Positions 1-64,000 of a stretch of DNA of 64,000 nucleotides are shown here, piece after piece (the first letter of the stretch is position 1; the number at the start of each line of letters is the position of its first letter). Made by a program: the position numbers and the translations under genes. A model generated the notes under the pieces. That model was given only the letters and a program-made list of their open reading frames with translations. It made no database searches and was not told where the DNA came from. Source of the DNA: Rhizohabitans arisaemae (GTDB lineage Bacteria; Actinomycetota; Actinomycetes; Streptosporangiales; Streptosporangiaceae); contig NZ_BLRH01000001.1 of the NCBI RefSeq assembly GCF_025996515.1, positions 1-64,000 of the forward strand, written 5' to 3'.

Positions 1-127
1 GAGCTTTCCGTGGTCGTGAGCTACAACATCGAGATCATCTCGTCAAATCTACCCAGCGAGGCATGAAGGTCCTAAATTTACGGGCATTCCTCCACATGGC
101 GTGAGCAACCCTGATGAGAGGCCCTTC

Positions 128-2749
128 ATGACCGCGTGGGAGACCGTGCGCAAGCTGATCGAGCGGAAGGACGCGGACGGGATCGCCGCGTTCGCCGCCG
201 GACTCGACAAGGCCGAGCGCCGTGAGGTCGCCGACAACCTCCCTGGGCATCTCGCGGTCCTGCGTACCCCGAACGACCCGTGGAGGACCGTGGCCCTGTA
301 CGGGCTCGCGCTGCGCGCCGCCGGAGCGGCGACGATCGAGGGAGCGGCCGCCCTGGCGACCTGGTTGCACCGGCGGGATCATTCGCCACGCCGGACCGAG
401 GACACGGCCGAGCGCACCAGGCTGCTCACGATCCTGCAGGCCCGGCCGGTCGAATGGCAGGCCGACCTGGCCGGCCGGCTCGCCCTCAAGATCCGCAACT
501 CCAGGTCCTGGGGACTCGGGATCGTTCTTGAGCTGCTCCGCCGTACCGGGGCCGAACCCCCGGCCCACGACGCGCTCGTCGTCGGCTGGGTCGCGACGAC
601 CACCCCGTCCGAGGAGGCGGCCAGGCCCGGGTCGCTCCTGGAGCGGATGCTCCCACGGATCTTCGAGGCGGAGGGGGTCGGCCGGGCCCTGGAGTCGACC
701 CAACCGGATGATCCGTGGATCGCCGAACTGATCGCCGATGCGGGCCCGGCCAGGCGGGAGACGCTGCTGAGCGGCTGCGTCGGAAGGTTCCTGCGCGGCG
801 GATCGCCGACCGGCCTGCGCTACTACGGACGGCTGCACGAGGCGCTGAAGCCGACCGCCGAGGAGATCGCCCCGCGGGCCCGCGACTACGTCCGGCTGCT
901 GCCCGCCGCACCCGGCCCCATCGCCGAGCTCGCCCTCAGACACCTGCGCACACTGGACGACCTGGACCCGTTTGAACTCGCCGAGGCCCTGGAGGGAGTG
1001 CTGTTCCGGCCCGAGCGGCGGCCGGCCGAATCCGGTCTGGCCTGGCTGGAGGAGTCGGTCCGGCGCAAGCCGGGCCTCGCCGACGACCTGGCCGGAGCAC
1101 TCGCCGTCGCCTTCGGCCACAAAACCTTCGAGGTTCGGCGGCGCGCCGTACGGCTGGCGCTGAACCTCGCCCCCGGGTTGAGCGCGGAGAGCACCGCCGT
1201 GATCGGCGGGGCGGTCTCCGGGCTGCCCCCGGAGCTCGGCGCCGCGCTCGCCGGGGTCTTCGGCGGCGAGGTGGCCGAAGCCGAGGAGGTGTTCGACGAC
1301 TTCGTCCCGGGAACGCCGCCCGACCCGATCCGGCCGGGCCCGTTCCCCGCCCCGATCGAATCCCCCGAGGAGATCGACACCCTGTTCAAAAGCTACGAGG
1401 CCTACACGTGGCGGAACCTCGAACGTATCCTGGCCGCCCTTGTCACCCTCGATCTCGATCGTGACATGCTCACCGGCGATCTCCGCGCCGGATACGTGAG
1501 CATACGGAGGCGCTGGAGCAACTCCATGTCCTGGCTCAACGCACTCCACCGGACGCTGCACGTCCGAGTCGGCGAGCACACCCTCCAGTCGCCTCCGTCT
1601 TTCCCGGCCAAGCTGCCGGATCCGAGCAGCGTGTCCCCACCCGTCTGGCTCACACTCAACCGCTGCGCCGAGCTCTTCGACGCGCTGGTCACCGGGAACG
1701 CCCCTCCGGTCCTGCTCGCCACCCCCACTCGCGACGACGGGCGGCTCGACCCAGGCGTCTTCGTGGACCGGCTCGCCGCCTGCGAGGCCGCGGGCCTCCC
1801 GCCGCTCCCCGCCGACTTCCAGCAGGCCCTGCTCCGCGTAGCCCGTACCGTCCCCGCCGACGTCCTCCGGCGGGCCGCGGCTCTGACCTCACCCGAGGGA
1901 CGGCAGGCCGGCCGATGGCTCGCCGACGGCGGGCTCCCCGACCCGAAGGTGACCCTGGAGTGGTCTGCCGTGCACCACACCCGCTCCGTCCGTTCCCTCC
2001 TTCCGGCGGCTACGGAACCCGAAGGCGGTGACCCCGCCCACGCGGGATCGGGGCCGAGTCCCGGGGACGGAGGTCTTCGGCTGTTCCCGATGATCGACTG
2101 CCCCGCCACCGGGTACGCGCTGATCGACCGGATCCTCACCGACCCCCGCCGGTGCACCTGCGGGATGACCAATCAACGCATCGAAGACTTCTCGTCGACC
2201 CTGCCGGGCCACCGCGAACTGAACGCCGCTCATCTTCTGGTGTTCCTGGGTGACGAACGGTATCGCCGCGCGTACGCCACAAGGGAGCATCTCTTCACAC
2301 TCGTCCGCTCGGGAGGTGCCTCCGGCGAAGTGTTCTCCGCGGTCCTCGCCCGAGTGATCCTGCCCGACGGCTTCTGGCAGCCGATGCTCCAGATGCTCGC
2401 CGAAGACGGGTTCCCGGCCGGTGAACTCGCCTTCCAGCTCGCCCAGCGGGTCAAGCACGGCGGTGAGTCGATCAAGAAGCTGTCCGATGCGCTGGAACAG
2501 TTCGCCAGAAAGGGCGCACACCACCAGGTGTGGCCGGTGACCGAGACGGTGTTGCGGCTGCTGCTCCCCGCCGAAGGGGAGAAGGCGGGCACCGGCTTGG
2601 TCCACCTGATCACCTTCGCGGCGACGCTCGCCCGCTGGACGGACAACCGGACGGAGATCCCCGAGCTGGCCGCCTTCGCCGCCCGCAAGGGCGACACCAA
2701 GGTCCTGCGCGAGGCCCGAGCCGCACACGCCTGTCTCACCCGTCCCTGA
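128..2749 (+). CDS. DUF6493-type helical-repeat protein, copy 1
   Basis: Protein of 873 residues with no catalytic motif that I can see. It is rich in short amphipathic helices in an Ala/Leu/Arg/Glu background, as in HEAT-like repeats. Blocks such as GCVGRFLRGG, ARDYVRLLPAAPGPIAELAL and FGHKTFEVRRRAVRLAL match my recollection of the actinobacterial DUF6493 family, whose function is unknown. I place the start at ATG 128, not at the in-frame GTG 101, because the paralogue downstream begins with the same MTAWETVR and GAGAGG lies just upstream. It is the first of a tandem pair separated by only 36 bp, so the two are probably co-transcribed. The products probably arose by duplication and differ mainly around residues 640-760. 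Confidence 0.85.
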   Translation: MTAWETVRKLIERKDADGIAAFAAGLDKAERREVADNLPGHLAVLRTPNDPWRTVALYGLALRAAGAATIEGAAALATWLHRRDHSPRRTEDTAERTRLLTILQARPVEWQADLAGRLALKIRNSRSWGLGIVLELLRRTGAEPPAHDALVVGWVATTTPSEEAARPGSLLERMLPRIFEAEGVGRALESTQPDDPWIAELIADAGPARRETLLSGCVGRFLRGGSPTGLRYYGRLHEALKPTAEEIAPRARDYVRLLPAAPGPIAELALRHLRTLDDLDPFELAEALEGVLFRPERRPAESGLAWLEESVRRKPGLADDLAGALAVAFGHKTFEVRRRAVRLALNLAPGLSAESTAVIGGAVSGLPPELGAALAGVFGGEVAEAEEVFDDFVPGTPPDPIRPGPFPAPIESPEEIDTLFKSYEAYTWRNLERILAALVTLDLDRDMLTGDLRAGYVSIRRRWSNSMSWLNALHRTLHVRVGEHTLQSPPSFPAKLPDPSSVSPPVWLTLNRCAELFDALVTGNAPPVLLATPTRDDGRLDPGVFVDRLAACEAAGLPPLPADFQQALLRVARTVPADVLRRAAALTSPEGRQAGRWLADGGLPDPKVTLEWSAVHHTRSVRSLLPAATEPEGGDPAHAGSGPSPGDGGLRLFPMIDCPATGYALIDRILTDPRRCTCGMTNQRIEDFSSTLPGHRELNAAHLLVFLGDERYRRAYATREHLFTLVRSGGASGEVFSAVLARVILPDGFWQPMLQMLAEDGFPAGELAFQLAQRVKHGGESIKKLSDALEQFARKGAHHQVWPVTETVLRLLLPAEGEKAGTGLVHLITFAATLARWTDNRTEIPELAAFAARKGDTKVLREARAAHACLTRP

Positions 2750-2785
2750 CCCCGACCGCGTCGCGAGCATGTACAAAGGAGCCCG

Positions 2786-5458
2786 ATGACCGCGTGGGAG
2801 ACCGTGCGCGACCTGATCAACCGCAAGGCCGCCGACGAGGTGGCCGCGTTCACCGCCGGGCTCGGCGACGCCGAGCGGCGTGAGATCGCCAAGAACCTCC
2901 CCGGGCACCTCCCGGTGCTGCCGAGCCTGGACCCGGACTGGCAACCGTGGCACAACCTCATCCGGTACGGGCCCGCGCTGCGCGCCGCCGGAGCGGCGAC
3001 GATCGGCGGGACCGCGGCCCTGGTGACCTGGCTGTACCGGCGGGACCACACGCCGGGCGGGACCGAGCACGAATCCGAGCGCGTCAGGCTGCTGGAAATC
3101 CTCGCCGCCCGGCCGGCGGAGTGGCAGGCCGACCTGGCCCGGCGGCTCTCCCTCAAGATCCGGAGGGCCGACTCCTGGGGGGTCGGCGTCACGCTCGGCC
3201 TGCTCCGCCGTACCGGGATCGAACCTCCCGCCCACGACCCGCTCATCGTCGGCTGGGTCGCGACCACCACCCCGGCCGAGGAGGCCACCGAGCCCGGATC
3301 GCTCCTGGACCGGATGCTGCCACGGATCTTCGAGGCGGAAGGGGTCGGCCGGCAGCTGCAATGGGCGAAGCCGGACGACCCGTGGATCGCCGGGCTGGCC
3401 GCCGAAGCGACCCCCGCCCGGCGGGAAACCCTGTTGCGCGGCTGTGTCGGGAGGTTTCTGCGCGGCGGATCGCCGATCGATCTGCGCTACTTCGGCCGGC
3501 TGCACGAGGCCCTTCGGCCGACACCCGAAGAGATCGCCCCACGGGCCCGCGACTACGTCCGGCTGCTGCCCGCCGCACCCGGCCCCATCGCCGAGCTCGC
3601 CCTCAACCACCTTCGCAGGCTCGACGACCTGGATCCGTCCGAACTCACCGAGGCCTTGGAGGGTCTGCTCTTCCGAGTGGAGCGGGGTCTGGCCGAATCC
3701 GGTCTGATGTGGCTGGAGGAGTCGGTACGGCGTCGGCCCGGCCCGGCCGACGAACTCGCCCCGGCGCTCACCCTCGCCTTCGGCCACAAAACCTTCGAAG
3801 TCCGGCAACGTGCGGTACGGATCGCACTCAAGCTCGCACCCCGGTTGAGCCGGGCAGGCGCCACCACGATCGGCGAGGCGGTCTCCGCGCTGCCGCCCCG
3901 GCTCGGTTCGACGCTCGCCGCGGCGTTCGGCGGTGAGGTGGCCGAGGCCGAGGAGGTGTTCGACGACTTCGTCCCCGGGACGCTGCCCGGCCCGATTCGG
4001 CCGCGTCCGTTCCCCGCCCCGCTCAAGTCCGCCAGGGAGATCGCCGACCTCTTCGCCAACCACGCCGACGACAATCCACGGCGCGTCGAGCGCATTCTGG
4101 CGGCCCTCGTCACCCTCGACATCGATCGTGACAGGCTCGCGACCGACCTCATCACCGAGTACCTGCGTAGGCCAGGCACGTTGCGCAACACCCTGGGAAC
4201 CTGGATCGACCCCCTCAGAGGCATGTTTCACCCGTCCGGCGGCGAACCCTCGGCAGCCGTTCGCCCCCTTCCCACGGCCCCACCACCGTCCTTCGCCGAC
4301 CTGCTACCGGCCCCGGACAAGGTGCCGACGCCCCAGTGGATCACTCTCAACCGCTGTGCCGAGCTCTTCGACGCCCTGATCGCCGGAAATCCTCCGCCGG
4401 TCCTGCTCGCCACCCCCACACGGGAGGACGGGCTGCTCGACCCCGGCGTGTTCGTGGACCGGCTCGCCGTCTGCGAAGCCGCGGGCACCCCGCCCCTTCC
4501 CGCCGACTTCCAGCAAGCCTTGCTCCGCGTAGCCCGTACCGTGCCCGCGGAGGTCCAGGAGAAGGCCGCCACCTTGACCTCGCCCGAAGGACGCCAGGCG
4601 GCCCGATGGCTCGCCGAGGGCGGGCTTCCCGACCCGAAGGTGACGGTCGAATGGTCCCGCGTCCATCCCCGCCTGTTCCTCCCCCAGTGGCTCGCCGAGC
4701 GCGGACCGGTCGAGGGCCGCGCCGACCGGGACTCCGGCGGCTCCCCTCCCGGCGCGCCCGACCAGGCGCCGAATCCCGGGAACAGCGGGACGCTGCGGCC
4801 CACCGCGGTTGTCGACGCCCCTATGACCGGCTATCCGCTGATCGACGGAATCCTCACCAACCTTTCGACCCGGGTGAACCCCTGGCTCGTGGAGGACTTT
4901 TCGCCGGTCCTGCCCAACCACCGTGAGCTGAGTGCGGCCCACCTGCTCGCGCTGGTGCGGGCAAGCAGGTACGACCCCGTGGCCTCGTCCACGAAACGGC
5001 TCATCACCACCGACGGTCCCGCGGGTGCGGCGCTGTCGGCGGTTCTCGCCCAGGACACGCTGTTGTTCGGCCACGACCACACATCGGCGCCGGTGCTCCA
5101 GCTGATCGCCGGAGACGAACTCCCCCTTGACGAGCTCGCCGTCCAGTTCGCGCAGCGGATCAAGAACACCGGTGATTCGATCAAGAAGCTCTCGGATGCC
5201 TTGGAGCACTTCGCCAGGAACGGCGCACACCACCAGATGTGGACGGTGACGGAGACGGCACTTCGGCTGCTGCTTCCCGCAGAAAAGGAGAAAGCGAGAA
5301 CCGGGCTGATCTACCTGATCACCTTCGCAGCCATGCTCGCCCGCTGGACCGATACCCGAGCGGAGATCCCCGAGCTCACCGCCCTCGCCGCCCGCAAGGG
5401 CGACACCAAGCTCCTGCGCGAGGCCCGGACCCTCCGCGCCTACCTCATCCGCCCCTGA
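2786..5458 (+). CDS. DUF6493-type helical-repeat protein, copy 2
   Basis: Protein of 890 residues, collinear with the upstream gene along its whole length. Both share the MTAWETVR start, the GCVGRFLRGG block, the HKTFEVR block, the EVAEAEEVFDDFVPGT stretch and the C-terminal ARKGDTK motif. A strong ribosome site (AAAGGAG) precedes ATG 2786. The middle linker and residues about 625-740 are the most divergent parts, which suggests that scaffold helices are kept while one surface varies. The family function is unknown. Homologues are often near MoxR/VWA or SWIM-domain genes, but none of those is visible here. A broken third copy follows 33 bp downstream. Confidence 0.85.
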   Translation: MTAWETVRDLINRKAADEVAAFTAGLGDAERREIAKNLPGHLPVLPSLDPDWQPWHNLIRYGPALRAAGAATIGGTAALVTWLYRRDHTPGGTEHESERVRLLEILAARPAEWQADLARRLSLKIRRADSWGVGVTLGLLRRTGIEPPAHDPLIVGWVATTTPAEEATEPGSLLDRMLPRIFEAEGVGRQLQWAKPDDPWIAGLAAEATPARRETLLRGCVGRFLRGGSPIDLRYFGRLHEALRPTPEEIAPRARDYVRLLPAAPGPIAELALNHLRRLDDLDPSELTEALEGLLFRVERGLAESGLMWLEESVRRRPGPADELAPALTLAFGHKTFEVRQRAVRIALKLAPRLSRAGATTIGEAVSALPPRLGSTLAAAFGGEVAEAEEVFDDFVPGTLPGPIRPRPFPAPLKSAREIADLFANHADDNPRRVERILAALVTLDIDRDRLATDLITEYLRRPGTLRNTLGTWIDPLRGMFHPSGGEPSAAVRPLPTAPPPSFADLLPAPDKVPTPQWITLNRCAELFDALIAGNPPPVLLATPTREDGLLDPGVFVDRLAVCEAAGTPPLPADFQQALLRVARTVPAEVQEKAATLTSPEGRQAARWLAEGGLPDPKVTVEWSRVHPRLFLPQWLAERGPVEGRADRDSGGSPPGAPDQAPNPGNSGTLRPTAVVDAPMTGYPLIDGILTNLSTRVNPWLVEDFSPVLPNHRELSAAHLLALVRASRYDPVASSTKRLITTDGPAGAALSAVLAQDTLLFGHDHTSAPVLQLIAGDELPLDELAVQFAQRIKNTGDSIKKLSDALEHFARNGAHHQMWTVTETALRLLLPAEKEKARTGLIYLITFAAMLARWTDTRAEIPELTALAARKGDTKLLREARTLRAYLIRP

Positions 5459-5491
5459 CCTCGGCCGCTTTGGAGCAAGAAGGAAGAGTCC

Positions 5492-5702
5492 GTGACCGCG
5501 CGGGAAACCGTGCGTGAGTTGATCGAGAGAAAGGAGCGGACGGGGTCGCCTCGTTCACCGCCGGGCTCGGTGAGGCCGGACGATGGGAGATCTCCAGGAG
5601 TCTCCCCGGTCCTCCACACCGGAGGAGTGGCTGAGCCGGCCGCACCGGCTCTGTCACGACTCCCTCGAAGCGGAGGCGGTACGGACGGCTACCGCGGTGT
5701 GA
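5492..5702 (+). pseudogene. Decayed 5' fragment of a third DUF6493-type copy
   Basis: GTG 5492 opens MTARETVRELIERK, aligning with the first residues of both upstream paralogues, at the same spacing behind a GAAGGAAGAG ribosome site. One base is missing near 5536 relative to the paralogues. In the shifted frame the homology continues (ADGVASFTAGLGEAGRWEIS, then RSLPG) to about 5610. Beyond that I see no resemblance, although one frame stays open to the TGA at 5700-5702. The rest of the roughly 2.6-kb gene is absent, and the convergent response regulator begins at once. It is best read as the remnant of a third tandem duplicate. Confidence 0.75.
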
Positions 5703-5705
5703 CGG

Positions 5706-6362
5706 TCACTTCGACGGTGACACCAGCCCCGCCTCATAGGCGAGGATGACGAGGTGGACCCGGTCACGCGCCTGCAGTTTGGCCAGCAGCCGGGACACGT
5801 ACACCTTGACGGTGGCGACGCTGATGACCAGGTCGGCGGCGATCTCGGTGTTGGACCTGCCCCGTCCGATCAGGGTCAGGACTTCGCGTTCCCGCTCGGT
5901 GATGCCCTCCGGCCCGCGCGGCGCGGGACCGGGGGCGGGGTGGTCGGTGAACGCCTCGATCAGCCGCCGGGTGACGCCCGGTGCGATCAGGGCGTCACCG
6001 GCGGCCACCACCCGGATCGCGGTGAGGATGTCGTCCAGGGCCATGTCTTTGACGAGGAATCCGGATGCGCCCGCACGGAGCGCGCCGTAGACGTTGTCGT
6101 CCTCGTCGAAGGTGGTCAAGACGATGACCTGGGCCCGGCTGGGGCCTTGGGTGATCAGCCGGGTGGCCTCGATGCCGTCCATGCCGGGCATGCGAATGTC
6201 CATCACCACGACGTCGGGGCGGAGGTCCTCGGCCAGCCGGACGGCTTGCAGCCCGGTGGCGGCCTCACCGACGAGTTCGAGACCGGGGGCGTCGGCGACG
6301 ACCATCTGCAGGGCGGAACGGATCAGCGGCTGGTCGTCGGCCAGGACGACGCGGACGGTCAT
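5706..6362 (-). CDS. NarL/LuxR-family response regulator
   Basis: Protein of 218 residues. The receiver domain (about 1-120) has the acidic pair D9/D10, the phosphoacceptor D55 in VVVMDIRMPG and the conserved lysine in FLVKD. The C-terminal LuxR helix-turn-helix (about 150-212) carries ITEREREVLTLIGRGRSN and VATVKVYVSRLLAKL. The ATG at 6362 overlaps the stop of the histidine kinase gene by 4 bp (ATGA), so the two are translationally coupled and almost certainly cognate partners. The signal and the target genes are not evident. No transporter is adjacent, so the regulon probably lies elsewhere. Confidence 0.93.
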   Translation of the reverse strand: MTVRVVLADDQPLIRSALQMVVADAPGLELVGEAATGLQAVRLAEDLRPDVVVMDIRMPGMDGIEATRLITQGPSRAQVIVLTTFDEDDNVYGALRAGASGFLVKDMALDDILTAIRVVAAGDALIAPGVTRRLIEAFTDHPAPGPAPRGPEGITEREREVLTLIGRGRSNTEIAADLVISVATVKVYVSRLLAKLQARDRVHLVILAYEAGLVSPSK

Positions 6363-7504
6363 CGCGTTCCCGTCGTCAGGGGCAGGCGGGCCGCCACTCG
6401 GAAACCGCCCTCGGGTCGCGGTTCGGCGGACAACCGTCCCTGCAGCAGAGTGACCCGCTCGCGCATCCCGACCAGGCCGAAGCCGCCACCCCCGGCGTGG
6501 TGGGGGCCGCGTCCGCCGTCGAGGACCTCGATGACCACCTCGTCGTCTCGGTACTCGACGGATACCCGGCACCAGCCGGTGCCCGCGTGGCGCACCACGT
6601 TGGTGACGGCCTCCTGGATGATGCGGTAGGCCGAGACGTCGATCTCCGGCGGCAGCGGACGCCGTTCCCCCAGCAGACGCACCTCGACCCGAACACCTGC
6701 TTCCGTCGTGGCCGCGGCCAGCCGCTCGATGTCCCCCAGCCCGGGCATCGGATCGCTCGGCGGGGCCTCCTCGGGCCGGCGAAGCACGCCCAGCGTCCGG
6801 CGCAATCCCGACAGCGCCTCCCGGCCGGCGTTCTCGATGTCTCCCAATGCCTGCGCCGCCCGCTCCGGCTGGGTGTCGATGACCCGCCGCGCCGCACCGG
6901 CCTGCAGAGCGATGACCCCGACGCTGTGGGCGAGGGTGTCGTGCAGCTCACGCGAGATGCGCAGCCTTTCGTCGGCGACGGCCTGGGCCGTGGCCCAGGC
7001 GATCTTCGACTGGGCGTGTTCACGCGCTTGGCGTACCGTGTGGCCCACCAGCCAGGCGATGACCGCCGTCGTGGCCAGGCCCACCTCCGCCGCGACGCCG
7101 TGGGGCAGGCCGAGGGTGAACCAGCCGGCGAGCACCGCGAGCGCGCCGACGAGGGCGATGATTCCGGTTCGGCGCGTCGAATGTGCCGCGACGAAATACA
7201 AACCGACATCGACCGTGAGCAGTTTCGCCACCGCCACCGGTGTCTCCGCCACCCCTGGCGGCACGCCCGCGAACATCGCCGCGAGCAGCAGACCCAACGC
7301 CGGCAGCGGGCGCCGACGCAGCAGGATGCCACCGGCCAGCACCAGTGCCGAGGTTCCCGCCAGGTACATCCACGCGTTCCCGTGCAGGCCGCGCAAGCCG
7401 CCCCGCGCCACGAACATGAAGACCAGACCCGCGCACCAGGGCAGGCTCGTCCAGACGCCGGGCGGCACCCGCTTGCGCAGCGGCAACGGAGGGAGGACAG
7501 GCAT
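6359..7504 (-). CDS. Two-component sensor histidine kinase, NarL-partner type
   Basis: Protein of 381 residues. The N-terminal part (about 10-150) holds four or five hydrophobic segments. The HisKA_3 dimerisation domain contains the phosphoacceptor histidine in SRELHDTLAHSVGVIALQAG. The C-terminal HATPase domain has the N box (IIQEAVTNVVRHAG) and the glycine-rich GGGFGLVGMRERV. The start at ATG 7504 (MPVLPPLPL) is chosen because the first membrane helix follows soon after; ATG 7540, 12 codons upstream, is also possible and neither has a clear ribosome site. The kinase overlaps its response regulator by 4 bp. Confidence 0.9.
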   Translation of the reverse strand: MPVLPPLPLRKRVPPGVWTSLPWCAGLVFMFVARGGLRGLHGNAWMYLAGTSALVLAGGILLRRRPLPALGLLLAAMFAGVPPGVAETPVAVAKLLTVDVGLYFVAAHSTRRTGIIALVGALAVLAGWFTLGLPHGVAAEVGLATTAVIAWLVGHTVRQAREHAQSKIAWATAQAVADERLRISRELHDTLAHSVGVIALQAGAARRVIDTQPERAAQALGDIENAGREALSGLRRTLGVLRRPEEAPPSDPMPGLGDIERLAAATTEAGVRVEVRLLGERRPLPPEIDVSAYRIIQEAVTNVVRHAGTGWCRVSVEYRDDEVVIEVLDGGRGPHHAGGGGFGLVGMRERVTLLQGRLSAEPRPEGGFRVAARLPLTTGTR

Positions 7505-7791
7505 GACCCGATGGTAACGGCGCGTGGTGGGCGCCGACATCGGACCGCGGGTGTAAGACCCCGGTCTACCGGCGGCAACGCGATGCCGGGCGCAGCCGGA
7601 CCCTTCGGTTCCGCGCTCGCGTGACAGACTCGGACCTGTCCGGACCCGATACGGCCTTCCGCTTGGGGATGCCGGGAGGCTGCCGGCGACCGTACCTGTC
7701 GCGTCGACCCCTCGCCGGTGGCCTGCCCGGGATTTCGTGGAAGCCGATGCCGCAGACGGCAAGGGTGGCGCCGCGGGATCCCGTGCTCCGG

Positions 7792-8637
7792 TCAGTCCGC
7801 CCGTGCCCAGAAGTCGAACGGGTCCCGCCCCGGGCGGAACCCGTGTGCCTCCGCCAGATGCGCCGCCTCCCGGAACCTGCGCGCGACGACCGACGGCTCA
7901 TGGGCGTCACTTCCGAACGTGATCGCGTGGCCGCCCTCCTCGTGCCACCACCTCACGATGATCGCGTCCAGCGGCACGACCGTGTTGATCTCAAGCGCCC
8001 TCCCCGACCGAGCGGTCGCCCGCAGCGCATGCCGGAACTCCTCTTCGAACGCCATGGGCTCGAACGGACCGGCCTCCCGCGCCGGCCAGTAACGCACCGG
8101 GTAGTCGATGTGGGCCAGCACGGAGAAGGCATCGTTGTCCTCGACCAGCCTGGTGATCTCCGCCAGGTATTCCCGGACGACCTCAGCCGCGGCTCGCTTC
8201 CCAAAGAGGCCGGGCGGCTCCGCGAACCCGTCCCCGGTGGGGAGGCAGTGCAGGGAGCCGAGCACCCGATCGAACGGGCCGGCGGCGAGCACCTTCGCGG
8301 CGGCCGCGGCATGCCGATGTGGTTCGCCTATCTCCAGGCCGCTCAGGATCCGCAGACCCGGAAACCGTTCGCGGCATCGCTCGATCGCCTCCAGATAGCC
8401 GGATGCGTCGAACCCCGGAGGGGTGAGCAACCCGTCCGGCGTACTCAAGGCCGCGAGATGGTTGTTCCCCTCCAGGGCGTCGCGATCGACCGTCCACACC
8501 GTATGGTCAAGATGTTCGGTGAAGACGATCGCGGGAAGCCCAAGCTCCACCGCCCGGGCGCAGGAGCCCTCCATCGAGCCCATCGGCGCGTCCCACGACC
8601 ACTCGCTGTGCACATGGCTGTCTGGAGGTAATGCCAC
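7792..8637 (-). CDS. PHP-domain phosphoesterase (histidinol-phosphatase-like)
   Basis: Protein of 281 residues with the PHP metal-binding signatures in order: DSHVHSEWSWD near the N-terminus, TEHLDHT, GSLHCLP, HIDYPVRYW and a C-terminal FGSDAHEP. This fits a metal-dependent phosphatase of the HisK/PHP type, probably cytoplasmic. The true substrate cannot be inferred because no histidine biosynthesis gene is nearby. I use GTG 8637, which lies directly before the first metal motif; the frame stays open upstream to 8817 but that stretch has no family-like sequence. The gene stands alone between the two-component pair and a divergent hypothetical gene. Confidence 0.85.
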   Translation of the reverse strand: MALPPDSHVHSEWSWDAPMGSMEGSCARAVELGLPAIVFTEHLDHTVWTVDRDALEGNNHLAALSTPDGLLTPPGFDASGYLEAIERCRERFPGLRILSGLEIGEPHRHAAAAAKVLAAGPFDRVLGSLHCLPTGDGFAEPPGLFGKRAAAEVVREYLAEITRLVEDNDAFSVLAHIDYPVRYWPAREAGPFEPMAFEEEFRHALRATARSGRALEINTVVPLDAIIVRWWHEEGGHAITFGSDAHEPSVVARRFREAAHLAEAHGFRPGRDPFDFWARAD

Positions 8638-9028
8638 AGGCCCACCGCTTCCGCACGAATCACCCTTTGGTGCGATCACCCTAAAAGGTAATGCGGGAGA
8701 GGGTAATCCCGCGCGACGCATGTGCCTGTGGCTGAGATCGGATACCCGACCTGGAAGGACATCCGAACGCAGGGGTCGCAGCCGGGCCGAACGCGGCACA
8801 CCCACTGTCGACGACACGTGAGGACCGGCTCTGGCACGAACTTCCCCGGGCTACGCCGCGATCTCGACGCCGCCAAAGCCGGGTTGACCCTGCCCCGCAG
8901 TTCCGGGAAGGCTGAAGGCCACGTCAACCGCGCCATCATGGGAAATCCGGGCTGTCAGGCGGACCATGCTGCCCGGCCGTGGATATCGGCTGGCAGATTC
9001 CGTCAAGAAACCCGGACAATCGCTTGTC
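8638..9028. other. Intergenic region between divergent genes
   Basis: About 390 bp with no supported gene. It must hold the promoters of the PHP gene and the divergent hypothetical gene. A small hairpin (GCGGGA at 8693-8698 and TCCCGC at 8707-8712) lies in the presumed 5' leader of the PHP gene. Nothing else is recognised. Confidence 0.5.
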
Positions 9029-9565
9029 GTGAGCATAGGCATCTCCGGCTTCGAGCCGACCTTTCTCGTCGGTCTTGAAGCCGTCCGTGAGGAACACGGA
9101 CGAAGACTGGCCGCACTTGGTGGGCGACGTCTGACCGGGTTCGCGGTTGTGCGTTTCATCGAGAACGGGGAATGGTTCGCCGACTGTCCGGTCGTCTTGA
9201 ACTTCGACGGTGTCCAGGTGGAGATCTGCCACTACAAGCTCGATGAGCTGTCGATCGGCTGGAACAGCATCGATACGACGGCTGTGATCGGTGGCTGGGA
9301 GTGGTTCGAGCTGACGCCGGCGTGGTCCGGTGCCGACGAGCGGCTTGAGTCGCTCGTCGGCCAGGAACTCCGTGAGGTTGTTCTGCTGGAGTGGCGTCCC
9401 ACGAGGGGGAATGACCTGGCGGACGGCACCGTCGCGGTGGAGTTCGTCTTCGATGCGGGTCGTTTCCACATCGGCAACGGTCTCGATGAGAACAGCATCG
9501 ATGTCGGCGAGGCCCATCCGGATCTCGTGCGGTACCGGCTGGGCCGTTGCACGCAGCCTGACTAG
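9029..9565 (+). CDS. Conserved hypothetical protein, 178 residues
   Basis: Soluble acidic protein without signal peptide or membrane segment. It has many aromatic residues in short beta-like stretches (FDGVQVEICHYK, WNSIDTTAVIGGWEW, GTVAVEFVFDAGRF), which suggests a small beta-rich fold. I do not recognise a named domain. GTG 9029 (SIGISGFEPTFL) is the chosen start; the frame is open back to ATG 8966, but the extra 21 residues look unlike the compact, regular remainder. A perfect-looking hairpin overlaps its stop codon. Codon use is typical of the window, so it is probably a native gene of unknown role. Confidence 0.65.
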   Translation: MSIGISGFEPTFLVGLEAVREEHGRRLAALGGRRLTGFAVVRFIENGEWFADCPVVLNFDGVQVEICHYKLDELSIGWNSIDTTAVIGGWEWFELTPAWSGADERLESLVGQELREVVLLEWRPTRGNDLADGTVAVEFVFDAGRFHIGNGLDENSIDVGEAHPDLVRYRLGRCTQPD

Positions 9566-9596
9566 CGCTGTGACACAGGTGGTGTCACAGCACTAG
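9562..9596 (+). terminator. Stem-loop terminator overlapping the stop codon
   Basis: Fifteen-base arms (9562-9576 and 9582-9596) pair with one mismatch around the 5-base loop AGGTG. The core GCTGTGACAC pairs with GTGTCACAGC perfectly. The TAG stop at 9563-9565 lies in the left arm. There is no T-tract, as is common for actinobacterial hairpin terminators. Confidence 0.65.
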
Positions 9597-9977
9597 CCGG
9601 CGCTCCCTCATCGCGTTGAGGAGAGTCACCCGTTCAGCGCAGGGAGGTTCGCTGAGTACACGTAGACGCTTGTCCAGCGGTCCGGCCCATCGGCGCCTCA
9701 AGATCCATGACCTTTGTCGCCGAAAGCCGAGCGCGCGGAACACCTGTCCAGGACCTTCGCAGTCGGCTCGAGGTCCTCGGTCTCCCACTGCTGTGGATAG
9801 CACCCGGACACCGCAGGCCGCCTCCACCACGGGCAACCGCCGAACGCGCGGCCGGTACGGGCCCTGATCCGTCACCGGCCGCTTGCTCAGGCGATCAAGC
9901 CGCCTTCGGCCGTACCGGCTCCCTCTATCGGGGTATGTCCCAGGCGACCGGCTCAGGTACGGGCTGCGCCGAGAAGG
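9597..9977. other. Intergenic region, no gene recognised
   Basis: About 380 bp. A 96-codon reading frame exists on the minus strand (9585-9875), but its translation is arginine-rich, resembles no family I know and has no ribosome site, so I do not call it. It may hold decayed coding sequence. Confidence 0.4.
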
Positions 9978-10676
9978 TCAGGACCTGGCCAGCTTGTCGA
10001 GCAGCTCGGCCAGCTCCGTCGGCTTGGTGATCATCGGCCAGTGCCCGGCGTCAAGGGTGACCAGGTCGTGGCCGGGCGGGGCGATCGGGTCACCGGGGTC
10101 GCCCGTGCAGGCGACGAAGGTGCGCGGCAGCGTCTCCACCGCGCCGAGGTCGGCCGGTGCCGAGTCGCGGAAGGTGTTGATCGGGTGGCCGACGCTCCGG
10201 GTGTGGAGCCACGCGCGATCCTCGGGGGTGAATCCGTGCTCGCCGAAGTTGGCGTCCATGATCTCATCGCTCATCACCTGGATCCGCCCGTCCACGACGG
10301 TCTGCATGATCGCTTCTTCGAACTCCGGCGGCATGAGGTCGAACAGCGACTTACCCCCCTCCGGGACGACGGCCGCGATGTGGACGAGCCGCGCGATGCG
10401 ATCGGGGATTTGCGCGGCGGCGATGGTGGCCGGGGCTCCGCTGTAGGAGTGCGAGACGAGTACGACGTCACGCAGCCCGGCGTACTCGATCGCGGCTGTG
10501 ATGTCGCGGACGTGCGTGGCGAGCGTGGTCTCCGCCGAGCCGAGGTGCGCCCGGTCGCCGAGACCGGTGAGTGTCAGCGGGTGGACGTCGTGTCCGGCCG
10601 CGGTGAGAGCCGGGGTGACCCGCTCCCATGCCCAGGCACCGAGAAACGAGCCACCGACGAGAACAATGCTGGACAT
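9978..10676 (-). CDS. Alpha/beta-hydrolase (EstA/salicylate-esterase-like)
   Basis: Protein of 232 residues with the alpha/beta-hydrolase fold. It begins with the oxyanion strand IVLVGGSFLGAWAW. The nucleophile elbow is SHSYSG with Ser77 (the usual GxSxG has Ser for the first Gly). The acid is probably the Asp in ACTGDPGDPI, and the C-terminal histidine lies in LDAGHWPMITKP. This architecture matches small esterases of the methyl-salicylate-esterase/AB-hydrolase_6 group; the substrate is unknown. It is divergent from the WYL regulator, with 100 bp between the starts, which makes it the likely regulated target. Confidence 0.88.
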   Translation of the reverse strand: MSSIVLVGGSFLGAWAWERVTPALTAAGHDVHPLTLTGLGDRAHLGSAETTLATHVRDITAAIEYAGLRDVVLVSHSYSGAPATIAAAQIPDRIARLVHIAAVVPEGGKSLFDLMPPEFEEAIMQTVVDGRIQVMSDEIMDANFGEHGFTPEDRAWLHTRSVGHPINTFRDSAPADLGAVETLPRTFVACTGDPGDPIAPPGHDLVTLDAGHWPMITKPTELAELLDKLARS

Positions 10677-10737
10677 TGGCCTGCTTCCTTCGTTCGAGGT
10701 CCGATGGAGACAGGCTATGCAGGATTGTGGACGGTAA

Positions 10738-10768
10738 TTGCCCTAATTTGGATTTGCCCTAATTTAGG
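10738..10768. promoter_or_regulatory. Candidate operator between hydrolase and WYL regulator
   Basis: The 12-mer TTGCCCTAATTT occurs twice as a direct repeat (10738-10749 and 10754-10765), a 16-bp period. The second copy overlaps the palindrome CCTAATTTAGG (10758-10768). It is AT-rich in a high-GC region and lies 9 bp before the regulator start, so an autoregulatory site is a reasonable inference. Confidence 0.55.
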
Positions 10769-10776
10769 ATGCCACT

Positions 10777-11730
10777 ATGTCCCGTCCCGCGAACCGGCTG
10801 CTGACCCTGCTCGAACTCCTGCAGGACCGCGGGCTGGTCTCGGCCGACGAACTGGCCCGTCGGCTGGAGGTCGACGGCCGGGCGATCCGCCGCTACATCA
10901 CCTCGCTCCGCGAGATGGACATCCCGGTCGAGTCGGTGCGCGGACGCCACGGCGGCTACCGGCTCGTCCGCGGGCCCCGGCTCCCCCCGGTCATGCTCGC
11001 CGACGAGGAGGCCGTCGCCGTGGTGGTCGCCCTCGCCGCCGCAGGCGACCGGCAGGAGGGCGGCGAGCCCTCTCCGACCGACCGGGCGCTCGTCAAACTC
11101 AACCGGGTGCTGCCGACGACGCTCCGGGAGCGGGTCAAAGCCCTCGCCTCCGCCACCTCGACGACCTTCACCGGCGCGCGGATCCCGGAGCCGGAGCCCG
11201 CGATGGCGCTGGCCGCGGCCGTCCAGTCGCACCGCACCGTCCGGATCGAGCACCCCCGGGGCGTCCGCGACGTGGACCCCTACGGGCTCGTGGTGCACCG
11301 CCGCCGCTGGTACCTGGTCGGTCACGACCATCTGCGCGACGCCGTCCGCATGTTCCGGCTGGACAAGATCGCCGAAGTGACCGAGCTGCCCCGCCGGTTC
11401 ACGCCCCGGAGCGACGTCGACCCGGTGGCGTACGTCCTGCGGTCGCTGACCCTCGGCACGTGGACGCACCGCACCGAGGTCTGGCTCGACACCGACGCGG
11501 CGACCGCGCGGGCACAGCTGCCGGCCACCTTCGGCGAGCTGCGGCCCTGCGCGGAAGGCGGAGTTCTCCTGGTCAGCGGGGTGGAAGACCTGCCGGCCAT
11601 GGCCCGGATCCTCACCGGCCTGCCCTGGCGGTTCACCGTACGGAACCCGCCCGCCCTCGCCGACGCGCTCGCCGCCCACGTGGCCGACCTCGCCGAAGCC
11701 GTCACCCGCTCGCACCGGCCTCAGCCGTGA
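10777..11730 (+). CDS. HTH-11/WYL-domain transcriptional regulator (YafY-like)
   Basis: Protein of 317 residues. The N-terminal winged helix (about 1-60) carries NRLLTLLELLQDRGLVSADE followed by LARRLEVDGRAIRRYITSLR, and then the wing GRHGGYRLVRG. The central WYL domain (about 140-225) contains the sensor-like stretch DPYGLVVHRRRWYLVGHD, with a typical WYL core WYLVG. The C-terminal WCX extension ends near residue 310. WYL proteins bind nucleic acid or small ligands and regulate neighbouring genes. This one probably controls the divergent hydrolase through the repeats in the shared intergenic region. Confidence 0.92.
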   Translation: MSRPANRLLTLLELLQDRGLVSADELARRLEVDGRAIRRYITSLREMDIPVESVRGRHGGYRLVRGPRLPPVMLADEEAVAVVVALAAAGDRQEGGEPSPTDRALVKLNRVLPTTLRERVKALASATSTTFTGARIPEPEPAMALAAAVQSHRTVRIEHPRGVRDVDPYGLVVHRRRWYLVGHDHLRDAVRMFRLDKIAEVTELPRRFTPRSDVDPVAYVLRSLTLGTWTHRTEVWLDTDAATARAQLPATFGELRPCAEGGVLLVSGVEDLPAMARILTGLPWRFTVRNPPALADALAAHVADLAEAVTRSHRPQP

Positions 11731-11762
11731 CCGGGTGACGCCCGACTGCACCCGACACACCT

Positions 11763-11812
11763 GATCGTTGCGCTATGCGCACCCGCAGAGGCGCGCACAC
11801 CACAAGGATCAC
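11763..11812. repeat. Dispersed near-palindromic repeat, copy A
   Basis: About 50 bp running from GATCGTTGCGC to AAGGATCAC. The two halves are reverse complements with scattered mismatches. It shares the outer GATC-TTG and the central GCGCACCC core with copies at 11865, 31251 and 31385. This copy is the most diverged. Confidence 0.7.
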
Positions 11813-11864
11813 CCAACATGCCAACCGACAAGCCCGATCCGGCGCAGCCCGTACCCATCTCTCA

Positions 11865-11915
11865 TGATCATTGCGCTATGCGCACCCCCAGCGGTGCGCA
11901 CACCACAACGATCAC
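11865..11915. repeat. Dispersed near-palindromic repeat, copy B
   Basis: About 51 bp from TGATCATTGCGC to CAACGATCAC, 102 bp after copy A. It has the same organisation: outer arms TGATC-TTG and CAA-GATCA, and inner arms TGCGCACC and GGTGCGCA around a short loop. It is in the intergenic space after the WYL regulator. Confidence 0.7.
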
Positions 11916-12137
11916 CGTGACACCTCGCTGTGCCGAATCGGAGTTCCGGGGAACACACTCTCGCGCCCGCTGATCGAGTGCCGTACAGGCTCCGGGGAAA
12001 CCGGTGCGGGCCCGCCCGGCTGCTCATGCGCAGGGCGGGTCGACCGGTTCGGGCCCGGCGGCGACCGTCGTGACCCCCTGAAGGGGGCCCACGGTCACGG
12101 CCACCGCGGTCCAGGTGCCGTAGATCGGCAGGCTCAC
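11916..12137. other. Intergenic region downstream of the 3-hydroxyanthranilate operon
   Basis: With the repeats A and B, the whole stretch 11731-12186 (about 455 bp) has no supported gene. It separates the convergent ends of the WYL regulator and the catabolic operon. I see only GC-rich short inverted repeats. Confidence 0.4.
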
Positions 12138-12155
12138 GGCCCCGGCGACGGGGCC
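12138..12155 (-). terminator. Possible hairpin terminator of the catabolic operon
   Basis: Perfect 7-bp stem GGCCCCG/CGGGGCC with a 4-base loop, 32 bp beyond the last stop codon of the operon. It lacks a T-tract, so support is moderate. Confidence 0.4.
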
Positions 12156-12186
12156 TTGGCAGCCGTACCGATCCCCTGCAAAGCGG

Positions 12187-13176
12187 TTACGGCCGCCGCG
12201 GCGGGCCGAGGAAGCGGAGGGCGTTGCCGCCGAGCAAGGCGGCCCGGTCGTCGTCGGTGAGGAAGGTCGCCTCGCGGATGAGTGAGCCGACCGGGGACTC
12301 CCCGAGCGGGTAGGGGTAGTCGGAGCCCAGCATGACGTGGTCCACCCCGACCGTGTCCACGAGCAGGCGGAGCGCCCGCTGGTCGAACACCACCGAGTCG
12401 ACGGCGAAGCGGCCCAGGTAGTGCGACGGCGGATGCTCGGAGACCCCGACCAGGTCGGGGCGGCGGTGCCAGGCGTTCTCGACCCGGCCGAGCCAGAACG
12501 CGAACGAGCCGCCGCCGTGGGCGAAGCAGATCCGCAGCGACTCGGGGAGCCGGTCGAACACCCCGCCGAGGATCATGGCGAGGATGGAGAGGTGGGTTTC
12601 GGCGGGCATGCCGACCAGCCACTGGGCCATCCACCGGTCCAGCCGCGGGCCGCCCGCCATGTCCCAGGGATGCACGAAGACCGGGACGTCGGCGGCCGCG
12701 CAGTGCTTGAGGAACTGCACCACCCCCTCGTCGTCGAGGTCCCGGTCCCCGGCGTGGTTCCCGATCTCGACGCCGCGATGCCCGGAGGCCAGGCAGCGGT
12801 CCAGTTCGGCGCAGGCGGCGTCCGGGTCCTGCAGTGGCACCTGGCAGAACGGGATCAACCGCTCCGAGGTGCAGACCTCCAGGGCGAGGTCGTTGAAGAT
12901 CTTCGCTACCCGGATCGCCTCCGCGGCGGGGCGTTCGTAGGAGAAGAAGACCGGGGTCGGGGAGACCACCTGGAGGTCGACGCCGTCGGCGTCCATCTCG
13001 GCGAGGCGTTCCCCGGCGTCCCAGCAGTTGGACCCGATCCGCCGGAACTCGTGGTCACCGAGGAGGATCATCGCCTCGCGTTCGGAGTCGACGCGCAGCC
13101 GGGGGGCGTCCGGCCAGCCCAGGTCCGGCCAGCCGCCCGGGACGTAGTGCGTGTGGACGTCGACGACCTCGCCCAC
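12187..13176 (-). CDS. 2-amino-3-carboxymuconate-6-semialdehyde decarboxylase (ACMSD)
   Basis: Protein of 329 residues of the amidohydrolase superfamily. The N-terminal metal motif is VDVHTHYVPGG, the central histidine lies in VPVFVHPWDMAGG, another in ICFAHGGGSFAFW, and the C-terminal metal aspartate in VMLGSDYPYPLGE. These are the zinc ligands of ACMSD, which removes the 3-carboxyl group of aminocarboxymuconate semialdehyde and prevents cyclisation to quinolinate. It starts with GTG 13176, six bases after the dioxygenase stop. Being the last gene of an operon that also encodes the dioxygenase and the semialdehyde dehydrogenase makes the assignment firm. The reaction equals that of NbaD-type proteins. 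Confidence 0.93.
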   Translation of the reverse strand: MGEVVDVHTHYVPGGWPDLGWPDAPRLRVDSEREAMILLGDHEFRRIGSNCWDAGERLAEMDADGVDLQVVSPTPVFFSYERPAAEAIRVAKIFNDLALEVCTSERLIPFCQVPLQDPDAACAELDRCLASGHRGVEIGNHAGDRDLDDEGVVQFLKHCAAADVPVFVHPWDMAGGPRLDRWMAQWLVGMPAETHLSILAMILGGVFDRLPESLRICFAHGGGSFAFWLGRVENAWHRRPDLVGVSEHPPSHYLGRFAVDSVVFDQRALRLLVDTVGVDHVMLGSDYPYPLGESPVGSLIREATFLTDDDRAALLGGNALRFLGPPRRP

Positions 13177-13182
13177 GCCCGC

Positions 13183-13701
13183 TCAGCCCTTACCCGGGTG
13201 CAAGGCGCCGCAGGAGGGACACGTCCGGGCCTCGACGGAGTCGTAGAAGGACTGGAACACCGGCGGCAGGTCGTCGACGATGCTCCGGACCTGCAGCTCG
13301 ACCTGATGGACGAGCGCCGAGCACTCCAGGCAGTACCACCGGAAGCTCTCCAGGGTGCCCTCCTCGCGGATCCGCTCGACCAGGAAGCCGACGGAACCGG
13401 GCTCGGGGCGCTGGGGGGAATGCGGCACGTTCGCCGGGAGGAGGAACATCTGCCCTTCCCGGATGTGCACGGTCTCCTGGCCGGCGGGGGTCATCACATT
13501 GAGGTGCATGTTCCCCCGGACCTGGTAGAACAGCTCCTCGTAGGGGTCGACGTGGAAGTCGGTCCGCTGGTTGGGGCCGCCGACGGCCATGATGACGAAG
13601 TTCTCCGACTGCTCCATGACCACCTGCGCGTTGACCGGGGGCTTGAGCAGGTGCTCGTGCTCGTCGATCCACTTGTCGAAGTCGATGGGCGGGATCATCA
13701 T
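13183..13701 (-). CDS. 3-hydroxyanthranilate 3,4-dioxygenase
   Basis: Protein of 172 residues with a cupin fold. The iron ligands are in [17 protein letters not shown] (His and Glu) and in [11 protein letters not shown] (His). The C-terminus has two CxxC motifs (WYCLEC and CPSC), forming the rubredoxin-like iron site of bacterial enzymes. It opens the aromatic ring of 3-hydroxyanthranilate with O2 to give 2-amino-3-carboxymuconate semialdehyde. ATG 13701 overlaps the deaminase stop by 4 bp (ATGA), which decides this start over the next codon, also ATG. Its product is the direct substrate of the downstream decarboxylase. Confidence 0.95.
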
Positions 13702-14081
13702 GGCTGCTCCTTCGGACGGTAGGCGACGGCCTGGATCTCGATCAGCAGGTCGGGGTGGGGCAGCTGCCGGACCGCGACGGTGGTACGGGCGGGGCCGGTC
13801 TCGTCGAAGAACTCGCCGTAGGCCGCGTTGTAGGCGGCGAAGTCCGCCATGTCGACCAGATAGGAGGTGGCCTGGACGACGTCGCCGAGGTCGGCGCCGA
13901 CCGCGCGGAGGATGTCCCGGATGTTGGAGATCACCGCTCTGGTCTGCTCGGCGACGTCCCCCACCCCGGCGATCGAGTTGTCCGCCCGCCTGGAAGAGGT
14001 ACCACAGACGTACAGGAAGTCCCCGGCCCTCTTCACATGGGGATATTTCCCCAAAGGTTGGGCCTTGCCGTCGATGATCAC
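13698..14081 (-). CDS. 2-aminomuconate deaminase, RidA/YjgF family
   Basis: Protein of 127 residues with the Rid fold, recognisable by [18 protein letters not shown], by [20 protein letters not shown] and by the C-terminal [10 protein letters not shown]. In 3-hydroxyanthranilate and 2-nitrobenzoate pathways a RidA-type protein hydrolyses 2-aminomuconate to 4-oxalocrotonate and ammonia, and its position inside this operon supports that role over general imine deamination. GTG 14081 is chosen because GAAGGAG precedes it at good distance and it overlaps the previous stop as GTGA. The final TGA overlaps the dioxygenase ATG. Confidence 0.9.
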
Positions 14082-14803
14082 GCGGACTCCTTCGCGGTGA
14101 ACGAGACCGAGCCGAGGCCCTCGATCTCGGCCCGGACGTGCACCCCGGGCCGGAGCGGCTCGGCCGCCGTCGCCGCACCGGCCATCAGGATCCACCCCGG
14201 CTCCAGGGCGAAGCCGGCGACCCGCGCCAGCCGCGCGGCCTCCGGCAGCGCCAGCCGCGGGTCTCCGAGGATCGCCGCGGTGGAGCCGATCTGGATCGGC
14301 CGCCCGTCGAACTCCATGATCACACCGAGGTTGGAGACGTCGGTGTACGGCTGCCAGGGCCCGATCGCGTACCCGGCCGCCGAGGTGTTGTCGGCGATCA
14401 CGTCGGAAAGGGAGAATGTGAAATCCCGGTACCGCGAGTCGATGATCTCCAGCCCGACGGCCACCGCGACCGGCTGCAGATCGGCGCCGAGCTTGAACAC
14501 CACCTCGGGCTCCACCCGCGGGTGGATGAAGCGGGTGAGGTCCACGGGGTCGTGCACCGCCATGGCGTCGGTCACCCGGCCGATGATCAGGTCGTCCACG
14601 CCCATCTGGACCCGCTTGGCCTGACTGGTGAAGCCGAGCTTGGCCCCCGAGATCCGCTCACCCCGCCCGATCCGGTGCCCGATGATCCGCGCCTGCACGG
14701 CGTAGGCCGTCTCGACCGCGAACCCGGCGCCGGGCTGCTGCACCGGCTCCGCGGTACGGGCCGCCTGGTCCAGCGCCTCGGCGAAACTCTCCTCGGCTCT
14801 CAA
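14078..14803 (-). CDS. 4-oxalocrotonate decarboxylase (hydratase/decarboxylase family)
   Basis: Protein of 241 residues in the fumarylacetoacetase-like hydratase/decarboxylase family. Conserved stretches include [30 protein letters not shown] (metal-binding Glu residues), [11 protein letters not shown] and the late [10 protein letters not shown]. It probably converts 4-oxalocrotonate to 2-oxopent-4-enoate, which the paralogous hydratase three genes upstream then hydrates. The start is TTG 14803: AAGGAG lies 6-7 bases before it, and the TTGA overlap with the aldolase stop mirrors the coupling elsewhere in the operon. Which paralogue is the decarboxylase and which the hydratase is inferred from sequence resemblance and gene order. 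Confidence 0.85.
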
Positions 14804-15831
14804 TTCCCGCTCCTTGCCACACCGTCCCGCTCCCGAACCAGGTCGAGGGCGACGTCCACGATCATGTCCTCCTGCCCGCCGACCATCCGGCGGCGCCCCA
14901 CCTCGACGAGGATGGCGCGAGTGTCGATCCCGTACCGCGCCGACGCCGCCTCGGCGTGCCGCAGGAAGCTGGAGTAGACCCCCGCGTAACCGAGGGTAAG
15001 CGTCTCCCGGTCCACCTGCACCGGCCGGTCCTGCAACGGCCTGACGACGTCGTCGGCCGCGTCCATCAGCGCGAACAGATCGCACCCGTGGTCCCAGCCG
15101 TGCAGATCGGCGACGGCGACGAACACCTCGAGCGGGCAGTTTCCGGCACCCGCCCCCATCCCGGCCAGGGAGGCGTCGACCCGGTGGGTCCCCTCCTCCA
15201 CGGCGACGACCGAGTTGGCGACCCCGAGCCCCAGGTTGTGGTGGGCGTGGATGCCGATCTGAGTGTCCTCGCGGAGGGTGTCGCGGTACGCCCGGACCCG
15301 GTCGCGGACCCCGTCCATGGTGAGCCGGCCGCCCGAGTCGGTCACGTAGACGCACGCCGCGCCGTACGACTCCATCAGTTTGGCCTGCTCGGCGAGTTCC
15401 TTCGGCGGTGCCATGTGCGACATCATCAGGAAGCCCGCCACGTCCATGCCGAGTTCCCTGGCCACCCCGATGTGCTGGGCGGAGATGTCGGCCTCGGTGC
15501 AGTGCGTGGCGATCCGGACGGAGACCACGCCGAGGTCGTGCGCCCGCTTCAGGTCGTCGACCGTGCCGATGCCGGGCAGCAGCAGGGTGGTCGGCTTGGC
15601 GGTGCGCACGGCCGAGACGACGGCCTCGATCCACGCCCAGTCGGTGTGCGCGCCCACGCCGTAGTTGAAGCTGCTCCCCGCCAGGCCGTCGCCGTGCGCC
15701 ACCTCGATCGCGGCGACCCCGGCGGCGTCCAGCGCGGCGGCGATCTCGCGTGCCTGCGCGACGGAGTATCGGTGCCGGATGGCGTGCATGCCGTCCCGGA
15801 GCGTCACGTCCTGGACGTAGATCTGGGTCAT
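14800..15831 (-). CDS. 4-hydroxy-2-oxovalerate aldolase
   Basis: Protein of 343 residues of the DmpG/BphI/MhpE group. The HMGL-like TIM barrel has the catalytic start [18 protein letters not shown], metal ligands in [16 protein letters not shown] and the [13 protein letters not shown] motif. A C-terminal communication domain (about 290-343) normally contacts the acylating dehydrogenase. The enzyme splits 4-hydroxy-2-oxovalerate into pyruvate and acetaldehyde. The next gene upstream encodes the dehydrogenase partner, and the two overlap by 4 bp (ATGA), as expected for a channelling complex. Confidence 0.95.
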
Positions 15832-16721
15832 CGCGCGATCCTCTCGGCCGTCCGCAGCGCCGCGGCGGTCATGATGTCCAGGTTCCCGGCGTAGGCGGGG
15901 AGGTAGTGCGCCGCTCCCTCGACCTCCAGGAAGACACCGACCCTGACCCCGGCCCGCCCGTCGGGGGAGAAGTCCGGTTCGACCTTGTCGAACTGTACGT
16001 CCTGCTTGAGCCGGTACCCCGGCACGTAGTTCCGCACCTCGGCGACCATCTCGCCCACGCTGCGGGCCACCTCGGCCTCGTCGCACTCGTCGACCAGGCA
16101 GTAGACGGTGTCCCTCATGATCAGCGGGGGGTCGGCCGGGTTGAGCACGATGATCGCCTTGCCCCGGGCGGCCCCGCCGACCTGCTCGATGGCCCGGGAG
16201 GTCGTCTCGGTGAACTCGTCGATGTTCGCCCTGGTCCCCGGGCCGGCGGACTTGGAGGCGATGGAGGCGACGATCTCGGCGTACCGGACTGGGGACACCC
16301 GGCCCACGGCCGCGACGATCGGGATCGTCGCCTGTCCCCCGCAGGTCACCATGTTGATGTTGGGTTCGGTCAGATGCTCGTCCAGGTTGACCGGCGGGAC
16401 GACGTACGGGCCCACGGCCGCGGGCGTCAGGTCGATCACCCGCCGGCCGTGCTCGCGCAGGATCCGGTCGTTGTGCCGGTGGGCCTTGGCCGAGGTGGCG
16501 TCCAGGACGATGCCGACGTCGGCGAACTCCGGCAGGCCGACCAGTCCCTCCACCCCGTCGCTGGTCGTGGCCACGCCCCGGCGCCGGGCCCGGGCCAGTC
16601 CATCGGATTCGGGGTCGATCCCGGCCATCGCCACGACCCGGACCCGCTTGGACAACAGGGCTTTGAACATCAGGTCGGTCCCGATGTTGCCGGACCCGAT
16701 GATCGCGACAGGGGTGCTCAT
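15828..16721 (-). CDS. Acetaldehyde dehydrogenase (acylating)
   Basis: Protein of 297 residues of the DmpF/BphJ/MhpF family. The NAD-binding start is [18 protein letters not shown]. The catalytic cysteine lies in [16 protein letters not shown]. The C-terminal part includes [20 protein letters not shown]. It oxidises acetaldehyde with NAD and CoA to acetyl-CoA and works as a complex with the aldolase encoded immediately downstream. ATG 16721 is preceded by a 47-bp gap from the hydratase stop, the largest gap in the operon, but transcription is most likely continuous. Confidence 0.95.
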
Positions 16722-16768
16722 GACTCACTCACCGTTCGTTCGCTCCGCGCCGTACTCATGTGCCGTAC

Positions 16769-17548
16769 TCATGTGAAGACCGCCCGGACCGAGCCCAGGC
16801 CGGAGATGCGCGCGTCGAAGACGTCGCCCGGGCTCACGTCGGCCATCGGGCCGAGTGCCCCGGTGAGCACGACGTCCCCGGCACGCAGCGGATGGTCGGT
16901 CCGCGCCATCGTGTCGGCGAGCCAGACCGCCGCGTTGAGGGGATGGCCGAGGCAGGCCGCTCCGGCCCCGGTGGAGACCTCGCGCCCGTTCCGCGTCATC
17001 ACCATTCCGGCGAGCCGCAGGTCCCGCCCGTTCAGGGAGTACGGGGTGGCGCCGAGCACGAAGGCGCCGCTGGAGGCGTTGTCGGCGACGGTGTCGACCA
17101 GGCGGATGTCCCACGCGGCGATCCGGCTGTCGACGATCTCGATGGCGGCGAGGGCGAAGTCCACGGCCCGGATGACGTCGGCGACGGTGTGCTCGCCGTG
17201 GGTGAGGTCGTCCTTGAGCACCAGGGCCACCTCGGCCTCGGCCCGGGGCCGGATGAAACGGTCCGCCGGGATCGGCGCGCCGTCCCCGTAGGCCATGTCG
17301 GCGAAGAGCATGCCGAAGTCGGGCCGGTCTACGCCGAGCTGGCGCTGGACCGCCGCCGAGGTCAGGCCGATCTTGCGTCCGACCAGCCGCGCCCCGGCCT
17401 TCAGCCGCCGCTCGGTGTTGACGCTCTGTACGGCGTACGCGGCGTCGACGTCGGCGACCCGGTCGCGGATCGGCGCGCACGCCGTCCGGGTCTCCCCGGC
17501 GGCCCACAGGGTGTCCGCGACCTCGTCGCGCACTTCATCACTGGTCAT
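16769..17548 (-). CDS. 2-oxopent-4-enoate hydratase (MhpD-like)
   Basis: Protein of 259 residues, paralogous to the decarboxylase in the same operon. Family blocks are [20 protein letters not shown], the metal-binding [22 protein letters not shown] and [17 protein letters not shown]. It hydrates 2-oxopent-4-enoate to 4-hydroxy-2-oxovalerate, the aldolase substrate. I place the start at ATG 17548 (MTSDEV), because AAAAGAG lies upstream; the in-frame ATG 17566 lacks a ribosome site. The gene follows the semialdehyde dehydrogenase after 24 bp. Confidence 0.9.
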
Positions 17549-17572
17549 GGGACTCTTTTCGCGCATGGGACG

Positions 17573-19027
17573 TCAGCCCAGCCTGATGGTGATCGTGGAA
17601 GGCTCGGAGTAGAAGTCGAGGGAGCGGACGCCGCCCTCCCTGCCGATGCCGCTGAGCTTCACCCCGCCGAACGGCGTGCGCAGGTCGCGCAGGTACCAGG
17701 TGTTCACCCAGACCAGACCGGCCTCCAGTTTCGGCGCGACCCGGTGCGCCCGGTCCAGGCTCTGAGTCCACACGGTGGCCGCGAGGCCGTACTCGCTGTC
17801 GTTGGCCCAGGCGATCGCCTCGTCCTCGGTGTCGAACGGCGTGATGTGGCAGATCGGGCCGAAGACCTCCTCCCGGCAGATCCGGGAGTCCCGGGGGAGT
17901 CCGCTGAGCACGGTGGGCTCGACGTAGTAGCCACCGTCGCGGTCGTCGCCGAAGGCCGGGACCCCGCCCCCGGCGTGGACGACGGCCCCCTCCTCGCGGG
18001 CGATCCGGTAATAGGAGAGGACCTTGTCGCGATGCTCGGCGGAGATCATCGGCATCATCGTGGTGTCCTCGTCCTCCGGCCGGCCGAAGCGGAGCCCGCG
18101 GGCGTGCTCCGCCAGGCGGGCGGTGAACTCCGCGAAGATCGGCCGCTCGACGTAGAGGCGCTCGGTGCACAGGCAGACCTGGCCGCCGTTGGTGAACACC
18201 GACCGCGCGGTGCCCGCGACCGCGGCGTCCAGGTCGGCGTCCGCGAAGATCAGGCCCGCGTTCTTGCCGCCGAGTTCGAACGAGACCGGCTTGACCCGGT
18301 CCGCCACCGACTTCATGATCGCCGCGCCGGTCCGGGTCTCCCCGGTGAAGGTGACCGCGTCGACTCCGCGGTGCGCCACCAGGAACTCCCCGGCGGAGCC
18401 CGGGCCGAAGCCGTGCACCACGTTGAAGACCCCCTCGGGGAGGCCGATCTCCGCGGTGATCTCCGCCAGCAGGGTCGCGGTGGACGGGGTGTCCTCCGAC
18501 GGCTTGACCACGACGGTGTTCCCCGCGACGAGGGCCGGGGCGACCTTCCAGGTCATCAGGAGGAACGGCAAATTCCACGGGACGACCACCGCGACCACGC
18601 CGTACGGCTTGCGCACGGTGTAGCTGAGCGCCCGCTCCCCGCCGGGGATCGACGTCTGGAACGACTCCCCGGGCAGCTGGGCGGCGATCTCGGCGAAGGA
18701 GCGCAGGTTGGCGGCGCCGCGCGGGATGTCCAAGGTCCTGGTCTGGGTGACGAACTTGCCGGTGTCGGCGATCTCCGCGGCGACCAGGTCGTCGAAGCGC
18801 CGCTCGATCCCGTCGGCCAGGCGCCGCATCCACGCCGCCCGTTCGGCGACCGGCAGCGCGGCCCACCCGGGCGCGGCGCGGCGGGCGGCCTGGACCGCCT
18901 CGTCCACCAGGCCGGCGTCGGCCTCCAGGCACTCGGCCACGGCACGGCCCGTCACCGGGTCGTGCACCGGGAAGGGCACCCCCTTACCGGAGAACTCCCC
19001 GCCGACGAAGTTCCTCAGAATCCGCAA
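17573..19027 (-). CDS. 2-aminomuconic/2-hydroxymuconic semialdehyde dehydrogenase
   Basis: Protein of 484 residues of the NAD-dependent aldehyde dehydrogenase superfamily. It has the substrate-channel motif VVPWNLPFLLMTWKVAPAL, the nucleotide motif FTGETRTGAAIMKS, the catalytic glutamate in FELGGKNAG and the catalytic cysteine in GGQVCLCTERLYVE. It oxidises 2-aminomuconate semialdehyde to 2-aminomuconate, the step after ACMSD. TTG 19027 is the likely start, preceded by GAGG. It is the first gene of the operon and is divergent from the IclR regulator. Relatives act on the hydroxy analogue of catechol meta-cleavage; the aminomuconate assignment rests on the operon content. Confidence 0.92.
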   Translation of the reverse strand: MRILRNFVGGEFSGKGVPFPVHDPVTGRAVAECLEADAGLVDEAVQAARRAAPGWAALPVAERAAWMRRLADGIERRFDDLVAAEIADTGKFVTQTRTLDIPRGAANLRSFAEIAAQLPGESFQTSIPGGERALSYTVRKPYGVVAVVVPWNLPFLLMTWKVAPALVAGNTVVVKPSEDTPSTATLLAEITAEIGLPEGVFNVVHGFGPGSAGEFLVAHRGVDAVTFTGETRTGAAIMKSVADRVKPVSFELGGKNAGLIFADADLDAAVAGTARSVFTNGGQVCLCTERLYVERPIFAEFTARLAEHARGLRFGRPEDEDTTMMPMISAEHRDKVLSYYRIAREEGAVVHAGGGVPAFGDDRDGGYYVEPTVLSGLPRDSRICREEVFGPICHITPFDTEDEAIAWANDSEYGLAATVWTQSLDRAHRVAPKLEAGLVWVNTWYLRDLRTPFGGVKLSGIGREGGVRSLDFYSEPSTITIRLG

Positions 19028-19097
19028 CTGCGCCTCATCTCACCTCGAATTCCCTGTCTACGGTATAGATGTCCGAATGTGCGTGTGACAATATGAC

Positions 19098-19114
19098 GTT
19101 CCGTGGGACGGAAC
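19098..19114. promoter_or_regulatory. Candidate IclR-type operator
   Basis: Perfect inverted repeat GTTCCGT-GGG-ACGGAAC in the 96 bp between the divergent dehydrogenase and IclR genes. IclR regulators commonly bind short palindromes of this GTTCC/GGAAC type. It overlaps a possible GTG start (19103), which argues for the ATG 19124 start. Confidence 0.65.
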
Positions 19115-19123
19115 ATCGATCGC

Positions 19124-19861
19124 ATGTCCATGCTGGAGAAGTCGTGGCTGATCCTCGACTCGTTCCGCCCCACGGGCGGGCCGCTCCGGCTCGCCGACGT
19201 CTCCGCCCGCTGCCGGCTCCCCAAGACGACCACGCACCGGCTGCTCGCCGAACTCGCCGAACTGGGCGCCGTCGACCGGCAGGACGACGGGTACATCCTC
19301 GGCCGCGCGCTCTTCGAACTCGGCTCCATCGTGCCCCTCGAACGCGACCTGCGGGACGCCGCGCTCCCCTTCATGCACGACCTCTACGAGGCCACCCGGG
19401 AGACGGTCCATCTGGCGGTACGGGACGGCCTCGACGTCGTCTACGTGGAGAAGCTCCGCGGGCACGAGGGGCTCGCCCTCCCCTCCCGCGTCGGGGGACG
19501 GCTCCCGCTCACCTGCACCGGGGTCGGCAAGGCCCTGCTCGCCTTCGCCGGGGAGCAGCTCATCGAGGAGGTGCTCGGCCGCCCGCTGCGCCGGCTCACC
19601 CCGCACTCGATCGTGGACCGCTCCCGGCTGGAGGAGTCCCTGGTGAGCGCCCAGCAGACCGGGCTCGCCTACGAACGTCAGGAGGCCCAGCCCGGAAGCG
19701 CGTGTGTGGCCGCCCCGGTCTTCCGCGACGGCGTCTGCGTCGCCGCCCTCTCCGTCTCCACCCCGATCGCCCGCTTCCAGCCCGCCCGCCTGGCCCCCGC
19801 CGTCAAAACCGCCGCCCTGGGCATCTCCCGCGCCCTGGCCCGCCACACCCCACCCCGCTGA
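19124..19861 (+). CDS. IclR-family regulator of the 3-hydroxyanthranilate operon
   Basis: Protein of 245 residues from ATG 19124. The winged helix (about 1-65) has SWLILDSFRP, LRLADVSARCRLPKTTTHRL and the wing in VDRQDDGYILGR. The IclR effector domain follows (about 75-245), with LPFMHDLYEATRETVHLAV, RVGGRLPLTCTGVGKALLAF and GSACVAAPVFRDGVCVAALS. The frame is open to GTG 19103, but a perfect palindrome covers that codon. Divergence from the catabolic operon and the palindrome between them indicate local control, probably by 3-hydroxyanthranilate or a pathway intermediate; the effector is inference. Confidence 0.9.
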   Translation: MSMLEKSWLILDSFRPTGGPLRLADVSARCRLPKTTTHRLLAELAELGAVDRQDDGYILGRALFELGSIVPLERDLRDAALPFMHDLYEATRETVHLAVRDGLDVVYVEKLRGHEGLALPSRVGGRLPLTCTGVGKALLAFAGEQLIEEVLGRPLRRLTPHSIVDRSRLEESLVSAQQTGLAYERQEAQPGSACVAAPVFRDGVCVAALSVSTPIARFQPARLAPAVKTAALGISRALARHTPPR

Positions 19862-20016
19862 CCACGGGGCCGGAAGCGGCTCCGCCGAGGCCGACCGCCC
19901 GTCGGCAAAGGAGTGGCGCGCCACAAGAATCCGTCTTCCCGCCACTGGACCAAAAGGCGTGCACCGGACCCTTCGGCAAGCAGAGCGCCGACGGAAATCG
20001 ATCGACGCTCTGCGGA

Positions 20017-20490
20017 CTATCGGCCGGATGAAGCCAGACGGTTCCCTGTCCAGAACACAGGAGTCATAGTCACCAGGCCGCTCCGACTCCGAACAACCAG
20101 AAAATCGGTTCGATATGGCCTTCCATCAGAGGTCTCTCCCTCTAGATGAAGAACTCTGCCATTTCGCATTCCACTCCTGGAAACGATCTCCTCGGATCCG
20201 GTCCACTTTGGCATCGGACCGGGCAATCTCATTCCCCTTCGGTTCGCGTCGGCGATGAATCCCCTGCACATGTTCTCATCGGCGGCTATAGAGCTCCCAC
20301 ACAGGAGCCGTAGATCTCCGGTGCTGGCGGCAGCATACGCCCTTCTGAGCACCTCGATACTCTCCGCCTCAGAGACGTCGAATCGCGCCGTTTCTCGTGC
20401 CTCCTCAAGTCGTGCGATGTAGCTCACAGAATAGATTCCTATCCCGATAACCACAGCAGCTAAGAGGACCAGAGAAATCAGCCGACTCAT
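20017..20490 (-). CDS. Small membrane-anchored hypothetical protein
   Basis: Protein of 157 residues. The first 25 form one membrane helix (LISLVLLAAVVIGIGIYSVS), followed by a soluble, probably external domain with two cysteines (LLCGSS and DENMCRG) that could form a disulphide. I recognise no family. Base composition is clearly less GC-rich than the surrounding genes, which suggests acquisition or relaxed selection. It lies 30 bp downstream of the secreted-protein pseudogene on the same strand, so the two may once have been one transcription unit. Confidence 0.6.
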   Translation of the reverse strand: MSRLISLVLLAAVVIGIGIYSVSYIARLEEARETARFDVSEAESIEVLRRAYAAASTGDLRLLCGSSIAADENMCRGFIADANRRGMRLPGPMPKWTGSEEIVSRSGMRNGRVLHLEGETSDGRPYRTDFLVVRSRSGLVTMTPVFWTGNRLASSGR

Positions 20491-20520
20491 TTAAGTCACC
20501 CTATTTTCACCTGGGGATAA

Positions 20521-21243
20521 TTAGCAGGCACCCCCACAGTATATGTAGGAGTAGGGAAATCGGACATTCCACAGAGGCTTGTTTGCTTGAGGCGAAGTCA
20601 CAGAAATGGCAGACGAAACCTCTCGACTCCCCTGCGCAACACTCCACAGCCCTGCCTTCCAGTGATTCTTGAAATCACCTGGAGTGGCGCCCTTGGACAT
20701 ATCCCACTTTCCGCACATCGTATAGCCCAGGGGCAACTCGACGCCGAAGAAGGCTAGGTTGAGGCCTATGGTAGAGCAATCGTCTGTCTTCTTGTCCGAT
20801 CTTGGGTTCCAGTCCGTCCAGGCCTTCTGCGTGCCGGCTCCCGACTTTGGAGTGCTCTCGACCCCACAGTCCTTGATCCCAATATCGTAGGCCTCGCTCG
20901 TGCAGGTTCCCCAGAGCTCGAGTCCCCAGTAGTCGGTTGTGGGGTTGCCATCATTCCGCTGGACCGTGATCCGATGACAGGTGTCGAACCATGCGTCGAC
21001 CCCCTGCTGCCGCGCATAACAGTAGTTGGGGAACGCATGTATGTAAGTTGGCGCTAGAGAGGTTTCTCCTGATTCATCAGGAGAAAACCCGAGAGATTGC
21101 TGATCCGTCAGCCCGACGTTCGCGCTGAGAACGGACGTTTTGATTCGCGTGTCCGCGTCATAGGTCTCGATGATCTCTACACCCAGCGCGACCTTCGGTG
21201 CGACGACAGTCGAAGCCTCAGAACATTGGTGCCGGCAAATGAG
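20521..21243 (-). pseudogene. Start-less gene for a secreted cysteine-containing protein
   Basis: On the minus strand one frame is open for about 240 codons, from just after the TGA at 21244-21246 to the TGA at 20521. Its translation is protein-like throughout: PTYIHAFPNYCYARQQGVDA, WFDTCHRITVQRNDGNPTTD, KAWTDWNPRSDKK and FKNHWKAGLW. It contains no ATG or GTG, and the only TTG starts just the last 71 codons. The sequence resembles, as far as I recall, hypothetical secreted proteins of Streptosporangiaceae with paired cysteines and Trp-rich motifs. The signal peptide and start are missing, so I call it a truncated pseudogene. A sequencing error at the 21244 stop is an alternative. Confidence 0.65.
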
Positions 21244-21555
21244 TCAACAGATCGATGCGGATTGCTTGCGCCACCTATTGGATCTCCGCAGAATAGATGG
21301 CGCCCAGGTTTCTAACTCAATGTAGCGATAATCTTGGAGATTTGATGCCAACAAGCCTGAAGCTCCCACATTCGGATAGATGAAAATTGACTGCATGGGT
21401 TGGTTTTTGACACAGTCATAAAGGGTGTTTTGGAAGCTTGTTAGATTTGTCGACGCTGTTTTCCCTTGGGGAGGGTGTGGAGCGCTGGCAAGACGTGTTG
21501 CCTGAAACGCGGTGGGCCAGGTGCGTTGTTCGGGGGTGTCGGGGAGGTTAGCCAC
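21244..21555 (-). pseudogene. Chimeric fragment with a dual-specificity phosphatase tail
   Basis: Frame of 103 codons from GTG 21555. Its first residues (LPDTPEQRTWPTAF) match the C-terminus of the phosphatase encoded at 24211-24696 (VPDTPEQRAWPAAL). At DNA level about 39 bp from 21507 align with 24233 onwards, including GGGGGTGTCGGGGA. The rest (ASTNLTSFQNTLYDCVKN and beyond) is unrelated and AT-rich, and ends in frame with the secreted-protein pseudogene. It looks like a rearrangement scar, not a functional gene. Confidence 0.5.
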
Positions 21556-21680
21556 AGGCTTCAGGCGACGCGAAGCACTCAGACGGCAAAACTTGCCTAG
21601 CCGATGCCGAAGCGAAAGGGGACGGCGATGAGGGTGCCGTCGCAGAGCCGTTCTGAGGGCCAGGTGAAGTTGGGGCCGAC

Positions 21681-21705
21681 TGAGCTTGCTCCGCTTTGAC
21701 GGACA
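21681..21705. repeat. Left terminal inverted repeat of the IS3 element
   Basis: Begins TGAGCTTGCTCCGCTTTGAC and continues with GGACA. It matches the opposite end with 3 mismatches in 25. The 4-bp duplication CGAC lies immediately outside. Confidence 0.82.
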
Positions 21706-21720
21706 CTGGTGGTGTGGTGT

Positions 21721-22590
21721 TCAGGCTGCTGCGGCTTCGAAGTCGGCGGGACTACGGTAGCCAAGGCTGCTGTGCAGCCGATACAGGTTGTACCAGCCTT
21801 CGATGAACTCGAAGATCGCGGTGCGGGCGCCAGCGCGGCCGGGCCGGGGACGATCGCCCGGCATCTCGCACTTGAGAGTGGAAAAGAACGATTCGGCCAG
21901 TGCGTTGTCCCAGCATTGTCCGGTGCGGCCCACCGACAACCGGATGCCGGACCTCTCGGCCGGTGCGGCGTAGGCGGTGCCGGTGTATTGGCGGCCGCGA
22001 TCCGAGTGGAAGATCACCGCCGTGGTGGGACGGCGGTTGCGGCAGGCCGCCTTCAGGGCGTCGGCGACCGGTTCGGGGCGCAGGTGATCGGCGGTGGCCC
22101 ACCCCACCACCCGCCGGGAGGCGACATCGATGACGGTGGCCGGATACAGCCAGCCCTCCTCCGTCGGGACATACGCGATGTCGCCGCACCAGCGGGTGTC
22201 GATCGCGGCCGGGTCGGGGGCGAAGTCCCGGCCGATCAGGTCAGGCCGCAGATGTGCGTGCGGATCGGCGATCGTGGTCGGCTGCCGTCGCCGGCGGTGA
22301 CGGCCGGCCAGACCGGCCCGGCGCATCAGCCGGGCCACCCGCCGCCGCCCGCAGCCATCTCCCTGGCGTTGCAGCACCGCGTGGATACGCGGGGCGCCGT
22401 AGGTGCCCTTCGATCGCTGACGGGCCTCGGTGATGCGCGCGGTCGGGGCCGCGTCGCGCAGCGCGCGAGGGCCGGGAGCGGGGTCGCGGCGGGCGTGGAA
22501 GGCGGCACGGGAGACTCCCAGCAGCTCACACGCCCTTTTGACGCTGTGACCGCCCTGCTTCTCCGCCTCGATGAACGGGTGCACGCTCAC
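21721..22590 (-). CDS. IS3-family transposase OrfB (DDE integrase domain)
   Basis: Protein of 289 residues. The HTH_21-like N-terminus contains KRACELLGVSRAAFHARR and GTYGAPRIHAVLQ. The retroviral-integrase-type core has the first Asp in WCGDIAYVPTEEGWLY, the second in IFHSDRGRQYTG and the Glu in DNALAESFFSTLK, with the typical YNLYRLHSSLGYRSP end. GTG 22590 overlaps the orfA stop as GTGA. In IS3 elements the active enzyme is often an OrfAB fusion made by ribosomal frameshifting; here simple coupling is equally possible, as I see no clear slippery site. Confidence 0.92.
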   Translation of the reverse strand: MSVHPFIEAEKQGGHSVKRACELLGVSRAAFHARRDPAPGPRALRDAAPTARITEARQRSKGTYGAPRIHAVLQRQGDGCGRRRVARLMRRAGLAGRHRRRRQPTTIADPHAHLRPDLIGRDFAPDPAAIDTRWCGDIAYVPTEEGWLYPATVIDVASRRVVGWATADHLRPEPVADALKAACRNRRPTTAVIFHSDRGRQYTGTAYAAPAERSGIRLSVGRTGQCWDNALAESFFSTLKCEMPGDRPRPGRAGARTAIFEFIEGWYNLYRLHSSLGYRSPADFEAAAA

Positions 22591-22895
22591 CGGGTCTCCT
22601 TCGCGAGGAAAGCCGTGGCCCGCTTGAGGATGTCGACGTCCTCGCGCAACCGGCGGTTCCCCCGCCGAAGCGCCGCCGGCTCCTCCCGCTCGCTGCCGGT
22701 CGGCCCGTCGCGTTCACCGGCGTCGACCTCGGCCTGGCGCACCCGGTCGCGCACCGCGGTCCCGGTTGGATCGAAGTCCGCGGCCACCTGCCTGATCGGC
22801 CGGTCACCCCGCCGGCACAACTCGACGATCCCGGCTTTGAACTCCGGTGTGAACGAACGGCGAGACCGAGGCTTCTTCTTCCCCATGCTCTCCAT
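22587..22895 (-). CDS. IS3-family transposase OrfA (HTH protein)
   Basis: Protein of 102 residues with the helix-turn-helix of IS3 OrfA: RRSFTPEFKAGIVELCRRGD followed by RPIRQVAADFDPTGTAVRDR. The C-terminal leucine-zipper-like coil is in LRRGNRRLREDVDILKRATA. ATG 22895 has GGAAGGA 8-9 bases upstream, so I prefer it to ATG 22886, where the purine block is too close. Its stop overlaps the orfB start. It binds the terminal repeats and pairs with OrfB. Confidence 0.9.
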   Translation of the reverse strand: MESMGKKKPRSRRSFTPEFKAGIVELCRRGDRPIRQVAADFDPTGTAVRDRVRQAEVDAGERDGPTGSEREEPAALRRGNRRLREDVDILKRATAFLAKETR

Positions 22896-22933
22896 GATGG
22901 ACATCCTTCCGGGGACGAACCCCTGATCTCGGA

Positions 22934-22958
22934 TGTCCGTCAAACCGGATCAAGCCCA
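22934..22958. repeat. Right terminal inverted repeat of the IS3 element
   Basis: The complement reads TGGGCTTGATCCGGTTTGAC and then GGACA. The outermost base is 22958, followed by the CGAC target duplication at 22959-22962. Confidence 0.82.
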
Positions 22959-23015
22959 CGACATGCCGTCCGCACGCTCGATCACTGCTTCGACCGGTTG
23001 GCCTCGGGGCCGGTA

Positions 23016-23840
23016 CTACGACTTGATCGCGGCGCCGCCGTACATGTGGACGTGCGCGTCCGGGACCGCGGCGGCGGCCTCGTCGGGGTGCCAGTGGTTG
23101 ACGAGCACCACGCCCGGATCGATGAGCTTCAGGCCGGCGAAGAACGGCACCACCTCGGCCTTGGTGCGAGCCCTGACCGGGACGCCGTGGGCCGTGTAGG
23201 CGGCGACGCCGGCGTTCACCTCCTCCGGCGCGCTGTCGGCGGTGCACGTGGACAGCGCGAGGACGCTGCCCGGGGCCAGCGGGCGCATGAGCCGGTCGAT
23301 GAGATCGTGCACTTCGGCGTCGTCCACGATGAAGTGCACGATCGCGAGGAGGGTCAGCGCGACCGGTTTGTCGAGGTCGAGCGTGTCCCGCAGTTGCCGG
23401 GAGGTCAGGATTGCGTCGGGTTCGCGCAGGTCCGCGTCCAGGTAGGACGTCTGGCCCGCCGGATTCCCGACCAGGAGCGCGCGGGCGTGCATCAAGACGA
23501 TGGGGTCGTTGTCCACATAGACGACCCGCGATTCGGGCGCCACCTCCTGGACGACGTCGTGGAGGTTGGGCGCGGTGGGCAGGCCCGTACCGACGTCCAG
23601 GAACTGACGGATACCGTGCTCGGCGGCGAGGTGGCGGCCGAGTCGCAGCATGAAGTTCCGGTTGGCTCGCATGGATTTCGGCAGATTCGCCCAACCCTGC
23701 GTGATGTTCGCGGCCGCCACACGGTCGGCTTCGAAGTTGTCCTTCCCACCGAGCAGATAGTCGTAGATACGGGCCGAATGAGGCCGGTCCGTCTTGAGGT
23801 CGAGGTGCTCCGTGCCAACCCCGTGGATTTCATCCGTCAC
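23016..23840 (-). CDS. SAM-dependent methyltransferase, PF04672 family
   Basis: Protein of 274 residues, close to the usual family length. Hallmarks are the N-terminal PHSARIYDYLLGGKDNFEAD, the SAM-binding FLDVGTGLPTAPNLHDVVQ, the acidic motif VVYVDNDPIVLMHARALL and the late FFAGLKLIDPGVVLVNHW. These proteins are very abundant in Streptomyces and Streptosporangium, and their substrates are mostly unknown. GTG 23840 is the start, with GGGAGAG upstream. The gene is complete although an IS element ends only 57 bp beyond its stop codon. Confidence 0.92.
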   Translation of the reverse strand: MTDEIHGVGTEHLDLKTDRPHSARIYDYLLGGKDNFEADRVAAANITQGWANLPKSMRANRNFMLRLGRHLAAEHGIRQFLDVGTGLPTAPNLHDVVQEVAPESRVVYVDNDPIVLMHARALLVGNPAGQTSYLDADLREPDAILTSRQLRDTLDLDKPVALTLLAIVHFIVDDAEVHDLIDRLMRPLAPGSVLALSTCTADSAPEEVNAGVAAYTAHGVPVRARTKAEVVPFFAGLKLIDPGVVLVNHWHPDEAAAAVPDAHVHMYGGAAIKS

Positions 23841-24210
23841 CGCTGGTAACTCTCCCTCGTTTATCCCATGCGGACCGTCGCCGAAGAGCGAACACGCCCT
23901 CGTCTACCCCATCGACGCAGCAGGCGATTTCGCCTGAAAGGCAGCGCTTTCCCCAGAACCTTCGCCGCGCCGTTCCCTCGGCTTTCAAGGATCAAACGCC
24001 GATGGCGCCACTCCGGATCGTGCCTCGCCGTGAACACACCCATAATGATCATGGGTGTTGCGACAAGTATCGGAACCACCAAAGGCGCAGTCAACCCGTC
24101 GGCGCCCCACCCGTGCGAACCAGGCTTAGAAAGACAAGAATCGGTGGGGACGGGCCGCCCGACGCTCGGCAGGCGGGACCCGCGACACCGGTGGCAGGCC
24201 GGCGGGCGGA
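23841..24210. other. Intergenic region upstream of the methyltransferase
   Basis: About 370 bp with no supported gene. It contains an inverted repeat ACACCCAT/ATGGGTGT (24036-24043 and 24051-24058) with a 7-base spacer, in a less GC-rich stretch. This could be an operator or a weak terminator. Confidence 0.4.
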
Positions 24211-24696
24211 TCAGCCGTGCTTGGGCTCGGGCAACGCGGCGGGCCACGCCCGCTGCTCGGGGGTGTCGGGGACAGGCAGGCCGCGGGCGTGTTCGAGACG
24301 GCGCCACGCCTCCTCCGGCGTCACGCCGTTCAGCACCAGCAGGGAGACGGCGAGGAGGGATGCCCGGCCGATGCCGTAGCGGCAGTGCACGACGATATGC
24401 GCGCCGGAGCGGAGCCGTCCGGCGAGCCGGGAGAGCACCGGCAGGACCTCGGCCGACGCCGGGACGGCCCGGTCGAAAATGGGGATCCCGACGAACTCCA
24501 GTCCGGCCTCCGCCGCGGCCCGGGCCTCACCGGACAAGCCCGTCTCCCGGAGTTCACCCGGGGTGAGCGCGCAAACCAGGACGTCGACCCCGAACGCCTT
24601 GAGCGCGGCCATCTCGTCGGGGAGCCAGTCGCCGCCGCGCGGCTTGGCCATCGTGCTCAGGCCGCCCGGCCCTTCGTGAGCGACGGTGTGGAGCAT
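24211..24696 (-). CDS. Dual-specificity/tyrosine protein phosphatase
   Basis: Protein of 161 residues. The phosphatase signature HCRYGIGR (H104, C105 nucleophile, R111) fits HCx5R. An upstream FDRAVPAS loop could hold the general acid, and residues 140-161 form a helical tail (EEAWRRLEHARGL). The family dephosphorylates Ser/Thr/Tyr residues or other phosphoesters. I use ATG 24696 (MLHTVAHEG); the frame runs further upstream but there it reads through a broken GntR fragment. A related tail fragment lies at 21.5 kb, on the other side of the IS element. The target is unknown. Confidence 0.85.
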   Translation of the reverse strand: MLHTVAHEGPGGLSTMAKPRGGDWLPDEMAALKAFGVDVLVCALTPGELRETGLSGEARAAAEAGLEFVGIPIFDRAVPASAEVLPVLSRLAGRLRSGAHIVVHCRYGIGRASLLAVSLLVLNGVTPEEAWRRLEHARGLPVPDTPEQRAWPAALPEPKHG

Positions 24697-24704
24697 CGGG
24701 CGCA

Positions 24705-24858
24705 TCAGGCGAGGATGACGACGAGGCCACTCGACCGCGCCGTCGACGTCCCCTGCGAGGAGGTGTTCGGCGATCTGCCGGTGCTCCTCGGCATGCCGTT
24801 CGAGCACCTCGCGGTCGCCCACGACCAAGCGTTCGCAGCGGCACACGCCGAGTCTGCC
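24705..24858 (-). pseudogene. C-terminal remnant of a GntR regulator
   Basis: The stretch encodes RCERLVVGDREVLERHAEEH, then RQIAEHLLAGDVDGAV, almost the same as the C-terminus of the intact GntR gene at 25525-26163 (RYERLVVGDHEVLERHAEEH, then QQIAERLLAGDVDGAV). After a short deletion the frame changes and SSGLVVILA-stop matches ASGLTVILERLG. No N-terminal or DNA-binding part remains. It appears to be a partial duplicate, inserted or left behind upstream of the phosphatase gene. Confidence 0.75.
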
Positions 24859-24972
24859 GAAGGCGGCGATCCCCCCGCCCCCGTGATGGCAGTATCACCA
24901 TCAGTAGATATATATTTCTTACACATAGCCGCTTTATTGAACATAGACGATATTTATCGAAACAATCATTAT

Positions 24973-25482
24973 ATGTCAGATTTACGTGCATTCGGAAGGC
25001 TGGCGCACCGGGCCAGAGCCGCGTGGTGCCTTCCTGGACCGTTCAAGCTGGGACTGGCCGTGATACCGGTGATGACCCTGGCAGGAATCGCCAAATTCCT
25101 CAAGGTAGTGCTGGGAACGTACAACCTGCGTGAACCACTCGACTGGCTTCATATCTACATCGTGGCCCCCGGTATCGCCATGGCTCTGGGCGCAGCCGCC
25201 TGGGGGCTGCTGCGAATGGCCGTGGACCGGAGACGAGACCCGTCGTCGACGGCGGCACCCACGAAGACCACGAGATACGCGCTCCTGGTCGGGGGTGCGA
25301 TCGTGGCCGCGTCTTGGGGTACCGGATCGATCTTTCTTACCCTCAGTTCGACCGACGGCGCGGACCCGTATTCAACCGGCACGCTGGGCTGGGCTGGATA
25401 CATCGCCATGAGCATCGGATGTCTGGCACTCATGGCGTTGACCGTCTTGGGCACCCGTATCGCGAACAAGTCGCGGCGTTAG
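24973..25482 (+). CDS. Hypothetical integral membrane protein, four helices
   Basis: Protein of 169 residues. Hydrophobic segments lie at about 24-45, 57-80, 96-115 and 136-160, with a basic linker RMAVDRRRDPSS between the second and third and a basic C-terminal tail. I recognise no family. The start at ATG 24973 follows a very AT-rich 80-bp leader; ATG 24886 upstream is in frame but would add a charged, low-quality extension. The gene is convergent with the GntR regulator, so it is not part of that operon. The unusual composition of the leader suggests transfer or a recombination junction. Confidence 0.6.
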   Translation: MSDLRAFGRLAHRARAAWCLPGPFKLGLAVIPVMTLAGIAKFLKVVLGTYNLREPLDWLHIYIVAPGIAMALGAAAWGLLRMAVDRRRDPSSTAAPTKTTRYALLVGGAIVAASWGTGSIFLTLSSTDGADPYSTGTLGWAGYIAMSIGCLALMALTVLGTRIANKSRR

Positions 25483-25524
25483 CCGTTTCCCGGCGTCACC
25501 GCCGTGTGCCGCAGGCGGGACGGC

Positions 25525-26163
25525 CTACCCCAGGCGTTCGAGGATGACGGTGAGGCCGCTCGCCCAGTTCCGGTGGAGCGCGTCCACGGCGCCGTCGACG
25601 TCGCCGGCGAGGAGGCGTTCGGCGATCTGCTGGTGCTCCTCGGCGTGCCGTTCCAGCACCTCGTGGTCGCCGACGACGAGGCGTTCGTAGCGGTGCACGC
25701 CGAGCTTGAGGGAGGTGATCAGCTCCATGAGCCGTTCGTTGGGGCAGCCGCTGAGCAGCAGGTCGTGCCATTCGTCGTCGTACCGCTCGATGACGCCGTG
25801 CTCGGCGCGGGGGACGGAGAACCGCTTCGCCCGCTCCAGGAGTGCGGGAGCGATCCGGTGGAGGTGTTCGGGGTCGGTGAGCCGGAGGGCGAACGCCTCC
25901 AGGGTGGCGAGTACCGGGATGAGTTCGCCGAGTTCCTTGGCGCTCATCGGGGCGAACCTGAACCCTTTGCCCATCTCGCTGCGGATGAGCCCCTCCATCT
26001 CCAGCGCGATCAGCGCCTCCCGGAGCGGGGTACGGCTGACGCCGAGCGAGGTGGCGAGCAGGCCCTCGTTGATCGTCTCGTCGGGGTCGAACTCCCCGCG
26101 TTCCAGGCGAAGCCGCAGCTCGTCTTTGATCTGCTCGCGTAGCGGCCTGCGCTCAATCTTCAC
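25525..26163 (-). CDS. GntR-family regulator, FadR/FCD subfamily
   Basis: Protein of 212 residues. The winged helix (about 1-70) has LREQIKDELRLRLERGEFDP, TINEGLLATSLGVSRTPLRE and ALIALEMEGLIRSE. The FCD ligand domain follows (about 85-205), with metal-ligand candidates in YDDEWHDLLLSG and VLERHAEEHQQIAERLL. It is the last gene of a five-gene unit and starts 12 bp after the SDR stop, so it probably autoregulates the operon that contains split glycine decarboxylase. The effector is unknown; a metabolite of that pathway is a reasonable guess. Confidence 0.92.
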   Translation of the reverse strand: MKIERRPLREQIKDELRLRLERGEFDPDETINEGLLATSLGVSRTPLREALIALEMEGLIRSEMGKGFRFAPMSAKELGELIPVLATLEAFALRLTDPEHLHRIAPALLERAKRFSVPRAEHGVIERYDDEWHDLLLSGCPNERLMELITSLKLGVHRYERLVVGDHEVLERHAEEHQQIAERLLAGDVDGAVDALHRNWASGLTVILERLG

Positions 26164-26175
26164 CTGATCATCCTC

Positions 26176-26916
26176 TCAAGCCGTACCGGCGCCGTCCACG
26201 GCGAGAACCGCGCCGCTGACGAACGCCGCGGAGTCGCCGGCGAGGAACGCCACGGCCTGGGCGATGTCGCGGGGCCGCCCGATGCGGCCGAGCGGCCGGT
26301 CGGCGGCGGCGGTGTAGAAGGACTCCACGGGCTCCCCCAGTTGCCGTGCTTCCTCGGCGAGCATGCCGGTGTCGGTGTCGCCGGGGCAGATGCAGTTGAC
26401 CCGGATCCCGGCCGGGCCGTGGTCGATGGCCATCGCCCGGGTCAGGTTCACCACCGCGCCCTTGGACGCGCAGTAGGCGACGGCCCGCCCGCCCCCCTTG
26501 ATCCCCCATCCGGAGCCGGTGTTGACGATGCTACCGCCGCGACCCATCCGGGGAACGGCGTAGCGGGACATCAGCATGATCGACTTCACGTTGACGGCCA
26601 TGACCAGATCCCAGTCGTCCTCGGTGATCTCGGTGACGGTGGACCGGCGGATGATCCCGGCGTTGTTGAAGAGCACGTCCAGGCCGCCGAAGCGGTCCAC
26701 GGCCGTGGCCACGACCCGTTCGCAGTCCCGCGCCTTGGCGACGTCGCAGGGGACGAACACCCCGCCGATCTCCTCGGCGGCCTCCCGGCCCCGGGTCTCG
26801 TCCAGGTCGGCGAGGACCACCGAGGCGCCGAGTTCGACGAAGAGGGCGGCGGTGGCCCTGCCGATGCCGGAGGCCGCCCCGGTCACGATGGCCCGTTTCC
26901 CGGTGAGCATGGTCAC
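26176..26916 (-). CDS. Short-chain dehydrogenase/reductase
   Basis: Protein of 246 residues, a classical SDR. The cofactor motif is TGAASGIGRATAALF, followed by an acidic VLADLDETRG that favours NAD over NADP. NNAG occurs at LDVLFNNAGIIRRST. The catalytic Ser is in NTGSGWG and the YxxxK motif in AVAYCASKGAVVNL. The substrate is unknown. GTG 26916 is chosen because AGGAG lies 6 bases upstream and the codon overlaps the stop of the preceding gene (GTGA). Its location behind gcvPA, gcvPB and a kinase-like gene suggests a dedicated metabolic step with that set. Confidence 0.93.
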   Translation of the reverse strand: MTMLTGKRAIVTGAASGIGRATAALFVELGASVVLADLDETRGREAAEEIGGVFVPCDVAKARDCERVVATAVDRFGGLDVLFNNAGIIRRSTVTEITEDDWDLVMAVNVKSIMLMSRYAVPRMGRGGSIVNTGSGWGIKGGGRAVAYCASKGAVVNLTRAMAIDHGPAGIRVNCICPGDTDTGMLAEEARQLGEPVESFYTAAADRPLGRIGRPRDIAQAVAFLAGDSAAFVSGAVLAVDGAGTA

Positions 26917-28013
26917 GTCGCGCTCCTGTACATCGCCGTGCTCCCATAACCGGTGAGCACCCTGACAAACCCTGAGATTTCGTAATCCAACTGCTCGTCT
27001 CCGGTGTCGACAAGGAGCGGCCTGCCGCCCAGTGTGGCGAGCTTGGCCTCGGAGCTCACCACCAGCAGCCGCCCCGGGCCGACGTCCCGGACGACCTCGG
27101 GGGAGATCTGCTGGTTGCCCCGCCCCAGCAGGAACCCCTGGACCCCGGTCGGGGAGACCACGATCCAGGCCAGACGTCCCCGGACCAGCCGGCGCAGCTC
27201 GTCGGCGCCGACGTCGGCGGCGACCACCCCGCCGCGGTCGACCGCGCTCACCCCGGCGACCGGCACGTCCAGGCCGAGCGCGGCCGCGACGGCCCGGGTC
27301 GTGGTGCCGGGACCGAGCACCACCAGATCGCCGCCGGCGATCAACGCCCCGATCTCGGCCGCGATGCCGGCCACCGAGTCCGGGTCGGCGACGGTCCCGC
27401 CCACCTTGCGCTGCTGGATCCGGGTGGCCAGCGCGGCGACGCACAGCTCGCCGTACAGACGCGGGCTCCCCTCCTCGCCCGCGTCCACCACCTCGGCGGC
27501 CCGGACGCCCGCCCGGCCGGTGAGAAAGGCCGCCGCGACCTCACCGGCCGCCCGCGGGTTCACCGCGTACACCGCCGAGTGGATCTTCACCCCGGCCGGG
27601 ACGCCGATCACCGGCACGACGGGCCGGACCGCCAGGACGTCCCGCGCCGTCCCGTCGCCCCCCGCGAACAGGACGACCTGGGCGCCGGCCTCGACGAGCG
27701 CCCGTACGGCGGCACGCGTGTCGGCGCCGTCGCCCGAACGGGGCAGCTCCAGCTCCCGGGCGGGAACGGCCTGCGCCAGCCGTACCGCGTCCGCGCCCAG
27801 CTCACCCGCGATCGCGAGCAGGTCCACCCGGGACGCGGTCAGCCGGGAGAGCAGCTCGCCGACGGCGAGCGCGGCCCGAGCGCCCGCCCGGGGGACCGCG
27901 CCCCGCCGGAGCGCCTGGGCCTGGACCGCGGCGCCGTCGCTGCCCTTGAGCCCGACCGCCCCGCCGAGCCCGGCCACCGGGTTGACCACCACCCCCACCC
28001 GGTACGGAGTCAT
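26913..28013 (-). CDS. ATP-NAD kinase-like protein (AcoX/COG3199 type)
   Basis: Protein of 366 residues. The start VGVVVNPVAGLGGAVGLKGS and the central GGDGT motif (VVLFAGGDGTARDVL) are those of the NAD kinase/diacylglycerol kinase fold. VVLGPGTTTRAVAAAL is also typical of the COG3199 subgroup, which includes AcoX of acetoin operons. The exact reaction of this subgroup is unclear; it is not necessarily an NAD kinase. The gene overlaps gcvPB (ATGA) on one side and the SDR gene (GTGA) on the other, so its product is probably made in fixed ratio with theirs. Confidence 0.88.
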   Translation of the reverse strand: MTPYRVGVVVNPVAGLGGAVGLKGSDGAAVQAQALRRGAVPRAGARAALAVGELLSRLTASRVDLLAIAGELGADAVRLAQAVPARELELPRSGDGADTRAAVRALVEAGAQVVLFAGGDGTARDVLAVRPVVPVIGVPAGVKIHSAVYAVNPRAAGEVAAAFLTGRAGVRAAEVVDAGEEGSPRLYGELCVAALATRIQQRKVGGTVADPDSVAGIAAEIGALIAGGDLVVLGPGTTTRAVAAALGLDVPVAGVSAVDRGGVVAADVGADELRRLVRGRLAWIVVSPTGVQGFLLGRGNQQISPEVVRDVGPGRLLVVSSEAKLATLGGRPLLVDTGDEQLDYEISGFVRVLTGYGSTAMYRSAT

Positions 28014-29644
28014 CGATCCCGCGCAGCGACGTGCTTGCGGCGGTAGGCGCGCCAGGTCACGGCCCAGGCGGACGGATCGTCCAGGGTGTCCTCGCGGTTG
28101 CGGTGGACGGTCGAGTTGTGCGGCGCGGTCCGGACCGTCTCGGGGTTCTCCCGGGCCTCCCGGGCGATCTCGGCCAGGATGGCGGCGTACTCGTCCAGGT
28201 CGGCCTTGGAGTACGACTCGGTCGGCTCCAGGGTGAACGGCTCGGGCACGATGTGGGGGTGGTGCGAGGTCCAGTAGTGGGTGCCGAAGTCGGCGGCGCG
28301 CAGGCCGATGTCGTGGGAGCCCACCCCGGTCTCCTCCGTCAGCTCCCGCCAGCTGTACCGGACCTGTTCGATCCGGCGGCGGCCCGGCGCGTACGGCGCG
28401 GAGGCGCCCTTGATCTCCAGGATCCGCTTCATCAGGTAGTTGTTGTTGAGCACGGCGATCTCGGCGACCTCGCGCAGCCCCGCCGCGCCGAGTGAGGTGA
28501 TCCACGAGTAGGCGCGGACCAGGTTGGGCGCGACCCCGTGGAACGGGCGCATCGGGCCGATCGTGTCCTGCGGGGTGGTGAGGGTGTAGCGGGTGCCGTC
28601 GAAGTCGACCACGGGACCGGGCAGGAACCTGGCGAGTTCCGCGGTGACGCCGCAGGCCCCCGCGGCGGGGCCGCCGCAGGCGTGCGGGGTGGAGAACGTC
28701 TTGTGCAGGTTGAAGTGGCACAGGTCGAACCCGGCGTCCCTGGCCCGGGTGATCCCGAGGACGCCGTTGGCGTTGGCCTGGTCGTAGGCGCAGAGCCCGC
28801 CCGCCTCGTGCACGATCCGCACGAACTCGTGGATGCGCGGGTTGAAGATCCCGGTGTCCTCGGGGTTGGTGATCAGCAGCGCGGCGGTGCGCGGGCCGAC
28901 CGCCGCCTTCAGCGCGTCCAGGTCGGGGTAGCCGTCGGCGTCCGGGTAGAGGGTGACGACCTGGTATCCGGCGGTCTTGGCGCAGGCCGCGTTGGACGGG
29001 TGGGAGAAGACCGTGGTGATGACCTCGTCACGCTGCCCGGCCTCGCCGCGGGACTCGTGATACGCCCGGATCATGGCGACGTTGGCGTAGATCGCCGCCG
29101 ACCCGGCGCCGGGCTGCAGCGACATCCGGTCCATGCCGGAGATCTCGCAGAGCATTTGCTCCAGCCGGTAGATGATCTCCAGGACGCCCTGGACGGTCTC
29201 CTCGTCCTGCAGCGGATGCAGGTCGGCGAGCTTGGCGGACCGGACCAGCCGGTCGTGCACCTTGGGGCTGTACTTCATCGTGCAGGTGCCCTGGCCGACG
29301 TCGACGTTAAGGTCGACGCCGAGGTTCTCCTGCGAGAGCCGCAGATAGTGCCGGAGTACATGCAGCTGCGACATCTCCGGCAGGCCGGGCGGTGTGCTGC
29401 GGCGCAGCGCGGCGGGCAGGTCCGCCACCGGGTCGCCGGCGACCTCCCGTACCCCGGCGTCCGGCAGCGGCGGGAGCACCCCGCGCTCCCCCGGCGAGGA
29501 CAACTCGAAGATCAGTTTCTCGTCCCAGCGCGCCTGGTGGAACCGGCGCAGCGCGGGTTTCGCCGCGATCCGCCCCGGGCTCCCGGCCGGAACGCCGTTC
29601 ACCGATCCGGTACGGCCTGCGGCGGCCTCGTCTCCCCGGTTCAT
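28010..29644 (-). CDS. gcvPB: Glycine dehydrogenase (decarboxylating) subunit 2
   Basis: Protein of 544 residues, PLP-dependent. The cofactor lysine lies in CHFNLHKTFSTPHACGG. Other signatures are MSLQPGAGSAAIYANV and VFSHPSNAACAKTAGYQV, with CAYDQANANGVLGI preceding the lysine. In two-chain P-proteins this is the B subunit, which carries PLP. The glycine cleavage P-protein decarboxylates glycine and passes the aminomethyl group to lipoyl H-protein. No gcvH, gcvT or lpd is near, and most actinobacteria use a single-chain GcvP, so this split version may serve a specialised role. ATG 29644 overlaps the gcvPA stop. Confidence 0.92.
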   Translation of the reverse strand: MNRGDEAAAGRTGSVNGVPAGSPGRIAAKPALRRFHQARWDEKLIFELSSPGERGVLPPLPDAGVREVAGDPVADLPAALRRSTPPGLPEMSQLHVLRHYLRLSQENLGVDLNVDVGQGTCTMKYSPKVHDRLVRSAKLADLHPLQDEETVQGVLEIIYRLEQMLCEISGMDRMSLQPGAGSAAIYANVAMIRAYHESRGEAGQRDEVITTVFSHPSNAACAKTAGYQVVTLYPDADGYPDLDALKAAVGPRTAALLITNPEDTGIFNPRIHEFVRIVHEAGGLCAYDQANANGVLGITRARDAGFDLCHFNLHKTFSTPHACGGPAAGACGVTAELARFLPGPVVDFDGTRYTLTTPQDTIGPMRPFHGVAPNLVRAYSWITSLGAAGLREVAEIAVLNNNYLMKRILEIKGASAPYAPGRRRIEQVRYSWRELTEETGVGSHDIGLRAADFGTHYWTSHHPHIVPEPFTLEPTESYSKADLDEYAAILAEIAREARENPETVRTAPHNSTVHRNREDTLDDPSAWAVTWRAYRRKHVAARDR

Positions 29645-31017
29645 CGGACGATCTCCTTCAGCGCGGCGGCGAGGGTGTCGACGTCGGACCGGGTGTGCAG
29701 CTCGCTCACGCAGATCAGGGCGGTGTCGCCGGACAGGATCGCGCCGCCGAAGATGTTCTCGGCGAGGAGGGCCCGGTTCACCTCGGCGGCGGAGATCCCG
29801 GGGCGGAACCGGACGGCGAACTCCCCGAAGTGCGGGGCGGAGCCGTACGGGATCCCGACTCCGGGGACCTCGGCGAGGGTGCGCATGGCGTAGCGGGTGT
29901 TCATCATGATCGTCTCGCCGATCTCGCGCATGCCCTCGGGGCCCATGAGCGCGAGGTAGACCCCGGCGACGATGCCGTGCAGGGCGGCGGCGGTGCCCAC
30001 CCACTCCCGGCCCTCCTCCCGGACGGCGAACGAGGTGCGCTCGTAGGCGACGTCGCCGAAGCCGTACTCGCCGTCCACCGCGGTGGGCACCAGGCCGAAC
30101 AGCCGGGAGGGGAACTCCGCCACGATCCGCTCCTCGTCGCGGCTCGCGATGAAGCCCGCCTGGCCGCCGCCGAACTGCATGGGGATGCCGAGCGGCTGGA
30201 TGTCGCCGCACACCAGGTCGGCGCCGTAGCCCGCGGGCGGGGTGAGGACGCCCAGGGAGATCGGGTTGCAGCCGACGACGTACAGCGCGCCCGCGGCGTG
30301 GGCGAGCTCGGCCAGCTCGGGCAGCCCCGGATCGACGGTGCCCAGGTAGGAGGGCGCCTCGGCGTAGAGGGCGGCCACGTCCGCCCCGGCCAGCGCACGC
30401 CGTACCGCCTCCAGGTCGGCGAGCCCGTTCACCGCCGGGACGACCGTCAGGTCGTGCACCGGCCGCACGTAGTCGACGATCTTGGAGAGTTTGGCGGGGT
30501 CGACCGCGGAGGCGACGACCAGGCGCCGTCGCCCGGTGACCCGGCCGGCCATCCGCAGGGCGGTCGCTGCCGCCTGGTAGCCGTCGTAGACCGGGACGTT
30601 CACCACGTCCATCTCCAGCAGCTCGCCCATCAGGCTCTGGTACTCCCACAGCGCCTGGAACCTGCCGTGGTCCTCGTACGGCTCGCCCGCGTAGGCGGTG
30701 AGGAACTCGCTGCGGCCGGCCACCTCGTCGCAGACGGCGGGCACGTAATGCCGGTAGCACCCGGCGCCGAGGAAGCTCAGGGCTTCACCGGCCGAGGTGT
30801 TCCGATTCAGCAGCCCCTGGACGTGCCGGACCAACTCGGACTCCGAGCGAACCGGTTCCGGGAGGTCGAGCGGACGCCGAAGCCGGATCGTCTCGGGGAC
30901 GTCGGCGTAGAACTCCTCGACGCCCGCGGCCCCGACGGCGGCCAGCATCTCCGCTTTGATCGCCGGGACCGCGTTGGGGATGTAGGGGTGGACGAAAGGG
31001 GGACGGGCTTGAGCCAT
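29641..31017 (-). CDS. gcvPA: Glycine dehydrogenase (decarboxylating) subunit 1
   Basis: Protein of 458 residues, near the usual 440-450 of the A subunit. Recognised blocks are FVHPYIPNAVPAIKAEML, LSFLGAGCYRHYVPAVCDEV, EFLTAYAGEPYEDHGRFQAL and YQSLMGELLEMDVVNVPVYDG. It forms the first half of the split P-protein and dimerises with GcvPB. It is the first gene of a five-gene operon with 4-bp overlaps. The 230 bp upstream contain an AT-richer segment with a long inverted repeat that may bind the GntR regulator. I see no glycine riboswitch there. Confidence 0.92.
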   Translation of the reverse strand: MAQARPPFVHPYIPNAVPAIKAEMLAAVGAAGVEEFYADVPETIRLRRPLDLPEPVRSESELVRHVQGLLNRNTSAGEALSFLGAGCYRHYVPAVCDEVAGRSEFLTAYAGEPYEDHGRFQALWEYQSLMGELLEMDVVNVPVYDGYQAAATALRMAGRVTGRRRLVVASAVDPAKLSKIVDYVRPVHDLTVVPAVNGLADLEAVRRALAGADVAALYAEAPSYLGTVDPGLPELAELAHAAGALYVVGCNPISLGVLTPPAGYGADLVCGDIQPLGIPMQFGGGQAGFIASRDEERIVAEFPSRLFGLVPTAVDGEYGFGDVAYERTSFAVREEGREWVGTAAALHGIVAGVYLALMGPEGMREIGETIMMNTRYAMRTLAEVPGVGIPYGSAPHFGEFAVRFRPGISAAEVNRALLAENIFGGAILSGDTALICVSELHTRSDVDTLAAALKEIVR

Positions 31018-31095
31018 GCCGTTCGCTCTCCGACCGTTGATCGTCGTTTGCCCCCACGGTAATGGAGAGTGTTATTCAGTATCTAGTACACAGTA

Positions 31096-31135
31096 TTCAG
31101 TGTGTGACATTGTATTTCTCCAGTATCACACTGAA
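31096..31135. promoter_or_regulatory. Inverted repeat upstream of gcvPA, candidate regulator site
   Basis: Perfect 9-bp arms TTCAGTGTG (31096-31104) and CACACTGAA (31127-31135), 22 bp apart, inside an AT-rich block with further short repeats (AGTATCTAGTAC, AGTATTCAG). This is about 80-120 bp before the gcvPA start. A GntR or promoter role is inference. Confidence 0.45.
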
Positions 31136-31250
31136 CACCGGCGATACAGCATTGCTCCTTTCAGAATCCGCTACACGACCGCCCCTGGGATGACAGCGAG
31201 GATTCCCACCGATTCCCGATGCGATCGGCAGCGGCCGGCGTGCCGTACAG

Positions 31251-31302
31251 GTGATCGTTGTGGCGTGCGCACCCCAGCGGGTGCAGACAGCACAACGATC
31301 AC
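31251..31302. repeat. Dispersed near-palindromic repeat, copy C
   Basis: 52 bp with perfect outer arms GTGATCGTTGTG and CACAACGATCAC. The inner part pairs GTGCGCACCCC with GGGTGCAGAC imperfectly. It is preceded by CCGGCGTGCCGTAC, which also precedes copy D, so the conserved unit extends at least 14 bp on that side. Confidence 0.8.
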
Positions 31303-31384
31303 CCGGTATCCGATGGCCGCCACGCCAAGCCGACCTTGATCGACCCTCCGGGCCCGAGTGGCCCCAGCCGGCGTGCCGTACGGA

Positions 31385-31435
31385 TGATCGTTGTGGCGTG
31401 CGCACCCCAGCGGGTGCAGACAGCACAACGATCAC
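31385..31435. repeat. Dispersed near-palindromic repeat, copy D
   Basis: 51 bp, identical in the whole palindrome to copy C and 133 bp away from it. Both are between gcvPA and the serine hydrolase gene, in non-coding DNA. Confidence 0.8.
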
Positions 31436-31483
31436 CCTCGTGTGCGGGCTGCGACCCCGCGGCCCTCGGGGCCGCTGCCGGGC

Positions 31484-32854
31484 TCAGGCCACGCGGGGGT
31501 TGGCTCGGCCGGTGTGCAGGAACCCGATGCGGTCCCCGCCGACGAAGGCGACGACCGAGTGCTCCCCGCCCCGGGGTTCGGCGAAGGCGAAGGTGTCGCC
31601 GCGCAGCCGCAGCAGGCGGAAACCCTGCGGCCCGCCGCCGTACTCCGCGGTCGCGCCGAGCGGGGTCGCGGTGAGCCGGAGCGAGGCCGGACCGTCCTCG
31701 GCGACCTCCCAGGAGACCACGTCGGACAGGTAACGCCCGGTGTACCGGGCCGCGTCCACGGGAAGCGGCTCGGCCGGAGGGACCGCAGGCACCGGAGCCC
31801 GGACCCCGGCAAGCTCCTCGATCACCGGGTGGAGCAGGCCGCGCACGATCGGCCCCGGGTCGCCGCCGTTGGTGAGCAGCACGGCGGCCACGTCCGCCCC
31901 GGGCACCGTGAGCAGCGTCGCCTCGTGCCCGGGGGTGGTGCCGCCGTGTGCCGCGACCAGGCCGCCCTCCCATCCCCGCAGCTCCCAGCCGAGGCCCCAG
32001 GACGACGCCCGGCCGAGGTCCGGTAAGTCGACGCGCGGCTCCCGCATGAGCGGCGCGAGCTCCTCCGGCAGCAGGCGCACGCCGTCCGGGGAGAGGCCGC
32101 CGCGCAGATGCGTGCGGGCGAAGTCCAGCAGGTCGCGGGCGCGCATGGCCAGACTCGACCCGGCGGGCTCGTTCGAGCGCATCAGCGACCAGACGGGCAG
32201 CGGCTCCCCGGCGGCGTGCCCGACCGCGGTGCCGTACAGGATCGCCTCGTCGGCGCAGGTCGCGATGTGGGTGAGCCCGAGCGGGGCGGCGATGTGGGTG
32301 TGCAGGGCCGTGCCGTACGGCGTGCCGCGCAGCACCTCCACGATCCGGCCGAGCACGCAGTACCCGGCGTTGTTGTACGACCACATGGCGCCCGGCCGGA
32401 AGAGCTGCGGCGTTCCGGCGAGAAGCGCGACCAGTCTCTCCACCGCGTCGTCGCCCCGGCCGGTGTCGGCGAACACGTCGCCCTCGAACCCGGCGGTGTG
32501 GGTGAGCAGCGCCTCGATCGTGACGCTCGCGGCCGCCTCCTCGTCCTGGAGTGCGAATCCGGGGAGGACCGACCGGACGGTCTGGTCGAGCCGGAGCCGC
32601 CCCTCCGCGACGAGCTGCATGACCAGTGTGGCGGTCCACACCTTGGCGATCGAGCCGACCTGGAACAGCGAGTCGACACCCGCCGGATACCCGGTCCGGG
32701 TGTTGAGCACCCCGGTGGCGGCCTCGGTCACGACGTCCCCACGGCTGAACGCGACGGCGGCGCCGGTGATCCCATGCCGGTCGGCGAGCTCGGTGAGCCT
32801 GGCTCCGAGTTCGCCGCCGCCTGCGCCGCGGGCCCGTACCGTGCCGCCGGTCAT
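31484..32854 (-). CDS. Serine hydrolase, class-C beta-lactamase/D-aminopeptidase type
   Basis: Protein of 456 residues. The catalytic SxxK is S68-K71 in FQVGSIAKVW, the YxN motif is in MWSYNNAGYC and the third motif is HGGTTPGH. A C-terminal beta-rich domain (about 350-450), starting DAARYTGRYLSDVVSW, is as in D-aminopeptidase/Pab87-type enzymes. It probably hydrolyses peptides or esters, perhaps with D-residues, rather than beta-lactams. No signal peptide is apparent, so it is cytoplasmic. ATG 32854 overlaps the S9 peptidase stop. A paralogue with the same domain order lies at 38241-39539. Confidence 0.9.
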   Translation of the reverse strand: MTGGTVRARGAGGGELGARLTELADRHGITGAAVAFSRGDVVTEAATGVLNTRTGYPAGVDSLFQVGSIAKVWTATLVMQLVAEGRLRLDQTVRSVLPGFALQDEEAAASVTIEALLTHTAGFEGDVFADTGRGDDAVERLVALLAGTPQLFRPGAMWSYNNAGYCVLGRIVEVLRGTPYGTALHTHIAAPLGLTHIATCADEAILYGTAVGHAAGEPLPVWSLMRSNEPAGSSLAMRARDLLDFARTHLRGGLSPDGVRLLPEELAPLMREPRVDLPDLGRASSWGLGWELRGWEGGLVAAHGGTTPGHEATLLTVPGADVAAVLLTNGGDPGPIVRGLLHPVIEELAGVRAPVPAVPPAEPLPVDAARYTGRYLSDVVSWEVAEDGPASLRLTATPLGATAEYGGGPQGFRLLRLRGDTFAFAEPRGGEHSVVAFVGGDRIGFLHTGRANPRVA

Positions 32855-34929
32855 CGCCCCGCTCCGAAAGCCGGGTCGATCCGGTAACCGGCCGGAGGCT
32901 CCGCGCCGATCAGGTGGCGGGTGAGGAAGTCCCACTGGCGCCGCAGCACGTGCGCTTCGGCGGCGCCGTAGCCGTGCGTGGCGTTCGGCACCATGAGCAT
33001 CTCGAAGTCCTTGTCCTGCGCGATGAGCGCGTTGACGACGCGAAGCGACAGGCCGGGGTGGCAGTTCTCGTCCATTTCGCCGAAGAGCAGGAGCAGCTTG
33101 GCCCGGAGCCGCCCGGCCAGCGGGAGGGGCGACCCGGCGGTGTAGTCCTGGGGCGGCGGACCCTGGTAGGTCTCCCCCCAGATCGCGTAGTAGCCGCTGT
33201 GGTCGTGGTCGCCCGCCGAGGAGATCGCCGCGGTGAAGAACCCCGGGTGGCGGAGTACGGCGTGCAGCGCGGCGGCGCCCCCGGCGGAGTGCCCGGTCAC
33301 CCCGACCCGGGCCAGGTCGAGGTACGGCCGTTCGGCCGCGAGCTGCCTGATCGCCGCCACGTGGTCGTCGATGCCGACGGCCGCGGCCGGGTCGCCGTAG
33401 GAGGCGTCGTGGAAGGCCTTGGACCGGTACGGCGTGCCGCGGCCGTCCATGACGACGACCGCCAGGCCGAGCTGCGCCAGCATCGGGGCGCCGCCGACCG
33501 GGTCGAGCAGGAACGGGTCGATGGAGTAGCCGCGCAGCGTGGTCCGCAGCTGCCGGCTGATCTGCGGCCCGTTGTAGATCGAGTCCAGGATCGGGTAGCT
33601 GCCGGAGGCGTCGAAGTCCGCGGGCAGGTGGAGCAGGCCGTACAGGTCGGTCACGCCGTCGGCCGCCTTGACGGTGAACGCCTCCGGCGCCCGGTACCCC
33701 GCCTGCTCCAGGGCGGAGACGTCGGCGCGTTCCAGTTCGGCGACGACCGCCCCGTCGGCGTCGCGCAGGACGGTGACCGGGGGCGTGTCCGGCGCCGCGT
33801 GGGTGTCGACGAACCGGAGTCCGTCGGGGGACGCGACGACGTGGTGGTCGGTGTCCTCGGGGGTGAGCACGACGACGCCGGTCCCGTCCAGGTCGGCCCG
33901 GCACAGCCGGCGGTGGTAGGGGTTGGTCCCGTGGCCGCCGGAGAGGAAGTAGACCCGCCGGGCGCCCCAGTCGAGGTGCACCAGGTCGCGGACGAGCCAT
34001 TCCCCTTCGGTGACGGCGTTCTTCAGCTCGCCCCGCTCGTACCGGTACAGGTGACCCCAGCCGGAGCGGTCGGAGTACCAGAGCACCTCGTCGCCGTGGG
34101 CGCGGACCAGGGGGAACTCCACCACGGTCGGCGAGGAGTTCATGATGGTTTCGCCGGCCTCCTCCAGGACGACCTCGGCAGCGCCGGTCCGCGCGTCGAT
34201 CCGGTACAGCCGCGCCCCTTGATAGCCGCGGGTGCCGTACAGCATCCAGAGGGTCTCGTCGTCCTCCCACCAGACGCGCCCGATGCCGAGCGGGGCGTCG
34301 TGGGTGAAGGTCAGCGGCTCGATCACGACGTCGACCCGCTCCCCCGTCTCCGCGTCGAAGACCACCAGCCGGAAGACCGGCAGCGGGTCGCCGGGCATCT
34401 CGTAGTGGACGGTGCGGACCAGCGGCCGCGGGCTCCCGTCCGGCGGGCACGACTGGGTCATGGTGAGCGTCGGCACGTGCCGCTGGTCCACTCGGTGGGT
34501 GACGAACCGGCGCCCGTCCGGTGCCCACTCCACCTGCGGCGAGGTGGCCATGCCGTTCTGTACGGCGACGATCGGCAGCGCGCTCTGGTCGCTCGGGAGC
34601 CCGTAGGCGTGGCCGGGCTCGCCGTCGGCGGTGATCGGCGCGCCGTTCACCGCCAGGTTCCCCGCCGTGACGGTCACGGTGTACTCCCCGCCGGGGGAGA
34701 CCCGCATCCCGGTCACCTCCGCGGGCAGGGCCGGCTCGCCGCCCGGGTCCTCGATCTCCCACCGCTCCCCCGTCGTCGCCGACACCCGGACGCACCGGGG
34801 GCCTTCGAGGGTGTTCACCCGGTACCGGAAGGTGTCCCCCTCCCAGATCGGGACCACCGTCGCCCGGTGGATCAGGGCGTCCTGGCGGGCGATGTACAGC
34901 GCCTCGGCGCGTCGATAGTTCTCGTTCAC
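32851..34929 (-). CDS. S9-family prolyl oligopeptidase (DPP-IV-like)
   Basis: Protein of 692 residues. The N-terminal part (about 1-420) reads like an eight-bladed beta-propeller, with repeated W-D and YRIDARTG-type strands. The C-terminal alpha/beta-hydrolase domain has the nucleophile in VGVTGHSAGGAAALHA (Ser near 546), the acid in LLLFGEMDENCHP and the histidine in VPNATHGYG. It cleaves dipeptides from, or short, peptides. It has no signal peptide. GTG 34929 overlaps the MFS stop as GTGA, and its own stop overlaps the serine hydrolase start, so importer and two hydrolases are coupled. Confidence 0.93.
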   Translation of the reverse strand: MNENYRRAEALYIARQDALIHRATVVPIWEGDTFRYRVNTLEGPRCVRVSATTGERWEIEDPGGEPALPAEVTGMRVSPGGEYTVTVTAGNLAVNGAPITADGEPGHAYGLPSDQSALPIVAVQNGMATSPQVEWAPDGRRFVTHRVDQRHVPTLTMTQSCPPDGSPRPLVRTVHYEMPGDPLPVFRLVVFDAETGERVDVVIEPLTFTHDAPLGIGRVWWEDDETLWMLYGTRGYQGARLYRIDARTGAAEVVLEEAGETIMNSSPTVVEFPLVRAHGDEVLWYSDRSGWGHLYRYERGELKNAVTEGEWLVRDLVHLDWGARRVYFLSGGHGTNPYHRRLCRADLDGTGVVVLTPEDTDHHVVASPDGLRFVDTHAAPDTPPVTVLRDADGAVVAELERADVSALEQAGYRAPEAFTVKAADGVTDLYGLLHLPADFDASGSYPILDSIYNGPQISRQLRTTLRGYSIDPFLLDPVGGAPMLAQLGLAVVVMDGRGTPYRSKAFHDASYGDPAAAVGIDDHVAAIRQLAAERPYLDLARVGVTGHSAGGAAALHAVLRHPGFFTAAISSAGDHDHSGYYAIWGETYQGPPPQDYTAGSPLPLAGRLRAKLLLLFGEMDENCHPGLSLRVVNALIAQDKDFEMLMVPNATHGYGAAEAHVLRRQWDFLTRHLIGAEPPAGYRIDPAFGAGR

Positions 34930-36314
34930 TTCGGGTTGACTCCGATCGCGTGGTCGATCAGGGCGTCGAGATCGCCCATGAGGGTGGTGCGCAGGGTGCC
35001 GATGAGCAGCGAGCCGCCGACGGCGGGCAGGAGCAGCAGGAGCAGCGCCCCGCGCAGGTCGAGGAAGGCGGTCGCCAGGGCGAGCAGGCCGGCGCCGATC
35101 AGGCCGCCGAAGGCGACGATCAGGCCCAGGGTGGCCATGGCGTGTGCCCGGTCTTCGGGCCTGACCACCGACAGGCCGCCGATGAACAGACTCGGCCCGA
35201 TCACCGCGAGCAGCGCCTGGCCGAGGGCGAGCAGGGGCAGCGCGAACCAGACGCCGGGGACGAGGGCCGAGGCGGCGAAGGCCGAGGCCGCCAGCGCGAG
35301 CGCCCCGCCGCAGAGCATCATGAAACGGCCGGGACCCGCGCGGTAGGCGGCCTCGGCCCGCCCGCCGAACAGGGCCAGCGCCAGGATGGAGACCGCGGCC
35401 GCCGCACTGGAGAAGAGCCCGCGCTGCCCGGCGGAGAGCCCCCACTCCTCGTCCAGCAGCGAGGAGAGCACCACCCCGTACGGCACGGCGAGCGCGCCGA
35501 TCGCGGTGAAGCCCAGCGACATCCGCCGGACCGAGCGGATCCGCATCACCCGCCGGACCGTGGCGAAGAACCCGGGCAGATCGCCGTGACCGGTCGGCGG
35601 GCCGGTCCCGGCCCGCGAACTCAGCTCGGCCACGTCCCAGCGCCCGAGCGCCGGCTCGCGCAGCCGGGTCGCGTAGAGGCAGGCGAGGACGGAGATCGCG
35701 CCGAGCACGACGAACACCCCCCGCCAGTCCAGGCCGGGCCAGGTGACCAGGCCGGCGATGAACAGCGGGACGAGGATGCCCGCCAGCGGGGTGGCGGAGG
35801 AGTAGAGCGACATGATCCGCATCCGCGCTCCGGGCGGGTAGGCGTCCATGAGCAGCGGCGGATGGAGCAGCGCCACCGCGCCGGTGGTGGCCCCGTTGAC
35901 CAGCATCAGCGCGGCCAGCGAGCCGGGCCCGTGCACCATGCCGGTGAAAAGGGTGGTCGCGCTCCAGGCGAAGCCGGTGGCGAGCGCCAGCCGTACCCGG
36001 TGCGGGTAGCGGCGGAGCATCGCGGCGATCGCGAACGGGGCCAGGCCCGCGGCGACGCCCTGGACGCCGATGACGCCGGAGATCGTGCCGAGGTCCACCC
36101 CGAGGTCGGCGGAGATCTCCGGGGTGAGCACGGTGAAGACCTGGGTCTGGAAGCCGTCGACGACGGCGAGGAGGGTGAGCCCGGCCATGAAGGTGAGGCC
36201 GGTGCCGTGTTCGCGCAGGGTGCGCAGGAGCGGCGCGGTGTCGTTGGCTCTGCCCGTCACCCCGAGCACGGCCCGGGCGTCCTCCCGGGACAGCGGGGTG
36301 GATGGATCGTTCAT
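34926..36314 (-). CDS. MFS transporter, 12 membrane helices
   Basis: Protein of 462 residues with about 12 hydrophobic helices and a polar N-terminal stretch of 40 residues. The first helix holds TFMAGLTLLAVVDGFQTQVF, and the central loop about 215-250 is basic (MRIRSVRRMS). It resembles MFS proteins without an obvious drug-efflux signature. It is the first gene of an operon with two peptide hydrolases, so import of a peptide-like substrate, or export of a product, is plausible. A 9-bp inverted repeat lies 83 bp upstream of ATG 36314, in the region shared with the divergent two-component system. Confidence 0.88.
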   Translation of the reverse strand: MNDPSTPLSREDARAVLGVTGRANDTAPLLRTLREHGTGLTFMAGLTLLAVVDGFQTQVFTVLTPEISADLGVDLGTISGVIGVQGVAAGLAPFAIAAMLRRYPHRVRLALATGFAWSATTLFTGMVHGPGSLAALMLVNGATTGAVALLHPPLLMDAYPPGARMRIMSLYSSATPLAGILVPLFIAGLVTWPGLDWRGVFVVLGAISVLACLYATRLREPALGRWDVAELSSRAGTGPPTGHGDLPGFFATVRRVMRIRSVRRMSLGFTAIGALAVPYGVVLSSLLDEEWGLSAGQRGLFSSAAAAVSILALALFGGRAEAAYRAGPGRFMMLCGGALALAASAFAASALVPGVWFALPLLALGQALLAVIGPSLFIGGLSVVRPEDRAHAMATLGLIVAFGGLIGAGLLALATAFLDLRGALLLLLLPAVGGSLLIGTLRTTLMGDLDALIDHAIGVNPK

Positions 36315-36396
36315 GCGGCCTCCTGGTGAGGGACTTCGAGGTTCCCGCCGGGAGTACGGCCGCCACCAGCCGCGGAAGATCTGTACGGGCATCGCC

Positions 36397-36421
36397 AAAG
36401 TAGGGTGGGTGCCCCTACTTT
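36397..36421. promoter_or_regulatory. Candidate response-regulator operator, site 1
   Basis: Perfect arms AAAGTAGGG (36397-36405) and CCCTACTTT (36413-36421) with a 7-bp spacer, between the divergent MFS operon and kinase gene. A site with the same GTAGGG/CCCTAC core occurs at 39623-39642 before the second serine hydrolase, at almost the same distance from the start codon. Confidence 0.7.
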
Positions 36422-36479
36422 CGTCGGTGTTCGCCCAGGTGAGGGGGGAAATCGCCGGATCGGCGGGTACCGTGGTCGC

Positions 36480-37604
36480 ATGCCGTCCCACACCTCCGCC
36501 CGCAAGCTGGCCGGGGACGTCCTCCTCGCCTGCGCCGTGGGCGCGGTGGGCGTGGCGAGCGACCTGGTGATCAGCGGGGTGGTCCCGCTGGTGCCGGTGC
36601 CGGACTTCCCCTGGCGGGGGGTCCTGATCCAGGTGATCGCGGCGGCGCTGCTGCTCGTCCGGCGGAGCCACCCGCTCCAGGTGGCGCTGCTGACGATCCC
36701 GCTCGCGTATCTGGAGGCACCCGTCGCGGTGCCCTTCGCGCTCTACTCCCTCGGCGCGCACCTGGGCCGGCGCCGGCTCCTCATCGGCGTCGCGGCCGTG
36801 ACCATGCTGGCGATGTCGCGTGTCTGGGAGGCGCAGACCCTGGCGACGGCGATCCAGCTGATCTCCGTCAGCGGGCTGTTCACGATCCCGGCGACCCTGC
36901 TCGGCCTCTACATCGACAGCACCCGGCGGCTCAACCGGGCGCTCGCCGAACGGGCCGAGCGCGCCGAGGCGGAGCAGCGGCTCCGGATCGAGCAGGCCCG
37001 GGCCGAGGAGCGCACCCGGCTCGCCCGTGAGATGCACGACGTGGTGACCCACCATGTGAGCCTCATGGTGCTCCAGGCCGGGTCCCTGCGGATGTCCGCG
37101 CCGACGAAGGAAGTCCGGCGGGCCGCCGAGGAGCTGCGCGCGACCGGGCGGCGTGCCCTGGACGAGTTGCGGGAGGTGGTCGGCGTCCTGCACGACGCCG
37201 AACCGGTCGAGCTCGCCCCCCAGCCCACCCTGGTCGACCTGTCCCGGCTGGTCGCCGAGTCCGGCGTCGCGGCCGAGCTCACCCAGGACGACGGCATCAC
37301 CGTCTCGGCCGCGCTGGGCCGCACTGCCTACCGGGTCGTCCAGGAGGCGCTGACCAACGCCCGCAAGCACGCCCCCGGCGCCCCCGTCCGGGTCCGGGTG
37401 AGCCGGGACGGCGCGGGGCTGCGGGTGAGCGTCAGCAACCCGGCCGCCCCTCGGGAGAGCCGGCCGGTGATGCCGCCCTCGTCGCGGACCGGGCTGCTCG
37501 GGCTGCGGCAGCGGGTCGAGCTGGTCGGCGGCGCCTTCCACGCGGCGCCCACCCCCGAGGGCGGTTTCGAGCTGACGGCGAGCCTCCCGGCGGTGACCCG
37601 GTGA
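36480..37604 (+). CDS. Two-component sensor histidine kinase
   Basis: Protein of 374 residues. Residues 1-150 contain four to five membrane helices. A coiled coil (RLNRALAERAERAEAEQRLR) leads into the HisKA_3 domain with the phosphorylated His in REMHDVVTHHVSLMVLQAG. The HATPase domain has VVQEALTNARKHAPG and SRTGLLGLRQRVELVGG. The start is ATG 36480. The gene overlaps the response regulator by 4 bp. Position between two serine-hydrolase units that share an operator-like repeat suggests that this pair senses a peptide or envelope signal and controls them. Confidence 0.92.
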   Translation: MPSHTSARKLAGDVLLACAVGAVGVASDLVISGVVPLVPVPDFPWRGVLIQVIAAALLLVRRSHPLQVALLTIPLAYLEAPVAVPFALYSLGAHLGRRRLLIGVAAVTMLAMSRVWEAQTLATAIQLISVSGLFTIPATLLGLYIDSTRRLNRALAERAERAEAEQRLRIEQARAEERTRLAREMHDVVTHHVSLMVLQAGSLRMSAPTKEVRRAAEELRATGRRALDELREVVGVLHDAEPVELAPQPTLVDLSRLVAESGVAAELTQDDGITVSAALGRTAYRVVQEALTNARKHAPGAPVRVRVSRDGAGLRVSVSNPAAPRESRPVMPPSSRTGLLGLRQRVELVGGAFHAAPTPEGGFELTASLPAVTR

Positions 37605-38251
37605 TCCGGGTGCTCCTCGTCGACGACGAGCGGCTGGTCTGCGCACATCTGCGGGCGATCCTGTCCCGGGCCGGTGACCTCGAGGTGGTCGGGGAGGCCT
37701 ACGACGGCGCCGAGGCGGTGGAGGCGTGCCTGCGGCTGACGCCCGACGTGGTGCTGATGGACATCCGGATGCCCGGGGTGGACGGGCTCACCGCCGCCGA
37801 GCGGATCTGCGGTGTGCCCGGGGCGCCGAAGGTGATCATGCTGACCACCTTCGACGTGGACGAGTACGCCGTACGGGCGCTGCGGGCCGGGGCCGTCGGT
37901 TTCCTGCTCAAGGACACCGACCCCGAGGATCTGATCGACATCGTCCGGGTCGGGGCCGAGGGGCACGCGATCGTCTCCCCCGCCCTGACCCGGCGGCTGA
38001 TCAACGCCTTCGCCGCCGCCGAACCCGCCCGGGACCAGGCGCGGAGCCTCGTCGCCGAGCTGACCGAACGCGAACGGGAGGTGCTCACCTGCCTGGGGCA
38101 GGGGCTGTCCAACGCGCAGATCGGCGGACGGCTGTTCCTCAGCGAGACGACGGTGAAAGGGCACGTCTCCCGGCTGCTCGCCAAACTCCGCTGCGCCAAC
38201 CGCACCCAGGCCGCGCTGCTCGCCTACGACGCGGGTCTGGTCAGCCGCTGA
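37601..38251 (+). CDS. NarL/LuxR-family response regulator
   Basis: Protein of 216 residues. The receiver has D8/D9, the phosphoacceptor D54 in VVLMDIRMPG and lysine in FLLKDTDPED. The LuxR helix-turn-helix holds LTEREREVLTCLGQGLSNAQ and ETTVKGHVSRLLAKLRC. GTG 37601 overlaps the kinase stop (GTGA). Its 3' end overlaps that of the convergent serine hydrolase by 11 bp. The likely targets are the MFS-peptidase operon and the convergent hydrolase, through the GTAGGG-CCCTAC repeats. Confidence 0.94.
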   Translation: MIRVLLVDDERLVCAHLRAILSRAGDLEVVGEAYDGAEAVEACLRLTPDVVLMDIRMPGVDGLTAAERICGVPGAPKVIMLTTFDVDEYAVRALRAGAVGFLLKDTDPEDLIDIVRVGAEGHAIVSPALTRRLINAFAAAEPARDQARSLVAELTEREREVLTCLGQGLSNAQIGGRLFLSETTVKGHVSRLLAKLRCANRTQAALLAYDAGLVSR

Positions 38252-39539
38252 CCCGCCGGGCGGCGAACGCCCCGTTGAGGAAGCGCGTCGCGCGGCCGTC
38301 CGGGCCGGGGACGAAGGCGACGTCCCACCGGTGCATGCCGCCGAGCCGGTCGTCGGCCGGCTGGAACCGGTGGTCGCCGAGCGGCAGCAGGTCGCAGGTG
38401 AGTCGCTCCCCGTCCGATTCGGCGGTGACCGCGAGGCCGCCCGGCCGCTCCGTCACCGCGTAGCGCGTGTCGTAAGTCCGGTAGACACCGGTGTAGCGGG
38501 AGGCGTCCACGGGAAGCCCGAGGCCCGGCTCCGCCCGTACCGGCACGGCCAGGCCCAGCAGGTCGGCGCAGACCCCGGCGAAGACCGCGTCCGCGAAGGG
38601 GTAGCCCTGCGACGGGGTGTTGACGGTCACGGCGAGCGCCGTGTTCCGCTCCGGGATCCAGACCAGGGTGGAGGAGCCGCCGAGGTTGGTGCCGCCGTGG
38701 CCGTACACCGCGGTCCCGTCCCAGACCTTCCGGTACGGCCCGGCGCACCACTGCTCGGCGAACCACCGGGCCTCGACCTCGGTGTGCGGGGTCTGCATCG
38801 TCGCGACCGCGTCCGGCGACAGGACCCCGGCGCCGCCGCCCAGGATCATCACGCCGAACCGGGCGAGATCGCCGGCGGTGGCGCACAGGGTGCTCCCGGC
38901 CGGGCCGAGGCCCCGGGAGAAGCACCACGGCCGGACCACCTCGCCGCCGACGGTATGCCCGACGGCGACCCGATGATAGACCAGGTCCTCGTCCCGGCTC
39001 ACGGTCCGGGCCAGTCCCGCCGGGCCGGCCAACCGCCGCTGCAGCGCCTCGTCCCAGGTCAAGCCGGTGAGGCGCTCGATCAGCAGCCCGGACACGACCG
39101 TCGAGGCGTTGGAGTAGCCGAACCCCTCCCCCGGCGCGAAGACCGGGGGGATCTCGGCCAGAAGCTCGGCGTAGCGGGCCACGCAGTCGTCGCCGCGCCC
39201 GGTGTCGACGTACGGACCGTTGTCCAGACCGCTGGTCATCGACAGCAGGTGCCGGGGGGTGAGCGTCCCTTCACCGGGGAGCCTCAGCTCCGGCAGATAC
39301 TCCGAGACCGGGGCGTCCAGGTCGGCCCGTCCCTCGTCCACCAAGCCGAGAACGAGCGCCGCGGTGTGCAGTTTGGCGGTGGAGCCGATCTGGAACAGCG
39401 TGTCGGGGGTGACCGGCGTGCCCAGTTCGGCGTTGGCGACACCGGTCGCGTACTCGGTGAGCTCCCCGTCCACCGCGATCGCCAGCTGGGCGCCGGTGAT
39501 CCGCAGTCGCGCCGCGGTCTCGGCCAGCAATTCGTCCAT
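38241..39539 (-). CDS. Serine hydrolase, beta-lactamase/D-aminopeptidase type, second copy
   Basis: Protein of 432 residues, same architecture as the enzyme at 31484-32854. SxxK is S53-K56 in LFQIGSTAKLHTA, YxN is in GFGYSNASTV and the third motif is VYGHGGTNLGG. The C-terminal beta domain starts DASRYTGVYRTYDTRY. The two proteins are paralogues with only moderate identity. ATG 39539 is the start; the frame is open upstream to 39632, but that region contains the operator-like repeat. It is a separate transcription unit, convergent with the two-component genes. Confidence 0.9.
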   Translation of the reverse strand: MDELLAETAARLRITGAQLAIAVDGELTEYATGVANAELGTPVTPDTLFQIGSTAKLHTAALVLGLVDEGRADLDAPVSEYLPELRLPGEGTLTPRHLLSMTSGLDNGPYVDTGRGDDCVARYAELLAEIPPVFAPGEGFGYSNASTVVSGLLIERLTGLTWDEALQRRLAGPAGLARTVSRDEDLVYHRVAVGHTVGGEVVRPWCFSRGLGPAGSTLCATAGDLARFGVMILGGGAGVLSPDAVATMQTPHTEVEARWFAEQWCAGPYRKVWDGTAVYGHGGTNLGGSSTLVWIPERNTALAVTVNTPSQGYPFADAVFAGVCADLLGLAVPVRAEPGLGLPVDASRYTGVYRTYDTRYAVTERPGGLAVTAESDGERLTCDLLPLGDHRFQPADDRLGGMHRWDVAFVPGPDGRATRFLNGAFAARRVSG

Positions 39540-39622
39540 GGACGCCACTGTCGCCGGGGTCGCGCGGGCCGGACAAGGCCGTCCGCCCAGGACACGCCTT
39601 TCGCCGGCCCGATCCGTGCTTT

Positions 39623-39642
39623 CGTAGGGCACGCCCCCTACG
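39623..39642. promoter_or_regulatory. Candidate response-regulator operator, site 2
   Basis: Perfect arms CGTAGGG (39623-39629) and CCCTACG (39636-39642), 6-bp spacer, 84 bp upstream of the second serine hydrolase start. It has the same core as site 1 at 36397-36421. Confidence 0.65.
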
Positions 39643-39812
39643 GACGTTCCGCCGGCCGCCGCGGGCGGGACACCGGGCCCGCCCGCCTGACCCGCGGGCA
39701 GCCGTACGGACCCGGTGCCGCTATCCGGCCCGCGGGGGACGAATCCGAAGCCCCACCCGCCTCGGCTCAGCCCCGCGGTGCCGCCGTACGGACACCGTGT
39801 CGCGCGGCAGGG

Positions 39813-40757
39813 TCAGTCCCACTCCCAGCGGATGCCGTGCACGCCGGGTTCCACGTCGAACTCGATCAGGTGTGCGGAGTTCCACCCGTCGAGGGAGAGC
39901 TCCGCGAGGTCGATCTTCTCGGAGTTGGCCCGGGACTGCCACACCCGGTAGGTGCGGGTGGGCAGGGCGGTCGGGTCGAAGAGGACCTGGAGCAGATACT
40001 CCCGGACGGGGAACCGGAACCCCCTGCTGAACTCGACCTCCTCCGGTCCGGTGGTGGCGTAGCCGAACTCGTACTCCAGGACGTAGGTCTCCCCCGCGCG
40101 GAGCGGGCGGTCGAGCAGGAGCTCCACCGCGACCAGCCCCGCGTCCGGATCGGCCCGGACCCGGCCCGGCCGGCAGAAGGTGACCCGCCGTGCGCTCGGG
40201 AGCGCCCCGCGGGGGTTGTAGTGGATCGCGACGTGCCGGTCGACCCCGTCACGGCGCGCCTGGAAGACGACCCGGCTCTGGACGACCAGTTCCTCCCGGG
40301 CGGCCCCGATCCGGACGCGGTCGTGATGGCTCAGCCAGGCGAGCTGCCCGTCGACCGGGCTCTCGATCTGGGTGAGCAGATCGTCCAGGTTCGAGTAGAC
40401 GGGGCAGAGGTCCTGGAAGGTGAGGGAGCCCGGCACATGGTCGAGCCATCTGCCGCGGGGGCGTCTCGGGCCGAGCAACGTCACCAGGGCGTCGTTCGGA
40501 AGGCCGAGGATGTCCTCCAGGAATCGGACGGCGAGCAGGGAGGTTTCGCGCTCGGGCCGGGAGCGTCCCCGCTGCCAGTTGCTCAGACTCGCCAGGCTGA
40601 CCGTCACGCCGCGCTCCCGGAGCCGCGCGTGGATCCGTTCGAGGCTCAGGCCGCGCGACTGAATCGCCGACCTCAAGGCATGCTCGAACGGACCGGTACG
40701 GAGCAGACTCGCGAGCTCACGTTCGGTGACCCGGCGTACACGTGTTGGCTCAAGCAT
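39813..40757 (-). CDS. XRE-type HTH regulator with C-terminal sensor-like domain
   Basis: Protein of 314 residues. The N-terminal helix-turn-helix (about 25-85) reads FEHALRSAIQSRGLSLERIH, then VSLASLSNWQRGRSRPERET. The remaining 220 residues form a beta-rich domain with no enzyme motif (for example RVVFQARRDGVDRHVAIHYN and VLEYEFGYATTGPEEVEF), ending in WEWD. Proteins of this layout are frequent in Streptosporangiaceae and Streptomyces, and their ligands are unknown. It is a lone gene between the second serine hydrolase and the peptidases; the ATG start at 40757 is clear. Any link to either neighbour is speculation. Confidence 0.8.
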   Translation of the reverse strand: MLEPTRVRRVTERELASLLRTGPFEHALRSAIQSRGLSLERIHARLRERGVTVSLASLSNWQRGRSRPERETSLLAVRFLEDILGLPNDALVTLLGPRRPRGRWLDHVPGSLTFQDLCPVYSNLDDLLTQIESPVDGQLAWLSHHDRVRIGAAREELVVQSRVVFQARRDGVDRHVAIHYNPRGALPSARRVTFCRPGRVRADPDAGLVAVELLLDRPLRAGETYVLEYEFGYATTGPEEVEFSRGFRFPVREYLLQVLFDPTALPTRTYRVWQSRANSEKIDLAELSLDGWNSAHLIEFDVEPGVHGIRWEWD

Positions 40758-41007
40758 CCTGCCACCTCAAAAGGACATCGGCCGCCGGGTGCCTTCTCGG
40801 CGGTCTTTGTCGCGCCCTTACTTGGACTGTCATTCGGATAGATTTCTTACTTATTTCCCGGCCACACCTATTGATGTGACACAAACCCATTACGCATATC
40901 TCAATGGGTTTTGAACCACACCAATAGCCGTGCCGTATCGGTTTCCGTCCTTGTTCTCTTCGGCCGCTTCGCGTCCGCCGATCGGCGTAGACACGATCCG
41001 GCCCGGC

Positions 41008-41037
41008 GGGCCCGGCCGGAGATCCCCGGCCGGGCCC
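41008..41037 (-). terminator. Strong hairpin terminator after the M28 peptidase gene
   Basis: Perfect 12-bp stem GGGCCCGGCCGG/CCGGCCGGGCCC with loop AGATCC, 13 bp beyond the stop codon of the peptidase gene. Confidence 0.7.
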
Positions 41038-41050
41038 CGATCGTCCCGGC

Positions 41051-44516
<3,466 letters not shown>

Positions 44517-44558
44517 GACAGCCTCCTTCTGCCGGGAGACTCGGACCGCGCGCATCAT

Positions 44559-44948
44559 CCAGCAAGGGGCATCAGTCAGACATCGCCAAAACTGTGAACA
44601 AAAACTTAGAACCCGACAAGCAGCGCGAAAGGCCCGCAGCTGGCGTGATCCGCTGGGTCGGGTAGTTCAGACTTATCTCTTAATACTCTGATTTTTCATG
44701 TCTTCCGAGTAGGAAGCTCTTAATAGTCAAATTCATGGCGATGTCTCAGCGAAAACGACATCTGATACCGGTACGGCGGCCTTCGCGCGATCGCCCGGGA
44801 AACCCGGCGACCGCCCAGCTCAGTCCGGCATCCGGCGTCGGCGCCGAAGCGAACCGTACAACACCTGAACACCGCGGCCGACAAGTGATCGTCAGATCGG
44901 CTGACACCGAACGGCGCGCGGCCGATCCACCCCCCGGCGGCGGCCGGG
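44559..44948. other. Intergenic region upstream of the M14 gene
   Basis: About 390 bp with no supported gene. The part 44650-44740 is AT-rich (TTATCTCTTAATACTCTG) and is the likely promoter area of the M14 gene. The rest holds the 3' flank of the sugar dehydrogenase gene. Confidence 0.45.
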
Positions 44949-46112
44949 TCAGCGGGCGGCCTCAAGGCGGTAGACGCCGCCCTGCAGGCTCAGGGCGTAC
45001 AGCTCACGTCTGTGATCCTCGCCGAACGAGCTGAGCTGTTCAACCCTGCCCAGCTCGGTGGGCTCCCCCACGCCCTGCGGCCGTACCTCCACCGAACGCA
45101 CCCAGCCCGCGCAGAAGTCGCCGTACAGGTAGCGCCCCCCAAGCCCGGGGATCGCCGTGCCCCGGTAGACGTATCCGCTGATCACCGAGCAGGTGCCGTT
45201 GTCGTTCAGCTGGTACTCCAGGACCGGGTCGACCGCGTCCGCGGGCTTGTCCCCCCCGTTGAATGGGTGTCTGCCCTCACGCTTGTTCCAGCCGTAGTTC
45301 TCCCCGCCCTTGGAGGTGCCGGGCTGCCGGTCGACCTCCTCCCACGCGTTCTGGCCGACGTCCCCGATCCACAGGTCGCCGGTCTCGGCGTCGAACGAGA
45401 ACCGCCAGGGGTTACGGAGCCCGTACGCCCAGATCTCCGGCTTCGCCCCCGCCCGTCCGACGAAGGGGTTGTCCTCGGGCACCCGGTACGGCGTGCCGCC
45501 ACGCGGGTCGATCCGAAGGATCTTACCGAGCCAGGTGCCCAGGTCCTGGCCGTACCCGTGCGGATCCCCGCCGCTCCCCCCGTCGCCGAAGGCGATGTAG
45601 AGGTAGCCGTCCTTGCCGAAGGCGAGCTGCCCCCCTTTGTGGTTGGGGTACGGCTGCCGCTGGGTCAGCACGTCTCGCCGGGCCGAGGCCTTGCCCCCGG
45701 CGAACGACCACTCGGTGACGTGTGTGTGCCCGTCCAGGTCGGTCCAGTCCAGATAGAGACGGCTCCCGTCCGGCGAGAACGCGACCCCGAGCAGCCCCTG
45801 CTCGTTGCCGTCGCTCACCTCCCGGCTGAGATCCACCACCGGAACCGGGTCGACCTTCCCGTCCCGGATCGCCCGCAACCGCCCCGTCTGCTCGGCGACG
45901 TAGAGGGTGTCCTCCCCCTTGCGCACCGCGAACGCCACCGGGGACTCCAGCCGGGCGATCTCGGTGAACCGGACCGCGACGTCCCCCGGCGGCGCCCCGG
46001 GGCCGCCCGGCGGTTCGGGCCGCTCCGCCGACCGCACGCCCACGCACCCCGTCGCGAACAGTCCCGCGGCAAGCAGCCACGCCGCCGACTTCATCCACCG
46101 GTTCGCCGCCAT
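44949..46112 (-). CDS. PQQ-dependent sugar dehydrogenase-like lipoprotein
   Basis: Protein of 387 residues. The N-terminus is a lipoprotein signal with lipobox LFATGC (Cys23). The mature part is a six-bladed beta-propeller of the soluble aldose sugar dehydrogenase (Gdh/Yli) family. Typical blocks are EQGLLGVAFSPDGSRLYLDW, FGDGGSGGDPHGYGQD, GKILRIDPRGGTPYRVP, IWAYGLRNPWRFSFD and GENYGWNKREG. It would oxidise sugars outside the membrane if PQQ is present; no PQQ synthesis gene is in view. It is monocistronic and its stop lies 433 bp from the start of the M14 gene. Confidence 0.92.
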   Translation of the reverse strand: MAANRWMKSAAWLLAAGLFATGCVGVRSAERPEPPGGPGAPPGDVAVRFTEIARLESPVAFAVRKGEDTLYVAEQTGRLRAIRDGKVDPVPVVDLSREVSDGNEQGLLGVAFSPDGSRLYLDWTDLDGHTHVTEWSFAGGKASARRDVLTQRQPYPNHKGGQLAFGKDGYLYIAFGDGGSGGDPHGYGQDLGTWLGKILRIDPRGGTPYRVPEDNPFVGRAGAKPEIWAYGLRNPWRFSFDAETGDLWIGDVGQNAWEEVDRQPGTSKGGENYGWNKREGRHPFNGGDKPADAVDPVLEYQLNDNGTCSVISGYVYRGTAIPGLGGRYLYGDFCAGWVRSVEVRPQGVGEPTELGRVEQLSSFGEDHRRELYALSLQGGVYRLEAAR

Positions 46113-46184
46113 GCGACTCCTCTCCCGCCCTCACCCTAGTCCGCGGTCCCGGCGCGGACACGCCCGACAACGTTGGACGACCGG

Positions 46185-46757
46185 TCAGCCGGAAAAGTTG
46201 ATGATCTCCAGGGCCGGGGTGAGGGCCTCGGCGACGGCCACACCGGTCCGGCGGTAGGTTTCCGGCGGATGGCCGTACGGGTCGTCGATGTCCTCGTCGT
46301 CCTTGGCCAGGACGGGGTCGTCGCCCCGGAGCAGGGCCACCTGGCGGATCAGGGCCCGGGCCCGGTCGGCCGGGTGGGGCAGCCGAACGATCCCCCGCCG
46401 GTCCGTCTCGGCGACGAGGGCGGCGAACTCGCGCATGGTGTAGACGCGGGGTGCCAGGGAGGACGCGGCCCGCACGGTGTACGCGCGGTGCTCGGCGGTC
46501 GCCGTCAGCACCAGGTCGGCCTCGGTGAGGAGCTCCGCCGTGACCGGCTGGGAGGCGAACCCCTCGGCACTCCCGCCGAGCTCTTCGAGGACGTCGACGG
46601 CGAGCGGGGTCATCGGCTTACCGGAGACGGCGAACGTCCCGGCGCTCCGTACCCGGAACCCCTCGGTGCCGGGGCCGAGCCGGGCGCGGGTCAGCCGCTC
46701 GGCGAGCGGGGAACGGCAGATGTTGCCCGTACAGACGAAAAGAAGGCGGAAGCTCAT
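46185..46757 (-). CDS. Low-molecular-weight protein-tyrosine phosphatase
   Basis: Protein of 190 residues, somewhat longer than the common 150-160. The P-loop is VCTGNICRS (Cys9 and Arg15) at the extreme N-terminus. The general-acid motif near the C-terminus is DEDIDDPYG. An arginine-rich insert about 115-140 distinguishes it from the shortest family members, and resembles Wzb/PtpA-like proteins of actinobacteria. It removes phosphate from tyrosine residues, often on polysaccharide export kinases. No such kinase or export gene adjoins it. ATG 46757 is the start. Confidence 0.92.
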   Translation of the reverse strand: MSFRLLFVCTGNICRSPLAERLTRARLGPGTEGFRVRSAGTFAVSGKPMTPLAVDVLEELGGSAEGFASQPVTAELLTEADLVLTATAEHRAYTVRAASSLAPRVYTMREFAALVAETDRRGIVRLPHPADRARALIRQVALLRGDDPVLAKDDEDIDDPYGHPPETYRRTGVAVAEALTPALEIINFSG

Positions 46758-46936
46758 CGGAGACCTTCCCGCGAGGAGATCCGAAACTCGAAGTGCCGTC
46801 CCGGACCCGAGACGGGACGGCACCCAATGCGGCTTAACGCGACATCTTCACCGCATTCACCGGCCACTGACCGGCCGGCCGAGCCACGCGCCTACCCCGT
46901 CCGCCCGGTGTCGGGCGGACGGGGGGCGGCGAGGAA

Positions 46937-48151
46937 TCAGCCCCGAACGTTGGCCGGGTGGCCGATCGCCAGGCCGGACTCGGGGTCGAAGAAGTGGAGG
47001 TTGTGCGTGTCGACGACGAGCTCGAGGTCCTGGTTCGGCCGGACCTGGCTCCGCGAGTTGACCCGGGCGGTCCACAGCGACTTGCCGCCGCCCAGCGGCA
47101 GCGACCCGTCGGCCTCGTCACCCGCCGCGTCCTGGGCCAGGGCCAGGGCGTCCTTGTGCATGACCGGCGGGGCGTCGATCGTGAACAGGACGTTGATCTC
47201 GCTGCCCAGCTCCTCGGTGACGCTCACCCTGACCGGGATGCGCGCCCAGCCCTCGTTGTGGCCGTTCGCGCTCCTGGCGTCCTCGAAGTCGGAGGGGCGG
47301 ACGCCGACGATGAGCTTGCGGCCGATGTAGTCGCCGAGACCCGGCTTGTCGGTGAAGGTCGAGGCGGGGATGGGCAGCCGGTAGTTGGCGAAGGCGATGC
47401 CGTCACGAACCAGGTCCGCGGTGACGAAGTTCATCGCCGGGGAGCCCATGAAGCCGGCCACGAACAGGTTCACCGGCCGGTCGAAGAGGTTCTGCGGGGT
47501 GTCGACCTGCTGGAGCACGCCGTCCTTGAGGACGCACACCCGGTCGCCGAGGGTCATCGCCTCGACCTGGTCGTGGGTGACGTAGACGGTGGTGACGCCG
47601 AGGCGCTCGTGCAGCTGGTTGAGCGAGGCGCGCATCGAGACGCGGAGCTTGGCGTCGAGGTTGGAGAGCGGCTCGTCCATGAGGAACGCCCGCGGCTCGC
47701 GAACGATGGCGCGGCCCATGGCGACACGCTGCCGCTGACCACCGGAGAGCGCGGCGGGCTTGCGCTTGAGGTAACCCTCCAGGCCGAGCATGTTCGCGGC
47801 CTCCACCACCCGGCGCTGGATCTCGGCCTTGGGCATCTTGCGGAGCTTGAGGCCGAAGGCGAGGTTCTCCTCGACCGTCATGTGCGGATAGAGGGCGTAG
47901 TTCTGGAACACCATCGCGATGTCGCGATCCTTGGGCGGCAGGTGGTTGACCACCTTGTCCCCGATGTGGATCTCACCGCCACTGATGTCCTCCAGGCCGG
48001 CGATCATCCGCAGCGCCGTGGACTTGCCGCACCCGGAGGGGCCGACGAGCACCATGAACTCGCCGTCCTTGATCTCGAGGTCGAGCCCGTTCACCGCTTT
48101 CACGCCACCGGCGTAGATCTTGTCGACCCCTCTGAGAACGATTGATGCCAT
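46937..48151 (-). CDS. Carbohydrate ABC transporter ATPase, MsiK/UgpC type
   Basis: Protein of 404 residues. The ATPase domain (1-235) has Walker [10 protein letters not shown] (about 37-45), a Q loop in [12 protein letters not shown], the signature [16 protein letters not shown], Walker [12 protein letters not shown] and the H loop in [12 protein letters not shown]. The C-terminal TOBE/OB domain (240-400) holds the regulatory sites of sugar ATPases ([11 protein letters not shown]-type). No permease or binding-protein gene is adjacent, as for Streptomyces MsiK, which serves several transporters. ATG 48151. It is divergent from the LacI gene, with operator-like sites between. Confidence 0.93.
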
Positions 48152-48168
48152 GACGGTCCCTCGATCGA

Positions 48169-48182
48169 TGGATACGTTTTCA
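48169..48182. promoter_or_regulatory. Candidate LacI-type operator before the ABC ATPase gene
   Basis: TGGATACGTTTTCA, an imperfect palindrome with the central CG of LacI-family operators, 18 bp upstream of the ATPase start codon. Confidence 0.5.
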
Positions 48183-48264
48183 CCGAACCTCACCAGAACG
48201 GCTTATATATGTCAAGAGGGCACTTCAACCGACCCATGAAGTGGAACCTCGGTGGAATCTGTGC

Positions 48265-48278
48265 TGGAATCGTTTCCA
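48265..48278. promoter_or_regulatory. Candidate LacI-type operator at the regulator start
   Basis: TGGAATCGTTTCCA has arms TGGAA/TTCCA around a central CG. It abuts the regulator's ATG. Three direct repeats of the form GTGGAAYCT with an 11-bp period (48241-48271) precede it. Confidence 0.6.
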
Positions 48279-49357
48279 TGATGGACCACAGGGCGACGAT
48301 CAAAGACGTGGCGGCCGCGGCGGGAGTGGGGGTGGCCACCGTCTCCCGGGTGCTCTCCGGCAACGGTTCGGCCAGCTCACGGACGCGGGAGAAGGTTCTG
48401 GAGGCGGCCGCCAGACTCGACTACCGGCCGAGCGCCCTGGGCCGGAACCTGAAACTGCGGCGCACCGGCGCCCTCGGCCTGCTCGTCCCGGACATCACCA
48501 ATCTCTTCTACTCCCGGCTCGCCGACGGCGTGCTCTCCTGCGCGAGATCCATGAACGAACACGTGATCGTGGGGACCACCGGCAACGACCCCGAGCGTGA
48601 GGCCGAGCTCATCGGCGGGTTCGTCGACCAGAGCGTCGACCGCGTCATCGCCGTGCCCTCGGGTGACGCCGAGGCCTGGATCCCCGTCCTTCGCGCCGAC
48701 ATCCACCTGGTGTTCGCCGACCGGCTCCCCCTCGGCCTGTCCCCCACGCCGACCGGCCGGGACGCCACCGCGCTGCACAAGGTGCCCGCGGTCCTCGCCG
48801 ACGACCGGTCCGGCATCCACGCCGCCGTCGGCTACCTGGCCGGACTCGGGCACCGCAGGATCGGCTTCCTGGGCGGGAACGGCCGGCAGCAGGCCTTCCG
48901 GGAGGCTCTCACCCACTCCGGGGTCCCCGCCGACGACGAGCTGATCGTGACCGCCCGCGGCGCCCGGGACACCTCCTACGCGGCCGCGGCGAGCCTGTTC
49001 CAGCGGCGGCCCGACATCTCCGCGCTGCTCGCCGGGAACAACATCCTGGGCGAGGCCGCCGTCCTGGCCGCCCGTGAACTGGACCTGCGGGTCCCGAAGG
49101 ACGTGTCGATCGTCATGTTCGACGACGTCCCCTGGGCCGAGCTGTGCAGCCCCACCCTGACCGTGATCTCCCAGCCGGCCCGGGACATGGGCTACCGCGC
49201 CGCCGAGCTGGTGCTGCGCGACCCGCGCGCCACCCGGACCCGGCCGACCGTGCTGCCGACCGAGCTCGTCGTCCGCGGCAGCTGCGCGCCGCCCACCGAC
49301 GGGGCCGGGCGGGGCCGGTACGGCACGGACCCCCGGGACCGGGGGCTACGCGGGTGA
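48278..49357 (+). CDS. LacI-family transcriptional regulator
   Basis: Protein of 359 residues. The helix-turn-helix (about 5-55) is ATIKDVAAAAGVGVATVSRV, followed by the hinge helix in YRPSALGRNLKLRRTGALG. The periplasmic-binding-like effector domain (60-340) has LLVPDITNLFYSRLADGV, GHRRIGFLGG and VSIVMFDDVPWAELCSP. The tail of about 20 residues is disordered. Start ATG 48278 (MMDHRATIKDV) fits the family. It probably controls the divergent MsiK-like gene and its own expression through the CG-centred palindromes, with a sugar as effector. Confidence 0.92.
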   Translation: MMDHRATIKDVAAAAGVGVATVSRVLSGNGSASSRTREKVLEAAARLDYRPSALGRNLKLRRTGALGLLVPDITNLFYSRLADGVLSCARSMNEHVIVGTTGNDPEREAELIGGFVDQSVDRVIAVPSGDAEAWIPVLRADIHLVFADRLPLGLSPTPTGRDATALHKVPAVLADDRSGIHAAVGYLAGLGHRRIGFLGGNGRQQAFREALTHSGVPADDELIVTARGARDTSYAAAASLFQRRPDISALLAGNNILGEAAVLAARELDLRVPKDVSIVMFDDVPWAELCSPTLTVISQPARDMGYRAAELVLRDPRATRTRPTVLPTELVVRGSCAPPTDGAGRGRYGTDPRDRGLRG

Positions 49358-50659
49358 GCGGAGTTCGAGAAGGCTGATCTCGGGGGGCACGCCGATCCGG
49401 ACCGGGATGTTGGAGAAACCCGCGCCGCTGGTGACGTAGACCCGGGTGCCGCCGACGGCGCCGAGCCCGGCCACCACGGGCTGGCTGAGCGCGGCCAGAT
49501 AGCCGAGCCCGGCGACCTGGCCGCCGTGGGTGTGGCCGGAGATCTGCAGGTCGACGCCGTGCTTGGACGCCTCCTCCGCCTGCAGCGGCTGGTGGGCCAG
49601 GAGAACGACCGGCCGGGACTCGTCGCGTCCGCCGAGGGCGGCGTCGAAGTCGGGCCCCCGGAGCCCGGGGATCTCCCAGGCGAAGACGTCGTCCACCCCG
49701 GCGAGGTCGAGGGTCGACCCGGCCCGGGTGAGCTCGGCCCGCTCGTTGCGGAGCGCCCGGATGCCGAGGCGTTCCACCTCGATGCTCCACTCCCCGGCGT
49801 TGTAGGCGAACTCGTGGTTGCCGGTCACGTAGAACGAGCCGAACGGCGCGTGCAGATCGCGGAGCGGCTCGGCGTCCCGGCCGAGATGGGCGACGGTGCC
49901 GCTGGCGAGATCCCCCACGACGGCGATCAGGTCGGGCTCCAGCTCGTTGATCATCCGGACCACCCGCTCGGTGTGCCCACGCCCGAGGTACTGGCCGATG
50001 TGGAGGTCGCTCACCGCGGCGATCCGGAAGCCGTGGAAACCGGAGCCAAGCCGGGCCAGCTCGATGGGCACCCTTCTGATCTCCGGCGGGGCGAGCGCCC
50101 CGCGCACGCCGTACACCGTCGTCCCGGTCGCCGCCACGGCGGCGATCAGCGCGGCCGACCGCCCGAGGAAAAGCCGCCTGTCCGGCTCCGCCGGCCCCCG
50201 ACGCGGGTCCGGTGCGCCGGGTACGGCCGCCTGCTCGCCCTCACCCGCCGGACGGCCGTCCTCGGCCCCCGGGACGGCCGCGCCGGGTCCGCGCCGGCCG
50301 GTGGACGCGGCGGGTTCCAGGACGGCCTCGGGCCGCTCCCCCGGGGCCGGGGCGGCTCCGGGGGCGGCACGCCTTCGACGGCGGCGCAGGACGATCAGCC
50401 GCGGGACCTCCAGCAGGAGCAGGGTCAGGGTGAAGAAGGCCGCCAGACTTCGGAAGACGCCGAGCGGCCAGGTGACCCAGCGGGGCAGCCCTTCGACGAG
50501 GCCCACCAGCATCGAGGCCGTCCCGACCGCCGCGAGCACGGCGAAGACCCACACGACCAGGCGGCGCCGGGGTCCCGGCGCGACGGTACCGGGGACGAGA
50601 CGTATCCATAGATAGCCCGCGGCGACCCCGCCTGCGAGCAGGAAGGCGAGGATCTTCAG
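49346..50659 (-). CDS. Membrane-bound metallophosphoesterase
   Basis: Frame of 437 residues. The N-terminal 110 residues hold three hydrophobic helices, followed by a disordered Pro/Ala/Arg linker and a Tat-like or membrane segment (RRLFLGRSAALIAAVAATG). The calcineurin-like domain has DLHIGQYLG, VVGDLASG, VTGNHEFAYN and the final GHTHGGQ. No ATG, GTG or TTG occurs near the beginning: CTG 50659 overlaps the glutathione peroxidase stop (CTGA) and would include all helices, whereas GTG 50554 is the first conventional start and would lose one helix. Its 3' end overlaps the LacI gene by 12 bp. The substrate is unknown. Confidence 0.82.
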   Translation of the reverse strand: MKILAFLLAGGVAAGYLWIRLVPGTVAPGPRRRLVVWVFAVLAAVGTASMLVGLVEGLPRWVTWPLGVFRSLAAFFTLTLLLLEVPRLIVLRRRRRRAAPGAAPAPGERPEAVLEPAASTGRRGPGAAVPGAEDGRPAGEGEQAAVPGAPDPRRGPAEPDRRLFLGRSAALIAAVAATGTTVYGVRGALAPPEIRRVPIELARLGSGFHGFRIAAVSDLHIGQYLGRGHTERVVRMINELEPDLIAVVGDLASGTVAHLGRDAEPLRDLHAPFGSFYVTGNHEFAYNAGEWSIEVERLGIRALRNERAELTRAGSTLDLAGVDDVFAWEIPGLRGPDFDAALGGRDESRPVVLLAHQPLQAEEASKHGVDLQISGHTHGGQVAGLGYLAALSQPVVAGLGAVGGTRVYVTSGAGFSNIPVRIGVPPEISLLELRSPA

Positions 50660-51144
50660 GACAGCAGCTCTTCGACCTGGGAGATCAGCGCGGAGTCCTC
50701 CGGGTCGACCCCCGGCCGGAACCGGGCCACGACCCGGCCGTCCCGGCCGACCAGGAACTTCTCGAAGTTCCACTGGACGTCGCCGGCTTCCCCGGCCGCA
50801 TCCGGGGTCTGGGTGAGCACGGTGTACAGGGGGTGCCTGTCCTCCCCGTTCACCTCGGTCTTCTCCAGCAGCGGGAAGTCCACCCCGTAGGTGGTGGCGC
50901 AGAACGCCTCGATCTCCTCCGCGCTGCCCGGCTCCTGGCCCATGAACTGGTTGCACGGCACGCCGATCACCGACAGTCCCCGGCCGGCGTAGCGCCGGTG
51001 CAACCGGACCAGCCCGGAGTACTGGGGCGTGAGGCCGCAGCGGGAGGCCACGTTGACGATCAGGGCGGCCCCGTCGCCGAGCAGACCGCGCAGCGTCGCC
51101 GGGTCACCGGCGAGGGTCCGTACCGGAATGTCGTAGACGCTCAT
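50656..51144 (-). CDS. Glutathione peroxidase-family thiol peroxidase
   Basis: Protein of 162 residues. The catalytic Cys36 lies in NVASRCGLTPQYSGL, the Gln in IGVPCNQFMGQEPGS and the Trp in VQWNFEKFLVGRDG, the usual Cys-Gln-Trp triad. In actinobacteria, which lack glutathione, such enzymes probably use thioredoxin. The resolving cysteine may be that in EAFCATTYG. ATG 51144 (MSVYDIPV) is preferred over an in-frame TTG 51153. It overlaps the start of the metallophosphoesterase frame, so the two may be co-transcribed. Confidence 0.94.
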   Translation of the reverse strand: MSVYDIPVRTLAGDPATLRGLLGDGAALIVNVASRCGLTPQYSGLVRLHRRYAGRGLSVIGVPCNQFMGQEPGSAEEIEAFCATTYGVDFPLLEKTEVNGEDRHPLYTVLTQTPDAAGEAGDVQWNFEKFLVGRDGRVVARFRPGVDPEDSALISQVEELLS

Positions 51145-51153
51145 GACCGGCAA

Positions 51154-51576
51154 GCCTACCCAGGACCCCTCGCCGGTGCGGGGACCCGGCCGCCTTCAAC
51201 ATCACCTTATGTGTCCAATATCACGACATAGCGGCCGTCGTCTCCGGCATCCGGTTAAACCCGCGGGACACCTTGAGTCACCCCATCGGCGGAGAAGATG
51301 CACCACGGCCATCACGGCGTAACGAGACCTCCAATCTTCCCCATGTCCGGATATCCGGTCGTGCTGCCCGCCGTACCGGACGTATTACAAACCGCGTAGA
51401 GAACTCGTCGCGGCGCCCTGGAAAGCCGCCCACGAGACGCCGCGGAAAAGCGCGGGCGTGTCGGGGAGCAAACGGTCCTGGGGCCACGCGGGACAGGCCG
51501 ACACGTCGTCCGAGCCATGGGCGCCGCGGCGGTCGCGTACGGCGCGAGCCGGCACGCGCGTCCGGCACGCGACCCG
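51154..51576. other. Intergenic region between peroxidase and secreted-protein gene
   Basis: About 420 bp with no gene. It contains the promoters of both divergent genes. I looked for the c-di-AMP (ydaO) riboswitch that often precedes cell-wall hydrolase genes and did not find a convincing match. Confidence 0.4.
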
Positions 51577-52101
51577 ATGACAAGGATCACCTTGGTAATC
51601 AATCGCGCGTTGCGCAACGTCAGTGCGACCGTCCTCGCCACCGCCCTGGTCACCGTGGGCACCACGGGCACCGCGGGGAACGCCGCCGACACCGCGTCGG
51701 CCGGCCGGTCTTCCGGCCCGGTGAGCCGGCCGGTCGTCCATCTGGGGGTATGGAAGACGAGTTTCATCCCCAAGACACCGAAACGGCCGATCACCGTGCA
51801 GGGGAGAAACAAGGCGTTCGCCTCACGCCTCATCACCCGCAGAGAGTGGCCTACCACCCAGTTCCGCTGCCTCGACCGGCTGTGGACCCGGGAGAGCAAC
51901 TGGAACCACCGGGCGACAAATCACTCCTCGGGTGCCTACGGCATTCCGCAGGCGCTGCCCGGCTGGAAGATGAGCGGAGTGGGCCGGGATTGGCGCACCA
52001 ACCCGGAGACCCAGATCCGCTGGGGACTGAAGTACATCAAGATCCGATACCGCACCCCGTGCGGGGCCTGGGGCTCGTTCCAGTCACGCGGATGGTACTG
52101 A
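51577..52101 (+). CDS. Secreted lytic transglycosylase-like protein
   Basis: Protein of 174 residues from ATG 51577. The N-terminal 40 residues form a signal peptide (VSATVLATALVTVGTTGTAG). The C-terminal 75 residues resemble the goose-lysozyme-like/aggregation-promoting-factor domain: CLDRLWTRESNWNHRATNHS with the catalytic-type Glu, then SGAYGIPQALPGWKMSG, NPETQIRWGLKYIKIRY and GAWGSFQSRGWY. It probably cleaves peptidoglycan during growth or germination. The central linker is basic (KTPKRPITVQGRNK). It stands alone and its 3' flank is non-coding. Confidence 0.85.
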   Translation: MTRITLVINRALRNVSATVLATALVTVGTTGTAGNAADTASAGRSSGPVSRPVVHLGVWKTSFIPKTPKRPITVQGRNKAFASRLITRREWPTTQFRCLDRLWTRESNWNHRATNHSSGAYGIPQALPGWKMSGVGRDWRTNPETQIRWGLKYIKIRYRTPCGAWGSFQSRGWY

Positions 52102-52508
52102 TCCCCCGAAGGATCCGCTCCGATACGTCCAGGGGAAGGGCGCGTATCGGAGCCCGGCTGAGCCGGCGGTCGCGCGGGACGGACACCGCCCGCGCGACCC
52201 CGGGCGACATCGCCCCGCGCCGCCGACGGAAGCTCCCCCGAGTTGCCGATCAGAGGCAGGAACTCCGCTGCCGGCCGGCAGAATTCGAAGTGATCAGGGA
52301 GAGATCGCCGGCACCGTCACGGAGGTCACCCGGGGGACCGAGGCCCAGGCCTGCCGGGAGGGGACGCCCTCGGCGCCCCTCCCCTTTCGCACGGACGCCG
52401 TCCCGCGCCGTTCTCCGCGCGGTGTCAGACGGCGGACGCCGGTTGTCGCCTCATTCCTCTATCTGTGCCTGCTCGGCGGGCACCGCGGAATTCAGGAGGT
52501 CCAGCCGG
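52102..52508. other. Intergenic region, no gene recognised
   Basis: About 400 bp of GC-rich DNA between convergent genes. It shows no frame with gene-like composition and no strong hairpin. Confidence 0.4.
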
Positions 52509-52877
52509 CTACGAACCGCACGCGGTCGCCAGCTTCTGGCTGCTCTCCTGGATCTTCGTGATCTCGGCCGCGGCCCCGGCCGGGTCGCTGATGTTGATCT
52601 TCTTCCAGCTCGCGCCGACATCGGTGAGCACCTCCTTCAGCGCGGAGTCGGAGGTCTTGGCGCCAAGGTCCTCCAGCTTGGTGCCGAGGTCGGTCGCGGC
52701 CTTGTTGAACGCGGCCGGATCGGTGGCGGCGCCGCCGGCCTTACTGGTGAACTCCGTCAGAGCCTGCGTCGCCGCTGTGCAGGTGGCCACCTTGTCGGCG
52801 ACGCTGCAGCCGGCCGTGAGTGTGATGACGGCCACCGCTGCGAGGGGAGCCAGACGGCGGATCAGAGCGTGACGCAT
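52509..52877 (-). CDS. Small predicted lipoprotein
   Basis: Protein of 122 residues. The N-terminus RRLAPLAAVAVITLTAGC is a lipoprotein signal with Cys24. The mature part is an Ala/Thr/Lys-rich helical domain (TQALTEFTSKAGGAATDPAA, LKEVLTDVGASWKKI) with one more cysteine pair candidate (ATCTAA and ATACGS). I recognise no specific family. ATG 52877 is preceded by GGATCCTCCCC, a weak ribosome site. The long in-frame extension upstream is not supported. It is probably exported and anchored to the outer face of the membrane. Confidence 0.75.
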   Translation of the reverse strand: MRHALIRRLAPLAAVAVITLTAGCSVADKVATCTAATQALTEFTSKAGGAATDPAAFNKAATDLGTKLEDLGAKTSDSALKEVLTDVGASWKKINISDPAGAAAEITKIQESSQKLATACGS

Positions 52878-52997
52878 GGGGAGGATCCTTTGGTGTCGGG
52901 AAACACGAACGTCAGGGAGCCTAACGCCCGCCGCCGACACACATGCGGCGAGTAAGGAAATCGTCAGATCTGCCGACTTTCAAACGTTCCCAGACCC

Positions 52998-54458
52998 TTA
53001 CCAGGCCCGATGATCCTCCTCCGGATACCGTCCCCGGTCCCCGGAGGGCTGATAGCGCTCCCCGGTGCTGAACGGCACGCCCCCGGAGCCGTCCGGGGGA
53101 ACCCGCTGTTCCTCCGACTGGGGGACGTAGGGGCGGACCTGCTCGTGGGAGTAGCCCTCCCCCGGGTAGGGCGCCTCTCCCGGCGCCTGGTAGCCCTCTC
53201 CCGGGTAACCCGGGCCAGGATTGTAGTACTCCGGCCCCGGGTTTCGGCCCTGGTAGGAGTCCGCCGCCGGAGGAGGAGCCTGCGGGGCCCCCAGACCCGA
53301 CAGGTTGGCGACGAGACGGTCGTGCTCGGCGAGCCCGGCGACCATCTGCTCGCGCGCGTTCTCACCCGGGGCGGGGTACGTCGGCGGCTGGGCTCCCCTG
53401 CCGCCCTGCGGATCCTCCGGGAGCAGGTAGCGCGGATCGAACGCGTTGGTCTTCAGCGGGTCGGCGTGGGGGCCCGCGTGGGGATCGGCCGGGATCTGGT
53501 AGGCGCCGGGTGGCGGCGTCCCCTGGGTCTCCGGTTCCCACGTCCGGGTGACGCCCAGCGGGTCGGCCGCCGTGGGCAGCGGGCCGTTGAGCGGATCAAC
53601 CTCGTACGGCGGCGGCCAGGAGGAGGGCGCCGGGTCGTAGCCGGCCGCGGGCTGGTGGCCCGGGTGCGGATTCTGCTCGTACGGCGCCGCGGCCGGATGG
53701 CCCTGATGGGCGGCGGGCTCGTACGGCGCCGCGGGCGGGTGACCCTGGTGGGCGACCGGCTCGTACGGCGCCGCAGGCGGGTGACCCTGGTGGGCGACCG
53801 GCTCGTACGGCGCCGCAGGCGGGTGACCCTGATGGGCGGCGGGCGCGGGAGCGGCCGGCTCGTAGGCGTTCTCGTACCCGTGGTCGTAGGCGGCCGTACG
53901 GGCGAGCGGGTCCGGCCTCGGCTCGGGCCGCTGGTCGCCCAGCGGGTGGCGGCCGTCCCCGAGCGGCAGCGGGTCGCTCAACGGGTCGGGGCGGGCGTCG
54001 GGCCCGGCGTACGCGGGGGCCGGGGCCTCGGACCCGGCCGAGGGGGGCCGGCGGTCGTACATGCCGGTGCTCACCATCCCCCCGGCGACGAGGACGTCGT
54101 TGGGGCCGACCGTCGAGATGCGCTCCCCCTCCGGGTGGTCGGACGCGCCCACCGCCCCGAGCACAGCCGTCGAGCCGTCCTCGGTCCGCTCGTCCTGCCC
54201 GTCCTCGTAGGCCTGCCCGTCCTCGTAGGTCTGCTCGGCTTCAAGGGCGTCGGCGAGGCCGGCGTCGAGGTTCTCCAGGAGCCGCTCCACGTCCCCGAGA
54301 GGCATGCGGAAACTGGCCGAGCAGATCTCCCCGCGCCACAGGCTCAGGACGAGTGTGCCCGCATGCCAGGTGACCCGGAGCACCCGTTCCTGGCCGCGCG
54401 CATCGAAGAACACCTCACCGAACGAGGGCAGCGGGACAACTTCCGACATGCCAGACAT
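52998..54458 (-). CDS. Proline/glycine-rich protein with tandem repeats, function unknown
   Basis: Protein of 486 residues. Residues 1-65 form a compact globular part (VVPLPSFGEVFFDARGQERV, then LRVTWHAGTLVLSLWRGEIC). Residues 70-486 are low-complexity, rich in Pro, Gly, Ala, Glu and Tyr. They contain four 14-residue units of the type HQGHPPAAPYEPVA encoded by a 42-bp tandem repeat, and later GYPGEGY-type motifs. There is no signal peptide. The N-terminal part may be a conserved domain of actinobacterial hypothetical proteins, the rest is probably disordered. Start ATG 54458; ATG 54449 is an alternative. Confidence 0.75.
   Translation of the reverse strand: MSGMSEVVPLPSFGEVFFDARGQERVLRVTWHAGTLVLSLWRGEICSASFRMPLGDVERLLENLDAGLADALEAEQTYEDGQAYEDGQDERTEDGSTAVLGAVGASDHPEGERISTVGPNDVLVAGGMVSTGMYDRRPPSAGSEAPAPAYAGPDARPDPLSDPLPLGDGRHPLGDQRPEPRPDPLARTAAYDHGYENAYEPAAPAPAAHQGHPPAAPYEPVAHQGHPPAAPYEPVAHQGHPPAAPYEPAAHQGHPAAAPYEQNPHPGHQPAAGYDPAPSSWPPPYEVDPLNGPLPTAADPLGVTRTWEPETQGTPPPGAYQIPADPHAGPHADPLKTNAFDPRYLLPEDPQGGRGAQPPTYPAPGENAREQMVAGLAEHDRLVANLSGLGAPQAPPPAADSYQGRNPGPEYYNPGPGYPGEGYQAPGEAPYPGEGYSHEQVRPYVPQSEEQRVPPDGSGGVPFSTGERYQPSGDRGRYPEEDHRAW
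53676..53843 (-). repeat. 42-bp tandem repeat within the Pro/Gly-rich protein gene
   Basis: Four units begin at 53676, 53718, 53760 and 53802, each with CTCGTACGGCGCCGC near its start. The two middle units are nearly identical. They code for 14-residue repeats, so unit number may vary between strains. Confidence 0.85.
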
Positions 54459-54994
54459 ATTGCTTTAACCAGCCTTTAGTAGTCCAGTCGACTTGAGCAA
54501 ACCCGCCTCTGACCAGCCAAGACGGACCGCGCCCGCCCCTTCTCCTACCCCCACGCCGTCACGATGCCCCGATGAAGCGGCCGGCTGTCATACCTGAATA
54601 CATCATGCCGCCCAGGACGGCCGGTTCGGTCCCACATTCGCCACAGGCATGGAGAAATGATGCCGTGCCCGGTCCCACGATCTCATCTCGACCGCCCGCC
54701 TAGCGGATCCGGGCCGGATCCCCCTGCGGCCCGGACGGGCGGCCGAATCCGGGAGCGGACGCACCGGAACCCCGTCCGCCGCCGGGCGACGACGGGAACA
54801 CGAGTACGGACTGATATGTCCGCATTCGACGCGGCTCCGGTCGCCCGTACCCCGTCCACGCAGGTCACGCCGGCGTACCGCCGAGGGTGGCCACCGAGCG
54901 GAACCGCCTGTATGGGAAATCGAGTTCGGATTTCCCCCATCTGAACGGCCGATGCGGTCCCCGCAGTCCGCCGGGCCCGATAGCGTTGGCCGAC
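54459..54994. other. Intergenic region upstream of the helicase gene
   Basis: About 535 bp between divergent genes. I see no convincing coding frame or RNA. The helicase reading frame is open from 54887, but its family homology starts only after about 55020. Confidence 0.45.
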
Positions 54995-57022
54995 GTGCCC
55001 GATGCTCTTCCCGACACGACGACGATGCTGGCCGCCGCGGTGGCCGCGCTGGGCGGCGCGGAACGCCCCGGCCAGGTGAAGATGGCGGAAGCCGTCGAAA
55101 CGGCCATCGAGCGCGAGGAACACCTCGCGGTGCAGGCCGGTACCGGCACCGGCAAGTCCCTGGCCTATCTGGTGCCCGCGATCCGGCACGCCGTCGACGC
55201 GAAGAAGACCGTGGTCGTCTCCACCGCCACCATCGCGCTCCAGCGGCAGCTCGTCGACCGGGACCTCCCCCGTCTCGCCGAGACGCTCACCCCGCTGCTC
55301 CCCCGGCCCCCGCGCTTCGCGATCCTCAAAGGGCGGCGCAACTACCTCTGCCTCCACCGGATGGCCGTCGGCGCCCCCGACGAGCCCGAAGGGGAGACCC
55401 TGTTCGACGCCACCGCCACGTCGCCGACGGGACGTCAGGTGCTCCGGGTCCGGGACTGGGCCGACGAGACCGAGACGGGGGACCGGGACGAGCTCAACCC
55501 CGGGGTGACCGAGCAGGTGTGGAACCAGTTCGCGGTGACGGCCAAGGAATGCCTCGGCGCGGCCCGGTGCGTCTACGGCACCGAGTGCTTCGCCGAACGG
55601 GCCAAGGAGCAGGCCGCCGAGTCCGACATCGTCGTCACCAACCACGCGCTGCTCGCCATCGACGCGCTGGAGGAGTTCAACGTCCTGCCCGAGCACGACC
55701 TGGTCGTCGTCGACGAGGCCCACGAACTGGTGGACCGGGTCACCTCCGTCGCCGGAGGCGAGGTCACCGCCACCGGCGTGCAGATCGCGGTACGGCGCTG
55801 CGCCAAACTGATCCCCGAGGACGCCGCCGAGCGGCTCACCGGCGCCGGGGAGGACCTGAAGGCGATGCTCGGCGTCACCCCGCCGGGCAGGCTCGACGCG
55901 ATCCCCGAGATCCTCGCCGGCTCGCTGGAGGCGGTGCGCGAGGCCGCCGCGCACTGCCGGCGCGCCCTCGGGCCCCGGCAGAAGGACTTCGAGGACGCCG
56001 AGCAGGTCGGGCAGCGCCGGGCCGCGTTCTCCGCCCTCGACGAGCTGCACGACACCGCCGCGCGGATCCTCGGCGCCTTCGACGGGGACGACCGCTTCGA
56101 CGTGGTCTGGCTCGAAGGCGGGGACGGCAGGCGGCCCCCGTCGCTGCGGGTGGCCCCGCTCTCGGTGGGCGGCCTGCTCCGCGACGCCCTCTTCGCGGAA
56201 CGGACGACGGTGCTCACCTCGGCCACCCTCGCCCCCGGCGGCTCCTTCCGGCAGATGGCCGTCGAATGGGGTCTGGCCGAGCCGCCGCCCGGACGGGGTA
56301 CGGCCCCCGGCGCCACCGCCGCGAAGGGGGACGGCGAAGCCCGTACCGCGCCCGGGTGGACCGGCCTGGACGTCGGCTCCCCGTTCGACTACCGCAGGAA
56401 CGGGATCCTCTACATCGCCCGGCACCTGCCGCCGCCGGGGCGGGACGGCCTCCCCGAGGCGTACCTCACCGAGCTGGCCGAGCTGATCGAGGCGGCCGAC
56501 GGCCGTACCCTCGGGCTCTTCTCCTCCATGCGGGCCGCCAAGGCCGCCACCGAGGCGATGCGGGACCGCCTTCCCGTCCCGATCCTGTGCCAGGGAGACG
56601 ACGCCACCGGGCTGCTGATCAAACAGTTCGCCGAGGACGAGGAGCGCTGCCTGTTCGGCACCCTCTCCCTGTGGCAGGGCGTCGACGTGCCCGGCCCGTC
56701 GCTGCGCCTCGTGGTCATCGACCGCATCCCGTTCCCGCGCCCGAACGACCCCGTCTCCTCGGCCCGCCAGCGGGAGACCGAACGGCACGGCGGCAACGGC
56801 TTCATGACGGTCGCGGCGACCCACGCGGCGCTCCTGCTCGCCCAGGGTGCGGGCAGGCTCCTGCGGTCGAGCGGGGACCGGGGCGTGGTCGCGGTCCTGG
56901 ACCCGCGCCTGGCCACCGCGCGCTACGGAGACTACCTCCGCGCCTCCCTCCCCCCGTTCTGGACCACCCACGACGGCACCGTCGCCCGAGCCGCCCTCCG
57001 CCGCCTCACCACCTCCCCCTGA
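54995..57022 (+). CDS. DinG/XPD-family ATP-dependent DNA helicase
   Basis: Protein of 675 residues from GTG 54995. Motif I is VQAGTGTGKSLAYLVPAI, and the DEAH box is LVVVDEAHELVDRV. Four cysteines (NYLCLHRM, and KECLGAARCVYGTECFAE) form the iron-sulphur cluster typical of XPD/DinG helicases. Motif V/VI are FGTLSLWQGVDVPGPSLRLV and QGAGRLLRSSGDRGVV. It unwinds DNA 5'-3', probably in repair or R-loop removal. TTG 54986 and upstream codons are alternative starts. It is monocistronic; the gene is followed by a hairpin-rich spacer. Confidence 0.92.
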   Translation: MPDALPDTTTMLAAAVAALGGAERPGQVKMAEAVETAIEREEHLAVQAGTGTGKSLAYLVPAIRHAVDAKKTVVVSTATIALQRQLVDRDLPRLAETLTPLLPRPPRFAILKGRRNYLCLHRMAVGAPDEPEGETLFDATATSPTGRQVLRVRDWADETETGDRDELNPGVTEQVWNQFAVTAKECLGAARCVYGTECFAERAKEQAAESDIVVTNHALLAIDALEEFNVLPEHDLVVVDEAHELVDRVTSVAGGEVTATGVQIAVRRCAKLIPEDAAERLTGAGEDLKAMLGVTPPGRLDAIPEILAGSLEAVREAAAHCRRALGPRQKDFEDAEQVGQRRAAFSALDELHDTAARILGAFDGDDRFDVVWLEGGDGRRPPSLRVAPLSVGGLLRDALFAERTTVLTSATLAPGGSFRQMAVEWGLAEPPPGRGTAPGATAAKGDGEARTAPGWTGLDVGSPFDYRRNGILYIARHLPPPGRDGLPEAYLTELAELIEAADGRTLGLFSSMRAAKAATEAMRDRLPVPILCQGDDATGLLIKQFAEDEERCLFGTLSLWQGVDVPGPSLRLVVIDRIPFPRPNDPVSSARQRETERHGGNGFMTVAATHAALLLAQGAGRLLRSSGDRGVVAVLDPRLATARYGDYLRASLPPFWTTHDGTVARAALRRLTTSP

Positions 57023-57101
57023 CCCGGTAGGCACGGTCACGGAGACGACCTGACCGTGCTCACCGCGTTAAGCACGGTCGCCGCCAAGAGCCTGTATTTT
57101 T

Positions 57102-57218
57102 GGCCGAGCCTCCGCTCGGCCGGCTCGAAACGCCTGAAACCCGCGTCTTCCCTCGCCTTTGCGGCGCCGCTCCGCGGCGCCGCAAAGACTCAGTCCAGAT
57201 CGCGGGGGCGTTTCGAGC
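57102..57218. repeat. Nested stem-loop block downstream of the helicase gene
   Basis: Three features are nested. First, an 8-bp hairpin GGCCGAGC/GCTCGGCC (57102-57121). Second, a 12-bp pair GCTCGAAACGCC (57123-57134) and GGCGTTTCGAGC (57207-57218). Third, between those arms, a perfect 14-bp hairpin (57157-57187). Together they could form one long-branched RNA or cruciform. Confidence 0.7.
57157..57187 (+). terminator. Perfect 14-bp hairpin, probable terminator of the helicase gene
   Basis: Arms CTTTGCGGCGCCGC and GCGGCGCCGCAAAG enclose a 3-base loop. It is 135 bp after the helicase stop, without a T-tract. Confidence 0.55.
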
Positions 57219-57336
57219 GTGCACGTGGCCGACCCGTAAGAGTGAGCCGGAAAAGGCCACAGGCGGTAGGCCGGGGTTCCGGGTCCTGGTGGTGAGTACG
57301 GCTGGATCTTAGGCGCCGGTCGCGCTACGTCGGCAC

Positions 57337-57417
57337 TTCTCGCGCCGCGTACTCCGCGGCGCGAGAATGCGCGCGGCTGTTGGTGCCGGACGCCCTTTGT
57401 CCGGCACCAACAGCCGC
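57337..57417. repeat. Two further strong hairpins before the MFS gene
   Basis: A 13-bp stem TTCTCGCGCCGCG/CGCGGCGCGAGAA (57337-57367, 5-base loop) is followed at once by a 19-bp perfect stem at 57373-57391 and 57399-57417 (loop GCCCTTT). They end about 150 bp before the transporter start. Confidence 0.75.
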
Positions 57418-57570
57418 TGTCAATGTCAAAAACACTTGTGAGCCCGGCTTCACCTGACGGGGTACCGCACGTCCAAGGTTGTCACCCTGATTGCCCCTAC
57501 CGGCCCGCCCCGGGCAATGATTCGGCCACCCCGGGTGACCGGCCCGCGGATTGCGGGAAGGCCCGTGGGC

Positions 57571-59613
57571 ATGGCGGACGGCGGGGAGGGGACGCGGCAC
57601 GGGGTCTGGGTGACCATCGGGGCGTTGATGCTCGCCTTGCTGCTGGCGGCGCTGGACCAGACGATCGTCTCGACCGCCCTGCCGACGATCGTGGGGGAGT
57701 TCGGCGGAGTCGACCATCTCTCCTGGGTGGTGACCGCGTACCTGCTCACGGCGACCGTGTCGACGCCGCTGTGGGGCAAACTGGGCGACCAGTTCGGCCG
57801 CAAGGGCCTGTTCCAGAGTTCCGTGGTCGTCTTCCTGATCGGGTCGGCGCTCTGCGGTCTGTCCCAGGACATGGCCCAGCTGATCGGCTTCCGGGCGCTG
57901 CAGGGGCTGGGCGGGGGCGGGCTCATCGTGCTCACCCAGGCCATCGTCGGGGATGTGGTGCCGCCCCGGGACCGAGGGCGCTACCAAGGGGTCTTCGGCG
58001 CGGTGTTCGGGGTCTCCAGCGTGATCGGGCCACTCATCGGAGGTCTGCTCACCGACCAGCTCAGCTGGCGCTGGGTGTTCTACGTGAACCTCCCCATCGG
58101 GGTCGTCGCCCTGGCGGCCATCGGCTCGACCTTGCGCGCCCGGCCGGAGAAGACCCGGCACACGATCGACTACCTGGGCACGGCACTGCTCGCCGGTGCG
58201 GTCGTCTGCCTGATCCTCGTCACCTCCTGGGGCGGCACGGTCTTCGCCTGGAACTCACCGGAGATCATCGGGCTGGGCGCGGGGGCGATCGCCCTGCTGG
58301 CGCTCTGGTGGCGGGCCGAGCGGCGGGCGGCCGAACCGGTGATCCCGCTCAGGCTCTTCACGGTCCCGGCCTTCTCGGTCACCGCGGTGCTCGCCTTCAT
58401 CACCGGCTTCGCGATGTTCGGCGCCCTCACCTACCTCCCGCTCTACCTGCAGGTCGTGCACGGGGTCTCGGCGACGGTCTCCGGGGTCTACCTGCTGCCG
58501 ATGGTGGCGGGCATGCTGCTCACCTCGGTGGGGAGCGGGCAGGCGATCAGCCGTACCGGGCGGTACAAGGTCTTTCCGATGACGGGCATGGCGGTCGTCG
58601 CGTTCGCGGCGTACCTGCTCTCCCGGATGGACGAGCACAGCTCGACCCTGCAGATGAGCGTGAACCTGCTCGTGCTCGGAATCGGGCTCGGCCTCGTCGT
58701 CCAGGTTCTGATCATCATCGTGCAGAACGCGGTGGGGTACGAGGACCTCGGGGTCGCGACCTCGTCGGCGACCTTCTGCCGCTCCATCGGCGGGGCGTTC
58801 GGGGTGTCGGTGTTCGGCTCCCTCTTCGCCGCCCGCCTCGCCGAGAACACCCGGGCCGCGCTCGCCGGGGTGCCGCTGCCCCCCGGCTTCGACCCCGCCT
58901 CGGTCCAGGGGAGCCCCCAGCAGCTGAAGACGCTCCCGCCCGACGTGGCCGGGCCGGTGATCCACGCCTACTCGGAGTCCGTGCAGAGCGTCTTCGGCTA
59001 TGTGGTCCCGGTGGCCCTGCTGGGTTTCGCCGCCGCCTGCTTCCTGACGGAGGTTCCGCTCCGGACCGCCTCCCGGGCGCAGGAACCCGGGGAGTCGCTG
59101 GTCGCCAACCCGGTCGAGCGATCCTCCCGGGAGGAGATGGAGAGCGCCCTCACCCGGCTCATCGCCAAGGACCCCCGGGCGTCGCGGCTCTACGCCGACC
59201 TGGCCGGGCAGGCCGGTTTCGACTTCCCCGCCGCGACGGCCTGGGTGCTGTGCCGGGTGGCCCGGCAGGGCCGCGCCGGCCGTGCCGAACTCGCGGCCAG
59301 GGCCGGAGTGGCCCTCGACCGATGCTCGCCCCACGCCGACACGCTGGTGAAACAGGGTCTGATCACCCGCGAGGGCGACGACCTGATCATCACCGAGGCC
59401 GGGCGACGGGCCGCCGCCCGGCTGGTGGACCTGCGGCGGCGGACCCTCACCCGCTACCTGGAGGGCTGGTCGCCCGAGGACCACCCCGAGCTGGCCGAGC
59501 TGGTGGGCCGGCTCGCCGCCGCCACCGTGGGGGACGACCACGACGCGCGGGTGCTCCGCGCCGGGGACGGGACGGTCACGGGAAGGGCCGCAGGTCCGGG
59601 CGCTTCGCCGTGA
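57571..59613 (+). CDS. DHA2-family (EmrB/QacA) efflux transporter with C-terminal MarR-like domain
   Basis: Protein of 680 residues. Residues 1-510 give 14 helices of the DHA2 group: LAALDQTIVSTALPTIVGEF in the first helix, LGDQFGRKG (motif A) and GPLIGGLLTDQLSWRWVFYV (motif C). From about 530 the protein continues with a cytosolic winged-helix domain (LCRVARQGRAGRAELAARAG, then VKQGLITREGDDLIITEAG, with MarR character), then RYLEGWSPEDHPELAELV. The combination suggests a self-regulating exporter or a substrate-sensing tail. ATG 57571; GTG 57565 is possible. Its end overlaps the SGNH gene by 38 bp. Confidence 0.9.
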   Translation: MADGGEGTRHGVWVTIGALMLALLLAALDQTIVSTALPTIVGEFGGVDHLSWVVTAYLLTATVSTPLWGKLGDQFGRKGLFQSSVVVFLIGSALCGLSQDMAQLIGFRALQGLGGGGLIVLTQAIVGDVVPPRDRGRYQGVFGAVFGVSSVIGPLIGGLLTDQLSWRWVFYVNLPIGVVALAAIGSTLRARPEKTRHTIDYLGTALLAGAVVCLILVTSWGGTVFAWNSPEIIGLGAGAIALLALWWRAERRAAEPVIPLRLFTVPAFSVTAVLAFITGFAMFGALTYLPLYLQVVHGVSATVSGVYLLPMVAGMLLTSVGSGQAISRTGRYKVFPMTGMAVVAFAAYLLSRMDEHSSTLQMSVNLLVLGIGLGLVVQVLIIIVQNAVGYEDLGVATSSATFCRSIGGAFGVSVFGSLFAARLAENTRAALAGVPLPPGFDPASVQGSPQQLKTLPPDVAGPVIHAYSESVQSVFGYVVPVALLGFAAACFLTEVPLRTASRAQEPGESLVANPVERSSREEMESALTRLIAKDPRASRLYADLAGQAGFDFPAATAWVLCRVARQGRAGRAELAARAGVALDRCSPHADTLVKQGLITREGDDLIITEAGRRAAARLVDLRRRTLTRYLEGWSPEDHPELAELVGRLAAATVGDDHDARVLRAGDGTVTGRAAGPGASP

Positions 59614-60316
59614 TCTCGTCGCCGGAGGATCGTCCGGTGAGCCTGCGGCCGACCCACGGGACCAGGTGCTCCCGCGCCCACCGCAGATCACCGCCCCGGC
59701 CGGCGCCGCGTGTGGGCGGACGGCGCCAGTCGTCGTCGCAGGGGACGCCGAGGACCTCGCAGACCCGCGCCGCCACCAGCCGATGCCCTTCGGCCGACAG
59801 GTGCAGCCGGTCCCGGCTCCAGGCCCGCCAGTCCCGCAGGGACTGCATCGACCACTGGTCGACGAGGTGACAGCCGTGGATGTCGGCGATCGAGCGCAGG
59901 TGGAGGTAGAAGACCGCGGCTCTGCCCCTCATCTTGTTGATCAGAGGGGCGTCCCGCGGATCCACCCCGGTGAACAGCAGCACCTCGCTGCCCGCCGCGC
60001 GGAGCCGCCGTACCGCGCCGGCGAACGCCTTGGCCAGCGCGTCGGGGTCGGCCCTCGGGCGGAGCAGGTCGTTGCCCCCGCCGACCAAGCTCACCAGATC
60101 CGGCTTGAGCTCGATCGCCCGTGGCACCTGCTCCTCGATCACCTGGCCGAGGAGGCGTCCGCGCACCGCCAGGTTGGCGTACCGGAAGGAGGGGTTGTCC
60201 ACCGCGAGCCGTTCGGCGACCCGATCGGCCCAGCCCCGCATCCCGCCGTCGGCGCGGGGGTCGTCCAAGCCTTCGGTGAAACTGTCACCGATCGCGATGA
60301 AAGACGTGATTCTCAT
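59576..60316 (-). CDS. SGNH/GDSL-family hydrolase
   Basis: Protein of 246 residues. Block I is FIAIGDSFTEGLDDP with the nucleophile Ser, block II the Gly in NLAVRGRLLGQV, block III GGGNDLLRP with the Asn, and block V DRLHLSAEGHRLV with Asp and His. This is a cytosolic SGNH esterase or lipase-like enzyme without signal peptide; the substrate is unknown. The C-terminal 45 residues are Arg/Gly-rich. It follows the exonuclease/polymerase gene after 24 bp on the same strand, and the two may share a transcript. Convergent overlap with the MFS gene of 38 bp. Confidence 0.9.
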   Translation of the reverse strand: MRITSFIAIGDSFTEGLDDPRADGGMRGWADRVAERLAVDNPSFRYANLAVRGRLLGQVIEEQVPRAIELKPDLVSLVGGGNDLLRPRADPDALAKAFAGAVRRLRAAGSEVLLFTGVDPRDAPLINKMRGRAAVFYLHLRSIADIHGCHLVDQWSMQSLRDWRAWSRDRLHLSAEGHRLVAARVCEVLGVPCDDDWRRPPTRGAGRGGDLRWAREHLVPWVGRRLTGRSSGDEITAKRPDLRPFP

Positions 60317-60340
60317 GATGGGTCGAGCATATTGCGGCGC

Positions 60341-61945
60341 TCACTTGGCGTCCGCGTAGCACCCCACCTCGGCGGTGCCGAGCGGGAACCGCACCGGTGT
60401 GTCCCCGAACACCAGCCGCCGGGCCCGCTCCCCCGCCTCGGTGAGGGCGAGCCGCACCTGCGGCACCAGCTCCCGCGGCGCGTGCACGATCACCTCGTCG
60501 TGCTGGAAGAACACCAGACGCGCGGGCGCGGGCAGCAGCCGGCGAAGGGTGACCAGGAGGACCAGCGCCCATTCGGCCGCGCTCGCCTGGACCACGAAGT
60601 TCCGGGTGAACCGGCCGCGGTCCCGGGCCGCCCGGGCCCCCTCGGGCCGGGTGACCAGCTCCCGCCACCCCTCCTGCGGCGGCGGGCAGGCGCGGCCCAG
60701 GTGCGAGCGGACCACCCGGCCCTCCTCCCCCGCGCGGGCCGCGGACTCCACGTAGGCGTACGCCTGCGGGAAGCGGGTGCGCATGATCGCAAGCAGCCGG
60801 AGCGCCTCCCCCGCGGCCCCGCCGTACATGGCCGAGAGCAGTGCGATCTTGGCTTGATCCCGCCGCCCGCCGAACGCCCCCGCGAGCGCCTCGTACAGAT
60901 CGGCCCGCTCCGCCGCCTCCCCCAGGCCCCGGTCCCCCGAGAGCGCCGCCAGGATCCTCGGCTCCAGCTGGGCCGCGTCGGCGACGACCAGCGTCCAGCC
61001 GGGGTCGGCGACGACCGCCCGCCGCACCACCTTGGGGATCTGCAGGGCGCCGCCGCCGTGGCTGGCCCACCGGCCGGAGACCACGCCGCCCACCACGTAC
61101 TCCGGCCGGAACCGCCCCTCGCGGACCCACGTGTCGGCCCACGCCCAGCCGTGCGCGGCGTGCAGCCGGGCGAGCTCCTTGTACTTCAGCAGCGGCGGCA
61201 CCGCCGGGTGGTCGACCGTGCCGAGCTCCGCCGACCGGGTCGAGCGGACCGCCACCCCGTCCGCGGTGAACGCCTTCATCAGCTGCGCGGGTGAGTCGGG
61301 GTTGACGGTACGGCCGAAGGCGGCGCCGACGGCGTCCGCCAGCTCCTGCAGCCGGGCCGGGCGGCGCCCGGGGGCGGGGCGGGGCCCGAGCAGTTCGGTG
61401 AGGAGCGCGTCGTGCGCGTCGAGCCGCCACGGCAGGCCTTCACGGGTCATCTCCGCCGCAGCGAGCGCCCCGGCCGACTCGGCGGCGGCGAGCAGGGTCA
61501 GCCCGCGCTCCGCCGTCCGGGATCGCTGGTCGGCGTAGACGGCCGCGACGGTCTCCAGGGTGGCGGGTCCGGGGCCGGAGTCGAAGAGGGCGGGCTGGGA
61601 GTCCGCCTTCGCCCGGTGTTCGGCCGGTACGGGCAGGCCGTTGGCCCGGGCGTAGGCCGCCTCCGCCGAGCGGGGTTCCCCGAACCGCCCGTCCCGGGCG
61701 AGCAGGAGGCCTTCGGTGAGGGCGACGTCGTGGCAGCGGGCGACGTCCGTCCCGGCGTGCAGGAGCGCGGGATAGATCTCCCGCGCGTCGGCCCACACCC
61801 ATCGGGGCCCGTCCCGCCGTTCCCGGTCGCGCACCGCCCCGGCCAGGTCGGCGACGACCTCCGGTCCCCCCACGGGGACGCCGTCGGCGGAGAGCGGCTG
61901 CAGCGACCCGCCGCCCTCCCCGTCCGCCGTCACCGCGATCCGCAT
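60341..61945 (-). CDS. Bifunctional 3'-5' exonuclease/DNA polymerase (PolA-like)
   Basis: Protein of 534 residues from ATG 61945. Residues 1-200 correspond to a degenerate exonuclease region. The family-A polymerase domain follows. Motif A is VVADAAQLEPRILAALSGD, motif B has RRDQAKIALLSAMYGG and motif C is FFQHDEVIVHAP. The family is peculiar to actinobacteria and differs from the PolA of DNA replication, with a shorter domain set. The role is probably in repair or gap filling. The frame extends to 62404, but upstream codons are Arg-rich and without homology, and ATG 61945 starts the typical MRIAV. Confidence 0.9.
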   Translation of the reverse strand: MRIAVTADGEGGGSLQPLSADGVPVGGPEVVADLAGAVRDRERRDGPRWVWADAREIYPALLHAGTDVARCHDVALTEGLLLARDGRFGEPRSAEAAYARANGLPVPAEHRAKADSQPALFDSGPGPATLETVAAVYADQRSRTAERGLTLLAAAESAGALAAAEMTREGLPWRLDAHDALLTELLGPRPAPGRRPARLQELADAVGAAFGRTVNPDSPAQLMKAFTADGVAVRSTRSAELGTVDHPAVPPLLKYKELARLHAAHGWAWADTWVREGRFRPEYVVGGVVSGRWASHGGGALQIPKVVRRAVVADPGWTLVVADAAQLEPRILAALSGDRGLGEAAERADLYEALAGAFGGRRDQAKIALLSAMYGGAAGEALRLLAIMRTRFPQAYAYVESAARAGEEGRVVRSHLGRACPPPQEGWRELVTRPEGARAARDRGRFTRNFVVQASAAEWALVLLVTLRRLLPAPARLVFFQHDEVIVHAPRELVPQVRLALTEAGERARRLVFGDTPVRFPLGTAEVGCYADAK

Positions 61946-62495
61946 CAGGCCAGGGTAACCGCACCCACCGACAAGCGATCTTGTAGGCTGCCGGGTCGCG
62001 GGACCGGAAACCGCGCCCGGTGATCCCCTGACGGAACTCCGCCCGGCCGACGACCCTCCGCCCATGGCGCGCACCGCGGCGACCGTGCGCACCGGAGGCC
62101 GGGGATGCCGACCCGTCCGTGTGCCCGGATGCCGCGCCGACCGTACGCCGCCCTGCGGGCCGAGGCGCCGACGTGCCGCCTGGTTCCTGGTTCCCGGCTT
62201 CCGGCGAACACCACGCAGACCGTGCGCGACGCGGCCGTGCGACTCCTCCCCACGCCGTCGGCGCCGTCCCCGGATCGGTTCACGTCTCCCCCTGAGGGAC
62301 ACAACCTGCGGCGTATCCGACAGGGCCGCACATGCCGTACACATCCCGTCGGCGGCCCGACCCCGTGCACCCCCCATCAGGCCGGGCGCCGCCCGTACCT
62401 GCACGCCGCTCCCGCCCTCTCACCAAGCGCCGCGGACGCCGTACGGAACCGGGGGACTCGTGGTTTCCCGGCGGGTCAGTGGCGACGGAGGCCGG
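61946..62495. other. Intergenic region, no gene recognised
   Basis: About 550 bp of GC-rich DNA between two genes on the minus strand. A 134-codon plus-strand frame (62105-62509) is Arg/Pro-rich and not gene-like, so I leave it out. It probably contains the promoter of the polymerase gene. Confidence 0.45.
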
Positions 62496-63989
62496 TCAGG
62501 GGGTGGTGACGGGCGGGCGGGTGAGCGGGATGAGGACCTCGTCCTCCAGGGGCGGGTCGGCCTCGTGCTCGCCGCAGCCGGTGGCGGCGAAACATCGGAG
62601 GGCGAGCGTGTCCGGCGTCACCTGGACGTGGAGAAAGCTCTTGAAGAACGGGGGTTCGTCCCAGTCGAAAAGCTCCGAGATCCAGCCGCCCACGAACCTC
62701 TCGACGGGCAGGCGGCCCGGGAAGGGGAGGCCGCCGAGGAGACGGGCCGCCCAGCGCTCCCGGCGGGTCACCCGCTCCTCGCCGGTGAGCGGCCGGACCG
62801 GGCGGTTCCCGATCCGGTCGGACATGATCTTCATGGCCTTCTCCGGGGCGATCTCCAGCCACGGTGCCCGGAAGAGCCGGCGGTAGAGACGGCTGTAGAA
62901 GGCCAGGGAGTCGCCCCGCAGCGGATAGCAGCGGAAGTCGTCCTCGTCGACCCCGCCCGCGGTCACCCGGGGGATCGTGTGGGTGGCGTGCATGAACGCC
63001 CCGCCGCCGCCCGCGACCAGATACTGGATCCGGCGGCCGCCGACGTCCACCGGGTAGCGCTGATAGTTGTGGATCTCGCCGCCGATCACCGCGACGTAGT
63101 TGTGCCCGGGCTCCCGGACGATCTCGTCGACCGTGCCGCCGCCCTCGATCGGGCACGGCTTGTAGTGGTTCCGCTCGTAAATCGGGCTTCCCGTGATCAG
63201 CATCTTGGGGCGGGGGTCACGGGAGACCGATCTGAGCCACTCGCCCTGGTCGGCGTCGAGAGATCCGCCGATACCGGTGTCGATCCCCACGATCAGCAGC
63301 GGACCGGTGTCCAGCACCCAGTACGACCCGGGCTGCCGGGCCTGCTGCGCCGGGGCCGCACGCCACCCGCGGGCCGCGGCGAGCGCCACCTCGTCCACCC
63401 GCTCGGGGCGGCGCCAGAGCAACCGGGCGAGCAGGCCCGCCGGGCGGGCCCGCTCCCGGGGCAGGGCCGGCGCGTCGCAGAAGACGCGCATGAAGCCGTG
63501 GAGGCCGTCGTACCAGTCGTGGTTCCCGGGGACCGCGTAGATCGGCCCGGGATAGTCCCGGTACGGCCGGAAGAACTTGTCCGGGTAGTCGTTCCCGCCG
63601 CCCGCGGGATAGATCACGTCGCTGGCGACGACCGCGAACGCCGTACCCTCGCCCATCCTGAGCAGTCCGGGCACGACCGCGTACTGCGAGGCGTCACCCT
63701 CACCGGGGTCGCCGATCACCAGGAACGAGAACGAGTCCCCCAGGTCGAGCGAGATCGGGGTACGGGGGTCACGGCCGCGCTCGCGCAGCGCCGCGACCCA
63801 CGCCCGTCTGATCACCGGCGCCGGATCGCCGAACCACCCGGCGAGCACCTCGTTGCGCGAACGCCAGAGCGTGACCGGCCGAAGCCAGGAGAACCTTCGC
63901 CGATCCGGACGGAGCCCGGCGAAGGAGCCCGGAGTCTGACACGTGCCCCACCCGGCGCCGGACGCGGATCTCCGGGACGACCGCTGCAC
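62496..63989 (-). CDS. Metallophosphoesterase, calcineurin-like
   Basis: Protein of up to 497 residues whose start is not settled because the window ends 11 bp beyond the first open codon. GTG 63989 is used; a later start such as GTG in PVTLWRSRNEVLAG (about residue 38) would fit better. Phosphoesterase motifs are FLVIGDPGEGDASQY, VASDVIYPAGGG, AVPGNHDWYDGLHG, ITGSPIYERNHYKP and VIGGEIHNYQRY. The fold is that of large secreted or cytosolic phosphoesterases, but there is no clear signal peptide. The C-terminus has a beta-domain (FLHVQVTPDTLALRCFAATG). The substrate is unknown. Confidence 0.85.
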   Translation of the reverse strand: MQRSSRRSASGAGWGTCQTPGSFAGLRPDRRRFSWLRPVTLWRSRNEVLAGWFGDPAPVIRRAWVAALRERGRDPRTPISLDLGDSFSFLVIGDPGEGDASQYAVVPGLLRMGEGTAFAVVASDVIYPAGGGNDYPDKFFRPYRDYPGPIYAVPGNHDWYDGLHGFMRVFCDAPALPRERARPAGLLARLLWRRPERVDEVALAAARGWRAAPAQQARQPGSYWVLDTGPLLIVGIDTGIGGSLDADQGEWLRSVSRDPRPKMLITGSPIYERNHYKPCPIEGGGTVDEIVREPGHNYVAVIGGEIHNYQRYPVDVGGRRIQYLVAGGGGAFMHATHTIPRVTAGGVDEDDFRCYPLRGDSLAFYSRLYRRLFRAPWLEIAPEKAMKIMSDRIGNRPVRPLTGEERVTRRERWAARLLGGLPFPGRLPVERFVGGWISELFDWDEPPFFKSFLHVQVTPDTLALRCFAATGCGEHEADPPLEDEVLIPLTRPPVTTP

Positions 63990-64000
63990 TCCGCGCTCGG

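Follow-up and report, generated by a model that had tools for sequence, protein, structure and literature searches.

A predicted two-component regulon with paired DosR-like boxes at a transporter, peptidase and hydrolase locus of Rhizohabitans arisaemae

Genes of the locus

The window analysed here is a stretch of 64,000 nucleotides from Rhizohabitans arisaemae, and the coordinates of its relevant features are collected in Table 1. The MFS transporter gene heads a three-gene operon, which had been missed by the original prediction. The second gene of this operon encodes an S9/DPP-IV-like peptidase (DPP) with the nucleophile motif GHSAG, for which a simple hydropathy scan showed no hydrophobic segment, and the third, overlapping the DPP gene by 4 bp, encodes the hydrolase SH1. 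The second hydrolase, SH2, has a single hydrophobic segment (residues 314-336) and none at the N-terminus. As candidates for class C beta-lactamases, SH1 and SH2 scored 67.0 and 60.8 against an NCBIfam cut-off of 415, and on their profile matches they are assignable to the S12 fold family (PF00144) only. Among solved structures none was closely related to the MFS transporter (best E 0.0015), and an Rfam scan of the window gave nothing at the gathering threshold.

The kinase has an N-terminal part that is hydrophobic by hydropathy and exceeded the gathering scores of HisKA_3 (56.9 vs 24 bits) and HATPase_c (36.2 vs 26.4 bits), which makes it a HisKA_3 sensor kinase; its core matched the UhpB- and MadS-type kinase profiles of NCBIfam only partially (70.7 vs a cut-off of 408, and 44.4 vs 500). 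The regulator, with Response_reg at 98.9 vs 30.2 bits and GerE at 70.0 vs 23.5, falls into the NarL/FixJ (LuxR-type) group. Its domain architecture is that of VraR and NarL, the best structural matches by sequence (141 and 132.4 bits), and membership beyond this broad family is not claimed. The recognition helix reads ETTVKGHVSRLLAK; a strict regular expression gave no match, and it was located with a looser expression and then by alignment. MFS, kinase and regulator genes are adjacent in 10 other genomes, of which 9 carry DPP, 7 carry SH2 and 6 carry SH1. The kinase query found no relative in the first set of named genomes and, among the 394 genomes of the class sample, close orthologues in the window's own genome only.

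Table 1. Features of the locus, in window coordinates.
Feature	Position	Strand	Remarks
SH1, S12/beta-lactamase-fold hydrolase	31484..32854	-	Pfam PF00144 2.2e-54; SxxK, YxN, HxG
S9/DPP-IV-like peptidase	32851..34929	-	Pfam PF00326, PF00930; bacterial DPP IV structures
MFS transporter	34926..36314	-	Pfam PF07690 4.8e-22; leads operon
MFS/HK left box CATCGCCAAAGTAGGG	36390..36405	+	weaker; core centre 23 bp from right-box core centre
Palindrome 1	36397..36421	.	overlaps portions of both MFS/HK boxes
MFS/HK right box ACCGACGAAAGTAGGG	36413..36428	-	strongest in window; outside matrix rank 1 of about 128,000 positions
Putative -10 TACCGT, kinase promoter	36468..36473	+	6 nt before ATG; TAGCGT-type hexamer conserved
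Sensor histidine kinase (HK)	36480..37604	+	HisKA_3, HATPase_c
NarL/LuxR-type response regulator	37601..38251	+	Pfam PF00072, PF00196; alignment with DosR/DevR
SH2, second S12/beta-lactamase-fold hydrolase	38241..39539	-	Pfam PF00144 8.8e-61; SxxK, YxN, HxG
Putative -10 GACAGT, SH2 promoter	39547..39552	-	aligns with GAGACT-type hexamers of orthologues
Putative -35 TTGTCC, SH2 promoter	39571..39576	-	17 bp from box 2, same in 7 orthologues (by eye)
SH2 box 2 GCCGGCGAAAGGCGTG	39593..39608	-	degenerate; outside matrix rank 14 in window
SH2 box 1 CCCTACGAAAGCACGG	39614..39629	-	degenerate; outside matrix rank 2 in window; orthologous position
Palindrome 2	39623..39642	.	arm 39624-39629 in SH2 box 1; arm 39636-39641 not conserved

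From two palindromes to paired boxes

The original prediction assigned both promoters to the regulator on the basis of two palindromes at equal distance from the genes. Both are where they were placed: AAAGTAGGG-N7-CCCTACTTT lies 83 bp away from the start codon of the MFS gene (36314) and CGTAGGG-N6-CCCTACG 84 bp from the SH2 start (39539), and the kinase and regulator genes lie between them. The pattern GTAGGG-N4..9-CCCTAC matched twice in the window and never in 100 dinucleotide-preserving shuffles. Across the full genome of 8.33 Mb in 63 contigs there were 4 matches, with about 5.6 expected from base composition and 8 for the pattern read backwards as a control. The genome-wide search thus gave no excess over chance, although two of the 4 matches fall at promoters of one 8-kb locus. 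The remaining two were an N4 match (L003) located after a gene that we take, from its sequence, to be rho-like, and an N6 match within a predicted ORF (L004). What is unlikely by chance is the coincidence of two palindromes at promoters of one 8-kb locus: the probability of the second in one 200-bp promoter, allowing two spacings, was about 4e-5 by a composition-based estimate made after the fact.

The existence of both palindromes and this low probability would suit a regulator that binds GTAGGG-N6/7-CCCTAC itself, in a position fixed 83-84 bp from the start codon. Comparison with relatives makes this very improbable. The exact palindrome occurred in 10 of the 385 loci examined, all 10 from the window's own genome, and was absent from all seven orthologous SH2 promoters; a conserved box has GTAGG as one of its arms, and at SH2 conservation does not extend to the outer arm. 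Scored as the best inverted pair of half-sites, the SH2 site reached 4.5 bits, and the full palindrome 2 was rejected as the SH2 operator. The equal spacing fared no better as evidence, since the distance from the MFS start to the right box varies from 64 to 106 bp in the 7 loci aligned from MFS residue 1 (L023, L029 and L030, where the alignment begins later, were left out), and it appears to be a coincidence.

At the MFS/HK region, CCTACTTTCGT was invariant in 10/10 alignable regions, namely those of the window and of nine relatives with an intact intergenic region; one genome (G240) kept a single recognisable box, and in another (G330) the region was lost. The left box carried GTRGG in 8/10 loci, GTGTG in L030, and was unrecognisable in L031. 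What relatives conserve at the MFS site is a diverged form of the palindrome, and the MFS-side site is predicted to be a real operator. Because the site stands equally upstream of the kinase gene, the kinase-regulator operon would also be a target, a point absent from the original prediction. All 10 alignable loci have a conserved operator site that separates the kinase operon from a divergently transcribed target, the arrangement expected of a putatively autoregulated divergent locus. The distance from the putative kinase -10 element to the box was 27-28 bp in 7/10 loci and 44-45 bp in the other 3, the window included. Given its closeness to the ATG, the kinase mRNA is probably leaderless.

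In the seven SH2 orthologues, two tandem boxes recur with a 22-bp period, and the window keeps a degenerate pair (39593–39629), 21 bp apart. Scored as a tandem, the window's site reached 14.1 bits, and by this comparison the conserved SH2 element is a tandem box pair rather than the GTAGGG palindrome. The exact tandem pattern was found at SH2 promoters in 5/5 matches; at one mismatch, 8/9 matches lay away from SH2, and even with up to 2 mismatches the window's own boxes were not retrieved. The latter scored 12.9 and 7.1 bits, with the best match per shuffled window at 11.6-17.3 bits (n=10). By the matrix built from outside loci (see below), the SH2 box of L028 ranked 2, and box 2 was weak in most orthologues, with 9.4 bits in L027 and the others low or outside the two best matches listed. 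Neither ACnAAAGT nor CGAARGT was present within 300 nt upstream of four SH2 homologues that lie at other places in the genomes. The degeneracy of the window's pair, set against a tandem that is exact in 5 relatives, would agree with a regulator whose control is confined to the divergent operons of MFS and kinase, SH2 regulation having been lost in this organism. We consider this unlikely: box 1 still ranks second of about 128,000 positions, and the gap of 17 bp between box 2 and the putative -35 element is retained.

A box family that follows the recognition helix

The box is a DosR-like near-palindrome, CCGAC-[G/C]AAA-GTCGG, which also lies upstream of many related kinase-regulator pairs with other cargo; window and family boxes together read CCGAC-[G/C]AAA-GT(C/A)GG. 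Its core, ACnAAAGT, was present upstream of 49/101 kinase homologues (control pattern 0/101) and of 28/60 in a held-out set (control 0/60). For kinase paralogues, 29 out of 43 had a scored locus. A matrix built from 32 sites of other two-component loci placed the MFS/HK box first and the SH2 box second in the window, the matrix not being blind, as the cluster box had suggested the core with which its sites were gathered.

The dyad RGTRGG-N9-CCTACTTTCG, at no more than 1 mismatch, gave 12 matches in 9/11 cluster genomes, all 12 at the MFS/HK operator, whereas at 2 mismatches the reversed control was commoner than the dyad. Outside the cluster, 24 genomes matched at up to 1 mismatch, of which the five with exact matches and G031 had their loci examined. 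The exact matches, 9 sites in 5 genomes of one other genus, had an FtsX-type permease beside 8/9 and a related kinase beside 5/9, with no DPP match; the G031 locus had none of the listed genes or motifs. Pattern matches beyond the cluster are at background level. The longer AARGTRGG-N9-CCTACTTTCG was tried as a finder of a wider regulon in the window's genome and rejected: at up to 3 mismatches it retrieved the MFS/HK site (on both strands) and one 3-mismatch match, while the reversed control gave more (10 and 7).

One box base tracks one recognition-helix residue, in held-out loci too: Glu goes with ACG and Val with ACC. In the first set, Glu had 31 G and 0 C and Val 1 G and 12 C; a mixed locus, L308, was omitted from the Fisher test. 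The held-out test gave 5 G and 1 C for Glu and 1 G and 11 C for Val (p = 0.004), on 18 loci in two classes, after exclusion of a mixed Val locus and an Ile locus. It may be that no more than a handful of evolutionary events underlie this covariation. Another rule, that a VSR helix preceded by Gly or Ala goes with a box of at least 12 bits, agreed with 17/17 vs 2/8 new loci, in a search run at E 1e-45 where E 1e-50 had been named beforehand. Outside the family it missed the set threshold (7/14 vs 5/24, p = 0.067). A looser rule based on the core, framed once those data had been seen, was weaker in the held-out set (20/30 vs 8/21, p = 0.04), where the Glu/Val rule did better. All helix comparisons omit loci without a regulator in reach (4/101 in the first set and 9/60 in the held-out one).

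These observations bear on whether the boxes belong to another, for example global, regulator, with the kinase-regulator pair a mere target. The assignment to this regulator comes from sequence comparison, which leaves such a reading some room, but we give it very little credence. The dyad at up to 1 mismatch is confined to this operator in the cluster genomes, which argues against a global regulator; the kinase-regulator pair is the common part of differently loaded loci, and a residue in that pair's own recognition helix varies together with the box base. We see about an even chance that the pair represents a large actinobacterial group of NarL-type two-component systems with the box CCGAC-[G/C]AAA-GTCGG. 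Here the first recognition-helix residue would read the third core base (Glu-G, Val-C), and the kinase-regulator-box unit would be kept while the genes under its control change: some lineages would have FtsX-type permeases, that of the window an MFS transporter with peptidase and hydrolases.

Proposed regulation and its likeness to DosR

Direct control of both the MFS and the SH2 unit by this regulator, as originally predicted, is well supported by comparison, since relatives conserve the MFS/HK site, which at up to 1 mismatch is unique in the cluster genomes, the box precedes related pairs, the outside matrix finds both operators, and box and helix covary; an intact GTAGGG palindrome as the SH2 operator did not survive. 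In the model we favour, at a probability of roughly 0.8, the membrane kinase would phosphorylate the DosR-like NarL-family regulator, and phosphorylation would control its activity. Regulator dimers are predicted to bind the 16-bp near-palindromic boxes in pairs 21-23 bp apart, presumably cooperatively. One pair, in the region from which the MFS-DPP-SH1 and kinase-regulator operons diverge, would by this position probably activate both and thus provide autoregulation; the second pair would serve SH2 from upstream. Sequence alone cannot give the direction of control, so that repression could be proposed as well; it appears distinctly unlikely, because the putative -35 and -10 elements are downstream of the boxes and not covered by them, an arrangement that suits activation better.

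With low confidence, the likeliest role of such an activated regulon would be to respond to a membrane-active or peptide-like compound that the MFS protein transports and that undergoes hydrolysis inside the cell, given that SH1, SH2 and the peptidase have no N-terminal hydrophobic segment and that related pairs stand beside MacB/FtsX-type permeases. A single motif sighting has led to a regulon prediction that places each box exactly, and to a helix-to-base rule that can be tested in a common group of actinobacterial regulators. If it holds, the rule would aid regulon prediction for many uncharacterised two-component systems.

A literature search on the box strings and the topic found no such regulator among the matches listed, going by titles and the openings of abstracts and with most subscription journals outside its scope; the CrsR paper, in the part available, reports no conserved motif (PMC12623338). 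The nearest known system is DosR/DevR of Mycobacterium tuberculosis, likewise of the NarL family and with a near-identical helix stretch, TVK-x-x-VSRLLAKL....RTQAA, while kinase and regulon differ. In the sections seen, K179, K182 and N183 are described as the core DNA-binding residues of DosR (PMC5999986); by these the window's regulator falls outside the DosR/DevR group, with K182 alone kept (ETTVKGHVSRLLAKL vs EKTVKNYVSRLLAKL) and Thr and Gly aligned at positions 179 and 183, the remaining helix being nearly identical. The DosR box TTSGGGACTWWAGTCCCSAA is described, in the text accessible to us, as near-palindromic with a GAC-N4-GTC core (PMC2275270). The window and family boxes share the GAC-N4-GT geometry, whereas flanks (CCGAC...GTCGG vs GGGAC...GTCCC) and centre ([G/C]AAA vs TWWA) differ; the window's box would work like a DosR box without being one. 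Paired boxes are common to both systems, and for DosR/DevR the portion consulted reports that binding to them is cooperative and that a divergent promoter pair has them too (PMC3029386). According to the same portion, the proximal DevR box overlaps the -35 element, whereas the window's ends upstream of the putative one.

Gene cluster and its distribution

Positions of the cluster genes and candidate sites are collected in the table below. Both S12 hydrolases (SH1 and SH2) retained the SxxK, YxN and HxG motifs, and both scored well short of the cut-off for class C beta-lactamases. A kinase search at E 1e-80 or better gave 11 matching genomes among 341 of the family, the window's included. The carriers comprise Nonomuraea pusilla, N. 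typhae, N. sediminis, three Microtetraspora and Sinosporangium siamense. MFS, kinase and regulator were kept in all 10 other genomes, DPP in nine loci (not in L032), SH2 beside the regulator in seven (not in L023, L030 and L032) and SH1 in six (not in L024, L030, L031 and L032). Locus L032 (genome G330) has neither the MFS/kinase intergenic region nor the kinase N-terminus; its regulator matches as two pieces and no DPP match was found there. The G190 regulator gene (L026:10752-11389) also matched in two pieces, in different frames, and therefore looks frameshifted or misassembled.

Genes and candidate regulatory sites of the cluster
Feature	Position	Strand	Description
SH1	31484-32854	-	S12 hydrolase; 4-bp overlap within the SH1/DPP/MFS row
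DPP	32851-34929	-	DPP-IV-like S9 peptidase; 4-bp overlaps; GHSAG kept
MFS	34926-36314	-	MFS transporter; 4-bp overlap within the SH1/DPP/MFS row
MFS/HK operator, left box	36390-36405		
First palindrome	36397-36421		
MFS/HK operator, right box	36413-36428		
Kinase	36480-37604	+	HisKA_3 kinase; overlaps regulator gene
Regulator	37601-38251	+	NarL-type; overlaps kinase gene
SH2	38241-39539	-	Second S12 hydrolase; points at regulator
SH2 box 2	39593-39608		
SH2 box 1	39614-39629		
Second palindrome	39623-39642		

Palindromes and paired boxes

The original prediction proposed two GTAGGG/CCCTAC palindromes, 83 and 84 bp before the MFS and SH2 starts, as a shared operator. On re-inspection, both palindromes and their distances were exact, and GTAGGG-N4..9-CCCTAC occurred twice in the window versus never in 100 shuffles. 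In the whole 8.33 Mb genome the pattern occurred at four places, without excess over the ~5.6 predicted from composition, and a reversed control was commoner (eight matches versus four). One match outside the window sits inside a predicted ORF, the remaining one behind a presumably rho-like gene. The exact palindrome had no match among the compared loci from other genomes. The equal spacing is a coincidence, since the gap before the MFS start ranges between 64 and 106 bp across the seven loci with alignment from residue 1. As a conserved operator the second palindrome did not hold: it was absent in all seven orthologous SH2 promoters, its inner arm being part of SH2 box 1 and its outer arm lacking conservation.

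What is conserved between MFS and kinase is CCTACTTTCGT, invariant in all 10 alignable intergenic regions (window included). The left half of this operator reads GTRGG in eight of them and GTGTG in L030, with no recognisable form in L031. In the 11 cluster genomes, the two-box pattern (dyad) at 0 or 1 mismatch gave 12 hits, all at the MFS/HK operator; at 2 mismatches it fell to background level, rarer than the reversed control. Among 80 loci with DPP homologues, the 10-mer CGAARGTAGG was present in 7/7 with the cluster versus 1/73 others. A putative TAGCGT-type kinase -10 lies 27-28 bp from the box in 7/10 loci and 44-45 bp in three, the window among these. It ends a few bases 5' of the start codon, so that the kinase mRNA is probably leaderless. 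On the MFS side, those sequences that were counted by eye have a TCGTG-type hexamer at ~25-26 bp from the left box.

In the seven SH2 orthologues the promoter has a tandem pair of boxes (22-bp period), with a putative TTGA-type -35 another 17 bp downstream (a distance counted by eye); the window has a degenerate version, in which the boxes are 21 bp apart and TTGTCC follows at an unchanged 17 bp. The exact tandem matched once per genome in five genomes, always at SH2. With 1 mismatch only one of nine matches was at SH2, and at 2 mismatches the window's own SH2 pair was still missed. Neither ACnAAAGT nor CGAARGT was present in the 300 nt upstream of four SH2 homologues elsewhere (three genomes). 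An SH2 homologue located elsewhere in G253 (L177, 65% identity) has a different, repeat-rich upstream stretch (AGCGTACGGCATACGG...), and therefore may be under other control.

A matrix from 32 sites of other kinase-regulator loci, none from the cluster, was scored over ~128,000 window positions; its top hit was the MFS/HK right box (23.4 bits), followed by SH2 box 1 (12.9 bits), with SH2 box 2 fourteenth (7.1 bits), although it was not blind, the core for collecting sites having been suggested by the cluster box. Ten mononucleotide shuffles of the window reached maxima of 11.6-17.3 bits; SH2 box 1 is therefore not significant by score alone, and is credible because of its place. On nine orthologous loci the MFS/HK box ranked first in 9/9; SH2 box 1 ranked 2 to 4 in all seven with an SH2 box, whereas box 2 was mostly weak.

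The box at related loci and the predicted regulon

Within 900 nt upstream, ACnAAAGT was found at 49/101 kinase homologue loci versus 0/101 for a control of equal composition (held-out loci, 28/60 versus 0/60). Across loci, the predicted box goes with the regulator: of the non-cluster kinase homologues picked by protein alone, 6/7 had an upstream box of at least 13 bits. Among the 29 scored kinase paralogues of the window's genome, two reached 13 bits. A further genus of the family had the exact dyad at nine sites in five genomes, eight adjoining an FtsX/MacB-type permease and five a related kinase (39-44% identity); a regulator was found in two cases, at 56-57% identity. No DPP match was found at these loci, and a distant S12 homologue at L216 only. 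Four sites are without a kinase. At L220 the sequence ends soon after the site. At L219, L221 and L223 the dyad lies 5' of an ABC-FtsX operon, with no kinase homologue in the retrieved stretch, which suggests that the same regulator has a second target; L221 starts at the contig start, so there the kinase could be absent merely from the assembly piece.

Forty-eight sites from 45 loci with the recognition-helix motif (VSR) gave the near-palindrome CCGAC-[G/C]AAA-GTCGG with a GAC-N4-GTC core, its ACnAAAGT part being fixed by the search itself. The DosR box has the same geometry (PMC2275270). On alignment, the regulator's recognition helix closely resembles the DosR one but differs at 2/3 of DosR's core DNA-binding residues. 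DevR is described, in PMC3029386, as binding cooperatively to paired boxes, a divergent promoter pair included, which is the arrangement present at the window locus. By this analogy, the apparent inverted repeat (MFS/HK) and direct repeat (SH2) may be the same thing, namely a pair of near-palindromic sites, each for a dimer, spaced by about two turns.

In the first set, helices starting with Glu went with ACG in 31/31 loci and those starting with Val with ACC in 12/14 (one ACG, one mixed). In the held-out set, Glu loci had G five times and C once; of the Val loci, 11 had C, one had G and one was mixed; a single Ile locus had C. With the mixed and Ile loci set aside, the remaining 18 gave p = 0.004; because the loci are closely akin, the covariation may reflect few events. 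Two other kinase-regulator pairs of the window's genome (L234 on contig C34, L235 on C33) have Val-type helices and upstream CCAAAGT-type boxes, as the helix rule would predict. As a predictor of the box, the VSR helix failed the set threshold outside the family and was weak in the held-out set.

Judged from sequence, the cluster most likely encodes a dedicated, autoregulated two-component system, whose predicted regulator would switch on its own kinase-regulator operon, the MFS-DPP-SH1 operon and SH2; regulator binding, control direction and signal are what we infer. That the system responds to a peptide-like or membrane-active compound is only guessed from the cargo and the permeases beside related pairs.

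Neighbouring repeats and a possible duplication

Rfam at gathering threshold gave no match in the window. The adjacent genes 41051-42676 and 42684-44558, which we take to be secreted peptidases, have a common 3' end of ~550 bp with 98% identity, suggesting recent duplication or gene conversion. Just past the end of SH1, an 83-nt direct repeat (31222-31304 and 31355-31437, 92% identical) contains in both copies an inverted repeat whose arms measure 25-26 nt. Another inverted repeat, GTATTCAGTGTG-N22-CACACTGAACAC at 31093-31138, is possibly an operator; the gene downstream is presumably glycine-dehydrogenase-like.
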